DNA of 64,000 nucleotides from Puniceibacterium sp. IMCC21224. GTDB taxonomy: Bacteria > Pseudomonadota > Alphaproteobacteria > Rhodobacterales > Rhodobacteraceae. Both the position numbers and the translations under genes were made by a program. Numbering within the stretch: position 1 is the first letter of the stretch; each line of letters begins with the position of its first letter. Below, one piece after another: positions 1 to 64,000 of this stretch. The notes under the pieces are model-generated. The model made no database searches. It was not told the DNA's origin and was given only the letters and a program-made list of their open reading frames with translations. The DNA lies in NCBI RefSeq assembly GCF_001038505.1, contig NZ_LDPY01000001.1, positions 1,550,001-1,614,000 on the forward strand. Reading direction: 5' to 3'.

Positions 1-524
1 TCGGAGCGGACCTGAAAAAGGTGCGCAATGTCAAACCTTTGTGGTCCAAGTTCGGTCTTGTGGCGTCGCTGACGCTGGGTGGGTTCGACATGTGGACCAA
101 CACCTTGGGGTTTTCGCTGCTAGGCACTGTCGGGCATGGCAAAACCGACGCCGCTGCGACCGGTAGGGCAAGCCTGTTCGAGCCGATTGATTACCCCAAA
201 CCCGATGGAAAACTGTCGTTTGACCGGCTGACCAACGTGTCCTTCAGTTTTACCAATCACGAAGAAAACCAGCCCGCGCATCTTAAGCTCAGGGATCCCT
301 GGGTGCCGATCGGCACCAACCTTCCAGCCTATGCCGAACCGGCGCAACGCTATTGCCCGGCTGGCGTCTATGAGGTGGTGCGCGAAGAGGGCAAGGATCC
401 CCGTTTCGTGATCAATTTTCAGAACTGCGTCCATTGCAAGACGTGCGATATCAAGGACCCTAGCCAGAACATCGTCTGGACCGTGCCGCAGGGTGGCGAC
501 GGGCCGAACTATCCCAATATGTAA
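1..524 (+). CDS. Electron transfer flavoprotein-ubiquinone oxidoreductase, C-terminal part
   Basis: This is the C-terminal 173 residues of ETF-QO, the membrane-associated flavo-iron-sulfur protein that passes electrons from reduced ETF (fatty-acid and amino-acid oxidation) to ubiquinone. The frame is open from base 3, so the 5' part lies outside the window. The 4Fe-4S domain is clear: one Cys in YCPAGVYE and three in NCVHCKTCDI, followed by the typical ending DIKDPSQNIVWTVPQGGDGP. About two thirds of the protein is missing. Family identity is confident from the cluster motif and ending. Confidence 0.93.
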   Translation, partial: GADLKKVRNVKPLWSKFGLVASLTLGGFDMWTNTLGFSLLGTVGHGKTDAAATGRASLFEPIDYPKPDGKLSFDRLTNVSFSFTNHEENQPAHLKLRDPWVPIGTNLPAYAEPAQRYCPAGVYEVVREEGKDPRFVINFQNCVHCKTCDIKDPSQNIVWTVPQGGDGPNYPNM

Positions 525-701
525 CTGTTTTTTGCGTTGGGGGCTTACGAAACGGTTTCCGGCGTTTCTGTGTCTTGCTGCCGTTTCAGACGATCACGGG
601 AACGTTTTCGCTGCTTTTGTTGGATTTCGGTGCTCTGCATTGCGCGTTCAGCGCTCTGCGGCTAGTCTCGCTCCAAACAGATCATGGCAGAGTGAGGCAA
701 C

Positions 702-2435
702 ATGACCAATTGGGCAAACCAGCTGCTGCGTGGCGTCGTTCTGGCCGCAGCTCTGGGCGCTCCGGCAGCAGGCACTGCCGCGGGCATTTCGGGCGACTAT
801 CTGGCAGCACGTCAGGCGAACTACTCCGGCGATTACAAGGCTGCAGCCAAATATTACGGTCAGGCGATCCTGCTGGACCCCGGCAATGGCGATCTGATGG
901 AGCGCGGGGTTCTTGCCAATCTGTCGCTGGGCGATTTTGACCGCGCGATTGCGCTGGCGGATCAATTGTCCGACGGCGGCTTTAGCAGTCAGATCGGGTA
1001 TATGGCACAGATGGCGGGCCTTGCCGCATCCGAGAATTACAGTGCGATCCTCAAACAGGTCGATGCAAACAAGGGCGTCGGCGTGCTGATTGACGGGCTC
1101 GTGCAGGCCTGGTCAGAACTGGGGCAGGGCGACCTGAGCGCCGCCCTCGTCAAATTCGACGAGGTGGCGACCATTGATGGCATGGGGCCGTTTGCCGCCT
1201 ATCACAAGGCGCTGGCGCTGGCGTCAGTCGGTGATTTTGAGGGGGCCGAGACGATCTTTGCCGCAGGCACTGCCGGGGGCATGCAGATGACGCGCCGGGG
1301 CACCGTGGCGCGGGCCGAGATCCTCAGCCAGTTGGATCGCAACGCTGATGCGGTCGCGATGATTGACGAAAGTTTTGGTCCCGATCCCGATCCGGGACTC
1401 AGCACGTTGCGGGCAGATCTAGCGGCTGGCACCCGACTGCCGTTTTCCCACATCAGCGGCGCACGCGATGGGTTGGCCGAGGTGTTCTATACCCTCGCCG
1501 GGGCGCTGTCGAACGAGATGAACGACGATTTTACCCTGCTTTACACCCGTGTTGCAGTCTACCTGCGCCCCGATCACGTCGATGCGTTACTTCTGGGCGC
1601 CGAGCTGTTGGAAAAGCTGGAACAGAATGATCTTGCGGTGGCGGCCTACAAACAGGTTCCGCGCGACAATCCGGCATATTACGCTGCTGAACTGGGTCGC
1701 GCCAATGCGTTGCGTGCCTCGGGCAAGGTGGATGCAGCTGTCGAAGTGCTGGAACAACTGGCTGAAACGCATGGCGACCTGCCGCTGGTGCAATCGACGC
1801 TGGGCGACCTGTTGCGCCAGCAGGAACATTTCGAAGACGCGATTACCGCCTATACCCGCGCGCTGGATACCTTTGACGAACCCAATGTCACGCAGTGGTT
1901 TCTGTATTACGCTCGTGCGATCAGTCATGAACGTCTCGACCACTGGGACGAATCCGAGGCCGATTTCCGCGCCGCGCTAGAGCTGAACCCCGAACAGCCC
2001 CAGGTGTTGAACTATCTTGGCTATTCGCTGGTCGAGAAGCAGCAAAAGCTGGATGAGGCGCTGAACATGATCGAACGGGCCGTCGCTGCGCGACCCGACG
2101 CTGGGTATATCGTCGATTCGCTGGGCTGGGTGCTGTACCGACTGGGTCGCTATCAAGAGGCGGTCGGACATATGGAACACGCAGCCGAGTTGATGGCGGT
2201 CGATCCGGTGGTGAACGATCATCTTGGCGATGTCTATTGGGCGGTGGGACGCAAGCTCGAAGCGCAGTTCCAATGGAAACGCGCGCTGTCCTTTGCCGAT
2301 TGGGAGGATGCGTCAGAAGAGGCCGACACGGACCGTATCCGGCAAAAGATCGCCGTTGGGCTGGATCAGGTCCTGCGCGAAGAGGGGTCGCCGCCGCTTG
2401 AGGTTGCTCAGGACAGTGCTGTCCCGAGTGACTAA
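702..2435 (+). CDS. Exported tetratricopeptide-repeat protein
   Basis: A 577-residue protein. It starts with a signal-like stretch (hydrophobic residues about 9-27, ending AAGTAA) and then consists of degenerate and regular TPR units. The clearest repeats are near the C-terminus (NYLGYSLVEKQQKLDEAL, YIVDSLGWVLYRLGRYQEAV, VNDHLGDVYWAVGRKLEA). TPR solenoids are protein-binding scaffolds, and here one is probably periplasmic or lipid-associated. The stop overlaps the ispE start by 8 bases, so the two genes are probably translated together. The partner is not predictable from sequence. Confidence 0.85.
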   Translation: MTNWANQLLRGVVLAAALGAPAAGTAAGISGDYLAARQANYSGDYKAAAKYYGQAILLDPGNGDLMERGVLANLSLGDFDRAIALADQLSDGGFSSQIGYMAQMAGLAASENYSAILKQVDANKGVGVLIDGLVQAWSELGQGDLSAALVKFDEVATIDGMGPFAAYHKALALASVGDFEGAETIFAAGTAGGMQMTRRGTVARAEILSQLDRNADAVAMIDESFGPDPDPGLSTLRADLAAGTRLPFSHISGARDGLAEVFYTLAGALSNEMNDDFTLLYTRVAVYLRPDHVDALLLGAELLEKLEQNDLAVAAYKQVPRDNPAYYAAELGRANALRASGKVDAAVEVLEQLAETHGDLPLVQSTLGDLLRQQEHFEDAITAYTRALDTFDEPNVTQWFLYYARAISHERLDHWDESEADFRAALELNPEQPQVLNYLGYSLVEKQQKLDEALNMIERAVAARPDAGYIVDSLGWVLYRLGRYQEAVGHMEHAAELMAVDPVVNDHLGDVYWAVGRKLEAQFQWKRALSFADWEDASEEADTDRIRQKIAVGLDQVLREEGSPPLEVAQDSAVPSD

Positions 2436-3264
2436 GGCGTTTGCGCCCGCCAAGATCAACCTGACCCTGCACGTCACTGGCCAGAGACCGGATGGGTATC
2501 ACCTGCTGGATTCGCTGGTGGTGTTTGCCGATGTCGGCGACCAACTGGTCCTGACGCCTGGATCTGCACTGACGATTGAGGTTTCGGGGGCGTTTGCCGC
2601 CGGTGTGCCACTGGATGCACGCAATCTGGTCTGGCGTGCGGCAGTGGCTGCGGGCTGGACGGGTCGGATCGTTCTGGAAAAGAACTTACCTCACGGCGCC
2701 GGGCTTGGCGGTGGATCGGCGGATGCGGCGGCGGTGCTGCGGTCGTTGTTCGGTGATGATGTGCGGTCAGGAATCGGGTTGGACGCCGCACTTGCCCTTG
2801 GGGCTGATGTGCCGGTCTGTCTGAGCAGCGCACCGCAGCGGATGTCAGGAATAGGCGAACGACTTGAGCGCGTCTGGCCGGTTCCGCAGCTTGACCTCGT
2901 GCTGGTCAACCCCGGCATTCACGTGGCAACCCCAGAGGTGTTCCGCGCGCTTGCGTGGCGCGATAATCCGGGGATGGAGCGGTGTGACGGCTGGTCCGAC
3001 AGGCAGAATTTTGTCAATTGGCTGGCCATTCAGAGCAATGACCTCGAACCAGCAGCGTGCACGGCGGCACCGACCATCACGCGTGCCCTTGATGCACTAG
3101 CCGGTGCGCAGGTGGCGCGTATGTCCGGATCGGGCGCGACCTGTTTCGGGCTGTACCGATCCGCCGCCGCAGCGCAGGACGCCGCCCGTCAGATCGGCGC
3201 GCAACACCCGGACTGGTGGGTGGTGGCGACGCGCACTGTTGGGGTTGGCTGCGCCTCAGCTTAG
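2428..3264 (+). CDS. ispE: 4-(cytidine 5'-diphospho)-2-C-methyl-D-erythritol kinase
   Basis: A GHMP-family kinase of the MEP isoprenoid pathway that phosphorylates CDP-methylerythritol. The N-terminus AFAPAKINLTLHVTG carries the substrate-binding start of IspE. The ATP loop is LPHGAGLGGGSADAAA, and the C-terminal MSGSGATCFGLY matches the third GHMP motif. The chosen GTG start gives 278 residues, the usual length; the open frame further upstream is out-of-frame TPR-gene sequence. It overlaps the preceding stop by 8 bases. Its 3' end overlaps the convergent polyprenyl synthase gene by 9 bases, so two isoprenoid genes lie tail to tail. Confidence 0.95.
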   Translation: MTKAFAPAKINLTLHVTGQRPDGYHLLDSLVVFADVGDQLVLTPGSALTIEVSGAFAAGVPLDARNLVWRAAVAAGWTGRIVLEKNLPHGAGLGGGSADAAAVLRSLFGDDVRSGIGLDAALALGADVPVCLSSAPQRMSGIGERLERVWPVPQLDLVLVNPGIHVATPEVFRALAWRDNPGMERCDGWSDRQNFVNWLAIQSNDLEPAACTAAPTITRALDALAGAQVARMSGSGATCFGLYRSAAAAQDAARQIGAQHPDWWVVATRTVGVGCASA

Positions 3265-4257
3265 CCGCGCAACAACGTAATCGGCCAGATCTGTCAGCAT
3301 GTCCCGCAGGTCTGACGCGGGCAGGGCCTGTAACGCTGCTTTGGCATTGGCCGACCATGTCAACGCATCCTGACGCGTTTCCTCAAGCGCGCCATGATGG
3401 TTGAGGAGGGAAATTGCGTGCTCAAGATCGCCGTCTTCCTGCTTGCCGCGCTCGATCACGCGGGACCAAAAGGCGCGCTCGGTGGCTTCGGCTTTGGCCA
3501 CTGCCTTGATCACCGGCAGCGTCAGTTTGCGTTCGCGGAAATCGTCGCCGACATTCTTGCCTGTGGCCTTGCTGTCGCCCTGATAATCCAGCAGGTCATC
3601 GACAATCTGAAAGGCGATCCCCAGCGCGTCGCCGTAGTCAAACAGCGACCGGATCACGGATTCCTCGGCATTGGCGATGACGCCGCCCACTTCGGTTGCA
3701 GCGGAAAACAGTGCCGCCGTTTTGCCGCGTACGATTTGCAGGTAGATCGCTTCGTCTGTGCGCAGATCCCGCGCGGCTGAGAGTTGCAGCACTTCGCCCT
3801 CGGCAATGGTGGCCGATGCGTTGGCTAGGATGTCCAGAACCCGCAGCGATCCGGTTTCAACCATCAACTGGAACGACCGGGCAAACAAATAGTCCCCGAC
3901 CAGAACACTCGACTTGTTGTCCCACAGCAGGTTCGCCGTGGGTCGTCCGCGCCGCTGGCCGCTTTCGTCCACTACGTCGTCATGCAGCAGGGTCGCAGTG
4001 TGGATGAATTCAACCGTCGCAGCCAGATGCACATGGAACGGCCCGTCATAGCCGCACATCCGGGCCGCAGCGAGGGTCAGCATCGGACGCAGACGTTTGC
4101 CGCCAGCCTCGACCAGATGGGCTGTCACCTCGGGGATGCGGGGGGCGTGTTTCGATGCCATTCGAACCCGAATCAGCGTGTTGACTTCGGCCAGCTCTGC
4201 CGACAGAGCCGTGGCCAGACGTTCATGCGGTTTCGCTGCGACGTGGTCCAAGCTCAT
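3256..4257 (-). CDS. ispB: Long-chain polyprenyl diphosphate synthase (octaprenyl/decaprenyl type)
   Basis: A trans-isoprenyl diphosphate synthase that makes the side chain of ubiquinone by adding isopentenyl diphosphate units. Both Asp-rich motifs are present: HDDVVDESGQRRGRPTAN (first, DDxxD) and FQIVDDLLDYQGD (second). GGKRLRPML marks the isopentenyl diphosphate site. I use the ATG at 4257 (333 residues), which has GGGGGAAAG a few bases upstream; an in-frame TTG 18 bases earlier is less likely. Chain length cannot be read from sequence; Rhodobacteraceae normally make ubiquinone-10. Confidence 0.92.
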   Translation of the reverse strand: MSLDHVAAKPHERLATALSAELAEVNTLIRVRMASKHAPRIPEVTAHLVEAGGKRLRPMLTLAAARMCGYDGPFHVHLAATVEFIHTATLLHDDVVDESGQRRGRPTANLLWDNKSSVLVGDYLFARSFQLMVETGSLRVLDILANASATIAEGEVLQLSAARDLRTDEAIYLQIVRGKTAALFSAATEVGGVIANAEESVIRSLFDYGDALGIAFQIVDDLLDYQGDSKATGKNVGDDFRERKLTLPVIKAVAKAEATERAFWSRVIERGKQEDGDLEHAISLLNHHGALEETRQDALTWSANAKAALQALPASDLRDMLTDLADYVVARLS

Positions 4258-4313
4258 ACCCTTTCCCCCGGACAAGGCTCGACAACTGCGCGCCCGATCC
4301 CTAAATCTTCTGT

Positions 4314-4532
4314 ATGGAAGAACTCTTGCGCACCAATGACATCACGCTGATCCCGCGGGCTCAAGGTCTTCTTGAGGACGAGGGTATAGCCAGCTTTGAA
4401 TTGGACGTAAATATGAGCATCCTCGAAGGGTCCATTGGCATTTTGCCGCGCCGTCTGATGGTGCGCAGCGCCGATCTGAACGATGCCCGCCGCATTCTGC
4501 GCCTCAACGGGGTCCGGTTCGAGGCGCGCTAG
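4314..4532 (+). CDS. DUF2007 small protein
   Basis: A 72-residue protein resembling DUF2007, a ferredoxin-like fold often labelled putative signal transducing protein. The start MEELLRTNDITLIPRAQGLL and the tail NDARRILRLNG are typical. It begins 56 bases from the divergent polyprenyl synthase start, so the two share a promoter region. The next gene follows 3 bases after the stop, suggesting co-transcription with the methyltransferase. Biochemical role unknown. Confidence 0.8.
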   Translation: MEELLRTNDITLIPRAQGLLEDEGIASFELDVNMSILEGSIGILPRRLMVRSADLNDARRILRLNGVRFEAR

Positions 4533-4535
4533 GCG

Positions 4536-5309
4536 GTGGAGGCCGGGGATTTCCCTGAGGATGCGCTGGTCTGCAACGACTTTTTGGGCGGACGGGTGCG
4601 GTTGTGGCAGCCGCGCAGGGGGTATCGCGCGGGCATCGATCCGGTGCTGCTGGCCGCTTCTGTGCCTGCGCGGCGCGGCGAAACTGTGCTGGAACTTGGG
4701 TGCGGCGCGGGTCCGGCGATGTGCTGTCTGGCCGCACGTGTGCCAGAATTGGATCTGGTCGGGGTCGAAAGGCAGGCGGCCTATGCCACGCTGGCGCGGC
4801 GCAACGCGATGCAGAATACCGTCAATGCCACGATTGTAACCGCTGATCTGACGTTGCTTCCTGTGCCGGTTTCGCAGCGACAATTCCACCACGTGATGGC
4901 CAATCCACCTTATTTTGACGCCACCGCCCGAACGGCCGCCATAGATCCTGGGCGCGAGGCCGGGCTGGCTGAGGACACGCCGTTGTCGTTCTGGGTCGCC
5001 ACTGCTGCGCGCCGCACCCGGCCCGGCGGTTCGGTCACGATGATCCATCGCGCCAGTCGTCTGCCAGACCTGTTGGCGGCTTTTTGCGCATCTCTGGGGG
5101 CTGTTGAGGTGCTGCCGCTGTCCCCACGTGCTGACCGCGACCCCAAGTTGGTTCTGGTGCGTGGCAGGCAGGGCGGACGGGCGGCATTCCGCTTGCACAA
5201 GTCATTGATATTGCACGAAGGTCATGCTCATCCGGGCGATAGGGAGCATTACCGGCCTGAAATCCGCGCGGTGCTGCGCGATGCTGCAGCCCTCGGGTTT
5301 GCGTCTTGA
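4536..5309 (+). CDS. tRNA1(Val) (adenine(37)-N6)-methyltransferase-like protein
   Basis: A 257-residue class I SAM-dependent methyltransferase of the TrmN6/YfiC type. The SAM loop is VLELGCGAGPAMCCLA, and VMANPPYFD holds the NPPY motif used by N6-adenine methylases acting on RNA or DNA. The fold ends with the HEGHAHPGDREHYRPEIRAVL segment found in this family in alphaproteobacteria. It starts at GTG 4536, three bases after the DUF2007 stop. tRNA specificity is inferred from the family only. Confidence 0.85.
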   Translation: MEAGDFPEDALVCNDFLGGRVRLWQPRRGYRAGIDPVLLAASVPARRGETVLELGCGAGPAMCCLAARVPELDLVGVERQAAYATLARRNAMQNTVNATIVTADLTLLPVPVSQRQFHHVMANPPYFDATARTAAIDPGREAGLAEDTPLSFWVATAARRTRPGGSVTMIHRASRLPDLLAAFCASLGAVEVLPLSPRADRDPKLVLVRGRQGGRAAFRLHKSLILHEGHAHPGDREHYRPEIRAVLRDAAALGFAS

Positions 5310-5425
5310 TTTTGTGGCGATGAATTACAATGTAACAATTTGGTAACCGTTTATTGCCACAGCTAGGTGACAGAATCTGATTTCTGTGATCGACTGAAGA
5401 TCCATACAACATTCAGGAGGATAAT

Positions 5426-5602
5426 ATGAGCTTGAGTTCGCACCTGCAGGAACTGAAGAAAAAGCACCAATCCCTCTCGGACGCCGTAGAACAGGCGCAA
5501 CGCGCCCCTGGTATTGACGACATGCATATTTCTGAGCTGAAAAAGCAGAAGTTGCGACTCAAGGAAGAGATTGCACGACTGTCGCCACAGACGATGCACT
5601 GA
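5426..5602 (+). CDS. DUF465 (YdcH-like) small coiled-coil protein
   Basis: A 58-residue basic, strongly helical protein (HLQELKKKHQSLSDAVEQ, ELKKQKLRLKEEIARL) that fits the DUF465/YdcH family. It has a strong ribosome binding site, AGGAGG at 5415-5420, six bases before the ATG. Function of the family is unknown. It stands alone 116 bases after the methyltransferase gene, so it probably has its own promoter. Confidence 0.85.
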   Translation: MSLSSHLQELKKKHQSLSDAVEQAQRAPGIDDMHISELKKQKLRLKEEIARLSPQTMH

Positions 5603-5884
5603 CGACGCTTGGGTCCGGCGCAAACTGTGCCGGGCTCATTGTCCTTCGGCAGAGGGACGCATTTGATCCATTCGCCCAGTGAGATCAGAACCGAGGCGCT
5701 TGGGTATTTCTGATTTCAGCCACGACAGAAAAGCCGCGCCGCGCGGGCAAACAGCTGTTGATCGTAGGCTTTGGCACGGAGTTAACGCCTCTCAGCTTCA
5801 CGATGACCAGGTTGCTGTTTTTAGTTCATCCAGAACGATAGCGCTGGAATGGCATATGCGTGTGCGATCTGGTTGGGGACGTAA
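5603..5884. other. Intergenic stretch without a recognised gene
   Basis: The region between the DUF465 gene and the phaB terminator. Open frames here overlap each other and have no protein-like composition or ribosome binding site. I see no RNA gene or repeat. Confidence 0.5.
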
Positions 5885-5915
5885 AATGCCCCGGTCTTGT
5901 TGTGACCGGGGCATT
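5885..5915 (-). terminator. Rho-independent terminator of phaB
   Basis: A perfect 12-bp stem (AATGCCCCGGTC pairing with GACCGGGGCATT) with a 7-base loop. On the minus strand it is followed by TTTTAC. It lies 38 bases beyond the phaB stop. Confidence 0.85.
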
Positions 5916-5953
5916 GGTTCTGACCCTTCACGGGTTATGGCTTTTGTCGGATG

Positions 5954-6676
5954 TCAGGCAAAGAACTGGGCACCGTTGGCCGAGATGGTCGAGCCGTTGA
6001 TAAAGCCAGCGTCGTCCGAGGCAAGAAATACCACGCAGCGGGCAATTTCTTCGGGTTCGCCAAGACGCCCGGTTGGGATCTGCGCGATGATCGAATCTCG
6101 GACTTTTTCTGGCACGGCCATGACCATCTCGGTGGCAATATAGCCGGGGCAGACGGCGTTGGCAGTGATGCCGGCGCGAGCACCTTCTTGGGCCAAACTC
6201 TTGACGATGCCAAGATCACCCGCTTTGGTCGCGGCATAGTTGACCTGTGCGAACTGACCCTTTTGGCCGTTGATCGAACTGATCACGATGACACGGCCGA
6301 ACTTGCGTTCCCGCATTCCTGGCCAAATGGGGTGAACGGTGTTGAAAACACCGGTCAAATTGGTGTCGATAACGTCGTTCCACATCTCGGGTGTCATCTT
6401 GTGAAATGGCGCGTCGCGAGTGATGCCGGCATTGGCAACAACCACGTCGATCGGGCCAAGATCGGCTTCGACCTGGGCCAAACCGGCCTTTGACGCGTCA
6501 TAGTCGGCGACGTTCCATTTGTAGGTCTTGATCCCCGTCTCTGCGGTGAAGGCTGCGGCTTTTTCATCGTTGCCGGCATAGGTTGCGGCGACGCTGTAAC
6601 CGGCCGCTTGCAGTGCTTTGGAAATCGATTCGCCGATGCCACGGCTTCCTCCGGTGACGAGTGCAACTCTTGCCAT
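5954..6676 (-). CDS. phaB: Acetoacetyl-CoA reductase
   Basis: A 240-residue short-chain dehydrogenase that reduces acetoacetyl-CoA to (R)-3-hydroxybutyryl-CoA with NADPH, the second step of polyhydroxybutyrate synthesis. The nucleotide loop is VTGGSRGIG. The catalytic triad is visible as ISSINGQKGQFAQVNYAATKAG (Ser, Tyr, Lys), and the ending INGSTISANGAQ is typical of PhaB. It follows phaA on the same strand after 173 bases. No PHA synthase gene is in the window. Confidence 0.95.
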   Translation of the reverse strand: MARVALVTGGSRGIGESISKALQAAGYSVAATYAGNDEKAAAFTAETGIKTYKWNVADYDASKAGLAQVEADLGPIDVVVANAGITRDAPFHKMTPEMWNDVIDTNLTGVFNTVHPIWPGMRERKFGRVIVISSINGQKGQFAQVNYAATKAGDLGIVKSLAQEGARAGITANAVCPGYIATEMVMAVPEKVRDSIIAQIPTGRLGEPEEIARCVVFLASDDAGFINGSTISANGAQFFA

Positions 6677-6804
6677 ATTTTCCTCCAGTTCTGGCTGATC
6701 TTTGTAACTTTGCTATCGGATTGAATTGCCTGGCGCAATAATATTACAACGCCGCGCTGCGGCATTTACGGTTTTTCCCATCTTTCTGGCCGCAGACATG
6801 CCAA

Positions 6805-6824
6805 GGGGCGCCCTAAAGCGCCCC
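6805..6824 (-). terminator. Hairpin after phaA
   Basis: A 7-bp GC stem (GGGGCGC/GCGCCCC) with a 6-base loop, 26 bases beyond the phaA stop. There is no real T-run on the minus strand, so it may only attenuate transcription into phaB or protect the 3' end. Confidence 0.4.
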
Positions 6825-6849
6825 CGGTTTGTGTCGTAATAACAGCCTT

Positions 6850-8025
6850 TTACGGACGCTCGACGCAGAGCGCGACACCCATGCCGCCGCCGATGCACAG
6901 GGTAGCAAGGCCTTTCTTGGCACCGCGCCGCTTCATCTCGAACAGCAGAGTGTTGAGAACGCGGGCGCCAGAGGCCCCGATCGGATGGCCAATGGCGATG
7001 GCGCCGCCATTGACGTTTACAATCGCCGGATCCCAGCCCATGTCTTTGTTCACGGCGCAGGCCTGAGCGGCAAACGCCTCATTCGCCTCGACCAGATCAA
7101 GATCTTCGGCCTTCCAGCCGGCCTTGGCCAGCGCCTTGCGCGACGCATAGATCGGGCCGACGCCCATGATCGAAGGATCAAGCCCGGCAGTGGCATAGGA
7201 CACGATCCGTGCCAGCGGTTCGATCCCGCGCTTTTCGGCATTGTCCGCCGTCATCAGCAACACGCCAGCCGCGCCGTCATTCAGGCCCGAAGCATTGGCC
7301 GCTGTAACCGAACCGTCCTTGGTAAACGCGGGGCGCAGTTTTTGCATCGCTTCCATGGTAGCGCCGTGACGGATGTATTCGTCTTTGTCGACCACGGTTT
7401 CGCCCTTGCGGGTCTTGATGGTAAAGGCGATCACCTCGTCATCGAATTTGCCGGCCTTTTGCGCGGCCTCGGCCTTGTTCTGGCTGGCGACGGCAAATGC
7501 ATCCTGCATCTCGCGCGTGATCTGCCACTGATCCGCAACGTTTTCGGCGGTCTGCCCCATGTGGTAGCCGTTAAACGCATCCCAAAGGCCGTCACGGATC
7601 ATCGTGTCGATATAGGTCATGTCACCCATCTTGTGACCCTGACGCAGGTTGGCGGCATGGGGCGACATTGACATGTTTTCCTGACCGCCGGCGCAGATGA
7701 CGTCGGCATCGCCAAGCAGAATGTGCTGGGCCCCAAGGGCAACCGCGCGCAGGCCCGAGCCACAGACCTGATTGATGCTCCAGGCGGCGGCTTCTTTGGG
7801 CAATCCGGCGTTAATATGGGCCTGACGGGCGGGGTTCTGGCCCTGTGCGGCTGTCAGGACTTGGCCAAGAATGGTCTCTGACACTGCGTCCTTTTCGATT
7901 CCGGCGCGCGCGACCAGCGCTTCGAGCATGGCTGCCCCCAGATCATGCGCGGGCGTATTGGCGAAAGATCCGCCAAAGCTACCGACAGCCGTCCGGGCGG
8001 CAGATGCGATTACGACATTGGTCAT
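6850..8025 (-). CDS. phaA: Acetyl-CoA acetyltransferase (beta-ketothiolase)
   Basis: A 391-residue thiolase condensing two acetyl-CoA to acetoacetyl-CoA. The nucleophilic Cys is in [11 protein letters not shown]. The His in [17 protein letters not shown] and the second Cys in [10 protein letters not shown] complete the active site. The biosynthetic (type II) assignment follows from length and from the phaB neighbour. A good ribosome site (GGAGG) precedes the ATG. Confidence 0.96.
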
Positions 8026-8241
8026 GTGTGGTCCTCCAGCAGGTTCCTGGCCAAGCGCCGATGCGCTTTGCCTCGCCCCCAGAAACCTTTCCTGTTCCGG
8101 TACGTCAAGGGGCTATCGCGGATTGGGTGCATCCTCGGGGCTGGCGAGGCCGTTATAAATGTGGGCTGGTGCTGACGGCACTTACCGAATCAGGCGAGCC
8201 TGATCGCTGCGCTGTGATCACCGGCTATAGAGGGCCGCATG

Positions 8242-9114
8242 TCAGGCCTTGGCGCGCTTTGGAAGGCGCTGTTGCCATGGCGGTGCGACGGTTGGCGCCC
8301 CGTAGTGATACCCCTGCAGGCAATCGACGCCCATCTGTTCAAGAAACGCCGCGTCCGCAGCCGTTTCGACAAATTCCGCCACCGTGAACATGTCAAACTG
8401 TTGTGCCACCAGCAGCATGGCCCGGGTGATTACCTGATTGTCGCAATCACTCGCGATTCCGCGAATAAACTGGCCGTCGATCTTGAGAATATCAAAGCTG
8501 AAGTCCTTGAAATAGCGGAACGCAGTGTAGCCCGCGCCGAAATCATCCAGGGCAAAGGAAATGCCATGCCGCTGGAGGTCCTGCATGAATGTGACCACCA
8601 ATTCCGGCACCAGCATGGCAGAATTTTCGGTGATTTCCAGAATCAGCCGTTCCGCGATCAGAGGGTTGCGGTTCAAACCGCATGTGAGGATATGCATCCA
8701 TTTCTTGTAACCGATTGAACGCGCCGACATATTGATGGCAAGCCGCAGCGATGGCTCATTCTCCAGCTCGGCAAGTCCCTTTTCCAGCGCGATGCAGTCT
8801 ATGATCCGCCCGGTTTCGGTTTCTTCCACCGCGGCAATGAACTCCCGCGCCGGAATGATGCGCCCGGTTTCGTCCAGGACTCGAATCAACGCCTCGTGAT
8901 AGGCGATGTGATCTGGGCGGCTGGCCTGTACCACCGGCTGGAACGCCAACAGCACATGGCCGTGGCGAACTGCGTCCCTTACCATGCCCAGAATAGTGCT
9001 ATCGCGCGTCGCGACGGCCTCTGATATTGGGTCTGACGTCTGCGGGTCAGCGTCTCTGAAACCTTGTGGTGTCACCTGAACCTCCAATTCTTGACGGCCA
9101 TCTTCACGCCACAA
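8242..9114 (-). CDS. EAL-domain cyclic-di-GMP phosphodiesterase
   Basis: A 290-residue protein with a short N-terminal extension and one EAL domain. The residues needed for catalysis appear intact: YHEALIRV (EAL), INMSARS, LEITENS, ALDDFGAGYT, ILKIDG, AEFVET and the late LQGYHYG. It should therefore hydrolyse c-di-GMP, not merely bind it. There is no GGDEF domain, membrane segment or sensor domain, so it is cytosolic and any input must come through a partner. Confidence 0.9.
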   Translation of the reverse strand: MWREDGRQELEVQVTPQGFRDADPQTSDPISEAVATRDSTILGMVRDAVRHGHVLLAFQPVVQASRPDHIAYHEALIRVLDETGRIIPAREFIAAVEETETGRIIDCIALEKGLAELENEPSLRLAINMSARSIGYKKWMHILTCGLNRNPLIAERLILEITENSAMLVPELVVTFMQDLQRHGISFALDDFGAGYTAFRYFKDFSFDILKIDGQFIRGIASDCDNQVITRAMLLVAQQFDMFTVAEFVETAADAAFLEQMGVDCLQGYHYGAPTVAPPWQQRLPKRAKA

Positions 9115-9369
9115 GGTTTAAGCAAGGTTTAAATTCACTAGGCCCGGTCAATTGGAGCTATTCTGCTGGGCGCAGGGGCTAGGTCACGCCTGGCGCCGGG
9201 ATGCCGGTTGACACCGCGCATGTAGCGCCTATAAGCGCGCTTTCATTGGTGTTGGTGGGCCCTGCAAAGGGATTCCTGTCGGGGTTTCGGCCCAGAGGAC
9301 AACGCCCTTCATCGTGCCGCGACCAGTCTAAAGCTGGTTCAGTCACACCCCTAAGAAGGAGATCAGACG

Positions 9370-9990
9370 GTGACCAAACGCACCTCTGCCAAGTATAAAA
9401 TTGACCGCCGCATGGGCGAAAATATCTGGGGCCGCCCCAAGTCCCCGGTGAACCGTCGTGAATACGGCCCAGGCCAGCACGGTCAGCGCCGCAAAGGCAA
9501 GGTTTCGGACTTTGGCTTGCAGCTGCGCGCCAAGCAGAAACTGAAGGGGTATTATGGCGACCTGACCGAAAAGCAGTTCCGCCGCATTTTCCGCGATGCA
9601 GAGCGTCAGCGCGGTGACACCGGTGAGTTGCTGGTTGGTCTGCTCGAGCGTCGTCTCGACGCTGTGGTCTATCGCGCCAAGTTTGTGGCAACCGTGTTTG
9701 CCGCACGCCAGTTCGTGAACCACGGCCATGTGACCGTGAACGGCCAGCGTGTGAACATCCCGTCGTACCGCGTGAAAGAGGGTGATGTGATCGCCGTTCG
9801 CGAGAAATCCAAGCAGATGGCAGCGATCCTTGAGGCCGTCAGCCTGAGCGAGCGCGATGTTCCTGACTACATGGAAGTAGACCACAACAAACTCAGCTGC
9901 ACCTTTGTGCGTGCGCCGGGTCTGTCGGATGTGCCCTATGCGGTTGTGATGGAACCTAATCTGGTCATCGAATATTACGCACAGAACTGA
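9370..9990 (+). CDS. rpsD: 30S ribosomal protein S4
   Basis: A 206-residue S4, the primary 16S rRNA-binding protein of the small subunit. The N-terminus [22 protein letters not shown] and the S4 RNA-binding domain ([34 protein letters not shown]) are clear. The start is GTG at 9370 with AAGGAG about eight bases upstream. It is a single gene here, not within a ribosomal protein operon, as is usual in alphaproteobacteria. Confidence 0.98.
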
Positions 9991-9997
9991 TCCCGAG

Positions 9998-10040
9998 GCC
10001 GGGTCCGGGCGAGGGGATTCCCCTTACCCGGCCCGGTTTT
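9998..10040 (+). terminator. Terminator of rpsD
   Basis: Outer stem GCCGGGT/ACCCGGC with an inner AGGGG/CCCCT stem, followed by CCGGTTTT, directly behind the rpsD stop. Confidence 0.7.
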
Positions 10041-10060
10041 GCGTCAAATGATCGACAAAC

Positions 10061-10096
10061 AAAAAAGCCGCGCCCCGAAGGGCGCGGCTTTTTTGT
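10061..10096. terminator. Bidirectional terminator between rpsD and a DUF1127 gene
   Basis: The stem GCCGCGCCC/GGGCGCGGC has the stable loop CGAA and is flanked by AAAAAA and TTTTTT, so it works for both converging genes. Confidence 0.92.
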
Positions 10097-10121
10097 GTCC
10101 GCACAACCTCTGAACGTGGCG

Positions 10122-10355
10122 TCAGAGGTAGAACATGTCACGGAAGACGTAGTGTACGATTTCGTCACGCTTCAGCCCTCGGTTGGCGAGTTGTTCGTCG
10201 CTCATCGCTTGCAGGCGCTCTACTTCCTGGATCTTGCGGTTGCTCTCAGCGATACGGACGAGGCCGCGACCGATGGTCTTGAAAATTTCGCCGATGACGT
10301 TGCCGCGATTAGGGGCTTCGGCGTGGGCGTGTGGTTCGACAAATGCAGTTGCCAT
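10122..10355 (-). CDS. DUF1127 small protein
   Basis: A 77-residue protein whose C-terminal part (ERLQAMSDEQLANRGLKRDEIVHYVF) is a DUF1127 domain, an Arg-rich helical module. Family members bind RNA or affect phosphate and nutrient responses in some alphaproteobacteria. AAGGAT precedes the ATG. Unlike the other DUF1127 gene in this window (58214-58432), no anti-Shine-Dalgarno hairpins follow it, only a terminator. Confidence 0.85.
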   Translation of the reverse strand: MATAFVEPHAHAEAPNRGNVIGEIFKTIGRGLVRIAESNRKIQEVERLQAMSDEQLANRGLKRDEIVHYVFRDMFYL

Positions 10356-10507
10356 TGTTCATATCCTTATGTCTGTGTTGCAGCCAACATATGCCCGCCT
10401 GCCCTCGGCGACCACAGACAGGTTGGAATAGCCGCATCCTTGGAATTGCATGGCTGAAACGGTGAAAAAACAGGCAGTTTTCCCGGTGGTGGGGTGCTTG
10501 CTCGACA

Positions 10508-10530
10508 TATAATTTTTACCAGTTGATAAA
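10508..10530 (+). promoter_or_regulatory. Candidate preT promoter element and RutR-box-like palindrome
   Basis: A perfect TATAAT (10508-10513) is followed at once by TTTACCAGTTGATAAA (10515-10530), a near-perfect inverted repeat resembling the RutR box TTGACCANNTGGTCAA known from E. coli. It lies 55 bases before preT, where a bound repressor would block the start of transcription. No good -35 element is visible. RutR binding is inferred. Confidence 0.5.
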
Positions 10531-10585
10531 AAAATTAACCTATGACAGCCTTTTCTGACAAATACGGCTCACGGAGTGGCGACAG

Positions 10586-11917
10586 ATGGACGGAAAAGCG
10601 TTTGCGACAGGCGTGGTGCCCGGGCGGCTTGGTGCTGCTGATATTGCCGCGGGATTTGCTGATTTGCACCCGGTGCTGAACGATCACGAGGCGCTGGTCG
10701 CTTCTGATCGCTGCTATTTCTGCCACGATGCGCCCTGCATCACCGCCTGTCCGACCGATATCGACATTCCGCTCTTTATCCGGCAGATCGCCACGGGCAC
10801 GCCGGATGCTGCCGCAAAAACGATCCTGAGCCAGAATATCTTGGGGGGTATGTGCGCGCGTGTTTGTCCGACCGAGACGCTGTGTGAAGAGGCGTGCGTG
10901 CGCGAAGCGGCCGAAGGCAAGCCGGTGGATATCGGGCGGCTTCAACGCTATGCCACTGATGGGCTGATGGAGCAGGGGATTCACCCCTTTGTTCGTAACG
11001 TCGACAGCGGCAAAAGGGTTGTCGTCGTTGGGGCCGGTCCGGCAGGACTAGCCTGCGCGCATCGCTTGGCGATGTATGGGCATCAGGTCGAGATCCTGGA
11101 TGCGCGACCCAAGGCAGGCGGGCTGAACGAATACGGCATTGCGGCTTACAAGGCGACCGACGATTTCGCCGCCCGTGAGGTCGATTGGCTGCTCAAGATT
11201 GGTGGCATAACCATACGGACAGGGATCGCGCTGGGCCAGAATGTGGCGCTTGAATCCCTGCGGGCCGATTACGATGCGGTGTTCCTTGGCGTCGGGCTTG
11301 GGGGCGTTAACGGATTTGATACGCCTGGCGCGGACAAGTCCGGGGTATCGGATGCCGTGGATTTCATCGCCGACCTGCGCCAGACCAAGGATATGACGGC
11401 GTTGCCAGTGGGGCGCGATGTTGTGGTGATCGGGGGCGGGATGACTGCCGTGGACGCAGCTGTGCAGGCGCGGCTACTGGGCGCGCTGAATGTCACGATC
11501 GTGTACCGCCGTGGGCAGTCAAGGATGAATGCGAGCCGGTTCGAGCAGGATCTGGCCGCCTCAAAGGGGGTGCGGATTATCACCAATGCGTCGCCTGTGG
11601 CTGTGTATGGAAACGGTGCCGTGCGCGAGATCGAGTTTGAGTATACGGACGATGCGTTGACTCCTACTGGCCAAAAGTTCCGTCTGGCTGCCGATCAGGT
11701 GTTCAAGGCGATTGGTCAATCGCTTGAGGATGTTGATCTGCCAGCGTTGGACGGGCGCAAGATCGCTGTATCAACCGCTGGACGAACATCGTTGGATCTG
11801 GTCTGGGCAGGCGGCGATTGCGCCGCAGGCGGAGACGATCTGACGGTGACCGCCGTGGCTGAGGGGCGCGACGCTGCTGAGGATATTCACGCAAAACTGA
11901 TGGCGGTGGCAGAGTGA
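10586..11917 (+). CDS. preT: NAD-dependent dihydropyrimidine dehydrogenase, subunit PreT
   Basis: The 443-residue flavin- and FeS-containing electron-input subunit that, with PreA, reduces uracil and thymine to dihydro forms. The N-terminal Cys-rich domain binds two 4Fe-4S clusters (RCYFCHDAPCITACPTDIDI, CARVCPTETLCEEACV). Two Rossmann loops follow: VVVVGAGPAGLACAHRL for FAD and VVVIGGGMTAVDAAVQA for NAD(P)H. It resembles glutamate synthase small subunits, but the preA gene 25 bases downstream fixes the role. A RutR-box-like site precedes it. Confidence 0.93.
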   Translation: MDGKAFATGVVPGRLGAADIAAGFADLHPVLNDHEALVASDRCYFCHDAPCITACPTDIDIPLFIRQIATGTPDAAAKTILSQNILGGMCARVCPTETLCEEACVREAAEGKPVDIGRLQRYATDGLMEQGIHPFVRNVDSGKRVVVVGAGPAGLACAHRLAMYGHQVEILDARPKAGGLNEYGIAAYKATDDFAAREVDWLLKIGGITIRTGIALGQNVALESLRADYDAVFLGVGLGGVNGFDTPGADKSGVSDAVDFIADLRQTKDMTALPVGRDVVVIGGGMTAVDAAVQARLLGALNVTIVYRRGQSRMNASRFEQDLAASKGVRIITNASPVAVYGNGAVREIEFEYTDDALTPTGQKFRLAADQVFKAIGQSLEDVDLPALDGRKIAVSTAGRTSLDLVWAGGDCAAGGDDLTVTAVAEGRDAAEDIHAKLMAVAE

Positions 11918-11942
11918 TTTCCACCCGACAGGAGGTACGCAA

Positions 11943-13250
11943 ATGGCTGATCTGACAACCGAATTCGTAGGCATTAAGAGCCCGAACCCCTTCTGGCTGG
12001 CTTCGGCGCCACCAACAGACAAGGAATACAACGTCCGCCGTGCCTTTGAGGCTGGCTGGGGTGGCGTGGTCTGGAAAACCCTTGGCGAAGCCGGGCCACC
12101 GGTCGTCAACGTCAATGGTCCGCGTTACGGCGCAATCTGGGGGGCGGACCGGCGGCTGCTGGGGCTCAACAATATTGAACTGATCACCGACCGCCCGCTC
12201 GAGGTCAACCTGCGTGAGATCAAAGCGGTCAAGCGCGACTATCCCGATCGAGCGTTGGTCGTTTCGCTCATGGTGCCCTGTGTCGAAGAGGCATGGAAGG
12301 CAATCCTTCCACTGGTCGAAGAGACGGGCGCCGACGGAGTTGAGCTGAACTTCGGCTGCCCGCATGGTATGTCTGAACGCGGTATGGGCTCTGCGGTCGG
12401 CCAGGTGCCAGAGTACATTAAGATGGTGACACGCTGGGTCAAACAGAACACACGGATGCCCTGCATCGTAAAACTCACTCCGAATATCACCGACATAAAA
12501 CAGCCGGCGCTTGCCGCGCTTAACGGCGGTGCCGACGCCGTGTCGCTGATCAACACGATCAATTCGATCACGTCGGTCGATCTGGATCTCTATGCACCGG
12601 AACCGACCATCGACGGCAAGGGCGCGCACGGGGGCTATTGCGGGCCCGCGGTTAAGCCTATCGCTCTTAATATGGTGGCCGAGATCGCGCGTACCCCTGA
12701 AATGGCACATCTGCCGATCAGCGGAATTGGGGGTGTGACTACTTGGAAGGATGCTGCCGAATTCATGGCGCTTGGTGCCGGTAATGTTCAGGTCTGCACG
12801 GCGGCGATGACCTATGGTTTCAAGGTGGTGCAAGAGATGATCTCTGGCCTTTCCGACTACATGGATCGCAAAGAGATGGTTGCCACATCGGAACTGGTGC
12901 GCAAGGCGGTACCGAATCTGTGCGACTGGCAGCATTTGAACCTGAACTATATTGCCAAAGCAAAAATTAATCAGGATCTGTGCATTTCCTGCGGTCGCTG
13001 CTTTGCGGTCTGTGAAGATACCTCGCATCAGGCGATTGCAATGACAGCTGATAGGGTATTTTCGGTGAAGGATGACGAATGTGTCGCCTGCAACCTCTGT
13101 GTCAATGTTTGCCCAGTAGAAGACTGCATTACAATGGAAGAAATGAAGCCAGGTGCTATCGATCTGCGCACTGGGAAAGTGGTAGATCCACACTACGCCA
13201 ATTGGACGACTCACCCAAACAATCCGGGCGTTATCAAAGCCGCTGAGTAG
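11943..13250 (+). CDS. preA: NAD-dependent dihydropyrimidine dehydrogenase, subunit PreA
   Basis: The 435-residue catalytic subunit. It is a dihydroorotate-dehydrogenase-like FMN barrel (residues about 1-310) with the active-site Cys in ELNFGCPHGMSERGMG, then two 4Fe-4S ferredoxin motifs (CISCGRCFAVCEDTSHQAI and CVACNLCVNVCPVEDCITM). AGGAGG lies just before the ATG. Together with PreT it starts reductive pyrimidine breakdown, continued by dihydropyrimidinase (15820) and the carbamoyl-amide hydrolase (14464). Confidence 0.95.
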   Translation: MADLTTEFVGIKSPNPFWLASAPPTDKEYNVRRAFEAGWGGVVWKTLGEAGPPVVNVNGPRYGAIWGADRRLLGLNNIELITDRPLEVNLREIKAVKRDYPDRALVVSLMVPCVEEAWKAILPLVEETGADGVELNFGCPHGMSERGMGSAVGQVPEYIKMVTRWVKQNTRMPCIVKLTPNITDIKQPALAALNGGADAVSLINTINSITSVDLDLYAPEPTIDGKGAHGGYCGPAVKPIALNMVAEIARTPEMAHLPISGIGGVTTWKDAAEFMALGAGNVQVCTAAMTYGFKVVQEMISGLSDYMDRKEMVATSELVRKAVPNLCDWQHLNLNYIAKAKINQDLCISCGRCFAVCEDTSHQAIAMTADRVFSVKDDECVACNLCVNVCPVEDCITMEEMKPGAIDLRTGKVVDPHYANWTTHPNNPGVIKAAE

Positions 13251-13259
13251 ACCTTAGCT

Positions 13260-13285
13260 CAAGATTTTTCGTACGAAAAATCTTG
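13260..13285. terminator. Perfect AT-rich palindrome after preA
   Basis: A 26-bp perfect palindrome (half: CAAGATTTTTCGT) 10 bases beyond preA, ending the converging preA and rutR-side transcripts. A second hairpin, GAAAATTC/GAATTTTC with loop GTAA, lies at 13306-13325. Either could work in both directions. Confidence 0.6.
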
Positions 13286-13332
13286 GTCCATATCTCTGCA
13301 TCAACGAAAATTCGTAAGAATTTTCTTAGAGC

Positions 13333-13596
13333 CTAGCATATTACACGCATATGTCCGTCGTGGCAGATAATCACGTATTGGTCGCCACATGCGATGAGGT
13401 GAAAACCACGTCTCCGAACTTCATCAATGAGAGCCTCGCGACCGACCTCTCGATGGACATCACGCATTTTGCGCCGAACGACGCCGCCAGTGTGGGCCGC
13501 TTGCGCGGAAAAGATCCGTGACATCCAAGCCAAATTGACCGGCCGGTCAATCTGTTCGAGGGCGCGTTGCGAAAGAGAGGATGTGTGAACCTGCAT
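13333..13596 (-). CDS. Small conserved-looking protein downstream of rutR
   Basis: An 87-residue frame whose C-terminal two thirds look like a real protein (MSRIFSAQAAHTGGVVRRK, REALIDEVRRRGFHLIACG, DQYVIICHDGHM). From memory it resembles short Rhodobacteraceae proteins sometimes mislabelled as phosphoribosylanthranilate isomerase; I cannot verify this here. It lies on the rutR strand, 52 bases behind the rutR stop. The start is uncertain: ATG 13596 or ATG 13524, neither with a good ribosome site. Confidence 0.5.
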   Translation of the reverse strand: MQVHTSSLSQRALEQIDRPVNLAWMSRIFSAQAAHTGGVVRRKMRDVHREVGREALIDEVRRRGFHLIACGDQYVIICHDGHMRVIC

Positions 13597-13648
13597 GCTC
13601 CGAAACTTAGCTGGACAATGGTAAATGCCTCGTAAGTGATGTTTCAAG

Positions 13649-14269
13649 TCATATGCTGAGCAGTTTGTTGAACAGCATTTCCACATGTCGATCGGCACCC
13701 TTTTGCGCCGTTTCGACATCGGGCAGCAGGACCTGCACCTGCGAGGCGAAATCTGCATAATGCTGAGTGATCGCCCAGATCGAAAAGATCAGATGCTCGG
13801 GTTCTATCTGTGCAATCTTTCCGTCATCCATCCAGCCGCGAATTAGAATGCACTTCTCGTCAAACAGTGGCTTCAGTCTTGCGTGCAGATGTGGGCCGAT
13901 CCGCGGTGCCCCTTGTGTGATCTCATTGGCAAATAGCCGACTTTCGCGTGGGTATGCGCGGCTCATCTCCATCTTGCGACTGATGTAGCGTAGCAGTTCT
14001 TCGAGCGGCGCACCCTCCGGGTCCATTTCTTCGAGCGGCGCCAGCCACTCATCCATCAAGGTGTTGAGCAATTCGATATGGATCGCCTCTTTGCTGGCAA
14101 AGTAATAGAGCATGTTTGGCTTGGACAGACCTGCAGTTTCGGCGATCTGGTCCAGCGTCGCGCCGCGAAACCCGTAGCGCGAAAATACATCCAACGCCGC
14201 GTCCAGAATCTTGCGCCGGTTGCGCAATTGAATGCGGCTTGGCTTTTTCTCAGTATTTTCAGTAGCCAT
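13649..14269 (-). CDS. rutR: TetR-family pyrimidine catabolism regulator, RutR-like
   Basis: A 206-residue TetR-type repressor. The N-terminal HTH is RRKILDAALDVFSRYGFRGATLDQIAETAGLSKPNMLYYF. The ligand domain matches E. coli RutR as I recall it, including SRAYPRESRLFANEI, LIRGWMDDGKI and HLIFSIWAITQHYADFASQV. RutR senses uracil and thymine and binds TTGACCANNTGGTCAA. The gene sits inside the pyrimidine locus, divergent from the amide hydrolase, with a near-match to that box between them. Confidence 0.9.
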   Translation of the reverse strand: MATENTEKKPSRIQLRNRRKILDAALDVFSRYGFRGATLDQIAETAGLSKPNMLYYFASKEAIHIELLNTLMDEWLAPLEEMDPEGAPLEELLRYISRKMEMSRAYPRESRLFANEITQGAPRIGPHLHARLKPLFDEKCILIRGWMDDGKIAQIEPEHLIFSIWAITQHYADFASQVQVLLPDVETAQKGADRHVEMLFNKLLSI

Positions 14270-14389
14270 CCGCGTCGCGTCCTATTCCGTCTTGCTTCTG
14301 GATTATGCAGCGCCTGACAGCGACCACCGGTTGCTATCAATTGCCCCAAGTGAAACCTTGACAGTCTGATGACGCATTGCAATCGTGTC

Positions 14390-14405
14390 TTGACCAAATG
14401 GTAAA
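14390..14405 (+). promoter_or_regulatory. RutR-box-like operator
   Basis: TTGACCAAATGGTAAA differs from the E. coli RutR consensus TTGACCANNTGGTCAA at one position. It lies 58 bases before the hydrolase start and 120 bases from the divergent rutR start, so it could control the catabolic operon, rutR, or both. Confidence 0.65.
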
Positions 14406-14463
14406 AAACATGTGGGCCGGGGGCAACAGATGCCTGCCTGGTCGGAAGTGACGGGGACAAGAC

Positions 14464-15714
14464 ATGGCTGCACCGGGCGAAAACCTGAGGATAAACGGCG
14501 ACCGGCTGTGGGAGACCCTGGTGCAGATGGCAAAGGTCGGTCCCGGTGTCGCGGGTGGCAACAACCGCCAGACTCTGACCGATGCGGATGCTGAGGGTCG
14601 CGCGCTGTTCCAGTCCTGGTGCGAGGCGGCAGGGTGCAGCATGGGATTGGATGCACTTGGCAATATGTTTGCGACGCGGGCCGGAACTGACCCCGACGCG
14701 TTGCCGGTCTACGTGGGCTCACATCTGGACACGCAGCCCACGGGCGGCAAGTACGACGGCGTTCTGGGCGTTTTGGGCGGGCTTGAGCTCCTGCGGACGC
14801 TCAACGATCTGGACATCAAAACCCGGCATCCGATTGTGGCAACCAACTGGACCAACGAAGAAGGGGCCCGGTTCGCGCCACCCATGCTGGCTTCGGGTGT
14901 CTTTGCCGGTGTGCATGCGCAGGACTGGGCCGAGAGCCGCGAAGACGCAAAGGGGCTGCGCTTTGGCGACGAACTTGATCGGATCGGCTGGCGCGGCGAT
15001 GAACCTGTTGGCGCGCGCAAGATGCACGCCTTTTTCGAACTGCATATCGAGCAGGGTCCGATTCTCGAGGCCGAAGGCAAAGACATTGGCGTCGTGACCC
15101 ATGGACAGGGGCTGTCCTGGACGCAAGTCACCATCACCGGCAAGGATGCGCATACCGGATCCACGCCGATGCCGATGCGGCGCAACGCGGGCCTTGGGAT
15201 GGCGCGGGTGCTGGAATTGGTCGAAGAGATTGCATGGTCGCACAAACCTGATGCCGTCGGGGCCGCAGGACATATTGATGTCTATCCGAACTCGCGCAAC
15301 GTGATTCCGGGTAAAGCGGTCTTTACTGTCGATTTTCGGTCGCCGGATCTTGGAGTGATCAAAGACATGGAGGCGCGCCTCAAGGTTGGCGCTCAGAAGA
15401 TCTGTGACGATATGGGGCTTGGTGTCGAGTTCGAAGTGGTCGGAGGCTTTGATCCGGTGACCTTTGATCCGACCTGTGTTTCTGCGATCCGCGATGCCGC
15501 CGAGCGTCTGGGCTATTCTCACCGCGATATCATTTCGGGTGCCGGGCACGACGCCTGCTGGATCAATCAGGTGGCGCCGACGGCTATGATCATGTGCCCG
15601 TGCGTCGATGGGCTGAGTCACAATGAGGCTGAAGATATCTCAAAGCAGTGGGCGACAGCGGGGGCGGATGTGCTGTTGCACGCGGTGGTCGAGACGGCGG
15701 GAATCGTCGAATAA
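14464..15714 (+). CDS. Zn-dependent M20 amidohydrolase, probably beta-ureidopropionase
   Basis: A 416-residue enzyme of the hydantoinase/carbamoylase (HyuC/AmaB) branch of peptidase family M20. Metal ligands are visible: the His and Asp in VGSHLDTQPTGGKYDG, the Glu pair in TNEEGARF, the His in ELHIEQGP and the late His in SGAGHDACWI. Allantoate amidohydrolases look alike. The neighbours (preTA, dihydropyrimidinase) point to cleavage of N-carbamoyl-beta-alanine or -aminoisobutyrate, the last step of reductive pyrimidine breakdown. Confidence 0.88.
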   Translation: MAAPGENLRINGDRLWETLVQMAKVGPGVAGGNNRQTLTDADAEGRALFQSWCEAAGCSMGLDALGNMFATRAGTDPDALPVYVGSHLDTQPTGGKYDGVLGVLGGLELLRTLNDLDIKTRHPIVATNWTNEEGARFAPPMLASGVFAGVHAQDWAESREDAKGLRFGDELDRIGWRGDEPVGARKMHAFFELHIEQGPILEAEGKDIGVVTHGQGLSWTQVTITGKDAHTGSTPMPMRRNAGLGMARVLELVEEIAWSHKPDAVGAAGHIDVYPNSRNVIPGKAVFTVDFRSPDLGVIKDMEARLKVGAQKICDDMGLGVEFEVVGGFDPVTFDPTCVSAIRDAAERLGYSHRDIISGAGHDACWINQVAPTAMIMCPCVDGLSHNEAEDISKQWATAGADVLLHAVVETAGIVE

Positions 15715-15729
15715 GGTGCAGGATAAATC

Positions 15730-15770
15730 GGGGGCTCTGCCCCCGGACCCCCGGCATATTTGGGAACAGA
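15730..15770 (+). repeat. GC-rich intergenic palindromic motif
   Basis: GGGGGC TCT GCCCCC, then GGACCCCCGG and CATATTTGGGAACAG. From memory, a motif of this form is scattered between genes in many Rhodobacteraceae genomes. It lies between the hydrolase and dihydropyrimidinase genes and could act as an mRNA hairpin between them. Confidence 0.5.
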
Positions 15771-15819
15771 AGAAGACAAGGGTGCGGCCACGAGCCGTAG
15801 CGGATCGGAAGGGACTGAA

Positions 15820-17271
15820 ATGACGACAGTCATCAAGAACGGCACAATCGTGACGGCGGATCTGACCTATGAGGCGGATATTCTGATCGAAGGCGGCGTG
15901 ATCACCGAGATCGGCATCGGGCTGAGCGGCGACGAGGTTCTCGACGCGACCGGGTGCTATGTCATGCCGGGTGGGATTGATCCGCATGTGCATCTTGAGA
16001 TGCCGTTCATGGGCACCTATTCGGCGGATGATTTTGAGAGCGGGACCCGCGCCGCGCTGGCGGGCGGAACGACGATGGTGGTGGACTTCTGTCTGCCAAG
16101 CCCCGGGCAGGGCCTGCTTGACGGATTGCAGATGTGGGACAACAAATCCACCCGGGCGCATTGCGACTATTCCTTTCATATGGCGGTGACCTGGTGGGGC
16201 GAAAAAGTATTTGAAGACATGAAGGTGGTGACCGAGAGGGGCATCAATACCTTCAAGCACTTCATGGCCTACAAGGGCGCGCTTATGGTGAATGACGATG
16301 AGATGTATGCCTCGTTCCAGCGCTGCGCTGAACTGGGCGCGATCCCTCTGGTGCATGCCGAGAATGGCGATGTGGTGGCGGAGCTGTCGGCGCGGTTGCT
16401 GGCCGAGGGCAACAATGGGCCCGAGGCACATGCCTATTCGCGGCCGCCGCAGGTCGAAGGAGAGGCCACCAACCGCGCGATCATGATTGCGGATATGGCG
16501 GGCGTGCCACTCTATGTTGTGCATACAAGCTGTGAAGAGAGCCACGAGGCGATCCGGCGGGCGCGGATGCAGGGCAAGCGGGTCTGGGGCGAGCCGCTGA
16601 TCCAGCATCTGACGCTCGACGAGAGCGAGTATTTCAATGCCGACTGGGATCACGCCGCGCGGCGGGTGATGTCGCCGCCATTCCGCGACAAGCGCAATCA
16701 GGACAGCCTGTGGGCTGGGCTGCAGTCAGGGTCGTTGTCCGTGGTCGCGACGGATCATTGTGCGTTCACCACCGACCAGAAACGCTATGGTGTAGGGGAT
16801 TTTACCAAGATCCCGAACGGGACCGGCGGGTTGGAAGACCGGCTGCCGATGCTCTGGACCTATGGTGTTGCGACGGGTCGACTGACGCCGAACGAATTTG
16901 TCGCAGTCACGTCGACCAATATTGCCAAAATCCTGAATGTGTATCCGAAAAAGGGTGCCATTCTGGTGGGTGCGGATGCGGATATCGTGGTTCTGGACCC
17001 TGAGAAAGAAAAAACCATCACCGCTGCGTCGCAGCAATCCGCCATTGATTACAATGTGTTCGAAGGCAAGAAGGTCAAAGGCCTGCCGCGGTATACCCTG
17101 ACCCGAGGCCGGGTTGCCGTCCTGGATGGTCAGATCAAGCCGATGGAGGGACACGGTCGGTTTGTACCGCGCGCACCGATGGGCACTGTGAACAAGGCGC
17201 TGTCATCCTGGAAAGAACTGACGGCGCCACGCAAGGTCGAGCGGACCGGCATCCCGGCGAGCGGGGTCTAG
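15820..17271 (+). CDS. hydA: Dihydropyrimidinase
   Basis: A 483-residue amidohydrolase-superfamily enzyme that opens dihydrouracil and dihydrothymine rings. Metal-site residues: PGGIDPHVHLEMPF (HxH), FKHFMAYKGALMV (the Lys that becomes carboxylated), LVHAENGD, YVVHTSC and VATDHCAF (final Asp). The ATG at 15820 (MTTVIKNGTIV) is preceded by GGAAGGGA; earlier in-frame codons are not protein-like. It acts between PreTA and the amide hydrolase. Confidence 0.95.
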   Translation: MTTVIKNGTIVTADLTYEADILIEGGVITEIGIGLSGDEVLDATGCYVMPGGIDPHVHLEMPFMGTYSADDFESGTRAALAGGTTMVVDFCLPSPGQGLLDGLQMWDNKSTRAHCDYSFHMAVTWWGEKVFEDMKVVTERGINTFKHFMAYKGALMVNDDEMYASFQRCAELGAIPLVHAENGDVVAELSARLLAEGNNGPEAHAYSRPPQVEGEATNRAIMIADMAGVPLYVVHTSCEESHEAIRRARMQGKRVWGEPLIQHLTLDESEYFNADWDHAARRVMSPPFRDKRNQDSLWAGLQSGSLSVVATDHCAFTTDQKRYGVGDFTKIPNGTGGLEDRLPMLWTYGVATGRLTPNEFVAVTSTNIAKILNVYPKKGAILVGADADIVVLDPEKEKTITAASQQSAIDYNVFEGKKVKGLPRYTLTRGRVAVLDGQIKPMEGHGRFVPRAPMGTVNKALSSWKELTAPRKVERTGIPASGV

Positions 17272-17529
17272 GGAGATGCAACAGATAGACAAAGCGGTGC
17301 CGGTCAGTTTCACTGCCGGTATCGTCGAACTGATCTTTGGTAATTCTCGGACTAGGGGCGGGCGAGTATTTAGCGAGCAAAATTCGGATGGTCGCAATTC
17401 AGCTGGCGTTGCTTCTGACAAGTCGAATATTGCGATCTGTTTGGTGCGGGGTCTGCTGTTGAAACTGTCCCTGGGTTTGTGGGAAATTTCGGCCGGATAT
17501 AGTTCTGTTTTAGAGAGGCCGCGCTAGCC

Positions 17530-18351
17530 GTGTCTATTTCGCCAGACGCAGACCGGGCCATTGACCGCGATACGCAAGCTGTGATCTCTGCCCGTAACCT
17601 TGACCTGACATTTCAGACCGGAGACGGGCCGGTGCAGGCGCTGAGCGATGTCGATCTTGATATCGCAAAGGGTGAATTTGTCAGCTTTATTGGTCCGTCT
17701 GGCTGTGGAAAGACGACCTTTCTGCGGGTCATGGCGGATCTGGAGCAGCCAACGGGGGGCGCGATCACCGTCAACGGCGTGTCGCCGCGCGAGGCGCGGT
17801 TGAGCCGGGCGTATGGCTATGTGTTTCAGGCAGCAGGTCTGTACCCATGGCGCACGATCGGCGGAAATATCCGTCTGCCGCTGGAAATCATGGGCTATTC
17901 GCGCGCCGATCAGGCCGAACGGGTGGCACGGGTGCTCGAGCTGGTCGAGTTGACCGGGTTCGAGAAAAAATTCCCGTGGCAGTTGTCTGGGGGGATGCAG
18001 CAGCGGGCGTCGATTGCGCGGGCGCTGGCCTTTGATGCTGACATCCTGTTGATGGACGAGCCGTTCGGCGCGCTGGACGAAATTGTGCGTGATCATCTGA
18101 ACGAGCAGTTGCTGGCGCTTTGGAAGCGCACCGAAAAGACGATCTGTTTTGTGACGCATTCAATCCCCGAAGCGGTCTATCTGAGTAGCAAAATCGTGGT
18201 GATGAGCCCGCGGCCCGGACGGATCACCGATGTGATCGATAGCCCGCTGCCAAGAGACCGGCCGCTGGATATTCGCGATTCTGCGGTATTTCTGGAGGTG
18301 GCGCACCGGGTGCGCGAGGGGCTGCGGGCAGGGCACGCCTATGATGGATAG
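17530..18351 (+). CDS. ABC transporter ATP-binding protein, NitT/TauT type
   Basis: A 273-residue ATPase with Walker A (IGPSGCGKTTFLRV), signature (QLSGGMQQRASIARAL) and Walker B (ILLMDEPFGALDEI). This class drives uptake of nitrate, taurine, thiamine precursors and similar small molecules. Its place directly after dihydropyrimidinase suggests uptake of pyrimidines or their breakdown intermediates. It forms one system with the two permeases and binding protein that follow. 258 bases separate it from the dihydropyrimidinase gene, with no clear operator. Confidence 0.92.
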   Translation: MSISPDADRAIDRDTQAVISARNLDLTFQTGDGPVQALSDVDLDIAKGEFVSFIGPSGCGKTTFLRVMADLEQPTGGAITVNGVSPREARLSRAYGYVFQAAGLYPWRTIGGNIRLPLEIMGYSRADQAERVARVLELVELTGFEKKFPWQLSGGMQQRASIARALAFDADILLMDEPFGALDEIVRDHLNEQLLALWKRTEKTICFVTHSIPEAVYLSSKIVVMSPRPGRITDVIDSPLPRDRPLDIRDSAVFLEVAHRVREGLRAGHAYDG

Positions 18352-18525
18352 GATTCGCCCGACCCCGCATGGACGGTATGAGGATGTCGCCCGGTCGGGC
18401 ACATGGCTGTCATCGAGCCCGGGGATCGATGTCCTAGCCGCTGGATCGACTGGAGGCGGGAGGATGCGCGCGATGATGGGGCGGATTTTGCGTATTTTAA
18501 AAGAGAAGAAGCGGGGAGCGGCGTG

Positions 18526-19389
18526 ATGCGGCGCAGCGTCCTGCCGGTTGTTGTGGTGATCGCGGCGATTCTGATGCTTTGGTATGCGGGGGCAGTCTGG
18601 CTGAACGCAGAATGGGCACGGGATCAGGCGCGACGGGCCGGGGTGGAACTGACGGTTTTTGAACTGGTGGCGGATACCTGGGCCCAGGCAAAACCCAAGC
18701 TTCCGGCACCGCATCAGGTCGGGGTTGAGCTGTGGCAGACGGTGGCAGAGAAGAAAGTCACTTCGCGTCGGTCGCTCGTGTACCACGCCTGGATCACGCT
18801 GAGTGCGACATTGCTGGGGCTGGGTTTAGGGACGGTGTTAGGGTTCACGCTGGCGATCGGGATCGTCTACAATCGGGTGATGGATATGTCGGTGATGCCT
18901 TGGGTGATCGCCAGCCAGACCATCCCGATCCTGGCGATTGCGCCAATGATCATCGTGGTGCTGAACGCCGTCGGGATCAGCGGGCTGCTGCCCAAGGCGA
19001 TCATCAGTATGTATCTGTCGTTCTTTCCAGTCGTGGTGGGCATGGTAAAAGGGCTGCGCAGCCCGGACCGGATGATGCTAGACCAGATGCGCACATGGAA
19101 CGCCAGCGCGACGCAGGAGTTCTGGCGGTTGCGACTACCGATGGCGGCGCCGTATTTCTTTACTTCGATGAAGATCGCGATGGCAGCGTCTCTGGTGGGG
19201 GCCATTGTCGGAGAATTGCCGACGGGGGCCGTCGCGGGGTTGGGGGCGCGGTTGCTGGCGGGCTCGTACTATGGACAGACGATTCAGATCTGGTCGGCGC
19301 TGATCATGGCGGCGGCTCTGGCGGCGCTGATGGTGGGCCTGATCGGGGTTTTACAGCGGGTAACGCTGAAGCGGATGGGCATGGTATGA
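18526..19389 (+). CDS. ABC transporter permease, NitT/TauT type (first)
   Basis: A 287-residue BPD_transp_1 permease with an N-terminal anchor (VLPVVVVIAAILMLWYAGAV) and about six membrane segments. The EAA-like coupling loop lies around QMRTWNASATQEFWRLRLPMAAPYF. I start at ATG 18526, which overlaps the stop of a 61-codon frame (18341-18526) by one base; an in-frame GTG at 18523 is equally possible. The longer frame from 18403 adds a polar, poorly supported extension. Confidence 0.88.
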   Translation: MRRSVLPVVVVIAAILMLWYAGAVWLNAEWARDQARRAGVELTVFELVADTWAQAKPKLPAPHQVGVELWQTVAEKKVTSRRSLVYHAWITLSATLLGLGLGTVLGFTLAIGIVYNRVMDMSVMPWVIASQTIPILAIAPMIIVVLNAVGISGLLPKAIISMYLSFFPVVVGMVKGLRSPDRMMLDQMRTWNASATQEFWRLRLPMAAPYFFTSMKIAMAASLVGAIVGELPTGAVAGLGARLLAGSYYGQTIQIWSALIMAAALAALMVGLIGVLQRVTLKRMGMV

Positions 19390-20222
19390 ACCTGGTGGCG
19401 CTGGCGGTGGTGATCTGGGCGGTCGGCTGGGCGCTGAACGTCTGGCTTGTGCGACGTGGGCGCGGCGGAGTGTTGGTTCCGGTGATCTTTGGCCTGACCA
19501 TCGTGCTGGTCTGGGAATGTCTGGTGCGCGGGCTTGAGGTTAGTCCGGTGCTGCTGCCCACACCTTCGGCGATTGCCGTGCGGTTTGCTGCATCGACCAA
19601 TGTGCTGTGGGAGGATTTTGTTCAGACGGTAATCAAGGGCGCATTGACGGGCTATGTCACCGGGTGCGGCGCTGCATTTGTACTGGCGATTGTGGTGGAC
19701 CGGTTCGATTTTCTGCGACGGGGCCTGCTTCCGGTGGGTAATTTCGTCGCCGCTTTGCCGATCATCGGGCTTGCTCCGATTATGGTGATGTGGTTCGGGT
19801 TCAACTGGCACAGCAAGGCCGCGGTTGTCGTGGTCATGGTGTTCTTTCCGATGCTGGTGAATACGGTACAGGGGTTGGCTGATAGCAGCGCCATGCAGCG
19901 AGATCTGATGCGGACTTATGCGGCGGGCTACTGGATCACGCTTTGGAAATTACGGCTGCCGACGGCGATGCCCTTTATCTTTAACGGGTTGAAGATTGCC
20001 ACCACGCTGGCGCTGATCGGGGCAATCGTCGCTGAATTTTTCGGCTCTCCGATCCGGGGCATGGGCTTTCGCATCTCGACCAGTGTCGGGCAGCTTGCGC
20101 TTGATCTGGTATGGGCGGAAATCGTCGTTGCGGCTTTGGCGGGATCGGCCTTTTATGGGGGTGTGGCGATGCTGGAACGGGTGGTGACCTTTTGGCATCC
20201 GTCACAACGCGGTCGGACGTGA
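19386..20222 (+). CDS. ABC transporter permease, NitT/TauT type (second)
   Basis: A 278-residue BPD_transp_1 permease with ATGA overlap to the first permease. It is strongly hydrophobic, with the coupling loop near RTYAAGYWITLWKLRLPTAMPF. Two different permease genes imply a heterodimeric channel. The large open frame extending upstream to 18732 is a shadow of the first permease. Confidence 0.9.
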   Translation: MNLVALAVVIWAVGWALNVWLVRRGRGGVLVPVIFGLTIVLVWECLVRGLEVSPVLLPTPSAIAVRFAASTNVLWEDFVQTVIKGALTGYVTGCGAAFVLAIVVDRFDFLRRGLLPVGNFVAALPIIGLAPIMVMWFGFNWHSKAAVVVVMVFFPMLVNTVQGLADSSAMQRDLMRTYAAGYWITLWKLRLPTAMPFIFNGLKIATTLALIGAIVAEFFGSPIRGMGFRISTSVGQLALDLVWAEIVVAALAGSAFYGGVAMLERVVTFWHPSQRGRT

Positions 20223-20257
20223 TACAAAATCAACAGGACCAACAGGGAGTTAAGACA

Positions 20258-21235
20258 ATGAAAAAAATTGGAATGGTAACAGCTGCGGCGCTGGGCCTGA
20301 CGGCCAGTGTTGCGACGGCGGCGGATGATATGACGCTGCAACTCAAATGGGTGACGCAGGCGCAGTTCGGGGGCTATTACGTCGCGCTCGAAAAAGGATT
20401 CTATGAAGAAGAGGATCTGAATGTCACGATCAAACCGGGTGGGCCGGATATCGCTCCGGTTCAGGTGTTGCTGGGCGGCGGTGCGGATGTGATGGTGGAC
20501 TGGCTTCCCTCGGCGCTTGCTGCGCGGGAAAAAGGTGCGCCGATTGTGAACATCGCGCAGCCGTTTGCCAGTTCGGGTCTGATGCTGACCTGTCTCAAGG
20601 AGCATGGCATCACATCGCCCGCAGATTTTCCCGGTCATACGCTTGGCACCTGGTTCTTTGGCAACGAGATCCCGCTCTATTCCTGGATGGGCAAGCTGGG
20701 CTATGCCACCGACGGATCGGATGGCGGTGTGACGATCCAGAAGATCAACTTTAACGTTGATCCGCTGCTGCAAAAGCAGGTCGAATGCGCCACCACGATG
20801 ACCTATAACGAATATTGGCAGGTGATTGATGCGGGCCTGGCGCCTGACGATCTGGTGGTTTTCAAGTATGAGGACGAAGGCATCTCGACTCTTGAGGATG
20901 GCCTGTACACCACCGAAGATAAGCTGGCCGATCCGGCTGAAGTTGAAAAGCTGGTCCGCTTTGTTCGTGCTTCGATGAAGGGCTGGAAATACGCCGAGGC
21001 GAACCCGGACGAAGCTGCGGATATCGTGCTCGAATATGACGAGACCGGTGCCCAGACCGAAAAGCACCAGCGCCGTATGATGGGCGAAATTGCCAAACTG
21101 ACTGCCGGATCCGACGGCGCGCTGGACGAGGCGGCGTTTGATCGCTCGGCCGAGATAACGATGGAAGGTGGCATGATCACCGAAGCGCCGGAAGGTGCCT
21201 GGACCCACGCTATCACCGACGAAGCCTTGAAATAG
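20258..21235 (+). CDS. NMT1/THI5-like periplasmic substrate-binding protein
   Basis: A 325-residue binding protein with a signal peptide (MKKIGMVTAAALGLTASVAT, cleavage near AA-DD). The NMT1/THI5 fold is seen from LKWVTQAQFGGYYVALEKGF and the DVMVDWLPSALAAREKG segment. Relatives bind pyrimidine-like compounds (thiamine pyrimidine moiety, formylaminopyrimidine), which fits a pyrimidine locus. It is the last gene of the transporter operon, 35 bases after the second permease, and is followed by a terminator. Confidence 0.88.
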   Translation: MKKIGMVTAAALGLTASVATAADDMTLQLKWVTQAQFGGYYVALEKGFYEEEDLNVTIKPGGPDIAPVQVLLGGGADVMVDWLPSALAAREKGAPIVNIAQPFASSGLMLTCLKEHGITSPADFPGHTLGTWFFGNEIPLYSWMGKLGYATDGSDGGVTIQKINFNVDPLLQKQVECATTMTYNEYWQVIDAGLAPDDLVVFKYEDEGISTLEDGLYTTEDKLADPAEVEKLVRFVRASMKGWKYAEANPDEAADIVLEYDETGAQTEKHQRRMMGEIAKLTAGSDGALDEAAFDRSAEITMEGGMITEAPEGAWTHAITDEALK

Positions 21236-21326
21236 CGGCGACTTCGCCTTGAAATCAGCGGGGTGTTTCCCTTGGAGCCACTCCATTGTCAGTTCGCGGA
21301 ACAGTTTCACTGGCGCGAGCGAAATG

Positions 21327-21358
21327 AGGGGCAGCCTTTCGGCCGCCCCTTTTGTTTT
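21327..21358 (+). terminator. Terminator of the pyrimidine transporter operon
   Basis: The stem AGGGGC-GCC/GGC-GCCCCT, with one internal mismatch and loop TTTC, is followed by TTTGTTTT. Confidence 0.85.
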
Positions 21359-21565
21359 GAAATGTCTGTTCGAAAATGCGTAGCCACATCCGGGGAGATA
21401 CGGAAAAGGTTTGGTCTGAAATCCGCGTGCATGATGTGCCGTTTGGGTAGCCACCCAGTGTGACAAGGGCATGTCAGTTCAACAAAGCTTTTCTTGCGGC
21501 GCGCGGGAAAGGCGCAAATCAGACTGCGGTGTGGATTCGCGCCTAGGATCAGGCCGGAAGCCGGT
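21359..21565. other. Intergenic stretch without a recognised gene
   Basis: Between the transporter terminator and the phnM stop. Only short overlapping frames with no protein-like features. Confidence 0.5.
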
Positions 21566-22747
21566 TTATTCCGCTGCCAGCGCGATTTCGCTGCGTACCC
21601 CGAGGAACCGTTGTGCGGCTTCACCCGCCAGATGGGTAATGCGACCGCCGCTGATTGTGGCCTCAATCGCGCGGGTGTGTTTGTGAACCACAACTAGATC
21701 GGCGCGCAATCCGTAATCGATGACGCCACGGTCCGGCAGACGCAGGATCTGTGCGGGGGTGGCTGAAATCATCGCCCAGGCCTGAGGTAAAGACAGAACA
21801 TTGTCGTCGACCAGTCGGAACGCCGCTTGCAACAGTGCCGGGTAGTAGAAATCCGACACCAACACATCACAAAGCCGGGTGCGGATCAGATCGATAGCCG
21901 CCACATGCCCGGCTTGTGATCCGCCACGTACCACGTTGGGGGCCCCCATCAATACCGGATCGCCGACGGCGCGTGCGAGGGCGGCGACACCGCGCCGCAA
22001 GGGAAATTCGCAAATCTTGGCGCCAATCATCGAAAACGTCTCTCGGGTTTCGCCGTCGGGGTCGTCATGGCTGCCATAGACCACGCCGAGCGTGTCGAAC
22101 GCCTCGGCAAGACGGCAGAGATAGCGTGGGACATCCCGCTTTTGCGCCTGGGCGCGGCGGATCACATCCAGCATCTGGGCAGCGCTGCTTTCGGTGTCCC
22201 TTGCCCAGTTGACCAGTGAATCGGGGCTGGAAATGGCCGTGGCCAGCGTCTGCTCAATATGATTGTTGAATACGACATACTTTACGCGGTGGCGGCGTAC
22301 GGCGGCAAGCAAGCGGTCAGCGGTGTCGGTGGTATGGGTCTCGCATCTGATCTGCACACGCAGATCGGTAAGGGCCTGCGCGCGGTAACGGTCCAGCGCC
22401 CGAAGGAACTGTTCCGCATGATCGGGGCTGCGCAGCCCTCCCTCCCAGCTCCAGCCCTGGGTGATCCAAGCGGTGGTGACACCGTTCGCGGCGGCATCGC
22501 GGTCAGTGGCCCGCAGGGCGCTCTCGATCGAGAAGGCCGCGTTGGGGCGTGGCATCTGATGCCGTTCACAGGCATCGCCATGCAGATCAATGATTCCAGG
22601 CAGGATGTAGTAGCCCGAAAGGTCCACCTCGGGCAGGGGCCCCTTGGAGATGCGCCCATTCTTGATCGCGACCGAACGGTTCTGCAGCGTGCCATCACGC
22701 AGCGAGGTGGCGCCGGTCAGGCGAAGGGAAAGGGGCGAAGGGATCAT
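21566..22747 (-). CDS. phnM: PhnM-like alpha-D-ribose 1-methylphosphonate 5-triphosphate diphosphatase
   Basis: A 393-residue amidohydrolase-superfamily protein. The metal site begins with PGIIDLHGDACERHQMPRP, followed by HTTDTADRL, FNNHIEQT, YGSHDDPD and the late SDFYYPALLQAAFRL, all PhnM-like. In the C-P lyase pathway PhnM removes diphosphate before phosphonate cleavage. No phnGHIJKL genes are present, so it acts with genes elsewhere or has another substrate. The DUF1045 gene just upstream on the same strand supports a phosphonate context. Confidence 0.88.
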   Translation of the reverse strand: MIPSPLSLRLTGATSLRDGTLQNRSVAIKNGRISKGPLPEVDLSGYYILPGIIDLHGDACERHQMPRPNAAFSIESALRATDRDAAANGVTTAWITQGWSWEGGLRSPDHAEQFLRALDRYRAQALTDLRVQIRCETHTTDTADRLLAAVRRHRVKYVVFNNHIEQTLATAISSPDSLVNWARDTESSAAQMLDVIRRAQAQKRDVPRYLCRLAEAFDTLGVVYGSHDDPDGETRETFSMIGAKICEFPLRRGVAALARAVGDPVLMGAPNVVRGGSQAGHVAAIDLIRTRLCDVLVSDFYYPALLQAAFRLVDDNVLSLPQAWAMISATPAQILRLPDRGVIDYGLRADLVVVHKHTRAIEATISGGRITHLAGEAAQRFLGVRSEIALAAE

Positions 22748-22881
22748 CGGGGGACTGCACCTGAAATTTGCTTGACACTAGCGGGGCAATGTATCGGTCA
22801 AGTGACAGAATTTTGCGGGAAATCCGGTTCTTTTCCATCAATGCGGGTGTAAATGGATCGTGGACAACCGCGCGCCGGAAC

Positions 22882-23568
22882 TCATTCGCCAAAAGGGATG
22901 CGATGTAGCGCGTGGAACCGGCCTTGCTCATCTTCGCCGCATAGTGTCAGCGCGTCGATGACATAGGGGCGCGGTAGCAAAGGGGCCAAATGCGGCATCA
23001 ACGCTGCGTGCGTGGTGGTAAGGTTGGTGCGCGACAGCCGATCGGTAAGTGTGATGTGAAACCGGAACGCCTCGAAGACGTAGGGATAGCCCCAGCGTAG
23101 CAGCAATGCGTTTTGCACAGGACTAAGGCGGGCGTTGCGGCGGCTCGCCAGTTCCAGTGGGCTCAGCGCGGCGCGCAACGGGTCGAGCCGGGTGACCGCA
23201 GCATCTGCCAGCGCCGAGAGGGCGCGGGTGTCGCCCTCTGGGGTGAGGGCCAGAAAACGACCAAGCGGGCCAAGCGCCAGCCCGTCGAGGGTTATCGGCG
23301 TCATCTCGCGACAGAGCTGTGCGAAACAGCGCGCCAGGTCGTCGGGAGTTGCCCCGGGAGCAAGGCGAAAAGGCGGTTTTATCGTTCCGTGCATGCCATA
23401 TTTGCGCGGTGTCGCAGTCAGGTTATGGGGATCGTCAGGCAGACCCGCGATCTCAGGCGCGGCAGTATCTTTACCACGGGCGACGTCCCAACCCAGCCAG
23501 GCCGCGCCAAAGTCAGCCAGCGGTCCTGGCGGGCAGGTATGGTAAACAGCGTAGCGGCTGAACTGCAT
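22882..23568 (-). CDS. DUF1045 phosphonate-metabolism protein (2H phosphoesterase fold)
   Basis: A 228-residue protein with the two HxT motifs of the 2H phosphoesterase superfamily: GMHGTIKPPF and FRFHITLTDRL. DUF1045 members are commonly encoded in phosphonate clusters, and this one is 134 bases upstream of phnM. The ATG at 23568 (MQFSRYAVYHTCPPG) is preceded by AAGGA; the longer in-frame extension lacks support. Substrate unknown; cyclic phosphate opening is plausible from the fold. Confidence 0.82.
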   Translation of the reverse strand: MQFSRYAVYHTCPPGPLADFGAAWLGWDVARGKDTAAPEIAGLPDDPHNLTATPRKYGMHGTIKPPFRLAPGATPDDLARCFAQLCREMTPITLDGLALGPLGRFLALTPEGDTRALSALADAAVTRLDPLRAALSPLELASRRNARLSPVQNALLLRWGYPYVFEAFRFHITLTDRLSRTNLTTTHAALMPHLAPLLPRPYVIDALTLCGEDEQGRFHALHRIPFGE

Positions 23569-23671
23569 GGGTCTTTTGGTCCTTTCCGGCCCTGTACCAC
23601 AATGATATGACTCAGATGGCATGACGCAAGCGAGTGTCTTCACCAATCTGCGGCCGCTGATGCGGGGCGGG

Positions 23672-24901
23672 TCAGAGTGCGCCAGGTACTCCGTTTGATG
23701 GATCGCGATACCAGCCGTCATTCAGGTCAAACCGATCCAACCCGGCAAAGCGGGTGACACGGGACAGTTCGGCGGTAAGACGTGCCTGACGCGCGTCAGT
23801 CCAGCGCACCCCAACTTCGGGCCAGAGGCCGGTGACATTTAGCACACCGCCCGCCCGGTCGGCCTTCATGTCGATCCGGCCCACCAGACGGTCACCTTCG
23901 AGCAGGGGAAAGACGTAGTAGCCGTATCGCCGCTTGGGCGCGGGTACAAAAACTTCGATCCGGTAGTGAAAGCCGAACAGCCGCTCGGCGCGCGCCCGGT
24001 CACGCAGCGCCGGGTCAAACGGGCTGAGCACGCGCATTCGGGCGGGGGGTGTCGGTGCGACCTCGGCCTCGCTCAGCACATCGGGGCGGGCAAAGCTGCG
24101 GCGCAACTGCCCGTCAGCACCCTGCACATCCACCTCGATCAGGGTACCTGCGGAGAGGGCCTGTGCCGTCCATGCGGCGGCCTCTTTCGCAGAGGCAATG
24201 TCCCAAAAGGCGGCAATCTCTCCGCTGGTGGCAAAGCCAAGCCGGTCGATCGCCGCGTTGCAGAGCCAGTCGATGCTGTGATCCGGGTCAGGGAGGACGT
24301 CGCGCAAATCGTCGGGGATCACGTTCGGGCTAAGGTCATAAACTTTGCGAAACCCGTCGCGCCGGGTCACCGACAGGGTGCCGCTGCGCCACAGATATTC
24401 CAGTGCAGTCTTGGACGGGTGCCAATCCCACCATCCACCAGAGCCGCGTGCCTCACCCTCACCCACATCGGCGGAACAGACCGGGCCCTGTTCGCGGATG
24501 CGTTTGACGATGGTCTGGCATTGCTCAAGATAGCCCGCCCGGCGACCATCGCGCCAACGCCCCGGCAACTGTTCAGCGTCCCGAGCGAACTTGATCTGCC
24601 AGTGCGGATAAAATGCCGTCGGGATGATCGCGGCGTCATGGGTCCAGTGTTCGAACAGCGTGCGGTCGCGGTCCAGCAATGGCGCCAGATGTGCGGGCCG
24701 ATAGCTTTGTCGCCGGGCAAACAGGATCATGTGGTGGGCGCGTTGCACCGTGTTGATGCTGTCGACCTGCACAAATCCCAGCCGCTGAATCAGAGCGCAG
24801 AGATCGTCACCCTTGGTAGGGCCGCTTGGTGACTCTGCCAGCGCGTGACGATGCAGGAACAGCCGCCGGGCAAGGCGGTTGGGCAGGATGGAACGGGTCA
24901 T
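23672..24901 (-). CDS. YcaQ/AlkX-like winged-helix DNA glycosylase
   Basis: A 409-residue member of the HTH_42 (YcaQ/AlkZ) superfamily, enzymes that unhook DNA interstrand crosslinks and excise alkylated bases. The catalytic segment LGFVQVDSINTVQRAHH has the Q-x-D form described for the YcaQ/AlkX branch, not the Q-x-Q of AlkZ. Further family marks are WTHDAAIIP and the C-terminal YYVFPLLEGDRLVGRIDMKADR. I use ATG 24901 (MTRSILPNRLARRLFL); there is no strong ribosome site. It is only 25 bases from the LacI gene end. Confidence 0.82.
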   Translation of the reverse strand: MTRSILPNRLARRLFLHRHALAESPSGPTKGDDLCALIQRLGFVQVDSINTVQRAHHMILFARRQSYRPAHLAPLLDRDRTLFEHWTHDAAIIPTAFYPHWQIKFARDAEQLPGRWRDGRRAGYLEQCQTIVKRIREQGPVCSADVGEGEARGSGGWWDWHPSKTALEYLWRSGTLSVTRRDGFRKVYDLSPNVIPDDLRDVLPDPDHSIDWLCNAAIDRLGFATSGEIAAFWDIASAKEAAAWTAQALSAGTLIEVDVQGADGQLRRSFARPDVLSEAEVAPTPPARMRVLSPFDPALRDRARAERLFGFHYRIEVFVPAPKRRYGYYVFPLLEGDRLVGRIDMKADRAGGVLNVTGLWPEVGVRWTDARQARLTAELSRVTRFAGLDRFDLNDGWYRDPSNGVPGAL

Positions 24902-24926
24902 GCCGAAAGTGGCCGCGCGTGCAACA

Positions 24927-25952
24927 TCAGCGCCGCTTGAGCGTGTCGCCAAAAGTGATTTTGGGCGTCAGTTCGACCAGGGTTTCGATCTCGGCATTCG
25001 GATCTTCGACCCGTGCGGCAATGATCTGGGCGGCGCGTTTGCCGATTTCCGCTCGACAGGCATCCATCGTCGCCAGTTGACGCGGCAACCCTTGCAGCAG
25101 TTCGACCCCGTTGAACCCGGCCAGGCCAATCTGCATCGGGATATCGATTCCTTTTTCCAGCAGGTACAGCAATCCGCCCGCCGCAATCATGTCATTGGAA
25201 TAATATAGAAAATCCAGATCTTCGGTGCGCTCCAATAGGGCTTGTGTCATCTCGCGCCCCTTGGCAAGAGCGGAACCGCCGGAATAGAAAATCTGATCCG
25301 CAACCTCAACTCCGCCCTTAGCCAATGCCTCGGTAAACCCTTCGAAGCGTTTGCGGGCGCGGTGATCCAGCGGCATCTTGGTGCCCAGAAAGCCGATGCG
25401 TTCGTAATTCGCCTTGAGGATCGCCTGCGCCATCATCCGACCTGCGCGGCGATGAGAAATTCCGACCATCGCATCGACCGGCGTGCCGTCCACATCCATG
25501 ATCTCGACCACCGGAATACCGCTGTTCTTAAGCATGGCGCGAGCGGCATCGGTATGTTCAATGCCTGCGATGATCACGCCTGAGGGTCGCCAAGAGAGCA
25601 TTTCATACAACACCCGCTCTTCTTTTTCGGGCAGGTAATCCGTGACGCCGAACACCGGCTGCAATTCAGTCTCTTCCAACACGTGGGAAATGCCGGTCAG
25701 CACCTCAGGAAACACCATGTTGCTGAGGGACGGCACAATAACCGCGACCAGGTTCACCCGCTGGCTGGCCAGAGCGCCCGCGATCTTGTTGGGAACATAG
25801 CCCAGCGTCTTGGCCGCCTCGAGCACCTTTTCCCGGGTTTCGGCTGAGACATCGCCGCGGTTGCGCAGCACCCGGCTGACAGTCATTTCAGAAACGCCAG
25901 ATGCCTCAGAGACATCACGGAGCGTCAGGGGGCGGGGGTCGTCATGAGCCAC
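24927..25952 (-). CDS. LacI-family transcriptional regulator
   Basis: A 341-residue regulator. The N-terminal HTH is LTLRDVSEASGVSEMTVSRVL with the hinge helix NKIAGALASQRV, followed by a periplasmic-binding-protein-like domain. It resembles GntR-type gluconate repressors. The start is GTG 25952, seven bases after GAGGAG; the longer frame upstream runs through the tRNA-Arg gene and is false. No sugar gene lies nearby, so its target is unclear. Confidence 0.88.
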   Translation of the reverse strand: MAHDDPRPLTLRDVSEASGVSEMTVSRVLRNRGDVSAETREKVLEAAKTLGYVPNKIAGALASQRVNLVAVIVPSLSNMVFPEVLTGISHVLEETELQPVFGVTDYLPEKEERVLYEMLSWRPSGVIIAGIEHTDAARAMLKNSGIPVVEIMDVDGTPVDAMVGISHRRAGRMMAQAILKANYERIGFLGTKMPLDHRARKRFEGFTEALAKGGVEVADQIFYSGGSALAKGREMTQALLERTEDLDFLYYSNDMIAAGGLLYLLEKGIDIPMQIGLAGFNGVELLQGLPRQLATMDACRAEIGKRAAQIIAARVEDPNAEIETLVELTPKITFGDTLKRR

Positions 25953-26105
25953 ATACGCTCTCCTCAATTGGGCATGTTCGCGGGTAACGTAGAACGGCAG
26001 AGTGCCACATGGTAGGGGTATCTGAACGGGATTGTTGGCAATAGGCGAAAATCGTAGTTCCAGTAGATGACAAGCCGGAAGTGGCGGGCTATGCAGTCGT
26101 GGCGT

Positions 26106-26182
26106 GGTCCCGTGGCTCAACTGGATAGAGCAGCCCCCTCCTAAGGGGCAGGTTGCAGGTTCGAATCCTGCCGGGGTCACCA
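26106..26182 (+). tRNA. tRNA-Arg (anticodon CCT)
   Basis: A 77-nt cloverleaf with encoded CCA. The acceptor GGTCCCG pairs with CGGGGTC (two G-U pairs), the anticodon arm GCCCC-CTCCTAA-GGGGC gives CCT, and the T arm is GCAGG-TTCGAAT-CCTGC. tRNA-Arg genes are common integration sites, and the mobilizable element begins immediately downstream. Confidence 0.96.
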
Positions 26183-26337
26183 AAAACACCTGAAAAATAT
26201 GGCTTATTTACAGGGCTTTGTGCAGGAGCTTGCAGAAACTCCCGTGAGCTTTCGGGCCGAATTCTGCTGAAACGGCGGAAATCTCGTACAAATCCCGTAC
26301 AAAATTCGCACGTCCTTGCGTCTTTTGAAGCCTTCCA

Positions 26338-27192
26338 ATGAGCTGGCGGGTTGCAAACACATGCGCGGAACGGAAGTTCGGCAGCGCCACACGCAAGCAG
26401 ATCATCATGTTCTTGGCGGACAAGGCGTCAGATGATGGTTCAGGTATCTGGTGTTCCAAGGGCACAATCCAGCGACATACCGAGCTGGGGGAGACCACGG
26501 TTAAGCGAACCGTCCGCGAGTTTTTGAAAGAAGGTATCTTGATCGAGACCGGCGCACGCACCTGCAAGAACGGTTTCACCGTCGTCTACCGGATCGATCT
26601 GGCCAAGGTTGAGGCGCTGGACCCCACGCTTGAACCCGAGATTGAGACGGGGTCCACAGTGGCCCCCGTCCAGTCTGGACCGGGTACGGGGTCCACTGTG
26701 GCCGGGGTACCGGGGCCACCACGGCCCCCAAACCATCCTAAAACCATCCATAAACCACCTACGCGCGAGCGCGAGGCGGCGGCGGATCAAGAAGCTGAGA
26801 AGGTTTTGGCAGCTTACCCGCCCGACCGGCTGCGGGGCAAAGCGGCCTGCCTTGTCCAGATCGAAGAGGCCATGAAGGAAGGTATCAGGTCAGAGGACAT
26901 GCGGCAGGCCGTCCAAGCTTATGCCACCGACAGCGCTGGTTTTACCCGCTCCAAGGTCTGCTTTTCCGACAACTGGTTTCAGTTGCGGCGCTGGCAGGCT
27001 TATGTCGAGAAGCAGGCGGAAGATCGAGAAAAGGCGACCGCGTTGCAGGCGGACCACCATGCGCGGCTGGCCTGCTGGATCAGTGATCGCAGCCCGATGT
27101 GCAAACACATCACGGCCAAGCAGATCGACGGATTGCTGGCCTCAAGGCTGGTGACGCAGGCCCAAATCCTAGCCGCAGGCCTCAAATCATGA
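26338..27192 (+). CDS. Helix-turn-helix protein of a mobilization module
   Basis: A 284-residue protein. The N-terminal winged HTH (RKQIIMFLADKASDDGSGI, STKGTIQRHTEL-like segment, KRTVREFLKEGI) resembles HTH_36 domains of plasmid replication or regulatory proteins. A Pro/Gly-rich linker (about residues 110-150) and a helical C-terminal domain follow. Its ATGA overlap with the MobC-like gene shows it belongs to the mobilization operon. It could be a replication initiator-like or regulatory protein. Confidence 0.65.
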   Translation: MSWRVANTCAERKFGSATRKQIIMFLADKASDDGSGIWCSKGTIQRHTELGETTVKRTVREFLKEGILIETGARTCKNGFTVVYRIDLAKVEALDPTLEPEIETGSTVAPVQSGPGTGSTVAGVPGPPRPPNHPKTIHKPPTREREAAADQEAEKVLAAYPPDRLRGKAACLVQIEEAMKEGIRSEDMRQAVQAYATDSAGFTRSKVCFSDNWFQLRRWQAYVEKQAEDREKATALQADHHARLACWISDRSPMCKHITAKQIDGLLASRLVTQAQILAAGLKS

Positions 27193-27662
27193 CCGCTACT
27201 GATCCCACTGAAGAGCAAACAGCAAGGCGACCCATGTCATACGCTGGCGCTGCTGACACGGGACCTTGCGAGGGGCGGCAAGCCTCCCCTTCGAACCCCA
27301 CCGGCGCTGGCAAAGCCCGCACCAAAGAGCCGCTGGCCGAGACCTTCGTCTTTCGGTGCACAGCGGCAGAGAAGGCCCAGTTGCGCGCCAAGGCCGAGGC
27401 CGCTGGCTTGCCTGCCGCGACCCTGCTGCGCGAGGCACTTGGGCTGACCGAGGCCCGCCGTCGCAAGCCCATCCCCCGCGTCGATCCGGCGCTCGTGCTG
27501 GCCGTCGGGCGCATCGGCGGCAACCTCAACCAGATCGCCCGCTGGCTGAACCGCGCGATGCTGGCGGGTCGCGTTGATCTCGACACGCTCACCGTTGCCC
27601 GCCGCTTGCTGACAATCGAGCGCCAGCTTGCCCAGATCGTCGAGGCCGCACGCCGATGCTGA
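27189..27662 (+). CDS. MobC-like relaxosome accessory protein
   Basis: A 157-residue protein. The C-terminal part contains the MobC pattern (RCTAAEKAQLRAKAEAAGLP, then VGRIGGNLNQIARWLNRA). MobC proteins bind oriT and help the relaxase melt DNA. It starts at ATG 27189 overlapping the previous stop, and its own stop overlaps the relaxase start by 7 bases. The first 45 residues look unstructured. Confidence 0.8.
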   Translation: MTATDPTEEQTARRPMSYAGAADTGPCEGRQASPSNPTGAGKARTKEPLAETFVFRCTAAEKAQLRAKAEAAGLPAATLLREALGLTEARRRKPIPRVDPALVLAVGRIGGNLNQIARWLNRAMLAGRVDLDTLTVARRLLTIERQLAQIVEAARRC

Positions 27663-28888
27663 TCAAGTTCTTCCGCAACGGCAAAGGCGCGGGGGCGGGT
27701 CCTGTCGGCTACCTCGTCGCGGACAAGGTGCTGGCCTATGACGACAACCGCGACCTGATCCGCGATGCAGACGGCCAGCCGATGACCGTGACGCGGGAGC
27801 CTTTGCCTGAAGTCCTTCGCGGCAATCCCGACCGCACCGAAGCCCTGATCGATGCCAGCCGCCACCAGTGGACCTACCGCGCGGGGGTGATCAGCTTTGC
27901 CGCCGAGGATGCCCCGACCGAGGATCAGCAGGCCGAGGTCATGGACGGGTTCGAGCGTCTGGCCTTCGCGGGGCTGGACCCTGAGCAATATGACGTGCTC
28001 TGGGTCCGACATACCCACGAAGACCGGGTCGAGCTTCACTTCTGCACACCGCGCTTGGAACTGACCTCGGGCCGCAGCCTGAACATCGCCCCGCCAGGCT
28101 ATGAGAAGGCCTTCGATAGCCTGCGCGACGTGATGAACCAGCGCCACGGCTGGGCCGATCCGATGGAGCTGGAGCGCACCCAAGAGGTCCGTGACGCCAT
28201 CGAGACACCAACCCGCGCCCAAGGCCGCGACGAGTTGCATGGGTGGCTCCAAGACCAGATCAGCGTCGGTCTGATCATCGACCGTGCCAGCATGCTCGAT
28301 GCGCTCACCGATGCGGGCTTCGATATCCCGCGCGCAGGCAAAGCCTACCTGACCGCCCAAGACCCCGACACCGGCGAGCGCTGGCGTTTGAAAGGAGAGA
28401 TTTTCCATGAAAACTGGCAAGCCGACCCGGCTGAGCGAGAAGTTGAACGCGGAGCTGGACACGATCCGGCAAGACTACGCTGCCTCGATGGCATCCCAGC
28501 TCGAGAGCTTCAGGACCGATTTGAGCAAAGTTGCGACCATCGCGCATCGTACAATGGTAATCCCCCCATTAAAAATGGGGGGATTACCACGACACCCCTG
28601 ACAGCCTTGGAAAGCGACTTGCTCGCCTGCGTCGAGCGGTTGGTGACGGCCTGCGAGGTCTCAGCAAAGGAATTGAGCGGATTAGAGGAACGCTCGACGA
28701 ACAGGATGCAGAGCCAGCTGGATGGTATCGCACAATGCGTGACACTGCTGGTGCGTTCGCAAGCCGTATCAATGAAAGCATTGCGTGGATTGTTGAACAA
28801 GGAAGCGAGCTACGCGACGCTGGACGAACAATTGAGCACGAGCTTGAGCTTAGCGAAGGACGCCGAAGAGAGGCTGAGACAGAGCTAG
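27656..28888 (+). CDS. Relaxase/mobilization nuclease, C-terminus altered by an IS-end scar
   Basis: A 410-codon frame. Residues 1 to about 290 are a MobA/VirD2-like relaxase: MLIKFFRNGKGAGAGPVGYL start and the metal-binding VRHTHEDRVELHFCTPR segment. At codons 301-311 the frame passes through the 35-bp IS scar (28555-28589, read as GNPPIKNGGIT). It then continues into a sequence (LTALESDLLACVERLVTACE onward) that looks like a separate MbeD-type coiled-coil protein. A better relaxase-like C-terminus lies in another frame (28573-28929). Nicking may survive since the N-terminal domain is intact. Confidence 0.75.
   Translation: MLIKFFRNGKGAGAGPVGYLVADKVLAYDDNRDLIRDADGQPMTVTREPLPEVLRGNPDRTEALIDASRHQWTYRAGVISFAAEDAPTEDQQAEVMDGFERLAFAGLDPEQYDVLWVRHTHEDRVELHFCTPRLELTSGRSLNIAPPGYEKAFDSLRDVMNQRHGWADPMELERTQEVRDAIETPTRAQGRDELHGWLQDQISVGLIIDRASMLDALTDAGFDIPRAGKAYLTAQDPDTGERWRLKGEIFHENWQADPAEREVERGAGHDPARLRCLDGIPARELQDRFEQSCDHRASYNGNPPIKNGGITTTPLTALESDLLACVERLVTACEVSAKELSGLEERSTNRMQSQLDGIAQCVTLLVRSQAVSMKALRGLLNKEASYATLDEQLSTSLSLAKDAEERLRQS
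28407..28601 (+). CDS. Nested MbeB/MobB-like protein, truncated
   Basis: A 64-codon frame inside the relaxase gene in another phase, with a strong ribosome site (AAAGGAGAG at 28391-28399). Its first 49 residues (MKTGKPTRLSEKLNAELD, TIRQDYAASMASQLESF) look like the start of an MbeB-like mobilization protein. After residue 49 it reads into the IS-end scar and soon stops, so the rest has been lost. ColE1-type plasmids carry mbeB and mbeD nested in mbeA in the same way. Confidence 0.6.
   Translation: MKTGKPTRLSEKLNAELDTIRQDYAASMASQLESFRTDLSKVATIAHRTMVIPPLKMGGLPRHP
28555..28589. repeat. 35-bp inverted-repeat scar made of IS ends
   Basis: Perfect 16-bp arms (TGGTAATCCCCCCATT and its complement) around AAA. 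The right 25 bases equal the right end of the IS3-family element at 35096-36305 (at 36281-36305), and the first 8 (GGTAATCC) equal its left end. It looks like two IS ends joined with everything between them removed, or a minimal MITE. Confidence 0.85.
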
Positions 28889-28929
28889 AGGAGCGGGAGG
28901 TCGAGATGGATCGGGGGATGACGCATTAG
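28573..28929 (+). pseudogene. Displaced C-terminus of the relaxase
   Basis: This frame is open from just after a stop in the scar to TAG at 28929 and encodes a helical, charged stretch (DSLGKRLARLRRAVGDGLRG, INESIAWIVEQGSELRDAG, then Glu/Arg-rich). This suits the coiled C-terminal tail of a relaxase and is out of frame with the N-terminal domain. It has no start of its own. I infer it was once joined to the relaxase and that the scar shifted the frame. Confidence 0.5.
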
Positions 28930-29009
28930 GAGTCAGTTGGGGTCAGCAGTGTGGCGAAGCAAACTTTCGCTGCTCATACCAAATACCTGTGAAAATTGGT
29001 GCGAAGTGT

Positions 29010-29876
29010 TCAGAGATCGAAATGGGAGGCACATTTTACCCAAAGCGGAATTTGGGACAAGTCTACTTTGGAAGCGAAGTCGCTTCCATAACGCTGTCCA
29101 TCAATGGCACTCAGAACCTTCAGTGTGCAAAGCGCCTGATTTGTTGCCAGCATAGGTAATTCTGAAAACTGACTTTGCCACTCGACAATAAACGCAGAAA
29201 TCAAATCTCTTCCGGGGTCAACCGTCAGAGACCAGTCGTTCTCGTTAAGCGATCTCATATGAGCGCCGACTGACTGTGCTGCTGGATGAGCGTAGCCGCA
29301 AAGTTCAGTATACATATCATAAATTCTTGGTGCATAGGGCTCCAAGCTTTTGACATACACGTGTGTCCGCTCGGCGCGATGGCTGTCAGCACTATCTTCG
29401 CCGTTCTTCACCTTCCTTGCGTGAGTATAGTGAATCAATGAATTTTCTAAGTCACTTGAAGAAATAAAAGGATTCGAGTTTCCGCCAAGCATTCTTTTTA
29501 TTTCTGAGCTATTTTCAGCTATCGTGAGCGGCACCAAATTTAGGGAGTGAATAGTGTCTCCGGAAAATTCAGTAAGTGCGCGAACGGACGACATGAATGA
29601 TAAGAAATTATCGTCTTCATAAGCAGAATCGATTGCCCTTACCCAATTGACTGTTCTGATGATCGCGGTTGCACTTGAAAAGTGGGCTCGGTCCAAAATT
29701 TCTTGCCAGTATTGAATGCCCGCTCGACCCATATCTTTGGATGCCAGGTCTCTAAACTCATCTTCGCTCAAAAAGTTGTAAACGATGTTACCGTCTCTAA
29801 ACTCTCCAACAAGAGTAGACAGGTTAGTCATGATCGTTTGACCAGTTTCACCAAAGATTTGTGTTACGTTTTTCAC
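29010..29876 (-). CDS. Unknown protein in the accessory region
   Basis: A 288-residue soluble protein I do not recognise with confidence. The pattern around SFMSSVRALTEFSGD (residues about 90-105) and ELCGYAHPAAQSVG (about 190-205) recalls DUF5677-like helical proteins that occur in defence islands. No membrane segment or signal peptide. Base composition is AT-richer than the core genes, like the R-M operon. It lies downstream of that operon on the same strand, separated by an antitoxin gene. Role unknown; accessory defence is a guess from position. Confidence 0.6.
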   Translation of the reverse strand: MKNVTQIFGETGQTIMTNLSTLVGEFRDGNIVYNFLSEDEFRDLASKDMGRAGIQYWQEILDRAHFSSATAIIRTVNWVRAIDSAYEDDNFLSFMSSVRALTEFSGDTIHSLNLVPLTIAENSSEIKRMLGGNSNPFISSSDLENSLIHYTHARKVKNGEDSADSHRAERTHVYVKSLEPYAPRIYDMYTELCGYAHPAAQSVGAHMRSLNENDWSLTVDPGRDLISAFIVEWQSQFSELPMLATNQALCTLKVLSAIDGQRYGSDFASKVDLSQIPLWVKCASHFDL

Positions 29877-30021
29877 GAGACGCCCCCAAAATTTGGATCA
29901 ATAGGCCATATAAACTAACTGATATAAAGGGCAAATAGCCTTGAAGCGGACATTTTTGCGCGCCGCAGCAACCACGGTGGCGTAAGTGCAGAATTGCACC
30001 CATTTACGCGACTGGCTGCCA

Positions 30022-30318
30022 CTAGGCGGCAACGAGCGGTTCGATGCTAGACACGTCGATTTCTTTGGCCGCTACCGCCATGTCGTAGTTTGTCTGCAGG
30101 TTCACCCAATAAGCCGGTGTCGTGTTGAACACGCGGGCGAGACGGAGCGCCGTATCAGGCGTGATCCCCGTAGTTCCCTTGATAAGCCGCTCGATGCGTG
30201 TCCGGGGTACACCCAGACGTCGCGCAAACGCGATTGCTCCCAGGTCCAAGGGATCAAGATAAAGTTCTTTCAGGACTGCACCGGGGTGTATTGGTTCATC
30301 AAGTACGCTCATCAACAT
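30022..30318 (-). CDS. higA: HigA-type antitoxin without a visible toxin
   Basis: A 98-residue HigA/VapI-like XRE protein: HPGAVLKELYLDPLDLGAIA, RLGVPRTRIERLIKGTTGI, TALRLARVFNTTPAYWVNLQ. HigA binds its own promoter and neutralises the RNase HigB. A higB gene would be expected just upstream, but 30319-30551 contains only a 68-codon frame (30353-30559) without HigB features. It may be an orphan antitoxin acting as a regulator, or a remnant of a degraded pair. Confidence 0.82.
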   Translation of the reverse strand: MLMSVLDEPIHPGAVLKELYLDPLDLGAIAFARRLGVPRTRIERLIKGTTGITPDTALRLARVFNTTPAYWVNLQTNYDMAVAAKEIDVSSIEPLVAA

Positions 30319-30551
30319 TCCTTTCTTGCGGTAATAGGCAGTCTCGATTTACTTAGTGCCGTCCGGCGTCTGAAAATATTTCGTGGTAACAAAACCCATC
30401 AAGAAACACCCTGTAGTCCCGCAGAAAAACTCTACCTCTTGCTGGATTTGTGGAGGAAAGCCCAGTGATTGCTCGTATGTTTGGTCCGAATGACAAGCCG
30501 CGCAATGAAAATTCACCTGCCATGGCCAATTTTGTGAAACGACCAGGGCAA
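30319..30551. other. Gap between higA and the XRE gene
   Basis: Holds a 68-codon minus-strand frame (30353-30559) overlapping the XRE gene by 8 bases. The frame has no recognisable domain and does not resemble HigB toxins. No terminator hairpin is evident. Confidence 0.4.
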
Positions 30552-30863
30552 CTAGTCATCAGCCTTCGCGGAATTTTTTTGAGCGACTTTTTGGTAAGGG
30601 CGTGTACCTATTGTTTTTGGGTCTGCATCGATACCGTTGAGCAGATCCGACATGGATATACCAAGTGCAAAAGCTATCCGCGAGAGTGTCTTAAGATTTA
30701 GGTTTTGCCGACCTGCTTCAACTCTCCAAGCGTAGTTATTGCTCATTCCTGCTGCCTCAGAAAACGATTGCTGAGAATGACCAGATTCCATCCGAAGCTG
30801 TCGAATCCGAAGTCCAACTGCCTGTAAGAGTGGTTCACCGACTTCTTTCGTCTGTTCTGTCAT
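30552..30863 (-). CDS. XRE-family regulator, candidate controller protein of the R-M operon
   Basis: A 103-residue HTH_3 protein: VGLRIRQLRMESGHSQQSFSEA-type helix 1-2, AGMSNNYAWRVEAGRQNLNL recognition helix and LKTLSRIAFALGISMSDLL. It lies 5 bases behind the putative endonuclease gene on the same strand, as the last gene of the operon. Controller (C) proteins of type II systems have this fold and delay endonuclease expression, but they usually precede the endonuclease gene. A palindrome inside the operon promoter is a possible target. Confidence 0.8.
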   Translation of the reverse strand: MTEQTKEVGEPLLQAVGLRIRQLRMESGHSQQSFSEAAGMSNNYAWRVEAGRQNLNLKTLSRIAFALGISMSDLLNGIDADPKTIGTRPYQKVAQKNSAKADD

Positions 30864-30868
30864 GCGAT

Positions 30869-32266
30869 CTACTCGTCATCTTCCGCTGGGAGAAAGTTGA
30901 TTTCGTAAATTGCCGTTGCGAAATCAAGTTGATCAAAAGGTGACTTAAGTTCGCATAGTACTGGCGCATCGTTCAGATTTCCAACCCGCAAGATAACGTA
31001 GGTTTCAGGGTTAGCGTCCGCGAATACTTTCTCTGGAGCGGACATAAAGAAGCGCGTTTCTAGCGGCCCCTGAGTAGCCTTAACTTCAACTAGTCTGTCT
31101 GTCCCATCGAGTTCAAAGGATTTGATGTCATATCCTTTCGTGTCATCTTCCAATGACACATGCTCGATTTTCTCTACCAGATCAGGATGGCCGCGTAGTC
31201 TCCATTGTTCATATTGAAGCGCAAATTCCTCGCCGACACGGCCAACTATGTCGTTGCGTTCTTGCTTTCGCTTATGGTCAATTTTCTTCGGAGCAGAGCC
31301 CCCCTTTTTTCTAGGTTTTTTCTTAGGTGGTTGAGGAGCCGCGCGTTCTACTTTTTCAAAATTTATCTCAGCTGGCAGCTTTAAGATGGCATCTGGCTTG
31401 GTAGTATCGGTGCGACCACCTTTAGCCTGGTCACTTGCAGGACCGGCTGGAATCCCGATATTGGCGATAATCGCAGCAAACTTTTCTATCTGTTTTTCGT
31501 CAAACGAGTCCCATTGCCTTGGCCGTCTGGGTTGCCCAAACTCCCGCAGCAATGTTCGCGGATCTTGCTTTGGCGTTGCCATTATCTCAAGAGCAAGGCA
31601 GACCGTTGCTCGAGCCTTTCCACGTGGAATTTTTCCGCCAATGGCACGGGCAACTTGATCTGCCGCTGATTGTGTTTCCTTATCTGCGGCAACCTCTTCA
31701 GCATAGTCATCAAGGTCATACTCAATGGCCTCAACAGGTACTTTTTCGTCTCTGAAAGCGGAGCCGGGCGCAAAGCCATCTATAGAGTTGTCAAGGTAAT
31801 TCAGAATGAAGAGCGCATCCCAGTTGTCGAGTAATTTGTGCGGGTCGTATGATGACCGGAGCTCAGCCCAGTATTCAGCATACGATACATAGGCATCTAC
31901 ATTCAGTTGCCGAGCTTCATGCATAAGCAAGAATGTCCGCGCAAACTCATCTGCCATGGAGTCGTTCGCCACATCGTACTTCAACCAAGAATCAAGTGTC
32001 GCGTTGCCTAACTCTGTAAGTGTCGCCGTATCGACGGCACCAACTACAAGACCTGCGCTCCTAAGATCCGTTATTCTTTGGACTTGATCATTGTGAGTGA
32101 GCGGTTCACCAGCCCGAACAGACAATAGATTAACCGTTACATCGTCTAGATCACGCATTGATGTAGCGAATGGATCAAGACGGCGCTCAGTTGTTCGATT
32201 ACTTTTGCCGGTGGCTGTTAACCAATCAAGAACGCGTGCTCCTAGCCCGACATCATCCCAATCCAC
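30869..32266 (-). CDS. Putative restriction endonuclease with C-terminal DUF3883 domain
   Basis: A 465-residue protein. Residues about 1-280 have no recognised domain. A Lys/Pro-rich linker (KKKPRKKGGSAPKKIDHKRK) leads to a DUF3883-like domain with a PD-(D/E)xK signature: GRVGEEFALQYEQWRLRG, then KGYDIKSFELDGTDRLVEVKAT (Asp, Glu and Lys of the nuclease core). It overlaps the preceding methyltransferase gene by 25 bases, so expression is coupled. I infer it is the cleavage subunit; the unknown N-terminus probably recognises DNA. Confidence 0.75.
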   Translation of the reverse strand: MDWDDVGLGARVLDWLTATGKSNRTTERRLDPFATSMRDLDDVTVNLLSVRAGEPLTHNDQVQRITDLRSAGLVVGAVDTATLTELGNATLDSWLKYDVANDSMADEFARTFLLMHEARQLNVDAYVSYAEYWAELRSSYDPHKLLDNWDALFILNYLDNSIDGFAPGSAFRDEKVPVEAIEYDLDDYAEEVAADKETQSAADQVARAIGGKIPRGKARATVCLALEIMATPKQDPRTLLREFGQPRRPRQWDSFDEKQIEKFAAIIANIGIPAGPASDQAKGGRTDTTKPDAILKLPAEINFEKVERAAPQPPKKKPRKKGGSAPKKIDHKRKQERNDIVGRVGEEFALQYEQWRLRGHPDLVEKIEHVSLEDDTKGYDIKSFELDGTDRLVEVKATQGPLETRFFMSAPEKVFADANPETYVILRVGNLNDAPVLCELKSPFDQLDFATAIYEINFLPAEDDE

Positions 32267-33486
32267 TGCTCGCTCCTATCGTCACCTGCTTTTGCGGCGA
32301 TACTAGCCTTGCTTGCGGAGAAAAGAAATTCCTTAACTTCCTTTGCCTTATGGCCACCATAGCTTTGGTAGTTAGTTCGGGAAACCGGCTGAAATTTGAC
32401 GCTGTTCGGTTGGAACAGGTCACTACGAAAGAATGCTTCAAGAACTTCTTTTCCGAGGAGCTCGCTTTCCGCAGTCTTAAATTGTCCCCAATGGTTTCGG
32501 CCATCGAAGTAGCTTAAAACAACATGGTCTGCTTTGGAGCGTTCAATGAGGCGCTTGAGTGAGGGCATGAAGCCAGTTTTGCTGCAAAAAGTTGACTTGA
32601 AATCACTTTCCATGTTTTGCCCTCGAACAAACTCAATCCGCGCAAAGAAGTTGTCAAGGTCATCAACTTCTGCATGGGACGAAAGCAAGTTAAGCATGAA
32701 GTAGTACGATGTATATTGCCGAAAATTGTATGGTGGATCGAGATACAACACTCGGTGACGAGGGATCGTGCAAACAAAATCCATCGAATCTTGCTCTTTG
32801 CCGATGTGAGTGCTCTTCAAACCGCTAAAAATCTCGTCGGGCGGCACTTCAAGCGATATAAAATTAAGTGCCCGAGAATCGATAAGATCCCTTGGGAAAT
32901 CATGATAAGTGCCTTGCGTATTGCTTACCTTTTCAACGGCACTTAACAGCATTGCTGTTAGGATGCAGCGAGTGCGCTGATCAATTGATTCCGTTCTAAA
33001 CCAATGTCTTATGCGTGAAAGCGCTCTATCAATCGCTTTAGCGTTGTCGGTTGAAAAGAAGCGACGGCGACCGGTAGTGCCCCTTGAGCTTTGAAAGCCA
33101 CTTTTTTCGCCTTCTTCACAATAATGATCAAATATGTCAGTGCGGCGTTCGAGCTGAGGAAACTTTCCATCATATGGTGCTATGAGTTCGGTTGCTAAGC
33201 TTTGCCAGAGTTTCCTTCGCTCTGTCGAAGATACTACACGACCATTAGGCGCGTATGGATGGTTTCCCGAAAAGAACGCATGTGCGAAAACCCAAGAAAA
33301 GTGATTGATGTCGTTGCACGCAACGCGGTAACCGGCTCGACGAAGTGATGCAGATACTGCCAAAGAGCCCGAGAATGCGTCAACAATTAGGTCGCCTGGG
33401 CTGGCAAGTTCGCCAATGGCATTAATGATCTCATCCGAGATCGTAGATTTGTTGCCAAGATAGCGCTGAATTAGACCGATTTGCAT
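32242..33486 (-). CDS. D12-class DNA adenine methyltransferase (second of operon)
   Basis: A 414-residue N6-adenine methylase of the D12/Dam class: IQRYLGNKSTISDEIINAIG at the start, SAM loop LIVDAFSGSLAVSASLRRAG, and catalytic DPPYNFRQYTSYY (DPPY). It overlaps the first methylase by 16 bases and the endonuclease gene by 25. Paired D12 methylases typically modify the two strands of an asymmetric site, as the two domains of M.FokI do. Confidence 0.88.
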   Translation of the reverse strand: MQIGLIQRYLGNKSTISDEIINAIGELASPGDLIVDAFSGSLAVSASLRRAGYRVACNDINHFSWVFAHAFFSGNHPYAPNGRVVSSTERRKLWQSLATELIAPYDGKFPQLERRTDIFDHYCEEGEKSGFQSSRGTTGRRRFFSTDNAKAIDRALSRIRHWFRTESIDQRTRCILTAMLLSAVEKVSNTQGTYHDFPRDLIDSRALNFISLEVPPDEIFSGLKSTHIGKEQDSMDFVCTIPRHRVLYLDPPYNFRQYTSYYFMLNLLSSHAEVDDLDNFFARIEFVRGQNMESDFKSTFCSKTGFMPSLKRLIERSKADHVVLSYFDGRNHWGQFKTAESELLGKEVLEAFFRSDLFQPNSVKFQPVSRTNYQSYGGHKAKEVKEFLFSASKASIAAKAGDDRSEQWIGMMSG

Positions 33487-34805
33487 AGTATCAGAACTTC
33501 CTTGTCATCGCGTTTTGAGTTTGAGTTTCCTGTGCTGTTGAACTGCCTATAACGATGATCCATCGTTTGACATTCCACTCGGCTTTTCCCAAAGGCACCA
33601 ACGCATATTTCTTGTAGCTCGGAAAGAGAGACCATTCTAGCGTTTCCATCCGAACCAGCGGAAGATGCAGAGTAGCTGATTATCGCAGAAGCGCCTTGGG
33701 CTGCGATCTTACCCATTAGACTAGCGAATGCTTTGGGCGCTTTGGAGCGAGCACTGAAAGCAGATTTATAACGGTTTTCTGGGTAGAGCCCTGTCGTAAT
33801 CGGGGTGTTCGCTGGCAGCTTTGGCACTCCATCATCCGCTAAGGTCTCTAGAAAATGGTAAAATCGAGAATATTGCTGAGCTGTATAAGGCGGATCGAGG
33901 TAATAGAGTTGCTGAGCACCAATATCGCTAACGATGTTTTCTGCAGCGCCTTTTAGTGAGCGATGTTCATCTTGGGAATAGAACGGTGTGGAGGACACAG
34001 ATTGACAGCCCTCCAAGAACCGAACGATGATGTCTTCGCGACGATCAGAAAGAAGTCGCCCATCGAGAAAGCGAGTATTTTCGGAAGTGGTTTTAAATGG
34101 CTGTGCAAAATGCTTTCCTGCTGAGTGCACGGCCACTGATGCGGCATGCATCAATGCGGTTTTCGAAGCAGCCCGCTGCCACAAAGACAGTTGCTGGTTG
34201 CCCGCAAGCTCTGCACAAAGTGAGTGCAATATATCTAGCGAAAGTGTTTGCCTAACTCCAAAATAGCTACCGGCGTACACTGAAGTCATCGGTGATGTAT
34301 TTGATGCCGTATCAGGCCGTTTCCAAGATAATGGAAGCCCTTCATAAAGATCTCGAAGAGCTGAAATATCTTGAGTGGCGATGGCTTCGTCCTCACGAAC
34401 CATCGCACTCGTCCATTGAGCATATTCAGGCGTCGCCATTTTTCTATCAAAGTGTTCGTTGAGCCCCTCGAGGGTCAAATTTTCGCCTGCTACTCGGTGC
34501 ACGCCAAGAAGAGCAGTTCCAAAAATTTCAGCATAAGCTTGTGTATCTATTGCAGTTACTTTGTAGCCGTCTGAAGCAAGCGCCTGAGCAACAACCGTCG
34601 AGCCCGTGAAAAGGTCCACGACTTGTGCGTTGGGAGCAACCAGCTCCGCAACTGCAGCCCGAATTTCATTTAGCACTCGCATCTTACTGCCCAGATATTG
34701 AACCGGGCGGTAAGGAGCATAGTCCGCTTTCGCGGCTTCAGAAGTAATTGGCGCACTGACCATGGTATTCACGTTTTCGCTTTCATCTAACCGTCTGTAG
34801 GCCAT
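33471..34805 (-). CDS. D12-class DNA adenine methyltransferase (first of operon)
   Basis: A 444-residue N6-adenine methylase: VQYLGSKMRVLNEIRAAVAE, SAM loop VVDLFTGSTVVAQALASDGY, catalytic DPPYTAQQYSRFYHFLETL. It is different enough from its neighbour that this is not a recent duplication. The start may be ATG 34805 or ATG 34763; neither has a strong ribosome site. It is the first gene of the operon, 46 bases from a promoter with an embedded palindrome. Confidence 0.88.
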   Translation of the reverse strand: MAYRRLDESENVNTMVSAPITSEAAKADYAPYRPVQYLGSKMRVLNEIRAAVAELVAPNAQVVDLFTGSTVVAQALASDGYKVTAIDTQAYAEIFGTALLGVHRVAGENLTLEGLNEHFDRKMATPEYAQWTSAMVREDEAIATQDISALRDLYEGLPLSWKRPDTASNTSPMTSVYAGSYFGVRQTLSLDILHSLCAELAGNQQLSLWQRAASKTALMHAASVAVHSAGKHFAQPFKTTSENTRFLDGRLLSDRREDIIVRFLEGCQSVSSTPFYSQDEHRSLKGAAENIVSDIGAQQLYYLDPPYTAQQYSRFYHFLETLADDGVPKLPANTPITTGLYPENRYKSAFSARSKAPKAFASLMGKIAAQGASAIISYSASSAGSDGNARMVSLSELQEICVGAFGKSRVECQTMDHRYRQFNSTGNSNSKRDDKEVLILCKSV

Positions 34806-34851
34806 GCGACCACAAAACTACATCTTCTACGTGCGAATTTGCACTAACGCG

Positions 34852-34880
34852 AATATGTACTTTAAAGTACATACAGTCAA
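34852..34880 (-). promoter_or_regulatory. Promoter of the methylase operon with embedded palindrome
   Basis: On the minus strand TTGACT (34880-34875), a 17-base spacer and CATATT (34857-34852) form a sigma-70-like promoter. The perfect palindrome TATGTACTTTAAAGTACATA (34854-34873) fills the spacer and -10 element. A dimeric repressor bound there would shut the promoter; the XRE protein of the operon is the obvious candidate. Confidence 0.65.
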
Positions 34881-35072
34881 CGTCTATTTGACGCCGATAT
34901 TTTGTTGCCTTGGCGCAAAGAAAAATTGCCCTTACGTGCATGATCAAACAACATCTTCGCTCACACTCCCTGCCTCTGGAAAACGTTCAGAACGTGAACA
35001 TCTTTCTGCAATGAAGGTATCAAAAGTGTAGTTCTCAAAGTACTGATTGCATGAAAATAATGGCTTCTTTAG
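34881..35072. other. Gap between the R-M promoter and the IS elements
   Basis: AT-rich sequence without a recognisable gene. The left end of the outer IS3-family element probably lies near 35008, where AAAAGT..TCTC matches its right end. Confidence 0.35.
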
Positions 35073-35178
35073 ATGTCTTTCAGCGACGATAGTTAGGTAA
35101 TCCCCCCCGGTAATCCCCCCCGAAAGTAAGGGGCTGCGGAAGTAGAATTTTCTCGGCAAGATGCATGAGGAGATTCAG

Positions 35179-35442
35179 ATGAAGATGACGAGATACAGTG
35201 AGCCGCAGATCCTTGCGATCCTGCGCCAGGCCGAAGGCGGTGTTCCGGTGGCCGAGCTTTGCCGCGAACATGGTATGAGCACAGCGTCCTTTTACAAATG
35301 GCGGGCGAAGTATGGCGGGATGGATGCTTCAATGATCGCGCAGACCAAGGCGCTTGAAGACGAGAACCGACGCCTGAAGAAGATGTTCGCAGAGTTGAGC
35401 ATGCAGAACGAGTTGCTGAAGGAAGCCCTTGGAAAAAAGTGA
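35179..35442 (+). CDS. IS3-family OrfA (HTH protein), element 1
   Basis: An 87-residue Orf[40 protein letters not shown] and a leucine-zipper tail. The start at 35179 follows GAGGAG by 7 bases. Near the 3' end A6G (35433-35439) is the classic slippery sequence; a -1 shift there fuses OrfA to OrfB. Confidence 0.9.
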
Positions 35443-36266
35443 CTGGGCCATCTCAGCGACGAGAGATGGCCGCAACGGCGGTAGAGCGACGCGGGGTCAG
35501 TGTCGCCGTGGCGTGCCGCACCTTTGGGGTTAGCGAGACCTGCTATCGCTACAGCCCGCTTCTGAGCGATGAGAACGAACAGATTGCCGATTTGCTTGTC
35601 GGGCTGACGGATACGAGGAAGACTTGGGGCTTCGGACTTTGCTATCTGCACCTGCGCAACGTCAAAGGTCATCCGTGGAACCATAAGCGGGTCTATCGCA
35701 TCTATTGCGCGCTGGAACTGAACCTGCGGATTAAGCCCCGCAAACGGCTAAAGCGGGATAAACCCGACGCGCTGGCGGTACCCGAGGCCCCCAACATGAC
35801 CTGGTCGATGGACTTTATGGCCGACAGGCTGAGCGACGGTCGTCAGTTTCGACTGCTGAACGTGCTGGACGACTTCAACCGCGAAGGGCTTGGCATTGAG
35901 GTCGACTTTTCATTGCCTGCTGAACGCGTGATCCGGAGCCTCGATCGCATCATCGAATGGCGTGGCAAGCCCGGCACGATCCGGGTCGATAATGGCCCTG
36001 AATACATCAGCATCAAGCTGCTGGAATGGGCTGAGAAACAAGGTGTTACCCTCCAGCACATCCAACCAGGACAGCCCCAGCAGAACGCCTACATCGAACG
36101 TTACAACCGCACCGTCAGGAATGAATGGCTGGACCAACACATCATCGAAAACATCGAGGAGGCCCAAGACTTCGCCACGCAATGGCTCTGGACTTACAAC
36201 AACGACCGCCCGAACATGGGCATCGGCGGCATCACACCCGCACAGAAACTGAAAATGGCCGCGTAA
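35439..36266 (+). CDS. IS3-family transposase OrfB, element 1
   Basis: A 275-residue DDE transposase in the -1 frame relative to OrfA. The catalytic triad is seen in [11 protein letters not shown] (D), [10 protein letters not shown] (D) and [12 protein letters not shown] (E). It appears full length and IS407-group-like, and it is probably made as an OrfAB frameshift product, so element 1 may still be active. Confidence 0.92.
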
Positions 36267-36305
36267 GTTCTACGGCTGCACCCCATTAAAAATGGGGGGA
36301 TTACC

Positions 36306-36567
36306 CAGCGACGAGTACAGACGTGATGCGGTTCGCATTGCAACAAGCAGTGGACTGACGCGACCTCAGATTGCGTCTGATTTAGGGGTTGGTGTTTCGA
36401 CACTGAACAAGTGGGTTCAACACCATCAGAATGATGACCTGATGTCCGGCCCGCATGAGGATGTGGAGAAGGAGAACGCCCGCCTTCGCAAAGAGAACCG
36501 GCTACTCCGCGAGGAGAGGGAAGTGTTAAAGAAGGCGACGATCTTCTTCGCAGGCCAAAAGGCGTGA
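36306..36567 (+). pseudogene. IS3-family OrfA of element 2, split by element 1
   Basis: Encodes the HTH and zipper of an OrfA (DEYRRDAVRIATSSGLTRPQ, VGVSTLNKWVQHHQ, ENARLRKENRLLREEREVLK). Its first codons are left behind at 35073-35089 on the other side of element 1. The frame happens to stay open into the right end of element 1. Confidence 0.8.
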
Positions 36568-37421
36568 GGTTTGCCTTTATCGACACCTGGAAGAAGATCT
36601 GGCCCATTGAGTTTCTATGCCGCGTTTTGCGGGTAACTTCCCGTGGGTTTCGCGCCTGGAAGATCCGCCCTATCAGCCGAAGCCAGCGAGATGACATGGT
36701 GCTGTTGGCCCATATCAGAGAACAACACCGCCTTAGCCTGCAAAGCTACGGCCGACCTCGCATGACGGAGGAACTGCGCGATCTCGGTCTTGTTGTCGGG
36801 CACCGCCGGGTAGGCCGGTTGATGCGTGAGAACGCGATCAAGGTTATTCGAACCCGTAAACATAAAGTCACGACTAACAGCAATCACGCCTTCAATGTCG
36901 CCCCCAACTTTCTTGATCAGGACTTCTCTGCTGATGGCCCAAACCAAAAATGGGCAGGGGACATTTCCTACATCTGGACGAGCGAGGGATGGCTGTATTT
37001 GGCCGTGATCATCGATCTTTACTCCCGCCGGGTCATTGGCTGGGCGGTCAGTAACCGGATGAAGCGGGACCTGGCCATCAAGGCATTAGACATGGCAGTA
37101 GGGCTGCGAAAGCCACCCAAAGGCTGTATCCATCATACGGATCGTGGCTCTCAATACTGTTCAGGTGACTATCAGAAAAGTCTGAAGCAGCATGGATTTC
37201 TGGTCTCAATGAGCGGCAAGGGAAATTGTTATGACAATTCCATGGTCGAGACCTTCTTCAAATCTCTGAAAGCCGAACTGATCTGGCGTCAGAAATGGGC
37301 GACCCGCAGACAAGCAGAAGGAGCAATATTCCAATACATCAATGGGTTCTACAACCCGCGAAGACGGCATTCATCCCTTGGCGGGAAAAGTCCCTTGGCT
37401 TTCGAGAGACGGGCTGCCTAA
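36564..37421 (+). CDS. IS3-family transposase OrfB, element 2
   Basis: A 285-residue DDE transposase: KWAGDISYIWTSEGWLYLAV (D), CIHHTDRGSQYCSGDY (D) and YDNSMVETFFKSLKAELIW (E), ending NPRRRHSSLGGKSPLAFE. It overlaps the OrfA stop by 4 bases (GTGA). Complete, but without intact OrfA it is unlikely to transpose on its own. Confidence 0.92.
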   Translation: MRFAFIDTWKKIWPIEFLCRVLRVTSRGFRAWKIRPISRSQRDDMVLLAHIREQHRLSLQSYGRPRMTEELRDLGLVVGHRRVGRLMRENAIKVIRTRKHKVTTNSNHAFNVAPNFLDQDFSADGPNQKWAGDISYIWTSEGWLYLAVIIDLYSRRVIGWAVSNRMKRDLAIKALDMAVGLRKPPKGCIHHTDRGSQYCSGDYQKSLKQHGFLVSMSGKGNCYDNSMVETFFKSLKAELIWRQKWATRRQAEGAIFQYINGFYNPRRRHSSLGGKSPLAFERRAA

Positions 37422-37460
37422 CATGAGCTGAGAGACCGGAACTTTTGCGTGGCAAGTCCA

Positions 37461-38466
37461 CCATCTTGAGAGCCAGCCTGACTTCCCAAACATCAATGGT
37501 AAAATCCGCCAGCAGGTCGTGACCGATTTGTTCAACCGCGTCCTCTACGCAGGATACATAGAACATCAGCCTTGGGGCATCTCTCGCCGCAAAGGGCATC
37601 ATGAAGCGCTTGTCTCACTGGAGACCTATGAGCGCATCCAAACCCGCAAAGCTGAGCGCAAACTGGCACCTGCACGCACTGATCTCAATCACGACTTCCC
37701 ACTGCGTGGGGCCGTTGCCTGTGCCTGTTGTGACGCGCCGATGACGTCCTGCTGGTCAAAGAGCGCAACTGGCAAGCGCTATCCCTATTACTGGTGTCAG
37801 ACAAAAAACTGCGGAATGTATCGCAAGAGCATCCGTGCGGAAAAAATTGACGCCGCCTTTGCGGAGATCATGCAATCCCTTGAACCATCAAAGGGCTTGA
37901 TCGCGATCACCCAGGCAATGCTCAGGGATGCTTGGCACCAACGGTTGGTGCATGCTGATGCTCAGAAAGACGGCCTCAAGCGCGAAATCACCAAATTGGA
38001 CAAACAGCTCGATGGCTTGCTGACTCGCATTGTGGAGACCCAAAACGCAACGGTCATCACCGCTTACGAAACTAAGATTGCCAAGCTGGAAAGCGACAAG
38101 ATGCTACTGGCAGATAAGGTTGCTCGAAACGACAAACCCAAGCACACACTTGAAGAACTTTTCGAACTTTCCATGAGATTCTTGGCAAGACCTTGGAATA
38201 TATGGGAAAATGGGAATCACTCACTTAAGAAAACAGTTCTGAGAATGGTGTTTAAGACGCCATTGGCCTACAGTAAAGAAAGCGGATTTCGAACTCCGCA
38301 AACCTCTGTAATCTTTATGTTTTTAGATAATATCACATCAAAGTGTGAAATGGTGCGGTCGAGAAGACTCGAACTTCCACGGGTGTTACCCCACAGCGAC
38401 CTCAACGCTGCGCGTCTACCAATTCCGCCACGACCGCACTGTCCCGACTTGGTAGCGGGCGTATAG
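37461..38466 (+). pseudogene. Large serine recombinase, 5' end lost to an IS
   Basis: An open frame continues from element 2 into recombinase sequence: LESQPDFPNINGKIRQQVVT, LYAGYIEHQPWGISRRKGHH (recombinase domain), zinc ribbon VACACCDAPM..YYWCQTKNCGMYRKS with paired Cys, and a coiled coil of about 90 residues. The N-terminal catalytic resolvase domain is not in the window. The 3' end reads through tRNA-Leu to a stop at 38466. This was most likely the integrase that put the element next to tRNA-Leu. Confidence 0.85.
38351..38437 (-). tRNA. tRNA-Leu (anticodon GAG)
   Basis: An 87-nt class II tRNA with encoded CCA. The acceptor GCGGTCG pairs with CGACCGC, the anticodon arm CAGCG-TTGAGGT-CGCTG gives GAG, and a long variable arm is present. 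The 3' end faces the mobilizable element, whose recombinase gene overlaps it, so this is the likely attachment site. Confidence 0.96.
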
Positions 38467-38745
38467 ATCAGCAGTGAGGCCTTGTGAAGAGTAAAATCAC
38501 GGTTTCTCAAATACGTGCCGCAGATTCACGGCCACATCCCGTTGAGCTTAGCTGAACGTGACGTCTTACCGTCTGAAAACAGAGCGATGACATCGTAGTG
38601 GTCCTGCTTTGTCTAGGAGGTTTTCCGATCAGTCAGGCCGAAACTCCCGGACCGACGTCGAGGGGCGAAGGGCGCGTGCCCCCAGCGGAAGAATACCATT
38701 CCCTGACTATGTCAGTGCCCTGTTCGAGGCAGTTCTGGGGACCCG

Positions 38746-39666
38746 TCAGCGGCGGTCAAACAAATCGCTGCCCCGATCAGGGATCTGGATACCCGCACGT
38801 GCTGCAAGGTCGATCTCATCGCGTGAGCCGGGCGTGCAGGACACAAATTCGCTTTGGGTGCAGTACGGCAAACCTAATGCCGCGATCAGTGGCGCGTCGT
38901 AGTGACCGGACAATAGCAGGATGCCGTCGCGGGCCAAACGATCGCGCGTCCCCTTGCTGTTGTCCGAACGTATGCGCCGCATGAAGTCCTGTTGTTGGGC
39001 CACCGCCTCGACAACGTCGCGGGTGATTGGTGTCCTCTGTACTTCGCGGAACAGATTGGCCATGCGTTGATTGCCGGATTTGCCCGAAAATATCCGTTCA
39101 ATCACGTCTGTTGGCATCGTACGCCAGAAATTCGCAGGGTAGGGATGATCGCGCAGCAGCCACAGGATGTTGGAGAACCCCTGCGCTGAGACGCTTTTTT
39201 TGGCATCTTTGTTCTGGCCGTGGGTCAGATATTCTAGGCGCGCCACAAACAGGCCGAGGTAGCAAATCGCCCGCTCCTCGTCGGCGGCGACTAGAATGCA
39301 GGGGTGGTCAACTGCTTCGGTTGGGATCATCCAATTGTTGCCCATTGTGTTCTTGATATCGACATCCTGTCCCAGAATGACGGTATCCAGCTTGCCCTTG
39401 GGCAGGCGCAGCATCGCGCGCAACTCAATCTCGACCCGCGTGCCGATATAGGTCTTTTCGGTCTTTTCCAGCTCGTCGTACGAGCGCCGCCCGGTTTTGG
39501 GCGTCATGATCACGTCATCAACACATTGGCGCAGCATGACAGAGAACTGGGTGACCAAGGCGTCGTCGCCGCCCGCGCGCTTTGATATCTCCTTCGCGAT
39601 GGCGGTCAGGGCAGTGTGGTCACTATGTCCTGCGACAACGGCGCTCTCTGGAATGGTTTTTTTCAA
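38746..39666 (-). CDS. NaeI-like type II restriction endonuclease
   Basis: A 306-residue protein resembling NaeI (about 317 residues, cuts GCCGGC after binding two sites). The nuclease core LDTVILGQDVDIKNTMGNNW has Asp, Asp and Lys with the same spacing (9 and 2) as NaeI Asp86, Asp95 and Lys97. NNWMIPTEAVDHPCILVAAD follows as in the family. The neighbouring cytosine methylase supports the call. Sequence specificity is inferred from family, not shown. Confidence 0.85.
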   Translation of the reverse strand: MKKTIPESAVVAGHSDHTALTAIAKEISKRAGGDDALVTQFSVMLRQCVDDVIMTPKTGRRSYDELEKTEKTYIGTRVEIELRAMLRLPKGKLDTVILGQDVDIKNTMGNNWMIPTEAVDHPCILVAADEERAICYLGLFVARLEYLTHGQNKDAKKSVSAQGFSNILWLLRDHPYPANFWRTMPTDVIERIFSGKSGNQRMANLFREVQRTPITRDVVEAVAQQQDFMRRIRSDNSKGTRDRLARDGILLLSGHYDAPLIAALGLPYCTQSEFVSCTPGSRDEIDLAARAGIQIPDRGSDLFDRR

Positions 39667-39732
39667 ATGCTCATCGTCCTGAGCCTCTGTTGTTTCTCAA
39701 CAAACTGTCGCGTGTAAAGCCGTCTGAGACGG

Positions 39733-40692
39733 CTATGCGTTGACTGTGCGCAGCACCCGCTTGCGCAGCGCCTTGGCGATCTGGCCGGACACCGCCTGCG
39801 CCACAGGGGGCGGAAACGCATTTCCCACCTGCTTGTACGCGTTGGTTTTGGCCCCGGTAAAGTGCCAGTCGTCGGGAAAGCCCTGTATCCGGGCCACCAT
39901 TGGCACCGTCAGGCGCGGCATCCCGGTATGAAAGGCATCGGGTGCCTCGGGCGCAATGGTTCGCCCCTCAACGCCGAGAGTGGCCCAGGCGGCACGGGCA
40001 CGGGTTGGGCCAAGGTCGGGGCCGCCATGCTTTTTTGAGCCGCCAACAATGGTTGGGGCAATTTCGTCGGCTTTGGTTGCCCAGTCGTCCGCGCCAGGCC
40101 AGCCACCGGCGGCCATCAGGTCGCGCAGGGTTTCACCAACGGTGGACGGGTTATGTGGATTCGGTTCGGGCCAGTCAAAAAAGTCCGCGCGCTGCCTTTG
40201 GACAGCCACGATCACCACGCGGGGTCGAAGCTGCGGCACGCCAAAATCCGAGGCATTCAAAAGCCGCCAGTCGGTCCTGTACCCCAACTTGTCCAGCTGA
40301 GTCTTCAACCGCTCGCGATAGTCGTGGAACACGGCATCCAGAAATCCGCGCACGTTTTCGATCATCACGGCGCGGGGCCGGGCCGCATCCACGATGTCGA
40401 TGGCATCATTAAACAGATTGCGTTCGTCCTGTTCGCCCAGTTGTTTGCCCGCGACCGAGAAGGGGGGGCAAGGCAAGCCACCAGCCAACAAATCCATGCC
40501 TTTGTAGTCGGCGGCACGCTCCTTGAAGTGACGCATATCTTCTTCGAGGACATTCCACTGTGGTCGATTGTGGCGCAGCGTGTTGCAGCAATGTTTGTCA
40601 ATCTCGACAAGGGCGGCGTGGGCGAATCCGGCCTGCTCCAGCCCAAGGGCCTGACCGCCGGCGCCGGCGCAAAGTTCAACGGATGTCAGCAT
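39733..40692 (-). CDS. DNA (cytosine-5-)-methyltransferase, partner of the NaeI-like enzyme
   Basis: A 319-residue C5 methylase: motif I VELCAGAGGQALGLEQAG, motif IV GGLPCPPFSVAGKQ with the catalytic Cys, motif VI ENVRGF, motif VIII PRVVIVA and motif X KQVGNAFPPPVAQAV. I start at ATG 40692 (MLTSVELCAGAGG) behind GAGGG; the extra 17 upstream residues look non-coding. It is upstream of the endonuclease gene on the same strand (66-base gap), so protection can precede cutting. Confidence 0.92.
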   Translation of the reverse strand: MLTSVELCAGAGGQALGLEQAGFAHAALVEIDKHCCNTLRHNRPQWNVLEEDMRHFKERAADYKGMDLLAGGLPCPPFSVAGKQLGEQDERNLFNDAIDIVDAARPRAVMIENVRGFLDAVFHDYRERLKTQLDKLGYRTDWRLLNASDFGVPQLRPRVVIVAVQRQRADFFDWPEPNPHNPSTVGETLRDLMAAGGWPGADDWATKADEIAPTIVGGSKKHGGPDLGPTRARAAWATLGVEGRTIAPEAPDAFHTGMPRLTVPMVARIQGFPDDWHFTGAKTNAYKQVGNAFPPPVAQAVSGQIAKALRKRVLRTVNA

Positions 40693-40837
40693 TTTGCCGG
40701 CCCTCTTTTCGCAGATAAAATCCGTTGTGCGCGTCCGGCGCAACCTTGGAGTGGCGCAGGGGCATATGTTCCACGTTCGTTCCTATCGAAAATTGCCGCG
40801 ACGGGCAAGCCTTGGCGACGCAACGCTCTCAAAAGCA

Positions 40838-40861
40838 AAGGCCGCCCGAAAGGGCGGCCTT
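40838..40861 (-). terminator. Terminator after the tRNA-Gly pair
   Basis: A perfect 10-bp stem (AAGGCCGCCC/GGGCGGCCTT) with loop GAAA. On the minus strand TGCTTTT follows. Confidence 0.8.
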
Positions 40862-40886
40862 GGATGCGTAGACTTTGCGTATCGAC

Positions 40887-40961
40887 TGGAGCGGGCGAGG
40901 CGATTCGAACGCCCGACCCTAACCTTGGCAAGGTTATGCTCTACCCCTGAGCTACGCCCGC
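40887..40961 (-). tRNA. tRNA-Gly (anticodon GCC), copy 1
   Basis: A 75-nt cloverleaf with encoded CCA. The acceptor GCGGGCG pairs with CGCCCGC, and the anticodon loop TTGCCAA reads GCC. Identical to the copy 98 bases away. Confidence 0.96.
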
Positions 40962-40984
40962 GCTTCAGTCGTTATCAACGCCAT

Positions 40985-41059
40985 TGGAGCGGGCGAGGCG
41001 ATTCGAACGCCCGACCCTAACCTTGGCAAGGTTATGCTCTACCCCTGAGCTACGCCCGC
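40985..41059 (-). tRNA. tRNA-Gly (anticodon GCC), copy 2
   Basis: The same 75-nt gene as copy 1, upstream on the minus strand. Twenty-three bases separate the two, so they are probably one transcript processed into two tRNAs. Confidence 0.96.
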
Positions 41060-41216
41060 GTACCAATGGATGTCGGGGCGGTGTATCCAGTACCGCGCGC
41101 GTCTGCAAGTAAAAAAATCCCAGTTTTTGACGAACCAAAAGAGTTCTTTGGCGAGAACGCTGAACCAGCCCTTCCGCCGCCTAGCGTTGGATGGAGGAAT
41201 AGCGGACAAAACGTAA

Positions 41217-41243
41217 AAACCCCGGATCAGAGATCCGGGGTTT
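41217..41243 (-). terminator. Terminator of the VPLPA-CTERM gene
   Basis: A perfect 12-bp stem (AAACCCCGGATC/GATCCGGGGTTT) with loop AGA, followed by TT on the minus strand. Confidence 0.88.
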
Positions 41244-41280
41244 CGTCATATTGGTATATCAGCTGTGTTCGAACAGTGCA

Positions 41281-41856
41281 TCATGCCTTGCGGCGAAATG
41301 CTCCGAGTCCAACCAGTGCCCCGAACAGCAGGAACGCTCCTGCAGGAAGCGGAACCGGTGAGGCGAAGCCCTCGGGCGGTGTTTGGATCGAGAAAGAGAA
41401 CCCGGGTGCATTTACGTCGTTCCCGGTGAACGAAAAGCTTGCTGTTTCGGCCAGCAGCGTCAAAGTCGGCGACCATACTGTCAACAGACCGGCAAGGTTC
41501 CAGCTCGAAGCAAAACCAGGATTTGCTGTTACCGACGCGATCGCTGTGTCGGAAATTGTAAATGTGATGTTGTGCGATCCGGAAACCGCCGAAAAGGTTT
41601 GTCCATTATTGACAGCGCCAGTGCTCAGCACAAGATTGCCCACGGACACCAGATCAAACCCTGCGTATTCACCTCCGGACGATCCTTCGAACAGGCTGCT
41701 CGAGAATTGGATTGTCGAACCTGGTGTGATCGGGAGGGAGGAGGCTTCGGTAAAGCCAATACCCGTAAGCGACCCGATGGTCGCCGCATGCGCGGAAAAC
41801 GCGATGCTCGATAGTGCTACAGTTGCTGCGACAGCAGCGATTTTGAAGAGCTTCAT
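41281..41856 (-). CDS. VPLPA-CTERM sorting-domain surface protein
   Basis: A 191-residue exported protein. A signal peptide (MKLFKIAAVAATVALSSIAF, cleavage after AHA) is followed by a Ser/Thr/Gly-rich beta-type body and a C-terminal sorting signal PVPLPAGAFLLFGALVGLGA ending FRRKA (motif, hydrophobic helix, basic tail). Such tails are recognised by exosortase-like enzymes in Rhodobacterales. I use ATG 41856, with AGGTCA just before it; an ATG four codons earlier is possible. No exosortase gene is in the window. Confidence 0.9.
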   Translation of the reverse strand: MKLFKIAAVAATVALSSIAFSAHAATIGSLTGIGFTEASSLPITPGSTIQFSSSLFEGSSGGEYAGFDLVSVGNLVLSTGAVNNGQTFSAVSGSHNITFTISDTAIASVTANPGFASSWNLAGLLTVWSPTLTLLAETASFSFTGNDVNAPGFSFSIQTPPEGFASPVPLPAGAFLLFGALVGLGAFRRKA

Positions 41857-42040
41857 GCCTGACCTCATTATAAGAGTTTACTTACTAAGTCTTTGGACTT
41901 TGGCTAGCAAGCTTTGACCAAATCGTAAAGAGGTTTATTCAAATTCAATGAACTGCGCGGCGAAGCGAATGTGATTCTGAACCGATCTCGGTACTGAATG
42001 AAACTTGAGAGGCGCCCGGCTTTCAAACTTTGAGAAGCGT

Positions 42041-42084
42041 GACTTTCGGCCTGCGCTGATATGCTTTGGCGCGGGCCGAAAGTC
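42041..42084. terminator. Long hairpin behind the pyruvate carboxylase gene
   Basis: GACTTTCGGCC pairs with GGCCGAAAGTC, extended by GCGC/GCGC, 12 bases beyond the pyc stop. The T-run (GTATTTTT) is on the plus strand, so its action on the minus-strand pyc transcript would be as a 3' hairpin. Confidence 0.5.
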
Positions 42085-42095
42085 GTATTTTTCAG

Positions 42096-45000
42096 TTATT
42101 CCAGCTCAATCAGCAGATCTTTGGCGTCGATCTGGCCGCCGGCCTGGACATGCACCGCCTTGATCACGGCGTCGCGCTCGGCGTGCAGACCGGTCTCCAT
42201 TTTCATGGCTTCGATGGTCAGCAGCAGGTCGCCTTCTGTGACTTTTTTGCCGACCTGTGCCGATACGGTGGCGACCACGCCGGGCATGGGGGCGCCGATG
42301 TGATTGGGGTTGCCAACCTCGGCTTTGGGACGTGCGATGGACGTGGCCTTGGCCTTGCGGTTGGGGACACGCACAGCGCGGGGCTGGCCGTTGAGTTCAA
42401 AGAACACCCGCGCCTCGCCATCCTCATGGGTTTCGCCAACGGTGATCAGGCGAATTTCCAGCGTCTTGCCGGGGTCGATCTCGGCGGTGATCTCTTCACC
42501 CGGTTCCATGCCGTAAAAGAACGTCCGCGTTGGCAGAACCCGCACCGGGCCGTAGGTTTTGTGACGGCCCATATAGTCGAGGAAGACCTTGGGATACATC
42601 ATGTAACCCATCAGATCCTCGTCATCGACCTCTTTGCCGTCCATCTCTTTGCTAACCTCTGCGCGCGTGCTTTCCAGATCAGCGGCAGGCACGTGTTTGC
42701 CGGGACGTTCGGTGTTGGGCTTTTCGGCTTTCAGCACTTTTTTAACAATTGTATCGGGAAAGCCACCCGGAGGCTGGCCGAGGTTGCCGCGCATCATGTC
42801 GATCACCGAATCGGGAAAGCTGACGTCTGTGGCGGGATTTTCCACGTCGGCGCGGGTCAGACCCTGAGAAACCATCATCAGCGCCATGTCACCGACCACC
42901 TTGGACGAAGGCGTCACCTTGACGATATCGCCGAACATCTGGTTCACGTCAGCGTAGGTCTGCGCAACCTCGTGCCAACGCTCCTCGAGCCCCAGCGAGC
43001 GCGCCTGCGCCTTGAGGTTGGTGAACTGCCCACCCGGCATTTCGTGCAGGTACACCTCAGAAGCGGGAGCCTGAAGCGAGGATTCAAAGGCGGCATACTG
43101 GCCGCGCACCGCCTCCCAATAGTTGGACATTTCGCGGATCACCGACATATCCAGCCCGGTGTCGCGGTCTGTGTTCTTGAGTGCCTCGACCACAGACCCG
43201 AAAGTCGGCTGAGAGGTGTTGCCCGACAGCGCGTCCATCGCCGCATCCACCGCATCGACACCGGCAGCAGCGGCAGCCATGATCGACGCGATGGCGGCGC
43301 CAGAGGTGTCATGTGTGTGGAAATGGATCGGCAGGCCGACTTCTTCCTTCAGCGCCTTGACCAAAGGCCCGGCGGCCGAAGGTTTGAGCAGCCCCGCCAT
43401 GTCCTTGAGCCCCAGGATATGCGATCCGGCGGCCTTTAGTTCCTTGCCCATCTCGACATAGTATTTCAGCGAATATTTGGCGCGGGCCGGGTCGAGGATA
43501 TCGCCGGTATAGCAGATCGACCCTTCGAGCACCTTGCCCGACTCAAGCACAGCGTCCATCGAGACGCGCATGTTTTCAACCCAGTTGAGCGAATCAAACA
43601 CGCGGAACACATCGACCCCGGACAGCGCAGCGCGCTGGACAAAGGCCTGCACCACGTTGTCGGGATAGTTGGTATAGCCAACGCCGTTCGACCCACGCAG
43701 CAGCATCTGCGTCATGATGTTGGGCATCTTTTCGCGGATATCGCGCAGGCGCTGCCATGGGCATTCCTGCAGGAACCGGTAGGCCACATCAAAGGTCGCA
43801 CCGCCCCAGCATTCGACCGAGAAGAGTTGCGGCAGGTTGGCAGCATAGGCCGGTGCGGCCTGAATCATGTCGATTGACCGCATCCGCGTCGCCAGTAGCG
43901 ACTGGTGCCCGTCACGCATGGTGGTGTCGGTGATCAGAAGCTGTTTCTGCGCCGCCATCCAGTCGGCCACGCCCTGCGGTCCCTTTTCGTCCAGCAAGTT
44001 ACGGGTGCCTGGGGTGGGTGTTTCGGTGCGCAAGATCGGTGCCTTGGCGGGTTTGAGATCGGGGTGCGGACGGGCGCGGCCCTCAACCTCGGGGTGACCG
44101 TTCACGGTTATGTCGGCGATATAGGTCAGCACCTTGGTGCCGCGATCACGGCGCTTTTTGAAATGGAAAAGCTCGGGCGTCTCGTCGATGAATTTGGTGT
44201 GGTACTGGTTATTCAGAAATGTCGGATGTTTCAGCAGGTTTTCGACAAAGGCGATGTTCGTGCTGACGCCGCGGATACGGAATTCGCGCAGGGCGCGGTC
44301 CATCCGGGCGATGGCCTTTTGCGGGGTCTGTGCTGATGCGGTGATCTTGACCAGCAGCGAATCGTAGTAGCGGGTGATCACGCCGCCGGCATAGGCGGTG
44401 CCGCCATCAAGTCGGATGCCCATCCCCGTGGCCGAGCGATAGGCCGAAATGCGGCCATAATCGGGGATAAAGTTGTTCTGCGGATCTTCGGTGGTGATCC
44501 GGGTTTGCAGCGCGTGGCCGGTCAGGCGGATGTCATACTGGCTGGCCTTGCCGGTGGCTTCGGCCAACGACTTGCCCTCGGCGATCATGATCTGCGCCTG
44601 CACGATGTCGATGCCGGTCACTTCCTCTGTCACCGTGTGTTCGACCTGCACCCGGGGGTTAACTTCGATAAAGAAGAACTTGCCCGAATCCATATCCATC
44701 AGGAATTCGACCGTGCCCGCGCATTCATAGTTAACATGGGCGCAGATCTTGCGACCCAACTCGCAGATTTCTTCGCGCTGTGCCTCGGAAAGATAGGGTG
44801 CAGGGGCGCGTTCCACGACCTTTTGGTTGCGGCGCTGAACCGAACAGTCGCGTTCGAACAGGTGGTAAATGTTACCGTGGCTGTCGCCAAGGATCTGCAC
44901 CTCGACGTGGCGGGCGCGCATGATCATTTTCTCAAGATAGCCTTCGTCGTTGCCAAAGGCAGCAGCGGCTTCGCGACGGCCTTCCTTGACCTTCTCCTCA

Positions 45001-45539
45001 AGCTCCTTCTCGGCCATGATCGGGCGCATTCCGCGCCCGCCGCCGCCCCAGGACGCCTTGAGCATCAGCGGATAGCCGACCTCGGCTGCCTGTTTCTTGA
45101 TCAGCTCCATGTCGTCACCCAGCACTTCGGTGGCGGGAATGACCGGCACGCCTGCCTCGATCGCAACCCGGCGGGCGCTGGCCTTGTCGCCCAACTGGCG
45201 CATGGTCTTGGCCTTGGGGCCAATAAAGGTGATGCCGGCCGCGTCGCAGGCATCGACAAATTCCGGGTTCTCGGACAGCAGTCCATAGCCGGGGTGGATT
45301 GCGTCGGCGCCGCATTCCTTGGCCACTCGGATGATTTCGGGGATGCTCAGATAGGCGGCGACGGGGCCCAGCCCTTTGCCGATGCGGTAGGCTTCGTCGG
45401 CCTTGAACCGGTGCAGGCCCAGCTTGTCCTCTTCCGCAAAGACGGCGACCGTCTTTTTGCCCATTTCATTGGCAGCACGCATGATGCGAATGGCGATTTC
45501 ACCACGGTTGGCGATGAGGATTTTCTTGAAATCGGGCAT
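42096..45539 (-). CDS. pyc: Pyruvate carboxylase
   Basis: A 1147-residue single-chain enzyme that carboxylates pyruvate to oxaloacetate. In order: biotin carboxylase (LMLKASWGGGGRGMRPIMAE ATP loop, FFIEVNPRVQVEHTVTEEVT), carboxyltransferase (TTMRDGHQSLLATRMRS, HFHTHDTSG), PC tetramerisation/linker and biotinyl domain (LLTIEAMKMETGLHAE with the biotinylated Lys). Length matches bacterial alpha4 enzymes. A single gene with its own promoter region. Confidence 0.97.
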   Translation of the reverse strand: MPDFKKILIANRGEIAIRIMRAANEMGKKTVAVFAEEDKLGLHRFKADEAYRIGKGLGPVAAYLSIPEIIRVAKECGADAIHPGYGLLSENPEFVDACDAAGITFIGPKAKTMRQLGDKASARRVAIEAGVPVIPATEVLGDDMELIKKQAAEVGYPLMLKASWGGGGRGMRPIMAEKELEEKVKEGRREAAAAFGNDEGYLEKMIMRARHVEVQILGDSHGNIYHLFERDCSVQRRNQKVVERAPAPYLSEAQREEICELGRKICAHVNYECAGTVEFLMDMDSGKFFFIEVNPRVQVEHTVTEEVTGIDIVQAQIMIAEGKSLAEATGKASQYDIRLTGHALQTRITTEDPQNNFIPDYGRISAYRSATGMGIRLDGGTAYAGGVITRYYDSLLVKITASAQTPQKAIARMDRALREFRIRGVSTNIAFVENLLKHPTFLNNQYHTKFIDETPELFHFKKRRDRGTKVLTYIADITVNGHPEVEGRARPHPDLKPAKAPILRTETPTPGTRNLLDEKGPQGVADWMAAQKQLLITDTTMRDGHQSLLATRMRSIDMIQAAPAYAANLPQLFSVECWGGATFDVAYRFLQECPWQRLRDIREKMPNIMTQMLLRGSNGVGYTNYPDNVVQAFVQRAALSGVDVFRVFDSLNWVENMRVSMDAVLESGKVLEGSICYTGDILDPARAKYSLKYYVEMGKELKAAGSHILGLKDMAGLLKPSAAGPLVKALKEEVGLPIHFHTHDTSGAAIASIMAAAAAGVDAVDAAMDALSGNTSQPTFGSVVEALKNTDRDTGLDMSVIREMSNYWEAVRGQYAAFESSLQAPASEVYLHEMPGGQFTNLKAQARSLGLEERWHEVAQTYADVNQMFGDIVKVTPSSKVVGDMALMMVSQGLTRADVENPATDVSFPDSVIDMMRGNLGQPPGGFPDTIVKKVLKAEKPNTERPGKHVPAADLESTRAEVSKEMDGKEVDDEDLMGYMMYPKVFLDYMGRHKTYGPVRVLPTRTFFYGMEPGEEITAEIDPGKTLEIRLITVGETHEDGEARVFFELNGQPRAVRVPNRKAKATSIARPKAEVGNPNHIGAPMPGVVATVSAQVGKKVTEGDLLLTIEAMKMETGLHAERDAVIKAVHVQAGGQIDAKDLLIELE

Positions 45540-45659
45540 GGGGATCTTCCTGGGACTGAGGATGCCATTAAGGGTACGTAAGAATTATCCGGGCTACAAC
45601 TCGGGGCAACGCGTAGGTTCGTCGTCTGGGGGCGGATGCCTTGTTTTGCGGCGATTGTA

Positions 45660-46796
45660 TCAATTGGTGACGGCCTGTCCGCGCAGGTCAGCGGGCTTGG
45701 CAACGCCAAGCTGGCCAAGATTGGCAACAAGATCGCGTTGTAGGATATCGATCAGATGCGCAGGCCCGTCGCGCCCAAGCGCACCCAGCGCATAGTGGAA
45801 TGGACGACCCAGCATGACAAAATCGGCCCCCAGCGCGATCGCGCGCAGGATGTCGAGGCCGCCAGTCACACCGCTGTCAAAGATCAGCGGCAGCGTGGTC
45901 TGCGCCCGGATCAGTGGCAACGCCTCGATGCTGGCGGGGGCGGCGTCGAACTGTCGTCCCGAATGGTTGCTGACCCAGATCGCATCGACCCCCGCAGCCT
46001 GCAGGCGCGGCGCGTCGTTCGGGTCCAGCACGCCCTTGACGATCAGCGGGCCATCCCAGTGTTCGCGCAGCCAGTCCAGGTAATCCCAATCCGGCGAGGT
46101 GCGCAGAAGATAACCGACATGGGCCGTAGAATCACGCGCGCCGGTATCGCTGCTGTAAGTATCGAGCGTGCGCATATGCGGCATGCCGATCCGCGCGGTG
46201 CCAAGCGCCCAGGCGGGCCGCAGCGCAACCTGCGCCAGTAGGCGCGGCGTCAGTCGGGGCGGCTGCGTCAGGCCCGATCGCAATTGCCGCTCGCGGCGCG
46301 ATGCAACCGGGACATCGACGGTCAGAACAAGGGTCGAGAAACCAGAATCACGCGCACGCTTTAGCATGTCCTTGCGAATCTCGGTGTCGCGGGGCGGATA
46401 GAGTTGAAACCAGCCCTTGCCACCGGTCAGCGGGCCGACGGTTTCGGGCGTCTGTGCCGCGACAGTTGACAGCGTATATGGCAGCCGCGCGTTCGTGGCG
46501 GCCTGCGCCAAGAGGCGTTCGGCATCGGGCCAGATCAGACCGGACATCCCCAGCGGGGCTACGCCGAACGGCAGCGGATATTCCTCGCCCAGTAACGGTG
46601 TGGTGAGGTCTGGCGCGATCTCGCCGTGCAGGATTGATGGCACGAACCGCACCTGATCGAGCGCCTGCCGGTTGCGGTTCAGGGTTGCTTCGGTGCCGGT
46701 GCCACTATCGAGGTAGTCCCAGACGAAACGCGGGATCCGGCGACGCGCCTGGGCACGCAGGTCCGAGATGGCGGGAAAGCGACTATTGGCATCCAT
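45660..46796 (-). CDS. FMN-dependent alpha-hydroxy-acid dehydrogenase/oxidase (LldD-like)
   Basis: A 378-residue FMN barrel oxidising L-2-hydroxy acids such as lactate or mandelate. Family marks: RIPRFVWDYLDSGTGTEATL, PFGVAPLGMSGLIWPDAE, LTVDVPVASRRERQLRSG, AIWVSNHSGRQFDAAPAS (active-site His) and GGLDILRAIALGADFVMLGR. The start at ATG 46796 (MDANSRFPAISDLRAQARRR) fits the family; the upstream 36 codons do not. Exact substrate not predictable. Confidence 0.88.
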   Translation of the reverse strand: MDANSRFPAISDLRAQARRRIPRFVWDYLDSGTGTEATLNRNRQALDQVRFVPSILHGEIAPDLTTPLLGEEYPLPFGVAPLGMSGLIWPDAERLLAQAATNARLPYTLSTVAAQTPETVGPLTGGKGWFQLYPPRDTEIRKDMLKRARDSGFSTLVLTVDVPVASRRERQLRSGLTQPPRLTPRLLAQVALRPAWALGTARIGMPHMRTLDTYSSDTGARDSTAHVGYLLRTSPDWDYLDWLREHWDGPLIVKGVLDPNDAPRLQAAGVDAIWVSNHSGRQFDAAPASIEALPLIRAQTTLPLIFDSGVTGGLDILRAIALGADFVMLGRPFHYALGALGRDGPAHLIDILQRDLVANLGQLGVAKPADLRGQAVTN

Positions 46797-46973
46797 GCCG
46801 CATGAATGGCGTTTTGTCGCGGCGGCTGCAAGAGGGGCAATGCCGCAACTGCATTCTATTAGGCAGTCCGCACGGCTCAACCCAATGATCCGGTCGGCGG
46901 GCAACAGATATTGTTACGGAACAATGCCCGAACATCTCTTTATCTCGGGGGATATCGCGGCTACTCTGGCAGG

Positions 46974-49403
46974 ATGAGCAGTTTCGATGAAATGGACGCC
47001 TTTGAAGGTGCATCGCTGTCCGCGCGCGCGATGGCCGCGCGACCTGCGCCCTATCTGGACGAATTGAACCCGGCGCAGCGCGAAGCGGTCGAGACGATGG
47101 ATGGCCCGGTGCTGATGCTGGCGGGGGCAGGCACCGGCAAAACCAAGGCGCTGACCGCGCGAATCGTGCATCTTCTGAACACCGGGCGCGCCCGCCCAAA
47201 CGAGATTCTTGCTGTGACCTTTACCAACAAGGCCGCGCGCGAGATGAAGAATCGCGTGGGCCGCATGTTGGGTGAGACGGTTGAGGGGATGCCTTGGCTC
47301 GGCACCTTCCATTCGATCTGCGTCAAGCTGTTGCGGCGGCATGCCGAACTGGTCGGGTTAAAGTCGAACTTTACCATTCTGGACACCGACGACCAGATCC
47401 GACTGATGAAGCAATTGATCGCGGCCGAAAAGATCGACGACAAGCGCTGGCCCGCGCGGATGCTGGCGGGCATTATCGACCAGTGGAAGAACCGCGCGCT
47501 GACCCCGGACAAAGTGCCTGCCGCCGACGCCGGAGCGTTCAACAACAAAGGGCCACGGCTGTATGCGCTGTACCAGGCGCGGCTCAAGGAGCTGAACGCC
47601 GTCGATTTCGGCGATCTGCTTCTGCATGTGGTGACGATTTTTCAAACCCATGGCGATGTGTTGGAGCAGTATCAACGCTGGTTCCGCTACATCCTTGTCG
47701 ATGAGTATCAGGATACCAACGTCGCGCAGTATATGTGGCTGCGGCTGCTGGCGGCATCGCATCGCAACATTTGCTGCGTTGGGGATGATGATCAGTCGAT
47801 CTATGGCTGGCGCGGGGCTGAGGTCGGCAACATCCTGCGGTTCGAAAAGGATTTCCCTGGCGCCCATGTTGTGCGGCTTGAGCAGAATTACCGCTCGACC
47901 CCGCATATTCTGGCCGCCGCCAGCGGTGTGATCGCCGGCAATCAGGGACGCTTGGGCAAGGAGCTGTGGACCGAGGCGCAGAACGGCGAAAAAGTTCGCC
48001 TGATCGGCCATTGGGACGGAGAGGAAGAGGCGCGCTGGATCGGTGAGGAAATCGAGGCCGGGCAAAAGGGCAGCCGTGGCCTGCGGGCATTTTCGCTGGA
48101 TGAGATGGCGATTCTGGTGCGGGCGTCACATCAGATGCGCGCGTTCGAGGATCGGTTCCTGACCATCGGACTGCCATATCGGGTGATTGGCGGCCCGCGA
48201 TTCTACGAGCGGATGGAGATCCGCGATGCCATGGCGTATTTCCGGCTGGTGATCAGCCCTGACGACGATCTGGCGTTCGAGCGGATCGTGAATACACCCA
48301 AACGCGGCTTGGGTGACAAGGCGCAGCAGACCATTCAGCTGGCGGCGCGATCAAGCGGCGTCTCCCTGCTGGAAGGCGCGCGTTTGACCGTCGATCAGGG
48401 GCTTATCAAGGGCAAGGGCGGTGCCGCACTGCGCGAACTGGTCGACGGGTTGGCGCGCTGGAGTAGTAAGATTCGTGGGCCGGTCCGTGAGGTTGGCGCC
48501 GACCCCGACAGTGTGATCGACGACGACTTCGGGGCGGTACGTTATGAATACGGCCCGCCCGAGATCAGCCATATGGAACTGGCCGAGGTCATCCTGGACG
48601 AAAGCGGCTACACGACGATGTGGCAGAACGATAAAACGCCCGAAGGGCCGGGGCGGCTGGAAAACCTCAAGGAACTGATCAAGGCGCTGGATAATTTCGA
48701 GAACCTGCAAGGGTTTCTGGAACATGTCAGCCTGATCATGGACAACGAAAGCGACGATGGTGGCGCCAAGGTGTCGATCATGACACTACACGGTGCCAAG
48801 GGGCTGGAATTCCCGATGCTGTTCCTGCCGGGTTGGGAGGATGGGTTGTTCCCCTCGCAACGGTCCATGGACGAAAGCGGCGTCAAGGGGCTCGAGGAGG
48901 AACGGCGGCTGGCCTATGTCGGCATCACCCGCGCCGAAGAGCTCTGCACGATTTCCTTTGCCGCCAACCGCCGCGTGTTCGGTCAATGGCAGTCGGCGTT
49001 GCCGTCACGGTTCATTGATGAATTGCCCGAGGATCATGTCGATGTGCTGACGCCGCCGGGACTGTATGGTGGTGGCTATGGCGCGGCAGGTATGGGTGGT
49101 GTGTCCAGCGGCATCGAAAGCCGTGTCGCCGAGGCGAATGTTTACAATTCTCCGGGATGGAAACGGCTACAGGCGCGGGCATCCGAACGGTCGGTGAACC
49201 AGCCAAAGGTCAGCCACGGCACGGTGATCGACCTGAACGCAGTGTCGTCTTATGTGATGGGTGAGCGGGTGTTTCACCAGAAATTCGGCTATGGCGCGAT
49301 CATCGGGATCGAGGGCGACAAGCTCGAGATTGATTTTGAAAAGTCCGGTGCCAAAAAGGTCGTGGCACGATTTATCTGTGCGGCGGATGACGTGCCGTTC
49401 TGA
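46974..49403 (+). CDS. uvrD: UvrD/PcrA-type ATP-dependent DNA helicase
   Basis: An 809-residue superfamily 1A helicase for nucleotide excision and mismatch repair and clearing of recombinase filaments. Motifs in order: Q motif LNPAQREAVETMDG, I LAGAGTGKTKALTARI, Ia VTFTNKAAREMKNRV, II ILVDEYQDTNVAQY, III GDDDQSIYGWRGA, IV VRLEQNYRSTPHIL, V TLHGAKGLEFPMLF, VI RLAYVGITRAEEL. The C-terminal RVFHQKFGYGAIIGIEGDKL is the Tudor-like domain of UvrD/PcrA. Start ATG 46974 with AGG upstream. Confidence 0.95.
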   Translation: MSSFDEMDAFEGASLSARAMAARPAPYLDELNPAQREAVETMDGPVLMLAGAGTGKTKALTARIVHLLNTGRARPNEILAVTFTNKAAREMKNRVGRMLGETVEGMPWLGTFHSICVKLLRRHAELVGLKSNFTILDTDDQIRLMKQLIAAEKIDDKRWPARMLAGIIDQWKNRALTPDKVPAADAGAFNNKGPRLYALYQARLKELNAVDFGDLLLHVVTIFQTHGDVLEQYQRWFRYILVDEYQDTNVAQYMWLRLLAASHRNICCVGDDDQSIYGWRGAEVGNILRFEKDFPGAHVVRLEQNYRSTPHILAAASGVIAGNQGRLGKELWTEAQNGEKVRLIGHWDGEEEARWIGEEIEAGQKGSRGLRAFSLDEMAILVRASHQMRAFEDRFLTIGLPYRVIGGPRFYERMEIRDAMAYFRLVISPDDDLAFERIVNTPKRGLGDKAQQTIQLAARSSGVSLLEGARLTVDQGLIKGKGGAALRELVDGLARWSSKIRGPVREVGADPDSVIDDDFGAVRYEYGPPEISHMELAEVILDESGYTTMWQNDKTPEGPGRLENLKELIKALDNFENLQGFLEHVSLIMDNESDDGGAKVSIMTLHGAKGLEFPMLFLPGWEDGLFPSQRSMDESGVKGLEEERRLAYVGITRAEELCTISFAANRRVFGQWQSALPSRFIDELPEDHVDVLTPPGLYGGGYGAAGMGGVSSGIESRVAEANVYNSPGWKRLQARASERSVNQPKVSHGTVIDLNAVSSYVMGERVFHQKFGYGAIIGIEGDKLEIDFEKSGAKKVVARFICAADDVPF

Positions 49404-49428
49404 CGGGTGGCGCGTCAAAACAGCGGGC

Positions 49429-49791
49429 TCAGGCGATGCGATGTGTGTGGTTGTACCAGGCGGTCTCACAATGTAGCGCCTCGCCGCGAAAAGAGGCGCA
49501 ATAGAGGTCAATGCCCGCACCCATCGCTGCCCAGATCATCCGCGTCGACAGCAATCGCGCCGTCTTGGACGAATTATGGCACCGAGCGGAAAAGGTCATG
49601 TCGGGTGCTCCACCGGTCAGACGGTTGAGACGGATCGACAACACGAACAGCAATGCTTCGGTGAATTCCTCTTCGAGGGTCCCGTCGGGCATCGCGCTCG
49701 TGATCGCGGTTTCGAGGGTGTCGCGCCACATCTCGAGTCGCAAAGCCCCGGACAGAGCATTCCGGCTGGCTGAAGTGTCAAAGAAGTACAT
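49429..49791 (-). CDS. Hypothetical 120-residue protein
   Basis: An open frame with plausible composition (MYFFDTSASRNALSGALRLE, EEEFTEALLFVLSIRLNRLT) but no domain I recognise. No signal peptide or clear membrane span. The ATG at 49791 is used; GGGGC is the only upstream purine tract. It could be a species-level protein or a chance frame. Confidence 0.45.
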   Translation of the reverse strand: MYFFDTSASRNALSGALRLEMWRDTLETAITSAMPDGTLEEEFTEALLFVLSIRLNRLTGGAPDMTFSARCHNSSKTARLLSTRMIWAAMGAGIDLYCASFRGEALHCETAWYNHTHRIA

Positions 49792-49911
49792 GTTCAAGCC
49801 CCACTACATCTTGTTGCCTTTCAGTAGTTCATCCATACGAAGCTAGCGTGAAGCGGGGGTTACAGCTGCGTGACGGTCTTGACCTGTGATGCAACGGGTC
49901 GTAGACCACAT

Positions 49912-49966
49912 GCTGTGGCGATTTGTTACCGGATTGCGGGCCACGTAAAACATACCGCTAAAGAGG
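49912..49966 (+). ncRNA. SAM-II riboswitch
   Basis: Matches the compact alphaproteobacterial SAM-II (SAM_alpha) aptamer. Stem P1 GTGGC/GCCAC encloses GATTTGTTACCGGATTGCGG, followed by ACGTAAAAC and the conserved CGCTAAAG that forms the pseudoknot. It lies 80 bases before metZ, the usual place for this class, and should lower metZ expression when SAM is abundant. Confidence 0.92.
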
Positions 49967-49981
49967 TCAGACGACGAGGGG

Positions 49982-50017
49982 ACCCCCTTTCGCTTGGCCG
50001 CGACGGGGGTTTTTTTG
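49982..50017 (+). terminator. Terminator/attenuator between the SAM-II aptamer and metZ
   Basis: The stem ACCCCC/GGGGGT with an inner TCGC/GCGA stem is followed by seven T. An upstream GGGG at 49978-49981 could compete for the CCCCC strand. This suggests control by premature termination, in addition to or instead of control of translation. Confidence 0.75.
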
Positions 50018-50045
50018 TGGCCCATGAGGCCCGGGAGCGTAAGAG

Positions 50046-51215
50046 ATGAAAAAACGGACACAGCTCGTGCATGGCGGCACCAAACGCAGCCAGTGGGGAG
50101 AGCTGAGCGAGGCGATCTTCCTGACTCAGGGGTTTGCCTATGACAGCGCCGAGCAGGCCGAGGCGCGGTTCATCCAATCCGGGCCGGACGAATATATCTA
50201 TGCCCGTTACGGTAATCCGACCGTGCGCATGTTCGAGGAACGGATTGCACTGCTGGAAGGGGCCGAAGACGGCTTTGCCACAGCGAGCGGCATGGCCGCT
50301 GTCAATGGCGCGCTGGTGTCGATGTTGAAGGCTGGCGATCATGTCGTGTCGGCCCGGGCATTGTTCGGCTCTTGCCTGTACATCCTTGAGACGATCCTGC
50401 CGCGCTTTGGCGTCGAAGTTACCTTTGTTGACGGTGCGGATCTGGACCAATGGACGGCGGCGCTGCGCCCGGACACCAAGGCGGTGTTCTTTGAATCCAT
50501 GTCCAACCCGACGCTGGAACTGGTCGACATCGCCGGGGTGTCCGCGCTGGCGCATACGGTCGGCGCGACCGTGGTGGTCGATAACGTCTTTTCCACCCCG
50601 GTCTATTCCAAGGCGATCGAGCAAGGCGCCGATGTGGTGGTCTATTCCGCGACCAAACATATCGACGGCCAGGGCCGCACCCTTGGTGGTGTGATTCTGG
50701 GCACGCAAGAGTTTATCCGCAAGACGGTCGAACCCTATATGAAGCATACCGGCGGCTCGATGAGCCCGTTTACGGCCTGGGTCATGCTCAAGGGACTTGA
50801 GACGATTGACTTACGGGTGCGGGCGCAGACATCCACGGCACTGGCTATCGCCGAGGCAGTCAGCGGCCATGACAAACTGCACCAGGTGATTTATCCCGGT
50901 CTGCCCGAGCATCCGCAACACGGGCTGATGCTACGCCAGATTGGCAAGGGCGGAACGATGGTGTCACTCGACCTTTCGGGTGGCAAAGAGGCAGCGTTCC
51001 GGTTCCTCAACGCGCTTGAGATTGTGCTGATCTCGAACAATCTGGGCGATACAAAATCCATCGTGACCCATCCGGCGACCACAACACATCAGCGTCTAAG
51101 CCCTGAGCAGCGCGCGTCGCTGGGGATTTCGGACGGTTTGGTGCGGTTGTCAGTCGGGATCGAGGATCCAGACGATCTGGTGGCCGACATTCTTCAGGCG
51201 CTGGCGCAGGCGTGA
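50046..51215 (+). CDS. metZ: O-succinylhomoserine sulfhydrylase
   Basis: A 389-residue PLP enzyme of the Cys/Met metabolism family that makes homocysteine from O-succinylhomoserine and sulfide. Family marks: YIYARYGNPTVRMFEERIAL, TASGMAAVNGALV, the PLP Lys in VVYSATKHIDGQGRTLGG and SNNLGDTKSIVTHPATTTHQ. The SAM-II riboswitch in its leader supports a role in methionine synthesis. Confidence 0.95.
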   Translation: MKKRTQLVHGGTKRSQWGELSEAIFLTQGFAYDSAEQAEARFIQSGPDEYIYARYGNPTVRMFEERIALLEGAEDGFATASGMAAVNGALVSMLKAGDHVVSARALFGSCLYILETILPRFGVEVTFVDGADLDQWTAALRPDTKAVFFESMSNPTLELVDIAGVSALAHTVGATVVVDNVFSTPVYSKAIEQGADVVVYSATKHIDGQGRTLGGVILGTQEFIRKTVEPYMKHTGGSMSPFTAWVMLKGLETIDLRVRAQTSTALAIAEAVSGHDKLHQVIYPGLPEHPQHGLMLRQIGKGGTMVSLDLSGGKEAAFRFLNALEIVLISNNLGDTKSIVTHPATTTHQRLSPEQRASLGISDGLVRLSVGIEDPDDLVADILQALAQA

Positions 51216-51347
51216 TGGTTTTCGGCGCGGTTCCGGCTGAAACCGGGATCTCGCCGATACCTTTGTCGCGAAATGCTGCTTAGAATTGGAATTCCTTTAC
51301 GCAAAGACCTATGTAAGCTGTCTGCGATGACGCAAAGGGGCCACCTG

Positions 51348-52448
51348 ATGAACATTCACACGCCAGAGATTGATCGCGTGCCAAGCCGGGAAGAGGCTGC
51401 AAAGGCGCTCGCGCTGTTGCGGCTCTGGGCCGGCAAGGTACCCGATTCCGAGATCGAGGCGCTGGACCCGGTGCTGGCACGGCTGGCCCCGGATGCCCCG
51501 GCGGATGAATACCCGGTACTGTCGCGGGATTACCCCCAGAGCTTTGCCGTAACGGGTGCTTACAAGGCGACACTGCCGGATCTGCAAAACGGTTCGGCCA
51601 CGCTGATCCGGGGGGCGGACCGCGCGATCCAGCATGTTGGCATCTCGAACTTTCGGTTGCCGCTGCAATACCGCACCCGTGACAGTGGCGCATTGACCTT
51701 GGAAACCAGCGTGACCGGCACCGTCAGTCTGGATGCGGGTAAAAAGGGCATCAACATGTCCCGGATCATGCGATCGTTCTACAAACACGCAGAAAAGACG
51801 TTCAGCTTTGGCGTGATTGAGGCGGCTCTCGACGATTACAAAAAGGATCTCGAGAGTTTTGATGCGCGGATCAACATGCGGCTGTCTTTCCCGGTGCGGG
51901 TTGAAAGCCTGCGCTCGGGCCTGTCAGGATATCAGTATTACGACATTGCGCTTGAGCTGGTCGAGACGGCGGGTGTCCGCCGCGAGATCATGCACCTGGA
52001 CTATGTCTACAGCTCGACCTGCCCCTGTTCGTTAGAGCTTGCAGAACACGCCCGGCGCACACGCGGGCAGCTGGCAACACCGCATTCGCAACGCTCGGTC
52101 GCGCGGATTTCGGTCGAGGTGCTGGACGGAAAATGCCTGTGGTTCGAAGATCTGATCGAGATGTGCCGCAACGCTGTCCCAACCGAGACGCAGGTGATGG
52201 TCAAACGCGAGGACGAACAGGCTTTTGCCGAGCTGAACGCCGCGAATCCGATCTTTGTCGAGGATGCCGCGCGGCTCTTTGCAGAGCAGGTGCAAAAAGA
52301 CCGGCGGATCGGGGATTTCCGTGTACTCGCCTCGCATCAGGAAAGTCTGCACAGTCACGACGCGGTGTCGGTGTTGACCGAAGGTGCGCTGTTCGCTGAC
52401 GAATCCCTGGATCCGAAATTGTTTTCGACATTGTTCCACGTCGGCTGA
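51348..52448 (+). CDS. folE2: GTP cyclohydrolase I type IB (FolE2)
   Basis: A 366-residue T-fold enzyme that turns GTP into dihydroneopterin triphosphate for folate or queuosine synthesis. Residues 1-80 are an N-terminal extension. The core shows VGISNFRLPLQYRTRDSG, KGINMSRIMRSFY, and the active-site Cys in SSTCPCSLELAEH with HSQRSVARISVEV. FolE2 can use metals other than zinc and in many bacteria serves under zinc shortage; I see no clear Zur box upstream. ATG 51348 follows AAAGGGG. Confidence 0.93.
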   Translation: MNIHTPEIDRVPSREEAAKALALLRLWAGKVPDSEIEALDPVLARLAPDAPADEYPVLSRDYPQSFAVTGAYKATLPDLQNGSATLIRGADRAIQHVGISNFRLPLQYRTRDSGALTLETSVTGTVSLDAGKKGINMSRIMRSFYKHAEKTFSFGVIEAALDDYKKDLESFDARINMRLSFPVRVESLRSGLSGYQYYDIALELVETAGVRREIMHLDYVYSSTCPCSLELAEHARRTRGQLATPHSQRSVARISVEVLDGKCLWFEDLIEMCRNAVPTETQVMVKREDEQAFAELNAANPIFVEDAARLFAEQVQKDRRIGDFRVLASHQESLHSHDAVSVLTEGALFADESLDPKLFSTLFHVG

Positions 52449-52526
52449 CGTCGGCGGGGTGGCGGGGCCGATTCTGACCGCGCGACAACATCTGTCGGGT
52501 CGCGCGGTCCGGCAGGGCGGGATGGC

Positions 52527-54011
52527 TTGACACTGACACGGGCGCAGGCCAACGCTGCGCCCATGTTCGACCTGCGCCCCGTTGCTTATGTGATCAGCCT
52601 GCTGGTGGCCATTCTGGGTCTGACCATGCTGTTGCCGATGCTTGTGGATATCGCCGAAGGGCGCGGCGCCTGGCCGGTCTTTGCCCAGAGCGCGATCATC
52701 ACCGTGATGAGCGGCGCGCTGGTGGCGATGGCCTGTGCTAACTCGGTGCCCGACCGGCTGTCGATCCAGCAGACTTTTTTACTGACCACGGGGGTCTGGG
52801 TGGCGCTGCCGATCTTTGGTGCATTGCCCTTTGTACTGGGGGCGACCGAGGCGCGGTTTGTCGATGCGTTGTTCGAAGCGATGTCGGGGCTGACCACAAC
52901 CGGATCGACCGTCTTTACCGGGCTCGAGGAACTGCCCAAAGGCATTCTGCTGTGGCGCGGGCTGTTGCAATGGCTGGGCGGCATTGGCGTGATCGTCGTA
53001 GCGATGGTGTTCCTGCCCGCGCTGCGGGTCGGCGGGATGCAGGTGTTCCGGTCCGAAGCGTTCGAGACCATGGGAAAAATCCTGCCGCGGGCGACGCAGA
53101 TCGCGTCGAGCATTTCGACCATCTATGTGACGCTGACGCTGGTTTGTGCGCTGGCCTATATCGTGACGGGGATGAACGCATTCGACGCGTCTGTGCATGC
53201 GCTGACCACGGTTTCGACAGGCGGTTTTTCCAACTACGATGCCTCGTTTGGTAAGTTTTCAGGCTCTGCGGAATATGTCGCCTCGGTCTTTATGCTGCTC
53301 GCGGCGCTGCCATTTGTGCGCTACGTGCAGATGGTTAACGGCAACCAACGGGCGATATTCCGTGACAGCCAGGTGCGGACATTCTTTGGTATCATCTTTG
53401 TGCTGGTGGCCGTCATGGTGTTTGTGCTGTTGCGCACCTTTCCGCATCATCCCGAACAGGCGGTCCGAGAGGCGCTGTTCAATATCACCTCGATTATCTC
53501 GGGCACCGGCTATGCGTCGGTGGACTATATGTTATGGGGTCCGTTCCCGATTGCGCTCTTCTTTTTTATCGGGCTGATTGGTGGTTGCGCCGGTTCGACC
53601 GCCTGTTCGGTAAAGGTGTTCCGCTATCAGCTTTTGTTCGCGGCCATCGCGATTCAGCTGCGCAAGATTCGCAACCCACACGGGATTTTCACCATGCGGT
53701 ACGAAGGACGCCCGGTGGGCGAGGATGTCCTTAGTTCGGTGATCTCGTTCTTTGTTTTCTTTGTGGTGACGCTCGGGGTGATTTCGGTCGCGCTGGGGAT
53801 GACGGGGCTGGATTTCATCACCGCGATTTCCGGCGCTGCCACGGCGCTGGCCAATGTCGGGCCGGGGTTGGGGGATCAGATTGGCCCCTCGGGCACGTTC
53901 CAGGGATTGAACGACCCCGCTAAGTGGTTGCTGATCATCGCGATGCTGTTGGGTCGCCTCGAACTATTGGTGGTATATGCGATTTTGACGGTGCAATTCT
54001 GGCGGGGCTGA
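52527..54011 (+). CDS. trkH: TrkH-family potassium uptake membrane protein
   Basis: A 494-residue polytopic membrane protein with the four P-loop repeats of TrkH/KtrB channels, for example EAMSGLTTTGSTVFTGLEEL, TVSTGGFSNYDASFGKF, ISGTGYASVDYMLWGP and ALANVGPGLGDQIGPSGTF. It passes K+ together with a cytosolic TrkA ring, not encoded here. The TTG at 52527 behind GGGCGGG is used; ATG 52563 is an alternative with no ribosome site. Confidence 0.92.
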   Translation: MTLTRAQANAAPMFDLRPVAYVISLLVAILGLTMLLPMLVDIAEGRGAWPVFAQSAIITVMSGALVAMACANSVPDRLSIQQTFLLTTGVWVALPIFGALPFVLGATEARFVDALFEAMSGLTTTGSTVFTGLEELPKGILLWRGLLQWLGGIGVIVVAMVFLPALRVGGMQVFRSEAFETMGKILPRATQIASSISTIYVTLTLVCALAYIVTGMNAFDASVHALTTVSTGGFSNYDASFGKFSGSAEYVASVFMLLAALPFVRYVQMVNGNQRAIFRDSQVRTFFGIIFVLVAVMVFVLLRTFPHHPEQAVREALFNITSIISGTGYASVDYMLWGPFPIALFFFIGLIGGCAGSTACSVKVFRYQLLFAAIAIQLRKIRNPHGIFTMRYEGRPVGEDVLSSVISFFVFFVVTLGVISVALGMTGLDFITAISGAATALANVGPGLGDQIGPSGTFQGLNDPAKWLLIIAMLLGRLELLVVYAILTVQFWRG

Positions 54012-54111
54012 CAGTCAGACAGCGGCATGGACGACAGTCCGCGTCGGACCGCCCGGCGCATCAGACCACAGCAGTCTGAGCCTACACGGACCTTGGCCAG
54101 CCCAATCACGT

Positions 54112-54140
54112 AAAAGGCGCGGGAAGGCACCGCGCCTTTT
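54112..54140. terminator. Bidirectional terminator between trkH and valS
   Basis: A perfect 11-bp stem (AAAAGGCGCGG/CCGCGCCTTTT) with a 7-base loop. A- and T-runs on both sides serve the two converging genes. Confidence 0.9.
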
Positions 54141-54162
54141 AGGTTTCTATCACCTGTGCCGC

Positions 54163-57100
54163 TTAGCCAAGTTCGGCCAGGCGGGCGAGGGCGGCGCTGA
54201 GCGCCGCGGCCTCTTCCTCACGCGCGGCCAGATTGTCGCGGGCTTCTTGTACAACCTCATCGGGGGCGCTGGCGGCGAATTTCGGATTGTTCAGCCGCCC
54301 CTTGAGACCGCCGATTTCCTTGGCCAGTTTGCCCAGACTCTTTTCCAGCCGGGATTTTTCCGCCTCAACGTCGATAATCCCGGCGAGCGGGAGACCAAAG
54401 ACCCCGCCTTCGACTGGGATGATCACACAACCTTTGGGGAACGCCTCAACCGAGTCGAGCGATTCGATCCGTGCAAGTCGTTTTATCAATGCCTCGTTGC
54501 GTTCCCATGCGGCCTGTCCGGCTGCGTCCAGATCCGTGACCAGCATCGGCACCTTGAGGCCGGCCGGGACATGCATCTGTGCGCGCGCGGACCGCACACC
54601 GTCAATCAATGAAATCACCCATGTCATCTCGCGATCTGCGACTGTATCCACCAGTTCGACGGGCGCATAGCTGGGCCAGTCGGCATGGATCAACAACTTG
54701 GTGCGCGGCGCGAGGGTGCCCCACAACTCTTCGGTGATAAAGGGCATGATCGGGTGAAGCAGGATCAGGCACTGGTCCAGAACCCAGGCCATCGTGGTGC
54801 GGGTTTCGGAAATGATTTCAGCGTCCTGGCTGTCAAACAGCGGCTTTGAGAATTCGACATACCAATCGCAGACCTTGCCCCAGACAAAGGCATACAGCGC
54901 GGTCGCCGCATCGTTGAAACGGTAGGTGTCCAGCGCGGCGTCAACCTCGGCCCGCACGCGCGCGGTTTCACCGATGATCCATTTGTTGGCGGTCTGTGAC
55001 GGGGTCGGGACCTGCGCGGTGCTTGCGACACGTCCCTCAAAGACGCTATTCATCTCCGCGAAACGGCAGGCATTCCACAGCTTGGTGCTGAAATTACGAT
55101 ATCCCGCGATGCGCTGAGTATCCAGCTTGAGCGCGCCACCAAGCGACGCCATGGCGGCATTGGTGAACCGTAAGGCGTCAGCGCCGAATTCGTCGATCAG
55201 CTCCAGCGGATCGACGACATTGCCCAGCGATTTCGACATCTTCTTGCCCCGGGCATCGCGCACAAGGCCGTGCAGGTAGACCGTCTTGAACGGCACCTGA
55301 TCGACGACCGTCAGCTGCATCATCATCATCCGCGCAACCCAGAAGAACAGGATGTCAGTACCAGTGATCAGGTCACTGGTCGGAAAGTATTTCTGCAACT
55401 CGGGCGTCTGTTCGGGCCAGCCAAGGGTGCCAATCGGCCAGAGACCGGACGAGAACCAAGTGTCGAGCACGTCGGAATCGCGCCAGACCGGATAGACCAG
55501 TTGGGTCGGATCCTGAGTGGCGGTATAATCGGCAAGGCTTTGTGCCAGTGTGTGAATTGCTGTTGCGCGGTCAGCGACCTCGACAACCCGGCAATGGTTG
55601 AGCGGGGTCGGCAAAGTGTCGAGCACGTCACTGAATTGTTTGCTGACGGATTCGAAATCCGACGCACAGTGAAAACGGTCCGTGCCTTCGATCAGGTCTT
55701 GATCCAGCAAAAGCCGCCCCATTTCGACCAGATCAAGCGCCCCGTCGCTTTCGTCATCGACAAAGCCGTGACGTTCGAGGTCAAGACCATACCAAACCGG
55801 AATTTGATGGCCCCACCAAAGTTGGCGGGAAATACACCAGGGTTCGATGTTTTCCAGCCAGTGGAAATAGACCTTTTTCTCGCGCTCGGGGATAATCTGC
55901 GTGTCACCATTTCTCACGGCATCCAGCGCCGGGCCGACGATCTTGTCGGTGTCGACAAACCACTGATCCGTCAGCATCGGTTCGATCACCACTTTGGAGC
56001 GGTCACCAAACGGCTGCATGATGGATTTGTTTTCAACATACGCAATGGTCGGCTGCATTTCTTCACGCGCGTCGGCATCCGCCGCTTCCCACGCAGGATT
56101 CGGCACCATGACGGCCAGCCCCTCGGCGGTGATGTCGGCAATCACCATGTCACGCGCCGCAAACCGGCCCAGCCCGCGATAGGCATCCGGGACAAGGTTG
56201 ATCGAATCAATCTCGGCCTCGGTAAAGGCCTGTCCGTTGACGATGGCCTGCGCTTTGGCGGCTTCGTCGGCGTAGGACGCACCATCGGCGCGCATCGCGG
56301 CGCGGGTGTCCATCAGGCGGTAACACGGAATATTGCCGCGTTTTGCCACGGCGTAGTCGTTGAAATCATGTGCGCCAGTGATCTTGACCGCGCCAGAGCC
56401 GAAATTGCGGTCGGGGTAGTCGTCGGTGATGATCGGAATCAGGCGGCGGTGTTCTTTGGGGCCGACTGGAATTTCGCACAGCTTACCGACGATCGGTGCA
56501 TAGCGCTCATCCAGCGGGTGAACGGCCACCGCGCCGTCGCCCAGCATGGTTTCGGGCCGTGTCGTGGCGATTGAGATATAGTCGCGCACCTCTTCGAACA
56601 GGACATTTCCGTCTTCGTTCTTTTCGACATAGGTATAGGTTTCACCACCCGCGAGCGGGTATTTGAAATGCCACATATGGCCTGCGACGTCGATATTCTC
56701 GACCTCAAGGTCCGAAATTGCGGTCTCAAAATGCGGGTCCCAGTTGACCAGCCGCTTGCCGCGATAGATCAGCCCCTTGGCGTACATCTCGACAAAGACC
56801 TTGATAACGGCGTCGTGGAAATTGCCGGCTTCACCTTCGGGGGCACCGGGTGCGCCGGACATGGTGAACGCCTCGCGCGACCAGTCGCAACTTGCACCAA
56901 GACGTTTGAGCTGGCCAATGATCGTGCCGCGCGATGCGATCTTTTGCTGCCAGACGCGCGACAAAAAGGCGTCGCGGCCCATATCGCGGCGCGTTGGTTC
57001 ACCGTTGGCGGCCATTTCACGTTCTGTCACCATCTGGGTGGCAATGCCGGCGTGATCGGTGCCGGGTTGCCACAGGGTGTCATAGCCCTGCATGCGTTTC

Positions 57101-57303
57101 CAGCGAACCAGGATGTCCTGCAACGTGTTGTTGAACGCATGCCCCATGTGCAGCGAACCCGTCACATTGGGCGGTGGGATCATGACCGAATAATGTTCCG
57201 CCCGCGAGGCGTTGGCCCCGGCCTTGAACGCGCCCGAGTCTTCCCAGGCCTGATAGAGGCGCGCCTCGGCCTCGGTCGCATCAAATGTCTTTTCCATAGC
57301 CAT
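54163..57303 (-). CDS. valS: Valyl-tRNA synthetase
   Basis: A 1046-residue class Ia aminoacyl-tRNA synthetase. HIGH motif: [20 protein letters not shown]. The editing domain follows ([17 protein letters not shown]). KMSKS motif: [15 protein letters not shown]. The anticodon-binding domain and a C-terminal coiled coil ([20 protein letters not shown]) complete it, with length as expected. Start ATG 57303 or the ATG two codons later. Confidence 0.97.
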
Positions 57304-57499
57304 GGGTTTGTCCCCGTCCTTGGGGCGCGCGGCCCCGGTCCTGTCCTGTAACCTGATCCTCTACCGAAGCTGAGGCCCGAGGGAAAGCCGGCAGGTGGGG
57401 AAATGCGGGATGTGGGGTGGCCTTGGACGGGGTGGGGCGTGCAGATCACTGTTCGATCCGCGCAATCTTACGCGTTCGATGTGCAGCCGATCGAGACGC

Positions 57500-57535
57500 A
57501 AAAAAAACGGCGACGCATGTTTCAGCGTCGCCGTT
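57500..57535 (-). terminator. Strong terminator ending the sRNA array
   Basis: A 9-bp stem (CGGCGACGC/GCGTCGCCG), extended by AA/TT, followed on the minus strand by eight T. It closes the transcript that starts before the DUF1127 gene at 58432. Confidence 0.93.
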
Positions 57536-57548
57536 CAAGTTCACGAAA

Positions 57549-58125
57549 CCCCAGGGAGGAGGAGAGGGGCCCCGAACTGTGATGGGACCAAGTGGGCCCC
57601 GAATGTCTGGTGCGGCGACACCAGGGAGGAGGAGAGGTGCCGCCGCGTTTCCGACCGGCCCAGGGAGGAGGAGAGGGCCGCCGAACTGTGGTGGGGTCCG
57701 ATGACCCCGGAATAGAAAGGCGCGGCGACGCCAGGGAGGAGGAGAGGCGCCGCCGCAGTTTCGAACGGCCCAGGGAGGAGGAGAGGGCCTTCGATACCGA
57801 TGGGACCATGTGGGCCCCGAATGTCTGGTGCGGCGACACCAGGGAGGAGGAGAGGTGCCGCCGCGTTTCCGACCGGCCCAGGGAGGAGGAGAGGGCCGCC
57901 GAACTGTGGTGGGGTCCGATGACCCCGGAATAGAAAGGCGCGGCGACGCCAGGGAGGAGGAGAGGCGCCGCCGCAGTTTCGAACGGCCCAGGGAGGAGGA
58001 GAGGGCCTTCGATACCGATGGGACCATGTGGGCCCCGAATGTCTGGTGCGGCGACACCAGGGAGGAGGAGAGGTGCCGCCGCGTTTCCGACCGGCCCAGG
58101 GAGGAGGAGAGGGCCGCCGAACTGT
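57549..58125 (-). ncRNA. Array of eleven anti-Shine-Dalgarno hairpins (CcsR/cuckoo-type sRNAs)
   Basis: On the minus strand CCTCTCCTCCTCCCTGG occurs eleven times (plus-strand starts 57551, 57621, 57660, 57731, 57770, 57839, 57878, 57949, 57988, 58057, 58096), each in the loop of a GC stem such as GGCCC/GGGCC. Start distances alternate 69-71 and 39, so hairpins come as five pairs plus one. CcsR1-4 of Rhodobacter sphaeroides are two-hairpin sRNAs with CUCCUCCC loops, made downstream of the DUF1127 gene ccaF1. The same order is seen here, with more copies. Confidence 0.88.
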
Positions 58126-58128
58126 GGT
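57581..58128. repeat. 218-bp higher-order tandem repeat
   Basis: Units at 57581-57798 and 57799-58016 differ at one position I can see (57591 A against 57809 T). A third partial unit runs 58017-58128. Each full unit carries four hairpins, that is two sRNA pairs. Such near-identity points to recent amplification. Confidence 0.9.
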
Positions 58129-58213
58129 AGAGATCTAGGATCTCCTGTGTTCTTCAGGGTGACGGACTGTCCGTCACCGGGGTGCAGCGGGTATATCCCG
58201 CCGCGCCGTCAGG
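58129..58213 (-). other. Structured spacer between the DUF1127 gene and the sRNA array
   Basis: Three small hairpins follow the DUF1127 stop on the minus strand: GCGGG/CCCGC (58187-58201), GGTGACGG/CCGTCACC with loop ACTGT (58158-58178) and AGATC/GATCT (58131-58143). They could be processing signals that separate mRNA from sRNAs. Confidence 0.45.
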
Positions 58214-58432
58214 TCATGCCCCGTAGGCTGCCTCTTGCGCAATGCTGCGGATCGACGACCGGCTGATGCCCAGATCTGCCAGTTCGCGGTTGCTCAGTGC
58301 TTCGAGTTCACGCAGGGTCTGGTTGTAGGTCCGGCGCTGGGCCAACTGCAGGCGCAGTTTGGTCAGAAGCGCGGAAAATACGGAGACGTCAGTGCCTTGT
58401 GCGGCGGATGTGATGTGCGTTGCGTATGCCAT
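58214..58432 (-). CDS. DUF1127 protein, CcaF1-like
   Basis: A 72-residue protein. The N-terminal half MAYATHITSAAQGTDVSVFS is variable; the C-terminal part RRTYNQTLRELEALSNRELA-DLGISRSSI is DUF1127. In R. sphaeroides the protein of this kind encoded before the CcsR sRNAs (CcaF1) is an RNA-binding factor. I choose ATG 58432; the frame upstream of it is noncoding. The linked hairpin array and promoter type support the CcaF1 comparison. Confidence 0.85.
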   Translation of the reverse strand: MAYATHITSAAQGTDVSVFSALLTKLRLQLAQRRTYNQTLRELEALSNRELADLGISRSSIRSIAQEAAYGA

Positions 58433-58474
58433 TTTAGGTTCGCCTGTTTCGCTTTGTTCGTTTCGTTGAGTTGA

Positions 58475-58502
58475 AGATGGGGCAATTGCTGCAGTTGCAC
58501 AA
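58475..58502 (-). promoter_or_regulatory. Candidate RpoH-type promoter of the DUF1127-sRNA locus
   Basis: On the minus strand TTGTGC (58502-58497), 15 bases, then CCCATCT (58481-58475). The -10 fits the heat-shock sigma pattern CCCATNT; the -35 keeps only TTG. The CcsR locus of R. sphaeroides is under RpoHI/RpoHII. Start of transcription would be near 58467. Confidence 0.5.
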
Positions 58503-58656
58503 TAGCTTTCGGCCTCAATGCTGCTATGCAGAAAACGCATGGACTTTTTTGTTTGTGTAGTAGCGTTTTGCCTGAAATGTGTGCGTTGAATGAACCGCTG
58601 TTTCCAGGTGATGGGCAATTGCCCGATGATTTGGCAATTATGCAAGGAGAAGAGGC

Positions 58657-59721
58657 ATGAGTGATATTCGGACCGATGTGCAGGCTGCGCTGGCGCGGCT
58701 TGCGCTGCCTGACGGAGGCGACCTGATTGCGCGGGATATGATTCGCGCCTTGACGATCGAGGGTGGCGCCGTGCGTTTTGTCATCGAGGCACCGTCGCCC
58801 GAGGTCGCGCGGCAGATGGAGCCTTTGCGCCGCGCCGCCGAGGCCATTGTCGCCGGGGTGCCCGGCGTCGATAGCGTATCAGCGGTCCTGACAGCCCATG
58901 CAGCCGAGAAAAAGCCGCCATCGCTCAAGATCGGGCGTCACGCAGAGCCACAGGCCGGGCCGACCCGCCCCGATGGCGTGGCAAAGGTGATCGCGATTGG
59001 ATCGGGCAAAGGCGGCGTTGGCAAATCGACGGTGTCGTCGAACCTGGCTGTGGCCTTGGCGCGGGCGGGGCGGCGTGTTGGTCTGCTGGACGCGGATATA
59101 TACGGTCCCAGTCAGCCACGCATGATGGGCGTGAACCAGCGCCCCGCCAGCCCGGATGGCAAGACAATTCACCCGCTGCACGCGCATGGTGTCACGCTGA
59201 TGTCGATCGGCCTGATGCTGCCCGAGGACAAGGCCGTCGTCTGGCGCGGTCCGATGCTGATGGGGGCGTTGCAACAGATGCTGGGGCAGGTGCTCTGGGG
59301 CGAACTGGATATTCTGCTGGTCGATTTGCCGCCCGGCACCGGCGATGTGGCGATGACCCTGTGCCAAAAGACCGATCTGGCGGGGGCGATTGTGGTGAGC
59401 ACGCCGCAGGATGTGTCGCTGATCGACGCGCGCAAGGCGCTGGACATGTTCTCGACACTCAAGACCCCGGTTCTGGGGTTGATCGAGAATATGTCGCTGT
59501 TTGTCTGCCCGCACTGCGGAGGAGAGAGCCACATCTTTGGCCATGGCGGTGTGCGCGAAGAAGCTGAGCGGCTCGGCTTGCCGCTGCTTGCGGAACTGCC
59601 GATTGATCTGGAAACCCGGTTGTCGGGTGATTCAGGGCGTCCGGTGGCGGCAGGCGACGGGGAGATGGCTGCGGCCTATGCCCGGCTGGCCGAGACACTG
59701 ATCGCGCAAGGCGTGGCCTGA
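58657..59721 (+). CDS. apbC: Mrp/NBP35-family iron-sulfur carrier ATPase
   Basis: A 354-residue P-loop protein that carries and transfers 4Fe-4S clusters. An N-terminal MIP18/DUF59-like domain (residues 1-85, DIRTDVQAALARLALPDGGD) is followed by the deviant Walker A GSGKGGVGKSTVSSNLAVAL, ILLVDLPPGTGDVAMTLCQK, and CxxC in FVCPHCGGESHIFG. It is transcribed away from the DUF1127 gene; AAGGAGAAG precedes the ATG. Confidence 0.94.
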   Translation: MSDIRTDVQAALARLALPDGGDLIARDMIRALTIEGGAVRFVIEAPSPEVARQMEPLRRAAEAIVAGVPGVDSVSAVLTAHAAEKKPPSLKIGRHAEPQAGPTRPDGVAKVIAIGSGKGGVGKSTVSSNLAVALARAGRRVGLLDADIYGPSQPRMMGVNQRPASPDGKTIHPLHAHGVTLMSIGLMLPEDKAVVWRGPMLMGALQQMLGQVLWGELDILLVDLPPGTGDVAMTLCQKTDLAGAIVVSTPQDVSLIDARKALDMFSTLKTPVLGLIENMSLFVCPHCGGESHIFGHGGVREEAERLGLPLLAELPIDLETRLSGDSGRPVAAGDGEMAAAYARLAETLIAQGVA

Positions 59722-59855
59722 GCCGTCTCAGCGGCGGTGACGCGTCACCGCGGATCAAGGCCTTAGCGCGCCGGGTTATGAGTCCCGGCGCAGCTTGCAG
59801 TGGGGTGTTGTCCGCGGCGATTGCGTGGCCGCGGTCTGACACATGCGCGGAATGG

Positions 59856-60641
59856 TCAGCATACCGGCGCCTCGCCGGAGATAAGACGGACGAGCGCATC
59901 CAGCCCATCGGTCAATGCCGCAGGGCCGGGCTGCAGCAACAGCGGCGATTTGATCTCGTAGAGCCGCCCATGGCGGACGGCCGGGATCGCGTCCCAGCCG
60001 GGGCGGGCAGTGACCTTGTGCGGCGCGAACTTTTTGCCACACCATGAACCGATGATGATATCGGGCTGGGCGTCGATCACCGCCTCAGGCGGGACGATCC
60101 GGTTGATCGCGGCCTGTTCATGACGCAGATGGCCAAAGCAATCGGCACCGCCTGCAATCTCGATCAATTCTGACACCCAGCCGATGCCGGTGATCAGCGG
60201 CTCGTCCCATTCCTCGAAATAGACGCGCGGGCGGTGCGTCGGCTGTGCGGCGCGCAGAGTGGCAATGCGGTCCTCGTATCCGGTGGCCAGCGCCTCGGCG
60301 TCTGCTGTGCAATCGGTGAGGCGGCCCAGCATACGGATCATCCCAAGGATGCCCGCAATACTGCGCTGGTTAAAGGTGTGGACATCGAGCCCCTCGCGGA
60401 TCAGATCTGCGGCGATATCTGCCTGCAGATCCGAAAAACACAGCACCAGATCTGGGTTCAGGGCGAGGATCTTTGGCACATCCGCCGAGGTAAACGCGCC
60501 GACGCGCGGCTTTTCACGCCGTACACGGGGCGGGCGCACGGCATAGCCGGTCACGCCGACGATCCGGTGTTCTTGCCCCAGAAGATAGAGCGTCTCGACG
60601 GTTTCTTCGGTGAGGCAGACGATACGGGACGGAGCGGTCAT
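59856..60641 (-). CDS. BtuF-like cobalamin-binding protein without signal peptide
   Basis: A 261-residue class III binding-protein fold: RIVCLTEETVETLYLLGQEH, VPKILALNPDLVLCFSDLQA, VYFEEWDEPLITGIGWVSEL, PDIIIGSWCGKKF. It overlaps the ATPase gene by 4 bases (ATGA), which fixes the start, and there is no signal peptide or lipobox. A periplasmic role as in E. coli BtuF would need another export route. It is the last gene of the B12 uptake operon. Confidence 0.82.
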   Translation of the reverse strand: MTAPSRIVCLTEETVETLYLLGQEHRIVGVTGYAVRPPRVRREKPRVGAFTSADVPKILALNPDLVLCFSDLQADIAADLIREGLDVHTFNQRSIAGILGMIRMLGRLTDCTADAEALATGYEDRIATLRAAQPTHRPRVYFEEWDEPLITGIGWVSELIEIAGGADCFGHLRHEQAAINRIVPPEAVIDAQPDIIIGSWCGKKFAPHKVTARPGWDAIPAVRHGRLYEIKSPLLLQPGPAALTDGLDALVRLISGEAPVC

Positions 60642-61396
60642 GACAACACATCCAATGCCTGAAACAGCGGCCCGTCAGGGGTGTCATGGATTCGGGCGCT
60701 GAGCGAAAACACTTGAGCGAGGTTTTTGGCTGTCAGGACGTCAGCGGGCGCGCCATCAGCCACCTTGCGACCCTGCCCCAGCAGCACCAGCCGCGTGCAG
60801 TAGCGTGCTGCCAGACTCAGATCGTGCAGCGAGGTCAGAACCGCGCGCCCCTCGGCGGCGAGGCTGGCAAACACCCGCAGCGTTGAAATCTGCGCGGCGG
60901 GGTCGAGCCCGGCAATCGGTTCGTCCGCCATCAGAAGCGGGGTATTTTGGGCAAGGGCGCGCGCAATAAGGACGCGTGCCTGTTCGCCACCCGAAAGTTG
61001 CGTGGCAAGGCGGTGGCGAAACGCGGAGAGTCCCATCCGGTCCAGTGCAGCGTCGACGGCGCGCTGATCCTGGGGGCGCAACCGAGTGCCGCGCGGCAGA
61101 TGTGGCAAACGACCCAGCGCCACGACGGTTTCGACGGTGACGGGCCACGCAATTTCGCGTTGTTGTGGCAGCCACGCGACAGTCGCGGCGCGTTCACGCG
61201 GGCGCAATGTGGCGAGAGTGCTGGCACCAGTATGCGGCAACAGCCCGAGGGCGGCGCGCATCAACGTGGTCTTTCCCGATCCATTGGGTCCGATCAGCCC
61301 AACGCATTCGCCTGCTGGGACCGTGATCGAGATACGGTCGACCACCGGGCAGGTGGCGCGTGTGACCGTGAGGTCTGTGGTGCGCAGCAAGTTCAT
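60638..61396 (-). CDS. ABC transporter ATP-binding protein, FecE/BtuD type
   Basis: A 252-residue ATPase with Walker A LIGPNGSGKTTLMRAALGLL, signature TQLSGGEQARVLIARALAQN and Walker B LLMADEPIAGLDPAAQI. It energises the FecCD-type permease encoded upstream. Its ATG overlaps the stop of a 25-codon ORF (61393-61470), and its end overlaps the binding protein gene. Confidence 0.93.
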   Translation of the reverse strand: MNLLRTTDLTVTRATCPVVDRISITVPAGECVGLIGPNGSGKTTLMRAALGLLPHTGASTLATLRPRERAATVAWLPQQREIAWPVTVETVVALGRLPHLPRGTRLRPQDQRAVDAALDRMGLSAFRHRLATQLSGGEQARVLIARALAQNTPLLMADEPIAGLDPAAQISTLRVFASLAAEGRAVLTSLHDLSLAARYCTRLVLLGQGRKVADGAPADVLTAKNLAQVFSLSARIHDTPDGPLFQALDVLS

Positions 61397-61470
61397 CGCG
61401 GCGCACCCGTGCCGAAGCTGCAGGCGTTGAAGATGCGGGCGATACCGGTTGCGTCAGACAGTGGCGTCAC
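61393..61470 (-). CDS. 25-codon ORF overlapping both permease and ATPase genes
   Basis: GTG 61470 overlaps the permease stop (GTGA) and its TGA overlaps the ATPase start (ATGA). It encodes VTPLSDATGIARIFNACSFG followed by TGAPR. The space between permease and ATPase is filled exactly, which argues for a translated peptide that couples expression of the two genes. No similar peptide is known to me. It is too short to judge by composition. Confidence 0.5.
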   Translation of the reverse strand: MTPLSDATGIARIFNACSFGTGAPR

Positions 61471-62456
61471 AGGATCTCCCTCCGGGTTCTGTAGATCAGA
61501 TGCAGGAATAGCGGTGCACCGATGATGGCCATCACCACCCCCAGCTTCAAATCCCGCGTTGGCAGGACCAGTCGCACGGTCAGGTCTGCCGCCAGTACCA
61601 TGGATGCACCACCCAGCATTGACGCCCACAACAGCATCGACGGGCGCGCCCCGGTCAATGGGCGCAGCAGATGCGGCACGATCAACCCGACAAAGCCGAC
61701 AGCCCCGGCGACCGCAGTGGCCGCCCCGACAGCTGCCGCTGTACCGCCCAGCAACCGCAGACGCAGCGATGACAGCGATACGCCCATCGCCTCGGCTGCG
61801 TCTTCGCCCAGCGTCAGCGCATCGAGCCCGCGCCCCAATGTCAGCAGCAGCCCCCAGCCCAGCAGCATCAGCGGCAGGGCCAGCGTGACATGACTAAACG
61901 ACCGGTCCGCCACCGACCCCATGATCCAGAAAATGATCTCGGACGCCGCATAGGGATTGGGCGAGAGGTTGAGCACCAGAGAGGTCAGTGCGCCAGCCAG
62001 AGCCGAGATCGCGATTCCAGCCAGAATTAGCGTCAGCGATGCCCCGCGCGGACCTGCCAGCACAAGGATCAGCACCACCGCCACCAAGGCGAACGCCAGC
62101 GCCATCAGAGGCAATGCCAGCGTAAACCACGCAGCGAGGCCGGTTTGCAGCGCGATCACCGCCCCCAACGCCGCCGCACCCGAAACGCCGATCAGCCCCG
62201 GTTCGGCCAGCGGATTGCGCAGATATCCCTGCATGGCTGCCCCGGACAGCCCCAATGAGGCTCCGACCATGGTGGCCAAAAGCGCGCGCGGCAGCCGGAT
62301 TTCTTGCAGGACCATGACGATCAGCGGATCGTCGGCACCCCATAAGGCGCGCAGTGACTGCATCGGGCTGATATCGCCCTGTCCCACCAGCAGCGACGCC
62401 ACAAAAAGAATGATAAGAAGCGCGGACAGGCCGAACAGCAGTCTCATGCCTGACAC
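61467..62456 (-). CDS. FecCD-family ABC permease (BtuC-like)
   Basis: A 329-residue permease with about nine to ten membrane helices. Family marks: QEIRLPRALLATMVGASLGL, GAAMQGYLRNPLAEPGLIGV, FVGLIVPHLLRPLTGARPS and the late LPTRDLKLGVVMAIIGAPLF. Typical of cobalamin and siderophore importers; B12 is favoured by the BtuF-like and receptor genes in the same operon. Confidence 0.92.
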   Translation of the reverse strand: MSGMRLLFGLSALLIILFVASLLVGQGDISPMQSLRALWGADDPLIVMVLQEIRLPRALLATMVGASLGLSGAAMQGYLRNPLAEPGLIGVSGAAALGAVIALQTGLAAWFTLALPLMALAFALVAVVLILVLAGPRGASLTLILAGIAISALAGALTSLVLNLSPNPYAASEIIFWIMGSVADRSFSHVTLALPLMLLGWGLLLTLGRGLDALTLGEDAAEAMGVSLSSLRLRLLGGTAAAVGAATAVAGAVGFVGLIVPHLLRPLTGARPSMLLWASMLGGASMVLAADLTVRLVLPTRDLKLGVVMAIIGAPLFLHLIYRTRREIL

Positions 62457-62576
62457 CTGTCGCTAAGGGCGCGCGCCGACCCGGAACCGGCAGGGCGCAC
62501 ACCGCTGGCGCGCACCCTTGTGTTCACGCTTGGCGCGCCGCCGTCACAAGGCGGCGGCGCGCTGGCGAGGATATGT

Positions 62577-64000
62577 TCAGAACGACGCATTGATCCCGAA
62601 GAATACGGAACGTCCGGGCGAATTATAGCCGCCGGAAGTCACATAATCCTGATCTGTCAGGTTCTCGACCCGCAGATACACCTCGGCGGTGTCGGTGATC
62701 TCGTAGGCCAGATTGGCACCCCAGAGTGTGTAATCCGGCAGCGGTGTGCCAAAATCGTCCGGTCGGTCGACGATGCGCTGCACGCTCAGCCCGCCGCGCA
62801 GGGCGTCGCTCAGCTGTGCCTGCACGCCCAGTGCCAGATCGTAGCGTGGAATCCGCAGCTGGGGATCGTCCAGCGCGTCCCGGCTGTCGGTATAGGTGAA
62901 GGCCCCGGAAACCGAGACCCGATCCGACAGCGGCACCGCGCCCGACAGTTCAAGTCCGCGCGTCTTTGTGGTGCCGGTCACCTGATTGTACCCCCCGGCA
63001 ATCGGCCCAAGGTATCCGTCGGGATCGAAATACTGGATCAGATCGTCGATTTCGGTATAGAACAGCGTCGCCTGAACGCGCGCGCCACCGGCAAAGGACT
63101 TTTCCACACCCAGCTCGGCGTTGCGGCTGACTTCGGGGTCCAGCGTCGCATTGCCATAGGTCGGATTGTACAGCTCGTACAGCGACGGTGCGCGAAAGCC
63201 ATTGGACAGCAGCGCCCGAACCGTCAGATCCGGCAACGGCCGCCAGGCCAGCGCCGCGCGGGCCGAGGTGGCACCGCCAAAATCGGAATGATCGTCATGG
63301 CGCAGCGATAACGTCAGATCGAGTTTGTCGGTGGGCGCATACAGCGCCTCGGCAAACACACCGGCAATGGTCGAGTCGCTCTCGGTTGAGGCGCTGCCCG
63401 AACGGGCAAAGGTCACCGGGTCATAGACAGCGCCTGTGGTCATCGCCTCTTCGCGGGTCCAATCGGCACCAAAGGACAATGTCAGTGCCTGCGACGCATG
63501 CCAGGTCCCTTTGTAATCCACGCGGTTGCGGGTGCCACCAAAGGGATCGGCAAAGCCGCCCGCAGTGCTGGTGCGGTCGATGGTAAAGCGCGAGACAGAG
63601 AAGCTGTGGTCAATCGTGCCAGTCGTCAGTTCGGCATAGGCACGTATCGCGCGGGTCTGAGTCTGGGTTTCGCCGCCTTCGGGTTTGGCGGCAAAAGGGC
63701 CATCGTCAAAGTCAGCATCAGCATCAAGGGCATAGCCCGACAGGCCAATGCGCAGGGTGTCCGTGACATCATAGTAGCCGTCAAAGGTCAGCCGTTTGCC
63801 GTCAAAGCCGTCGTCTTCGTCAAAGCCAGCATCGCTGCGGGCGGAAATGCCGTCGCTCTGGGTGCGGCTCAGGCCAAAGGACAGCCCGGCGCGTTCGGTC
63901 CGGGTGCCGATGTTCACAGTGGCAGAGCGGGTATTGTCGGTGCCGAATTCCGAATTGGTGTCGATCTGTGTGCCGATTTCGTCCGGGATCTGCGCGGTGG
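62577..64000 (-). CDS. btuB: TonB-dependent outer-membrane receptor, BtuB-like (5' part outside window)
   Basis: The frame is open to the window edge, and the visible 474 codons are the beta-barrel and C-terminus. TonB-receptor marks are the repeated amphipathic strands, TVRALLSNGFRAPSLYELYN, ELGVEKSFAGGARVQATLFY, VYLRVENLTDQDYVTSGGYN and the terminal aromatic SVFFGINASF. It probably is the first gene of the B12 operon; any cobalamin riboswitch would lie beyond the window. Substrate is inferred from the BtuC/D/F-like genes 120 bases downstream. Confidence 0.88.
   Translation of the reverse strand, partial: TAQIPDEIGTQIDTNSEFGTDNTRSATVNIGTRTERAGLSFGLSRTQSDGISARSDAGFDEDDGFDGKRLTFDGYYDVTDTLRIGLSGYALDADADFDDGPFAAKPEGGETQTQTRAIRAYAELTTGTIDHSFSVSRFTIDRTSTAGGFADPFGGTRNRVDYKGTWHASQALTLSFGADWTREEAMTTGAVYDPVTFARSGSASTESDSTIAGVFAEALYAPTDKLDLTLSLRHDDHSDFGGATSARAALAWRPLPDLTVRALLSNGFRAPSLYELYNPTYGNATLDPEVSRNAELGVEKSFAGGARVQATLFYTEIDDLIQYFDPDGYLGPIAGGYNQVTGTTKTRGLELSGAVPLSDRVSVSGAFTYTDSRDALDDPQLRIPRYDLALGVQAQLSDALRGGLSVQRIVDRPDDFGTPLPDYTLWGANLAYEITDTAEVYLRVENLTDQDYVTSGGYNSPGRSVFFGINASF

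Follow-up and report, generated by a model that had tools for sequence, protein, structure and literature searches.

Among the closest described relatives of the locus reported here is the set of CcsR small RNAs behind the DUF1127 gene ccaF1 in Rhodobacter sphaeroides. In the excerpts available of four papers, the CcsR RNAs are described in connection with a precursor, RNase E, PNPase, Hfq and the sigma factors RpoHI and RpoHII (PMC10253847, PMC8625941, PMC8307010, PMC7866481). In the same excerpts, the ccaF1 promoter is assigned to RpoHI/RpoHII (PMC10253847), and CcsR is stated to affect the pyruvate dehydrogenase (PDH) complex (PMC8307010). Loops of the CCUCCUCCC type are also found in SmelA075 and SmelA099, which have three and four hairpins, respectively, according to the accessible part of the report (PMC3927594). 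MmgR/suhB is an alphaproteobacterial sRNA family with a 10-mer resembling an anti-Shine-Dalgarno (anti-SD) sequence (PMC12559287, in part). In S. meliloti, the sRNA MmgR is repressed by PhaR, and two palindromes flank the −35 region at phaP1 and phaP2; the binding sequence determined for PhaR of R. sphaeroides is CTGCNNNGCAG (both from the portion at hand of PMC12542648).

The window, that is, the whole 64-kb stretch of DNA that was analysed, corresponds to positions 1550001-1614000 of contig C1 (4.14 Mb) in a nine-contig genome of 5.56 Mb. On its minus strand, a promoter block (58542-58474), a DUF1127 gene, a structured spacer, eleven anti-SD loops and a terminator follow one another in this order. 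This locus is very probably the DUF1127-CcsR (cuckoo, CIN1) operon of the Rhodobacteraceae in its Puniceibacterium-group copy, the RNAs of which would act on Shine-Dalgarno targets according to their dose. Three features of CcsR/CIN1 loci are present. The DUF1127 gene lies directly upstream of the array on the same strand (58214-58432), and its ccaF1-like product of 72 aa matches PF06568 at E 2.9e-10 and was aligned with 20 array-linked relatives. The conserved CCUCCUCCC loop is carried on unconserved stems. The array is closed by a Rho-independent terminator (57505-57536, minus strand) with a 12-pair stem and a T run. The gene before the array and the strong terminator behind it had both been predicted originally, and both are there.

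The neighbourhood also agrees with orthology. A divergent Mrp/ApbC gene (58657-59721, plus strand; PF10609) is the syntenic marker on one side, and a ValS gene (54163-57303, minus strand; identified with Pfam) lies downstream. The comparison set consists of 80 loci fetched by the DUF1127 protein alone; they are the best 80 of 544 relatives and lean to close relatives. In 69 of these best 80 loci, Mrp is within 1.5 kb of DUF1127, and ValS is present in 16; the window has both. Two other RNA features of the window are a SAM_alpha riboswitch (49905-49982, plus strand; RF00521, 59.2 bits) and a tandem tRNA duplicate on the minus strand (40890-40961 and 40988-41059), the copies of which have identical Rfam alignments and are 26 bp apart.

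The Rfam model CcsR1 (RF02791) aligns over all of its 83 positions with each of the five loop pairs, with scores of 54.8-58.1 bits and E-values of about 1e-12 (2e-12 to 2e-13). None of the five modules reaches the gathering cut-off of 65.3 bits, the best being 58.1; at the gathering cut-offs, Rfam gave no match at the array locus, and CcsR1 was seen after the threshold had been lowered. This cut-off is considered to be narrow, because 15 of 395 genomes of the family pass it; at E ≤ 1e-3, the model is found in 331 of the 395. Since the scores lie under a cut-off that 15 of 395 genomes pass, the modules are classed as CcsR-like and not as curated RF02791 matches. A further match, at C1:183415, was discarded, as it is without a CUCCUCC loop. 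The full-length alignments, the DUF1127 gene upstream and the sigma32-like −10 described below agree with the original prediction that this is the same locus as ccaF1-CcsR.

Eleven copies of CCTCTCCTCCTCCCTGG, all identical, are located on the minus strand within 58112-57551, and there are none on the plus strand. The first bases are at 58112, 58073, 58004, 57965, 57894, 57855, 57786, 57747, 57676, 57637, and 57567. Outside the array, the 64-kb window has the loop core CTCCTCCC at one further minus-strand position, 41743. The spacings of 39, 69, 39, 71, 39, 69, 39, 71, 39 and 70 correspond to five pairs plus one, exactly as predicted at the outset. Folded alone, each copy gives a hairpin of −16.4 to −25.5 kcal/mol that has a 13-nt loop, so the predicted placement in hairpin loops is upheld; when the whole transcript is folded, the eleventh and last hairpin pairs differently. 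The five two-hairpin modules, all on the minus strand, are at 58043-58122, 57825-57904 and 57607-57686 (modules 1, 3, and 5; RF02791 54.8 bits each) and at 57935-58016 and 57717-57798 (modules 2 and 4; 58.1 bits each). The eleventh, single loop (57551-57567) stands before the terminator, and RF02791 scores 23.4 bits over 57502-57577.

The spacer between the stop codon and the array (58128-58216, minus strand) folds as three hairpins (MFE −41.9). Such a distance from the stop to the first loop, 98-123 nt, is also seen in loci L038, L040, and L046; most other loci have about 20-33 nt, and L039 of the same genus has 26 nt. In every long linker of the window array there is a third, separate hairpin. 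The one between modules 1 and 2 (58020-58036) recurs at 57802-57818 and, with a single change, at 57584-57600; the one between modules 2 and 3 (GGGGTC-ATCG-GACCCC, 57911-57926) has a copy at 57693-57708. All of these are on the minus strand.

The spacings and the linker hairpin recur in the relatives. In a survey of spacings, from which six loci repeating the window's array were skipped and in which some arrays are still entered twice, two distances were found repeatedly, one of about 39 between the loops of a pair and one of 60-95 from pair to pair; some genera have the short one only. The long linkers have a hairpin of variable sequence. Against dinucleotide shuffles, 81 of 86 distinct linkers gave z < −1 (mean −2.5), and the other five had a z of −0.9 or above; identical linkers had been removed, and 18 loci, for the most part duplicates of an array that appears elsewhere, had been skipped. 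The stems were compared in 620 distinct hairpins, selected by the loop core CTCCTCCC, from 78 loci (from the best 80 of 544, and the window). Their arms pair over a mean of 8.8 contiguous bases, as against 4.4 when the 3' arms were shuffled (the highest mean in 20 shuffles was 4.52). Since there are 280 distinct 5' arms and the arms on average pair twice as far with their own partner as with a shuffled one, the stems vary yet stay paired. The hairpin array is not a product of chance.

The promoter block on the minus strand is composed of several elements, some of them overlapping. An outer palindrome, CATGC-N7-GCATA (58525-58541), overlaps CTGCATAGCAG (58521-58531), which agrees with the PhaR site published for R. 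sphaeroides and is a predicted operator. It is followed by TTGTGCAACTGCAGCA (58487-58502), which contains the −35 region TTGTGC (58502-58497) and an overlapping GCAGCA element, and by the sigma32/RpoH-like −10 CCCCATCTT (58474-58482), 14 nt after TTGTGC. CCCCATCTT and its 14-nt distance from TTGTGC are of the RpoH/sigma32 type, and the RpoH-like −10 that was proposed originally seems to be right. TTGTGC-N14-CCCCATCTT is conserved in the relatives, the −10 is part of the block consensus, and TTGTGC itself is found in 78 of the best 80 of 544 loci. In distant genera, the block has in common YATGC-N7-GCATR, an overlapping CTGCATRGCAG, and then ATTGTGCANNTGCAGCA and CCNATNTT.

This arrangement suggests that the PHB-binding repressor PhaR controls the operon as well, and has done so ancestrally, which would be compatible with the use of RpoH. 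We regard this as rather likely, binding being predicted from the operator sequence. The exact CTGCNNNGCAG is present upstream of 45 of the best 80 of 544 loci, as compared with 6 of 602 control segments from the same loci (shuffle mean, 0.48), and the distance from the palindrome to TTGTGC is 28-29 in 35 of the 42 pairs counted in that set. The same sequence is the R. sphaeroides PhaR site, and the repression of MmgR by PhaR in S. meliloti, both cited above from the available portion of PMC12542648, provides a precedent. The window genome has PhaR, and CTGCGTCGCAG stands before the neighbouring phasin-like gene (24.5 bits, just under the Pfam cut-off of 24.9). On the other hand, the exact CTGC palindrome is absent in 35 of the best 80 of 544 loci, a set chosen by the DUF1127 protein alone; three Paracoccus loci are among those without the inner pattern and have TGCAGAA instead. 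Moreover, two bases separate the TGCA and YGCA halves of the inner element, in contrast to one in the S. meliloti consensus.

Genomes without detected PhaR were compared in this respect. PhaR (PF07879) was detected in 385 of 395 genomes of the family, and six of the ten without it have the array pattern. A further 41 loci served for comparison; these are 44 upstream regions minus L071 and L083, which were cut or had a misplaced start, and L025, which is PhaR-less and was counted separately. The outer palindrome YATGC-N7-GCAT is present in 70 of the best 80 of 544 loci, in 37 of the 41 further loci, and in all six without detected PhaR. TTG-N6-8-GCAGCA is present in 73 of those 80 and in 39 of the 41, as opposed to one of the six. 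The exact CTGC-N3-GCAG is present in 45 of those 80, in 30 of the 41, and in none of the six. For GCAGCA, 1/6 against 39/41 gives a Fisher p of 7.9e-5 in a test that ignores relatedness. The score of the whole block is −28 to −0.5 in five of the PhaR-less loci and 60.7 in G137, compared with at most −6.0 in controls and 26.6-75.9 in the 78 loci (from the best 80 of 544) that trained the matrix. Three of the six could be placed on an mrp tree, the other three having no mrp nearby. They are not each other's nearest neighbours: G007 pairs with L021 and G306 with L145, and G165 lies apart, with moderate support.

It should be mentioned that a coarser operator pattern, fixed beforehand, matched four of the six PhaR-less genomes and did not separate the two groups; it was rejected as a discriminator, and this outcome counts against PhaR control in the form in which it was initially proposed. 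The comparison of inner and outer elements is post hoc, because the split was made after the six sequences had been read. In addition, two of the six genomes belong to one genus, and G137 keeps the operator with no PhaR match; with 590 contigs and a completeness of 92%, this assembly may fail to include its PhaR. Taken as a whole, most array loci from genomes in which PhaR was not detected have a decayed form of the predicted PhaR-type operator, and a second, outer palindrome, YATGC-N7-GCATR, is conserved independently of PhaR.

The window genome carries another anti-SD RNA with the same pair of promoter elements, which further favours PhaR control. It is a solo two-hairpin RNA on the minus strand of contig C7 (88874-88958, locus L006), in which a T run comes directly after the second hairpin. 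Its promoter has CTGCACTGCAG and TTGTGCGACTGCAGCA, and a relative in another genome (G002:C12:33119, L056) has CTGCATTGCAG. Its ar14 score of 57.6 bits falls narrowly short of the cut-off (58.8). Exact ATTGTGCANNNGCAGCA occurs in the genome only at the array promoter, and the C7 RNA is one of six one-mismatch matches. Two scans that allowed two mismatches were too loose to be used: TGCTGCNNNGCAGCA gave 782 matches a strand (control, 266), and ATTGTGCANNNGCAGCA gave 38 (controls, 10 and 3). A site at C1:2417661 was set aside, as it falls inside a 416-aa frame. Further sites at C1:832365 and C1:2743209 were read as sequence only, and a perfect TGCTGCATGGCAGCA palindrome lies at positions 26449-26463 of contig C8.

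If PhaR acts here, PhaR free of PHB would occupy CTGCATAGCAG and the GCAGCA element overlapping the −35 and hold the operon down. Formation of granules would titrate PhaR, so that the anti-SD RNAs might rise and carbon uptake and PDH might fall. The oxidative-stress sRNA system of R. sphaeroides would then gain a carbon-storage input, which would give a reason for the effects of CcsR on the PDH complex and C1 metabolism and a parallel to the control of MmgR in S. meliloti. We lean slightly towards a wider statement, namely that DUF1127-CcsR is a PhaR operon across Rhodobacteraceae, on which storage and heat or oxidative stress converge, with a second regulator on the outer palindrome and the C7 RNA in the regulon. 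In a literature search that did not extend to the founding CcsR, CcaF1 and cuckoo papers, PhaR was not found together with CcsR plus Rhodobacter sphaeroides, CcsR1 or CcaF1 as whole words; one paper has both PhaR and DUF1127, in unrelated passages.

The original prediction regarded the array as enlarged, with a doubled CUCCUCC that might pair more strongly or more widely, that is, as a functionally distinct variant. This seems very unlikely. The four CcsR of R. sphaeroides would equal about eight loops, because the RF02791 model is a two-loop unit, and eleven exceeds this number. However, among the 77 loci of the best 80 of 544 that are uncut by a contig end (L093, L137, and L150 are cut and were left out), the median is 9 loops (quartiles, 6 and 10.5; maximum, 15), and 19 of the 77 have at least 11; two have none. 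Eleven loops is an ordinary, upper-normal size for the family, and the claim of enlargement is not supported. Locus L071 of another genome (G177:C1, about 334949-336509) has 26 anti-SD loops in a single array, with 25 paired matches and a repeating three-hairpin unit. Nor does the doubled loop mark a variant: the longer CTCCTCCTCCC is present in 388 of the 620 hairpins (78 loci, from the best 80 of 544 and the window), and the second loop of the RF02791 consensus already reads UCCUCCUCCC. As for stronger pairing, it was borne out for GAGGAGGAG, with a computed duplex energy of −19.2 for the long loop and −14.0 for the short one, but not for GGGAGGAGACC, with −17.5 for both.

The paired-loop pattern occurs in 340 of 395 genomes of the family, the reversed control being above zero in some. 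Some genomes have more than one array: G017 has two (L043, L044), each with a DUF1127 match upstream, and G404 has eight paired matches on each strand. At locus L234 of G306 (around 1300-1620), the promoter block runs straight into an anti-SD array and no DUF1127 match was found in the 3-kb locus; the array appears to be kept there without the DUF1127 protein.

The window array contains a tandem repeat (57592-58128, minus strand) with a 218-bp four-loop unit: 58128-57810 is identical to 57910-57592, an exact block of 319 bp at lag 218. The half-units A and B are 78% alike. The repeat points to a recent duplication, and a seven-loop ancestor with a single 218-bp duplication would suffice. Neither this repeat nor the linker hairpins had been part of the original prediction. 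The copy number depends on the assembly through these exact repeats, and the 319-bp block exceeds usual short reads; however, the array is internal to a contig of 4.14 Mb, one of nine, and P. antarcticum likewise has 11 loops (P. sediminis and P. confluentis have 9), so a count of eleven produced by misassembly is very improbable. That the repeats encode an Arg/Glu-rich or Pro/Ser-rich repetitive protein, with incidental hairpins, can hardly be right: open frames of up to 203 aa do span the array, but neither the period of 218 nor the spacings of 71 and 70 can be divided by three, and the frames therefore shift between units (which also disfavours the plus-strand protein from the Arg/Glu-rich frames that the original prediction had named as its counter-evidence), and the spacings differ among relatives while the stem pairing stays.

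Exact complements of the loop are located at translation starts. GGGAGGAG is found 3-9 nt before an ATG at 36 sites in the genome, as compared with two for a reversed control; one of the 36 is merely the complement of the C7 RNA's own loop. Thirty of the 36 sites were fetched and 29 frames were scanned, one site with an 8-aa frame being left out. Thirteen of the 29 are uptake components above the Pfam cut-off (six DctP, one DctQ, three TctC, and three other periplasmic or solute-binding proteins), a further TctC match is under its cut-off, and PDH E1-alpha (TIGR03182, 506 bits) is also among them. These uptake proteins and PDH E1-alpha are predicted targets of the array and are offered as leads.

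Returning to the DUF1127-CcsR operon, the RpoH-type promoter would give a single transcript, containing the DUF1127 message, five two-hairpin modules and the terminal single hairpin and ending at the intrinsic terminator. If processing follows that in R. sphaeroides, RNase E would cut this precursor and PNPase would trim its 3' ends, with the linker hairpins perhaps setting a limit to the trimming. The loops (UCUCCUCCUCCCU) might then base-pair with Shine-Dalgarno sequences of the GGGAGGAG type and keep many mRNAs from being translated, chiefly those of the uptake binding proteins and PDH E1-alpha. Tandem duplication may alter copy number, and so dose rather than function. The third linker hairpin, the conserved PhaR-type promoter block and the exact loop complements before uptake genes and PDH E1-alpha are put forward as new here, with their novelty in print unproven.

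Of the known systems compared, MmgR/suhB (RF00519) has a promoter that is repressed by PhaR in S. meliloti (PMC12542648), and the last hairpin and terminator of the window match it weakly, at 28.2 bits against a cut-off of 41; the array is not a member. With SmelA075 and SmelA099, the array has the CCUCCUCCC loops in common, and its modules match ar14 (RF02344) at 47.1-47.7 bits, below the cut-off of 58.8. Like the cuckoo RNA family of the CIN1 locus, it has, behind a DUF1127 gene, hairpins whose stems vary and whose anti-SD loop does not. The cuckoo motif is given as 2-4 hairpins in the accessible part of PMC4504443, whereas the window shows a longer tandem count and the linker hairpin, which are perhaps already published. 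The features common to the array and CcsR1-4/ccaF1 of R. sphaeroides (RF02791) are a DUF1127 gene, two-hairpin modules in tandem with CCUCCUCCC loops, an RpoH-type promoter and an intrinsic terminator. The window differs in its scores under the Rfam cut-off, in the long structured spacer after the DUF1127 stop, and in having five modules and a single hairpin in place of four modules. The array adds one further species to this known sRNA operon.
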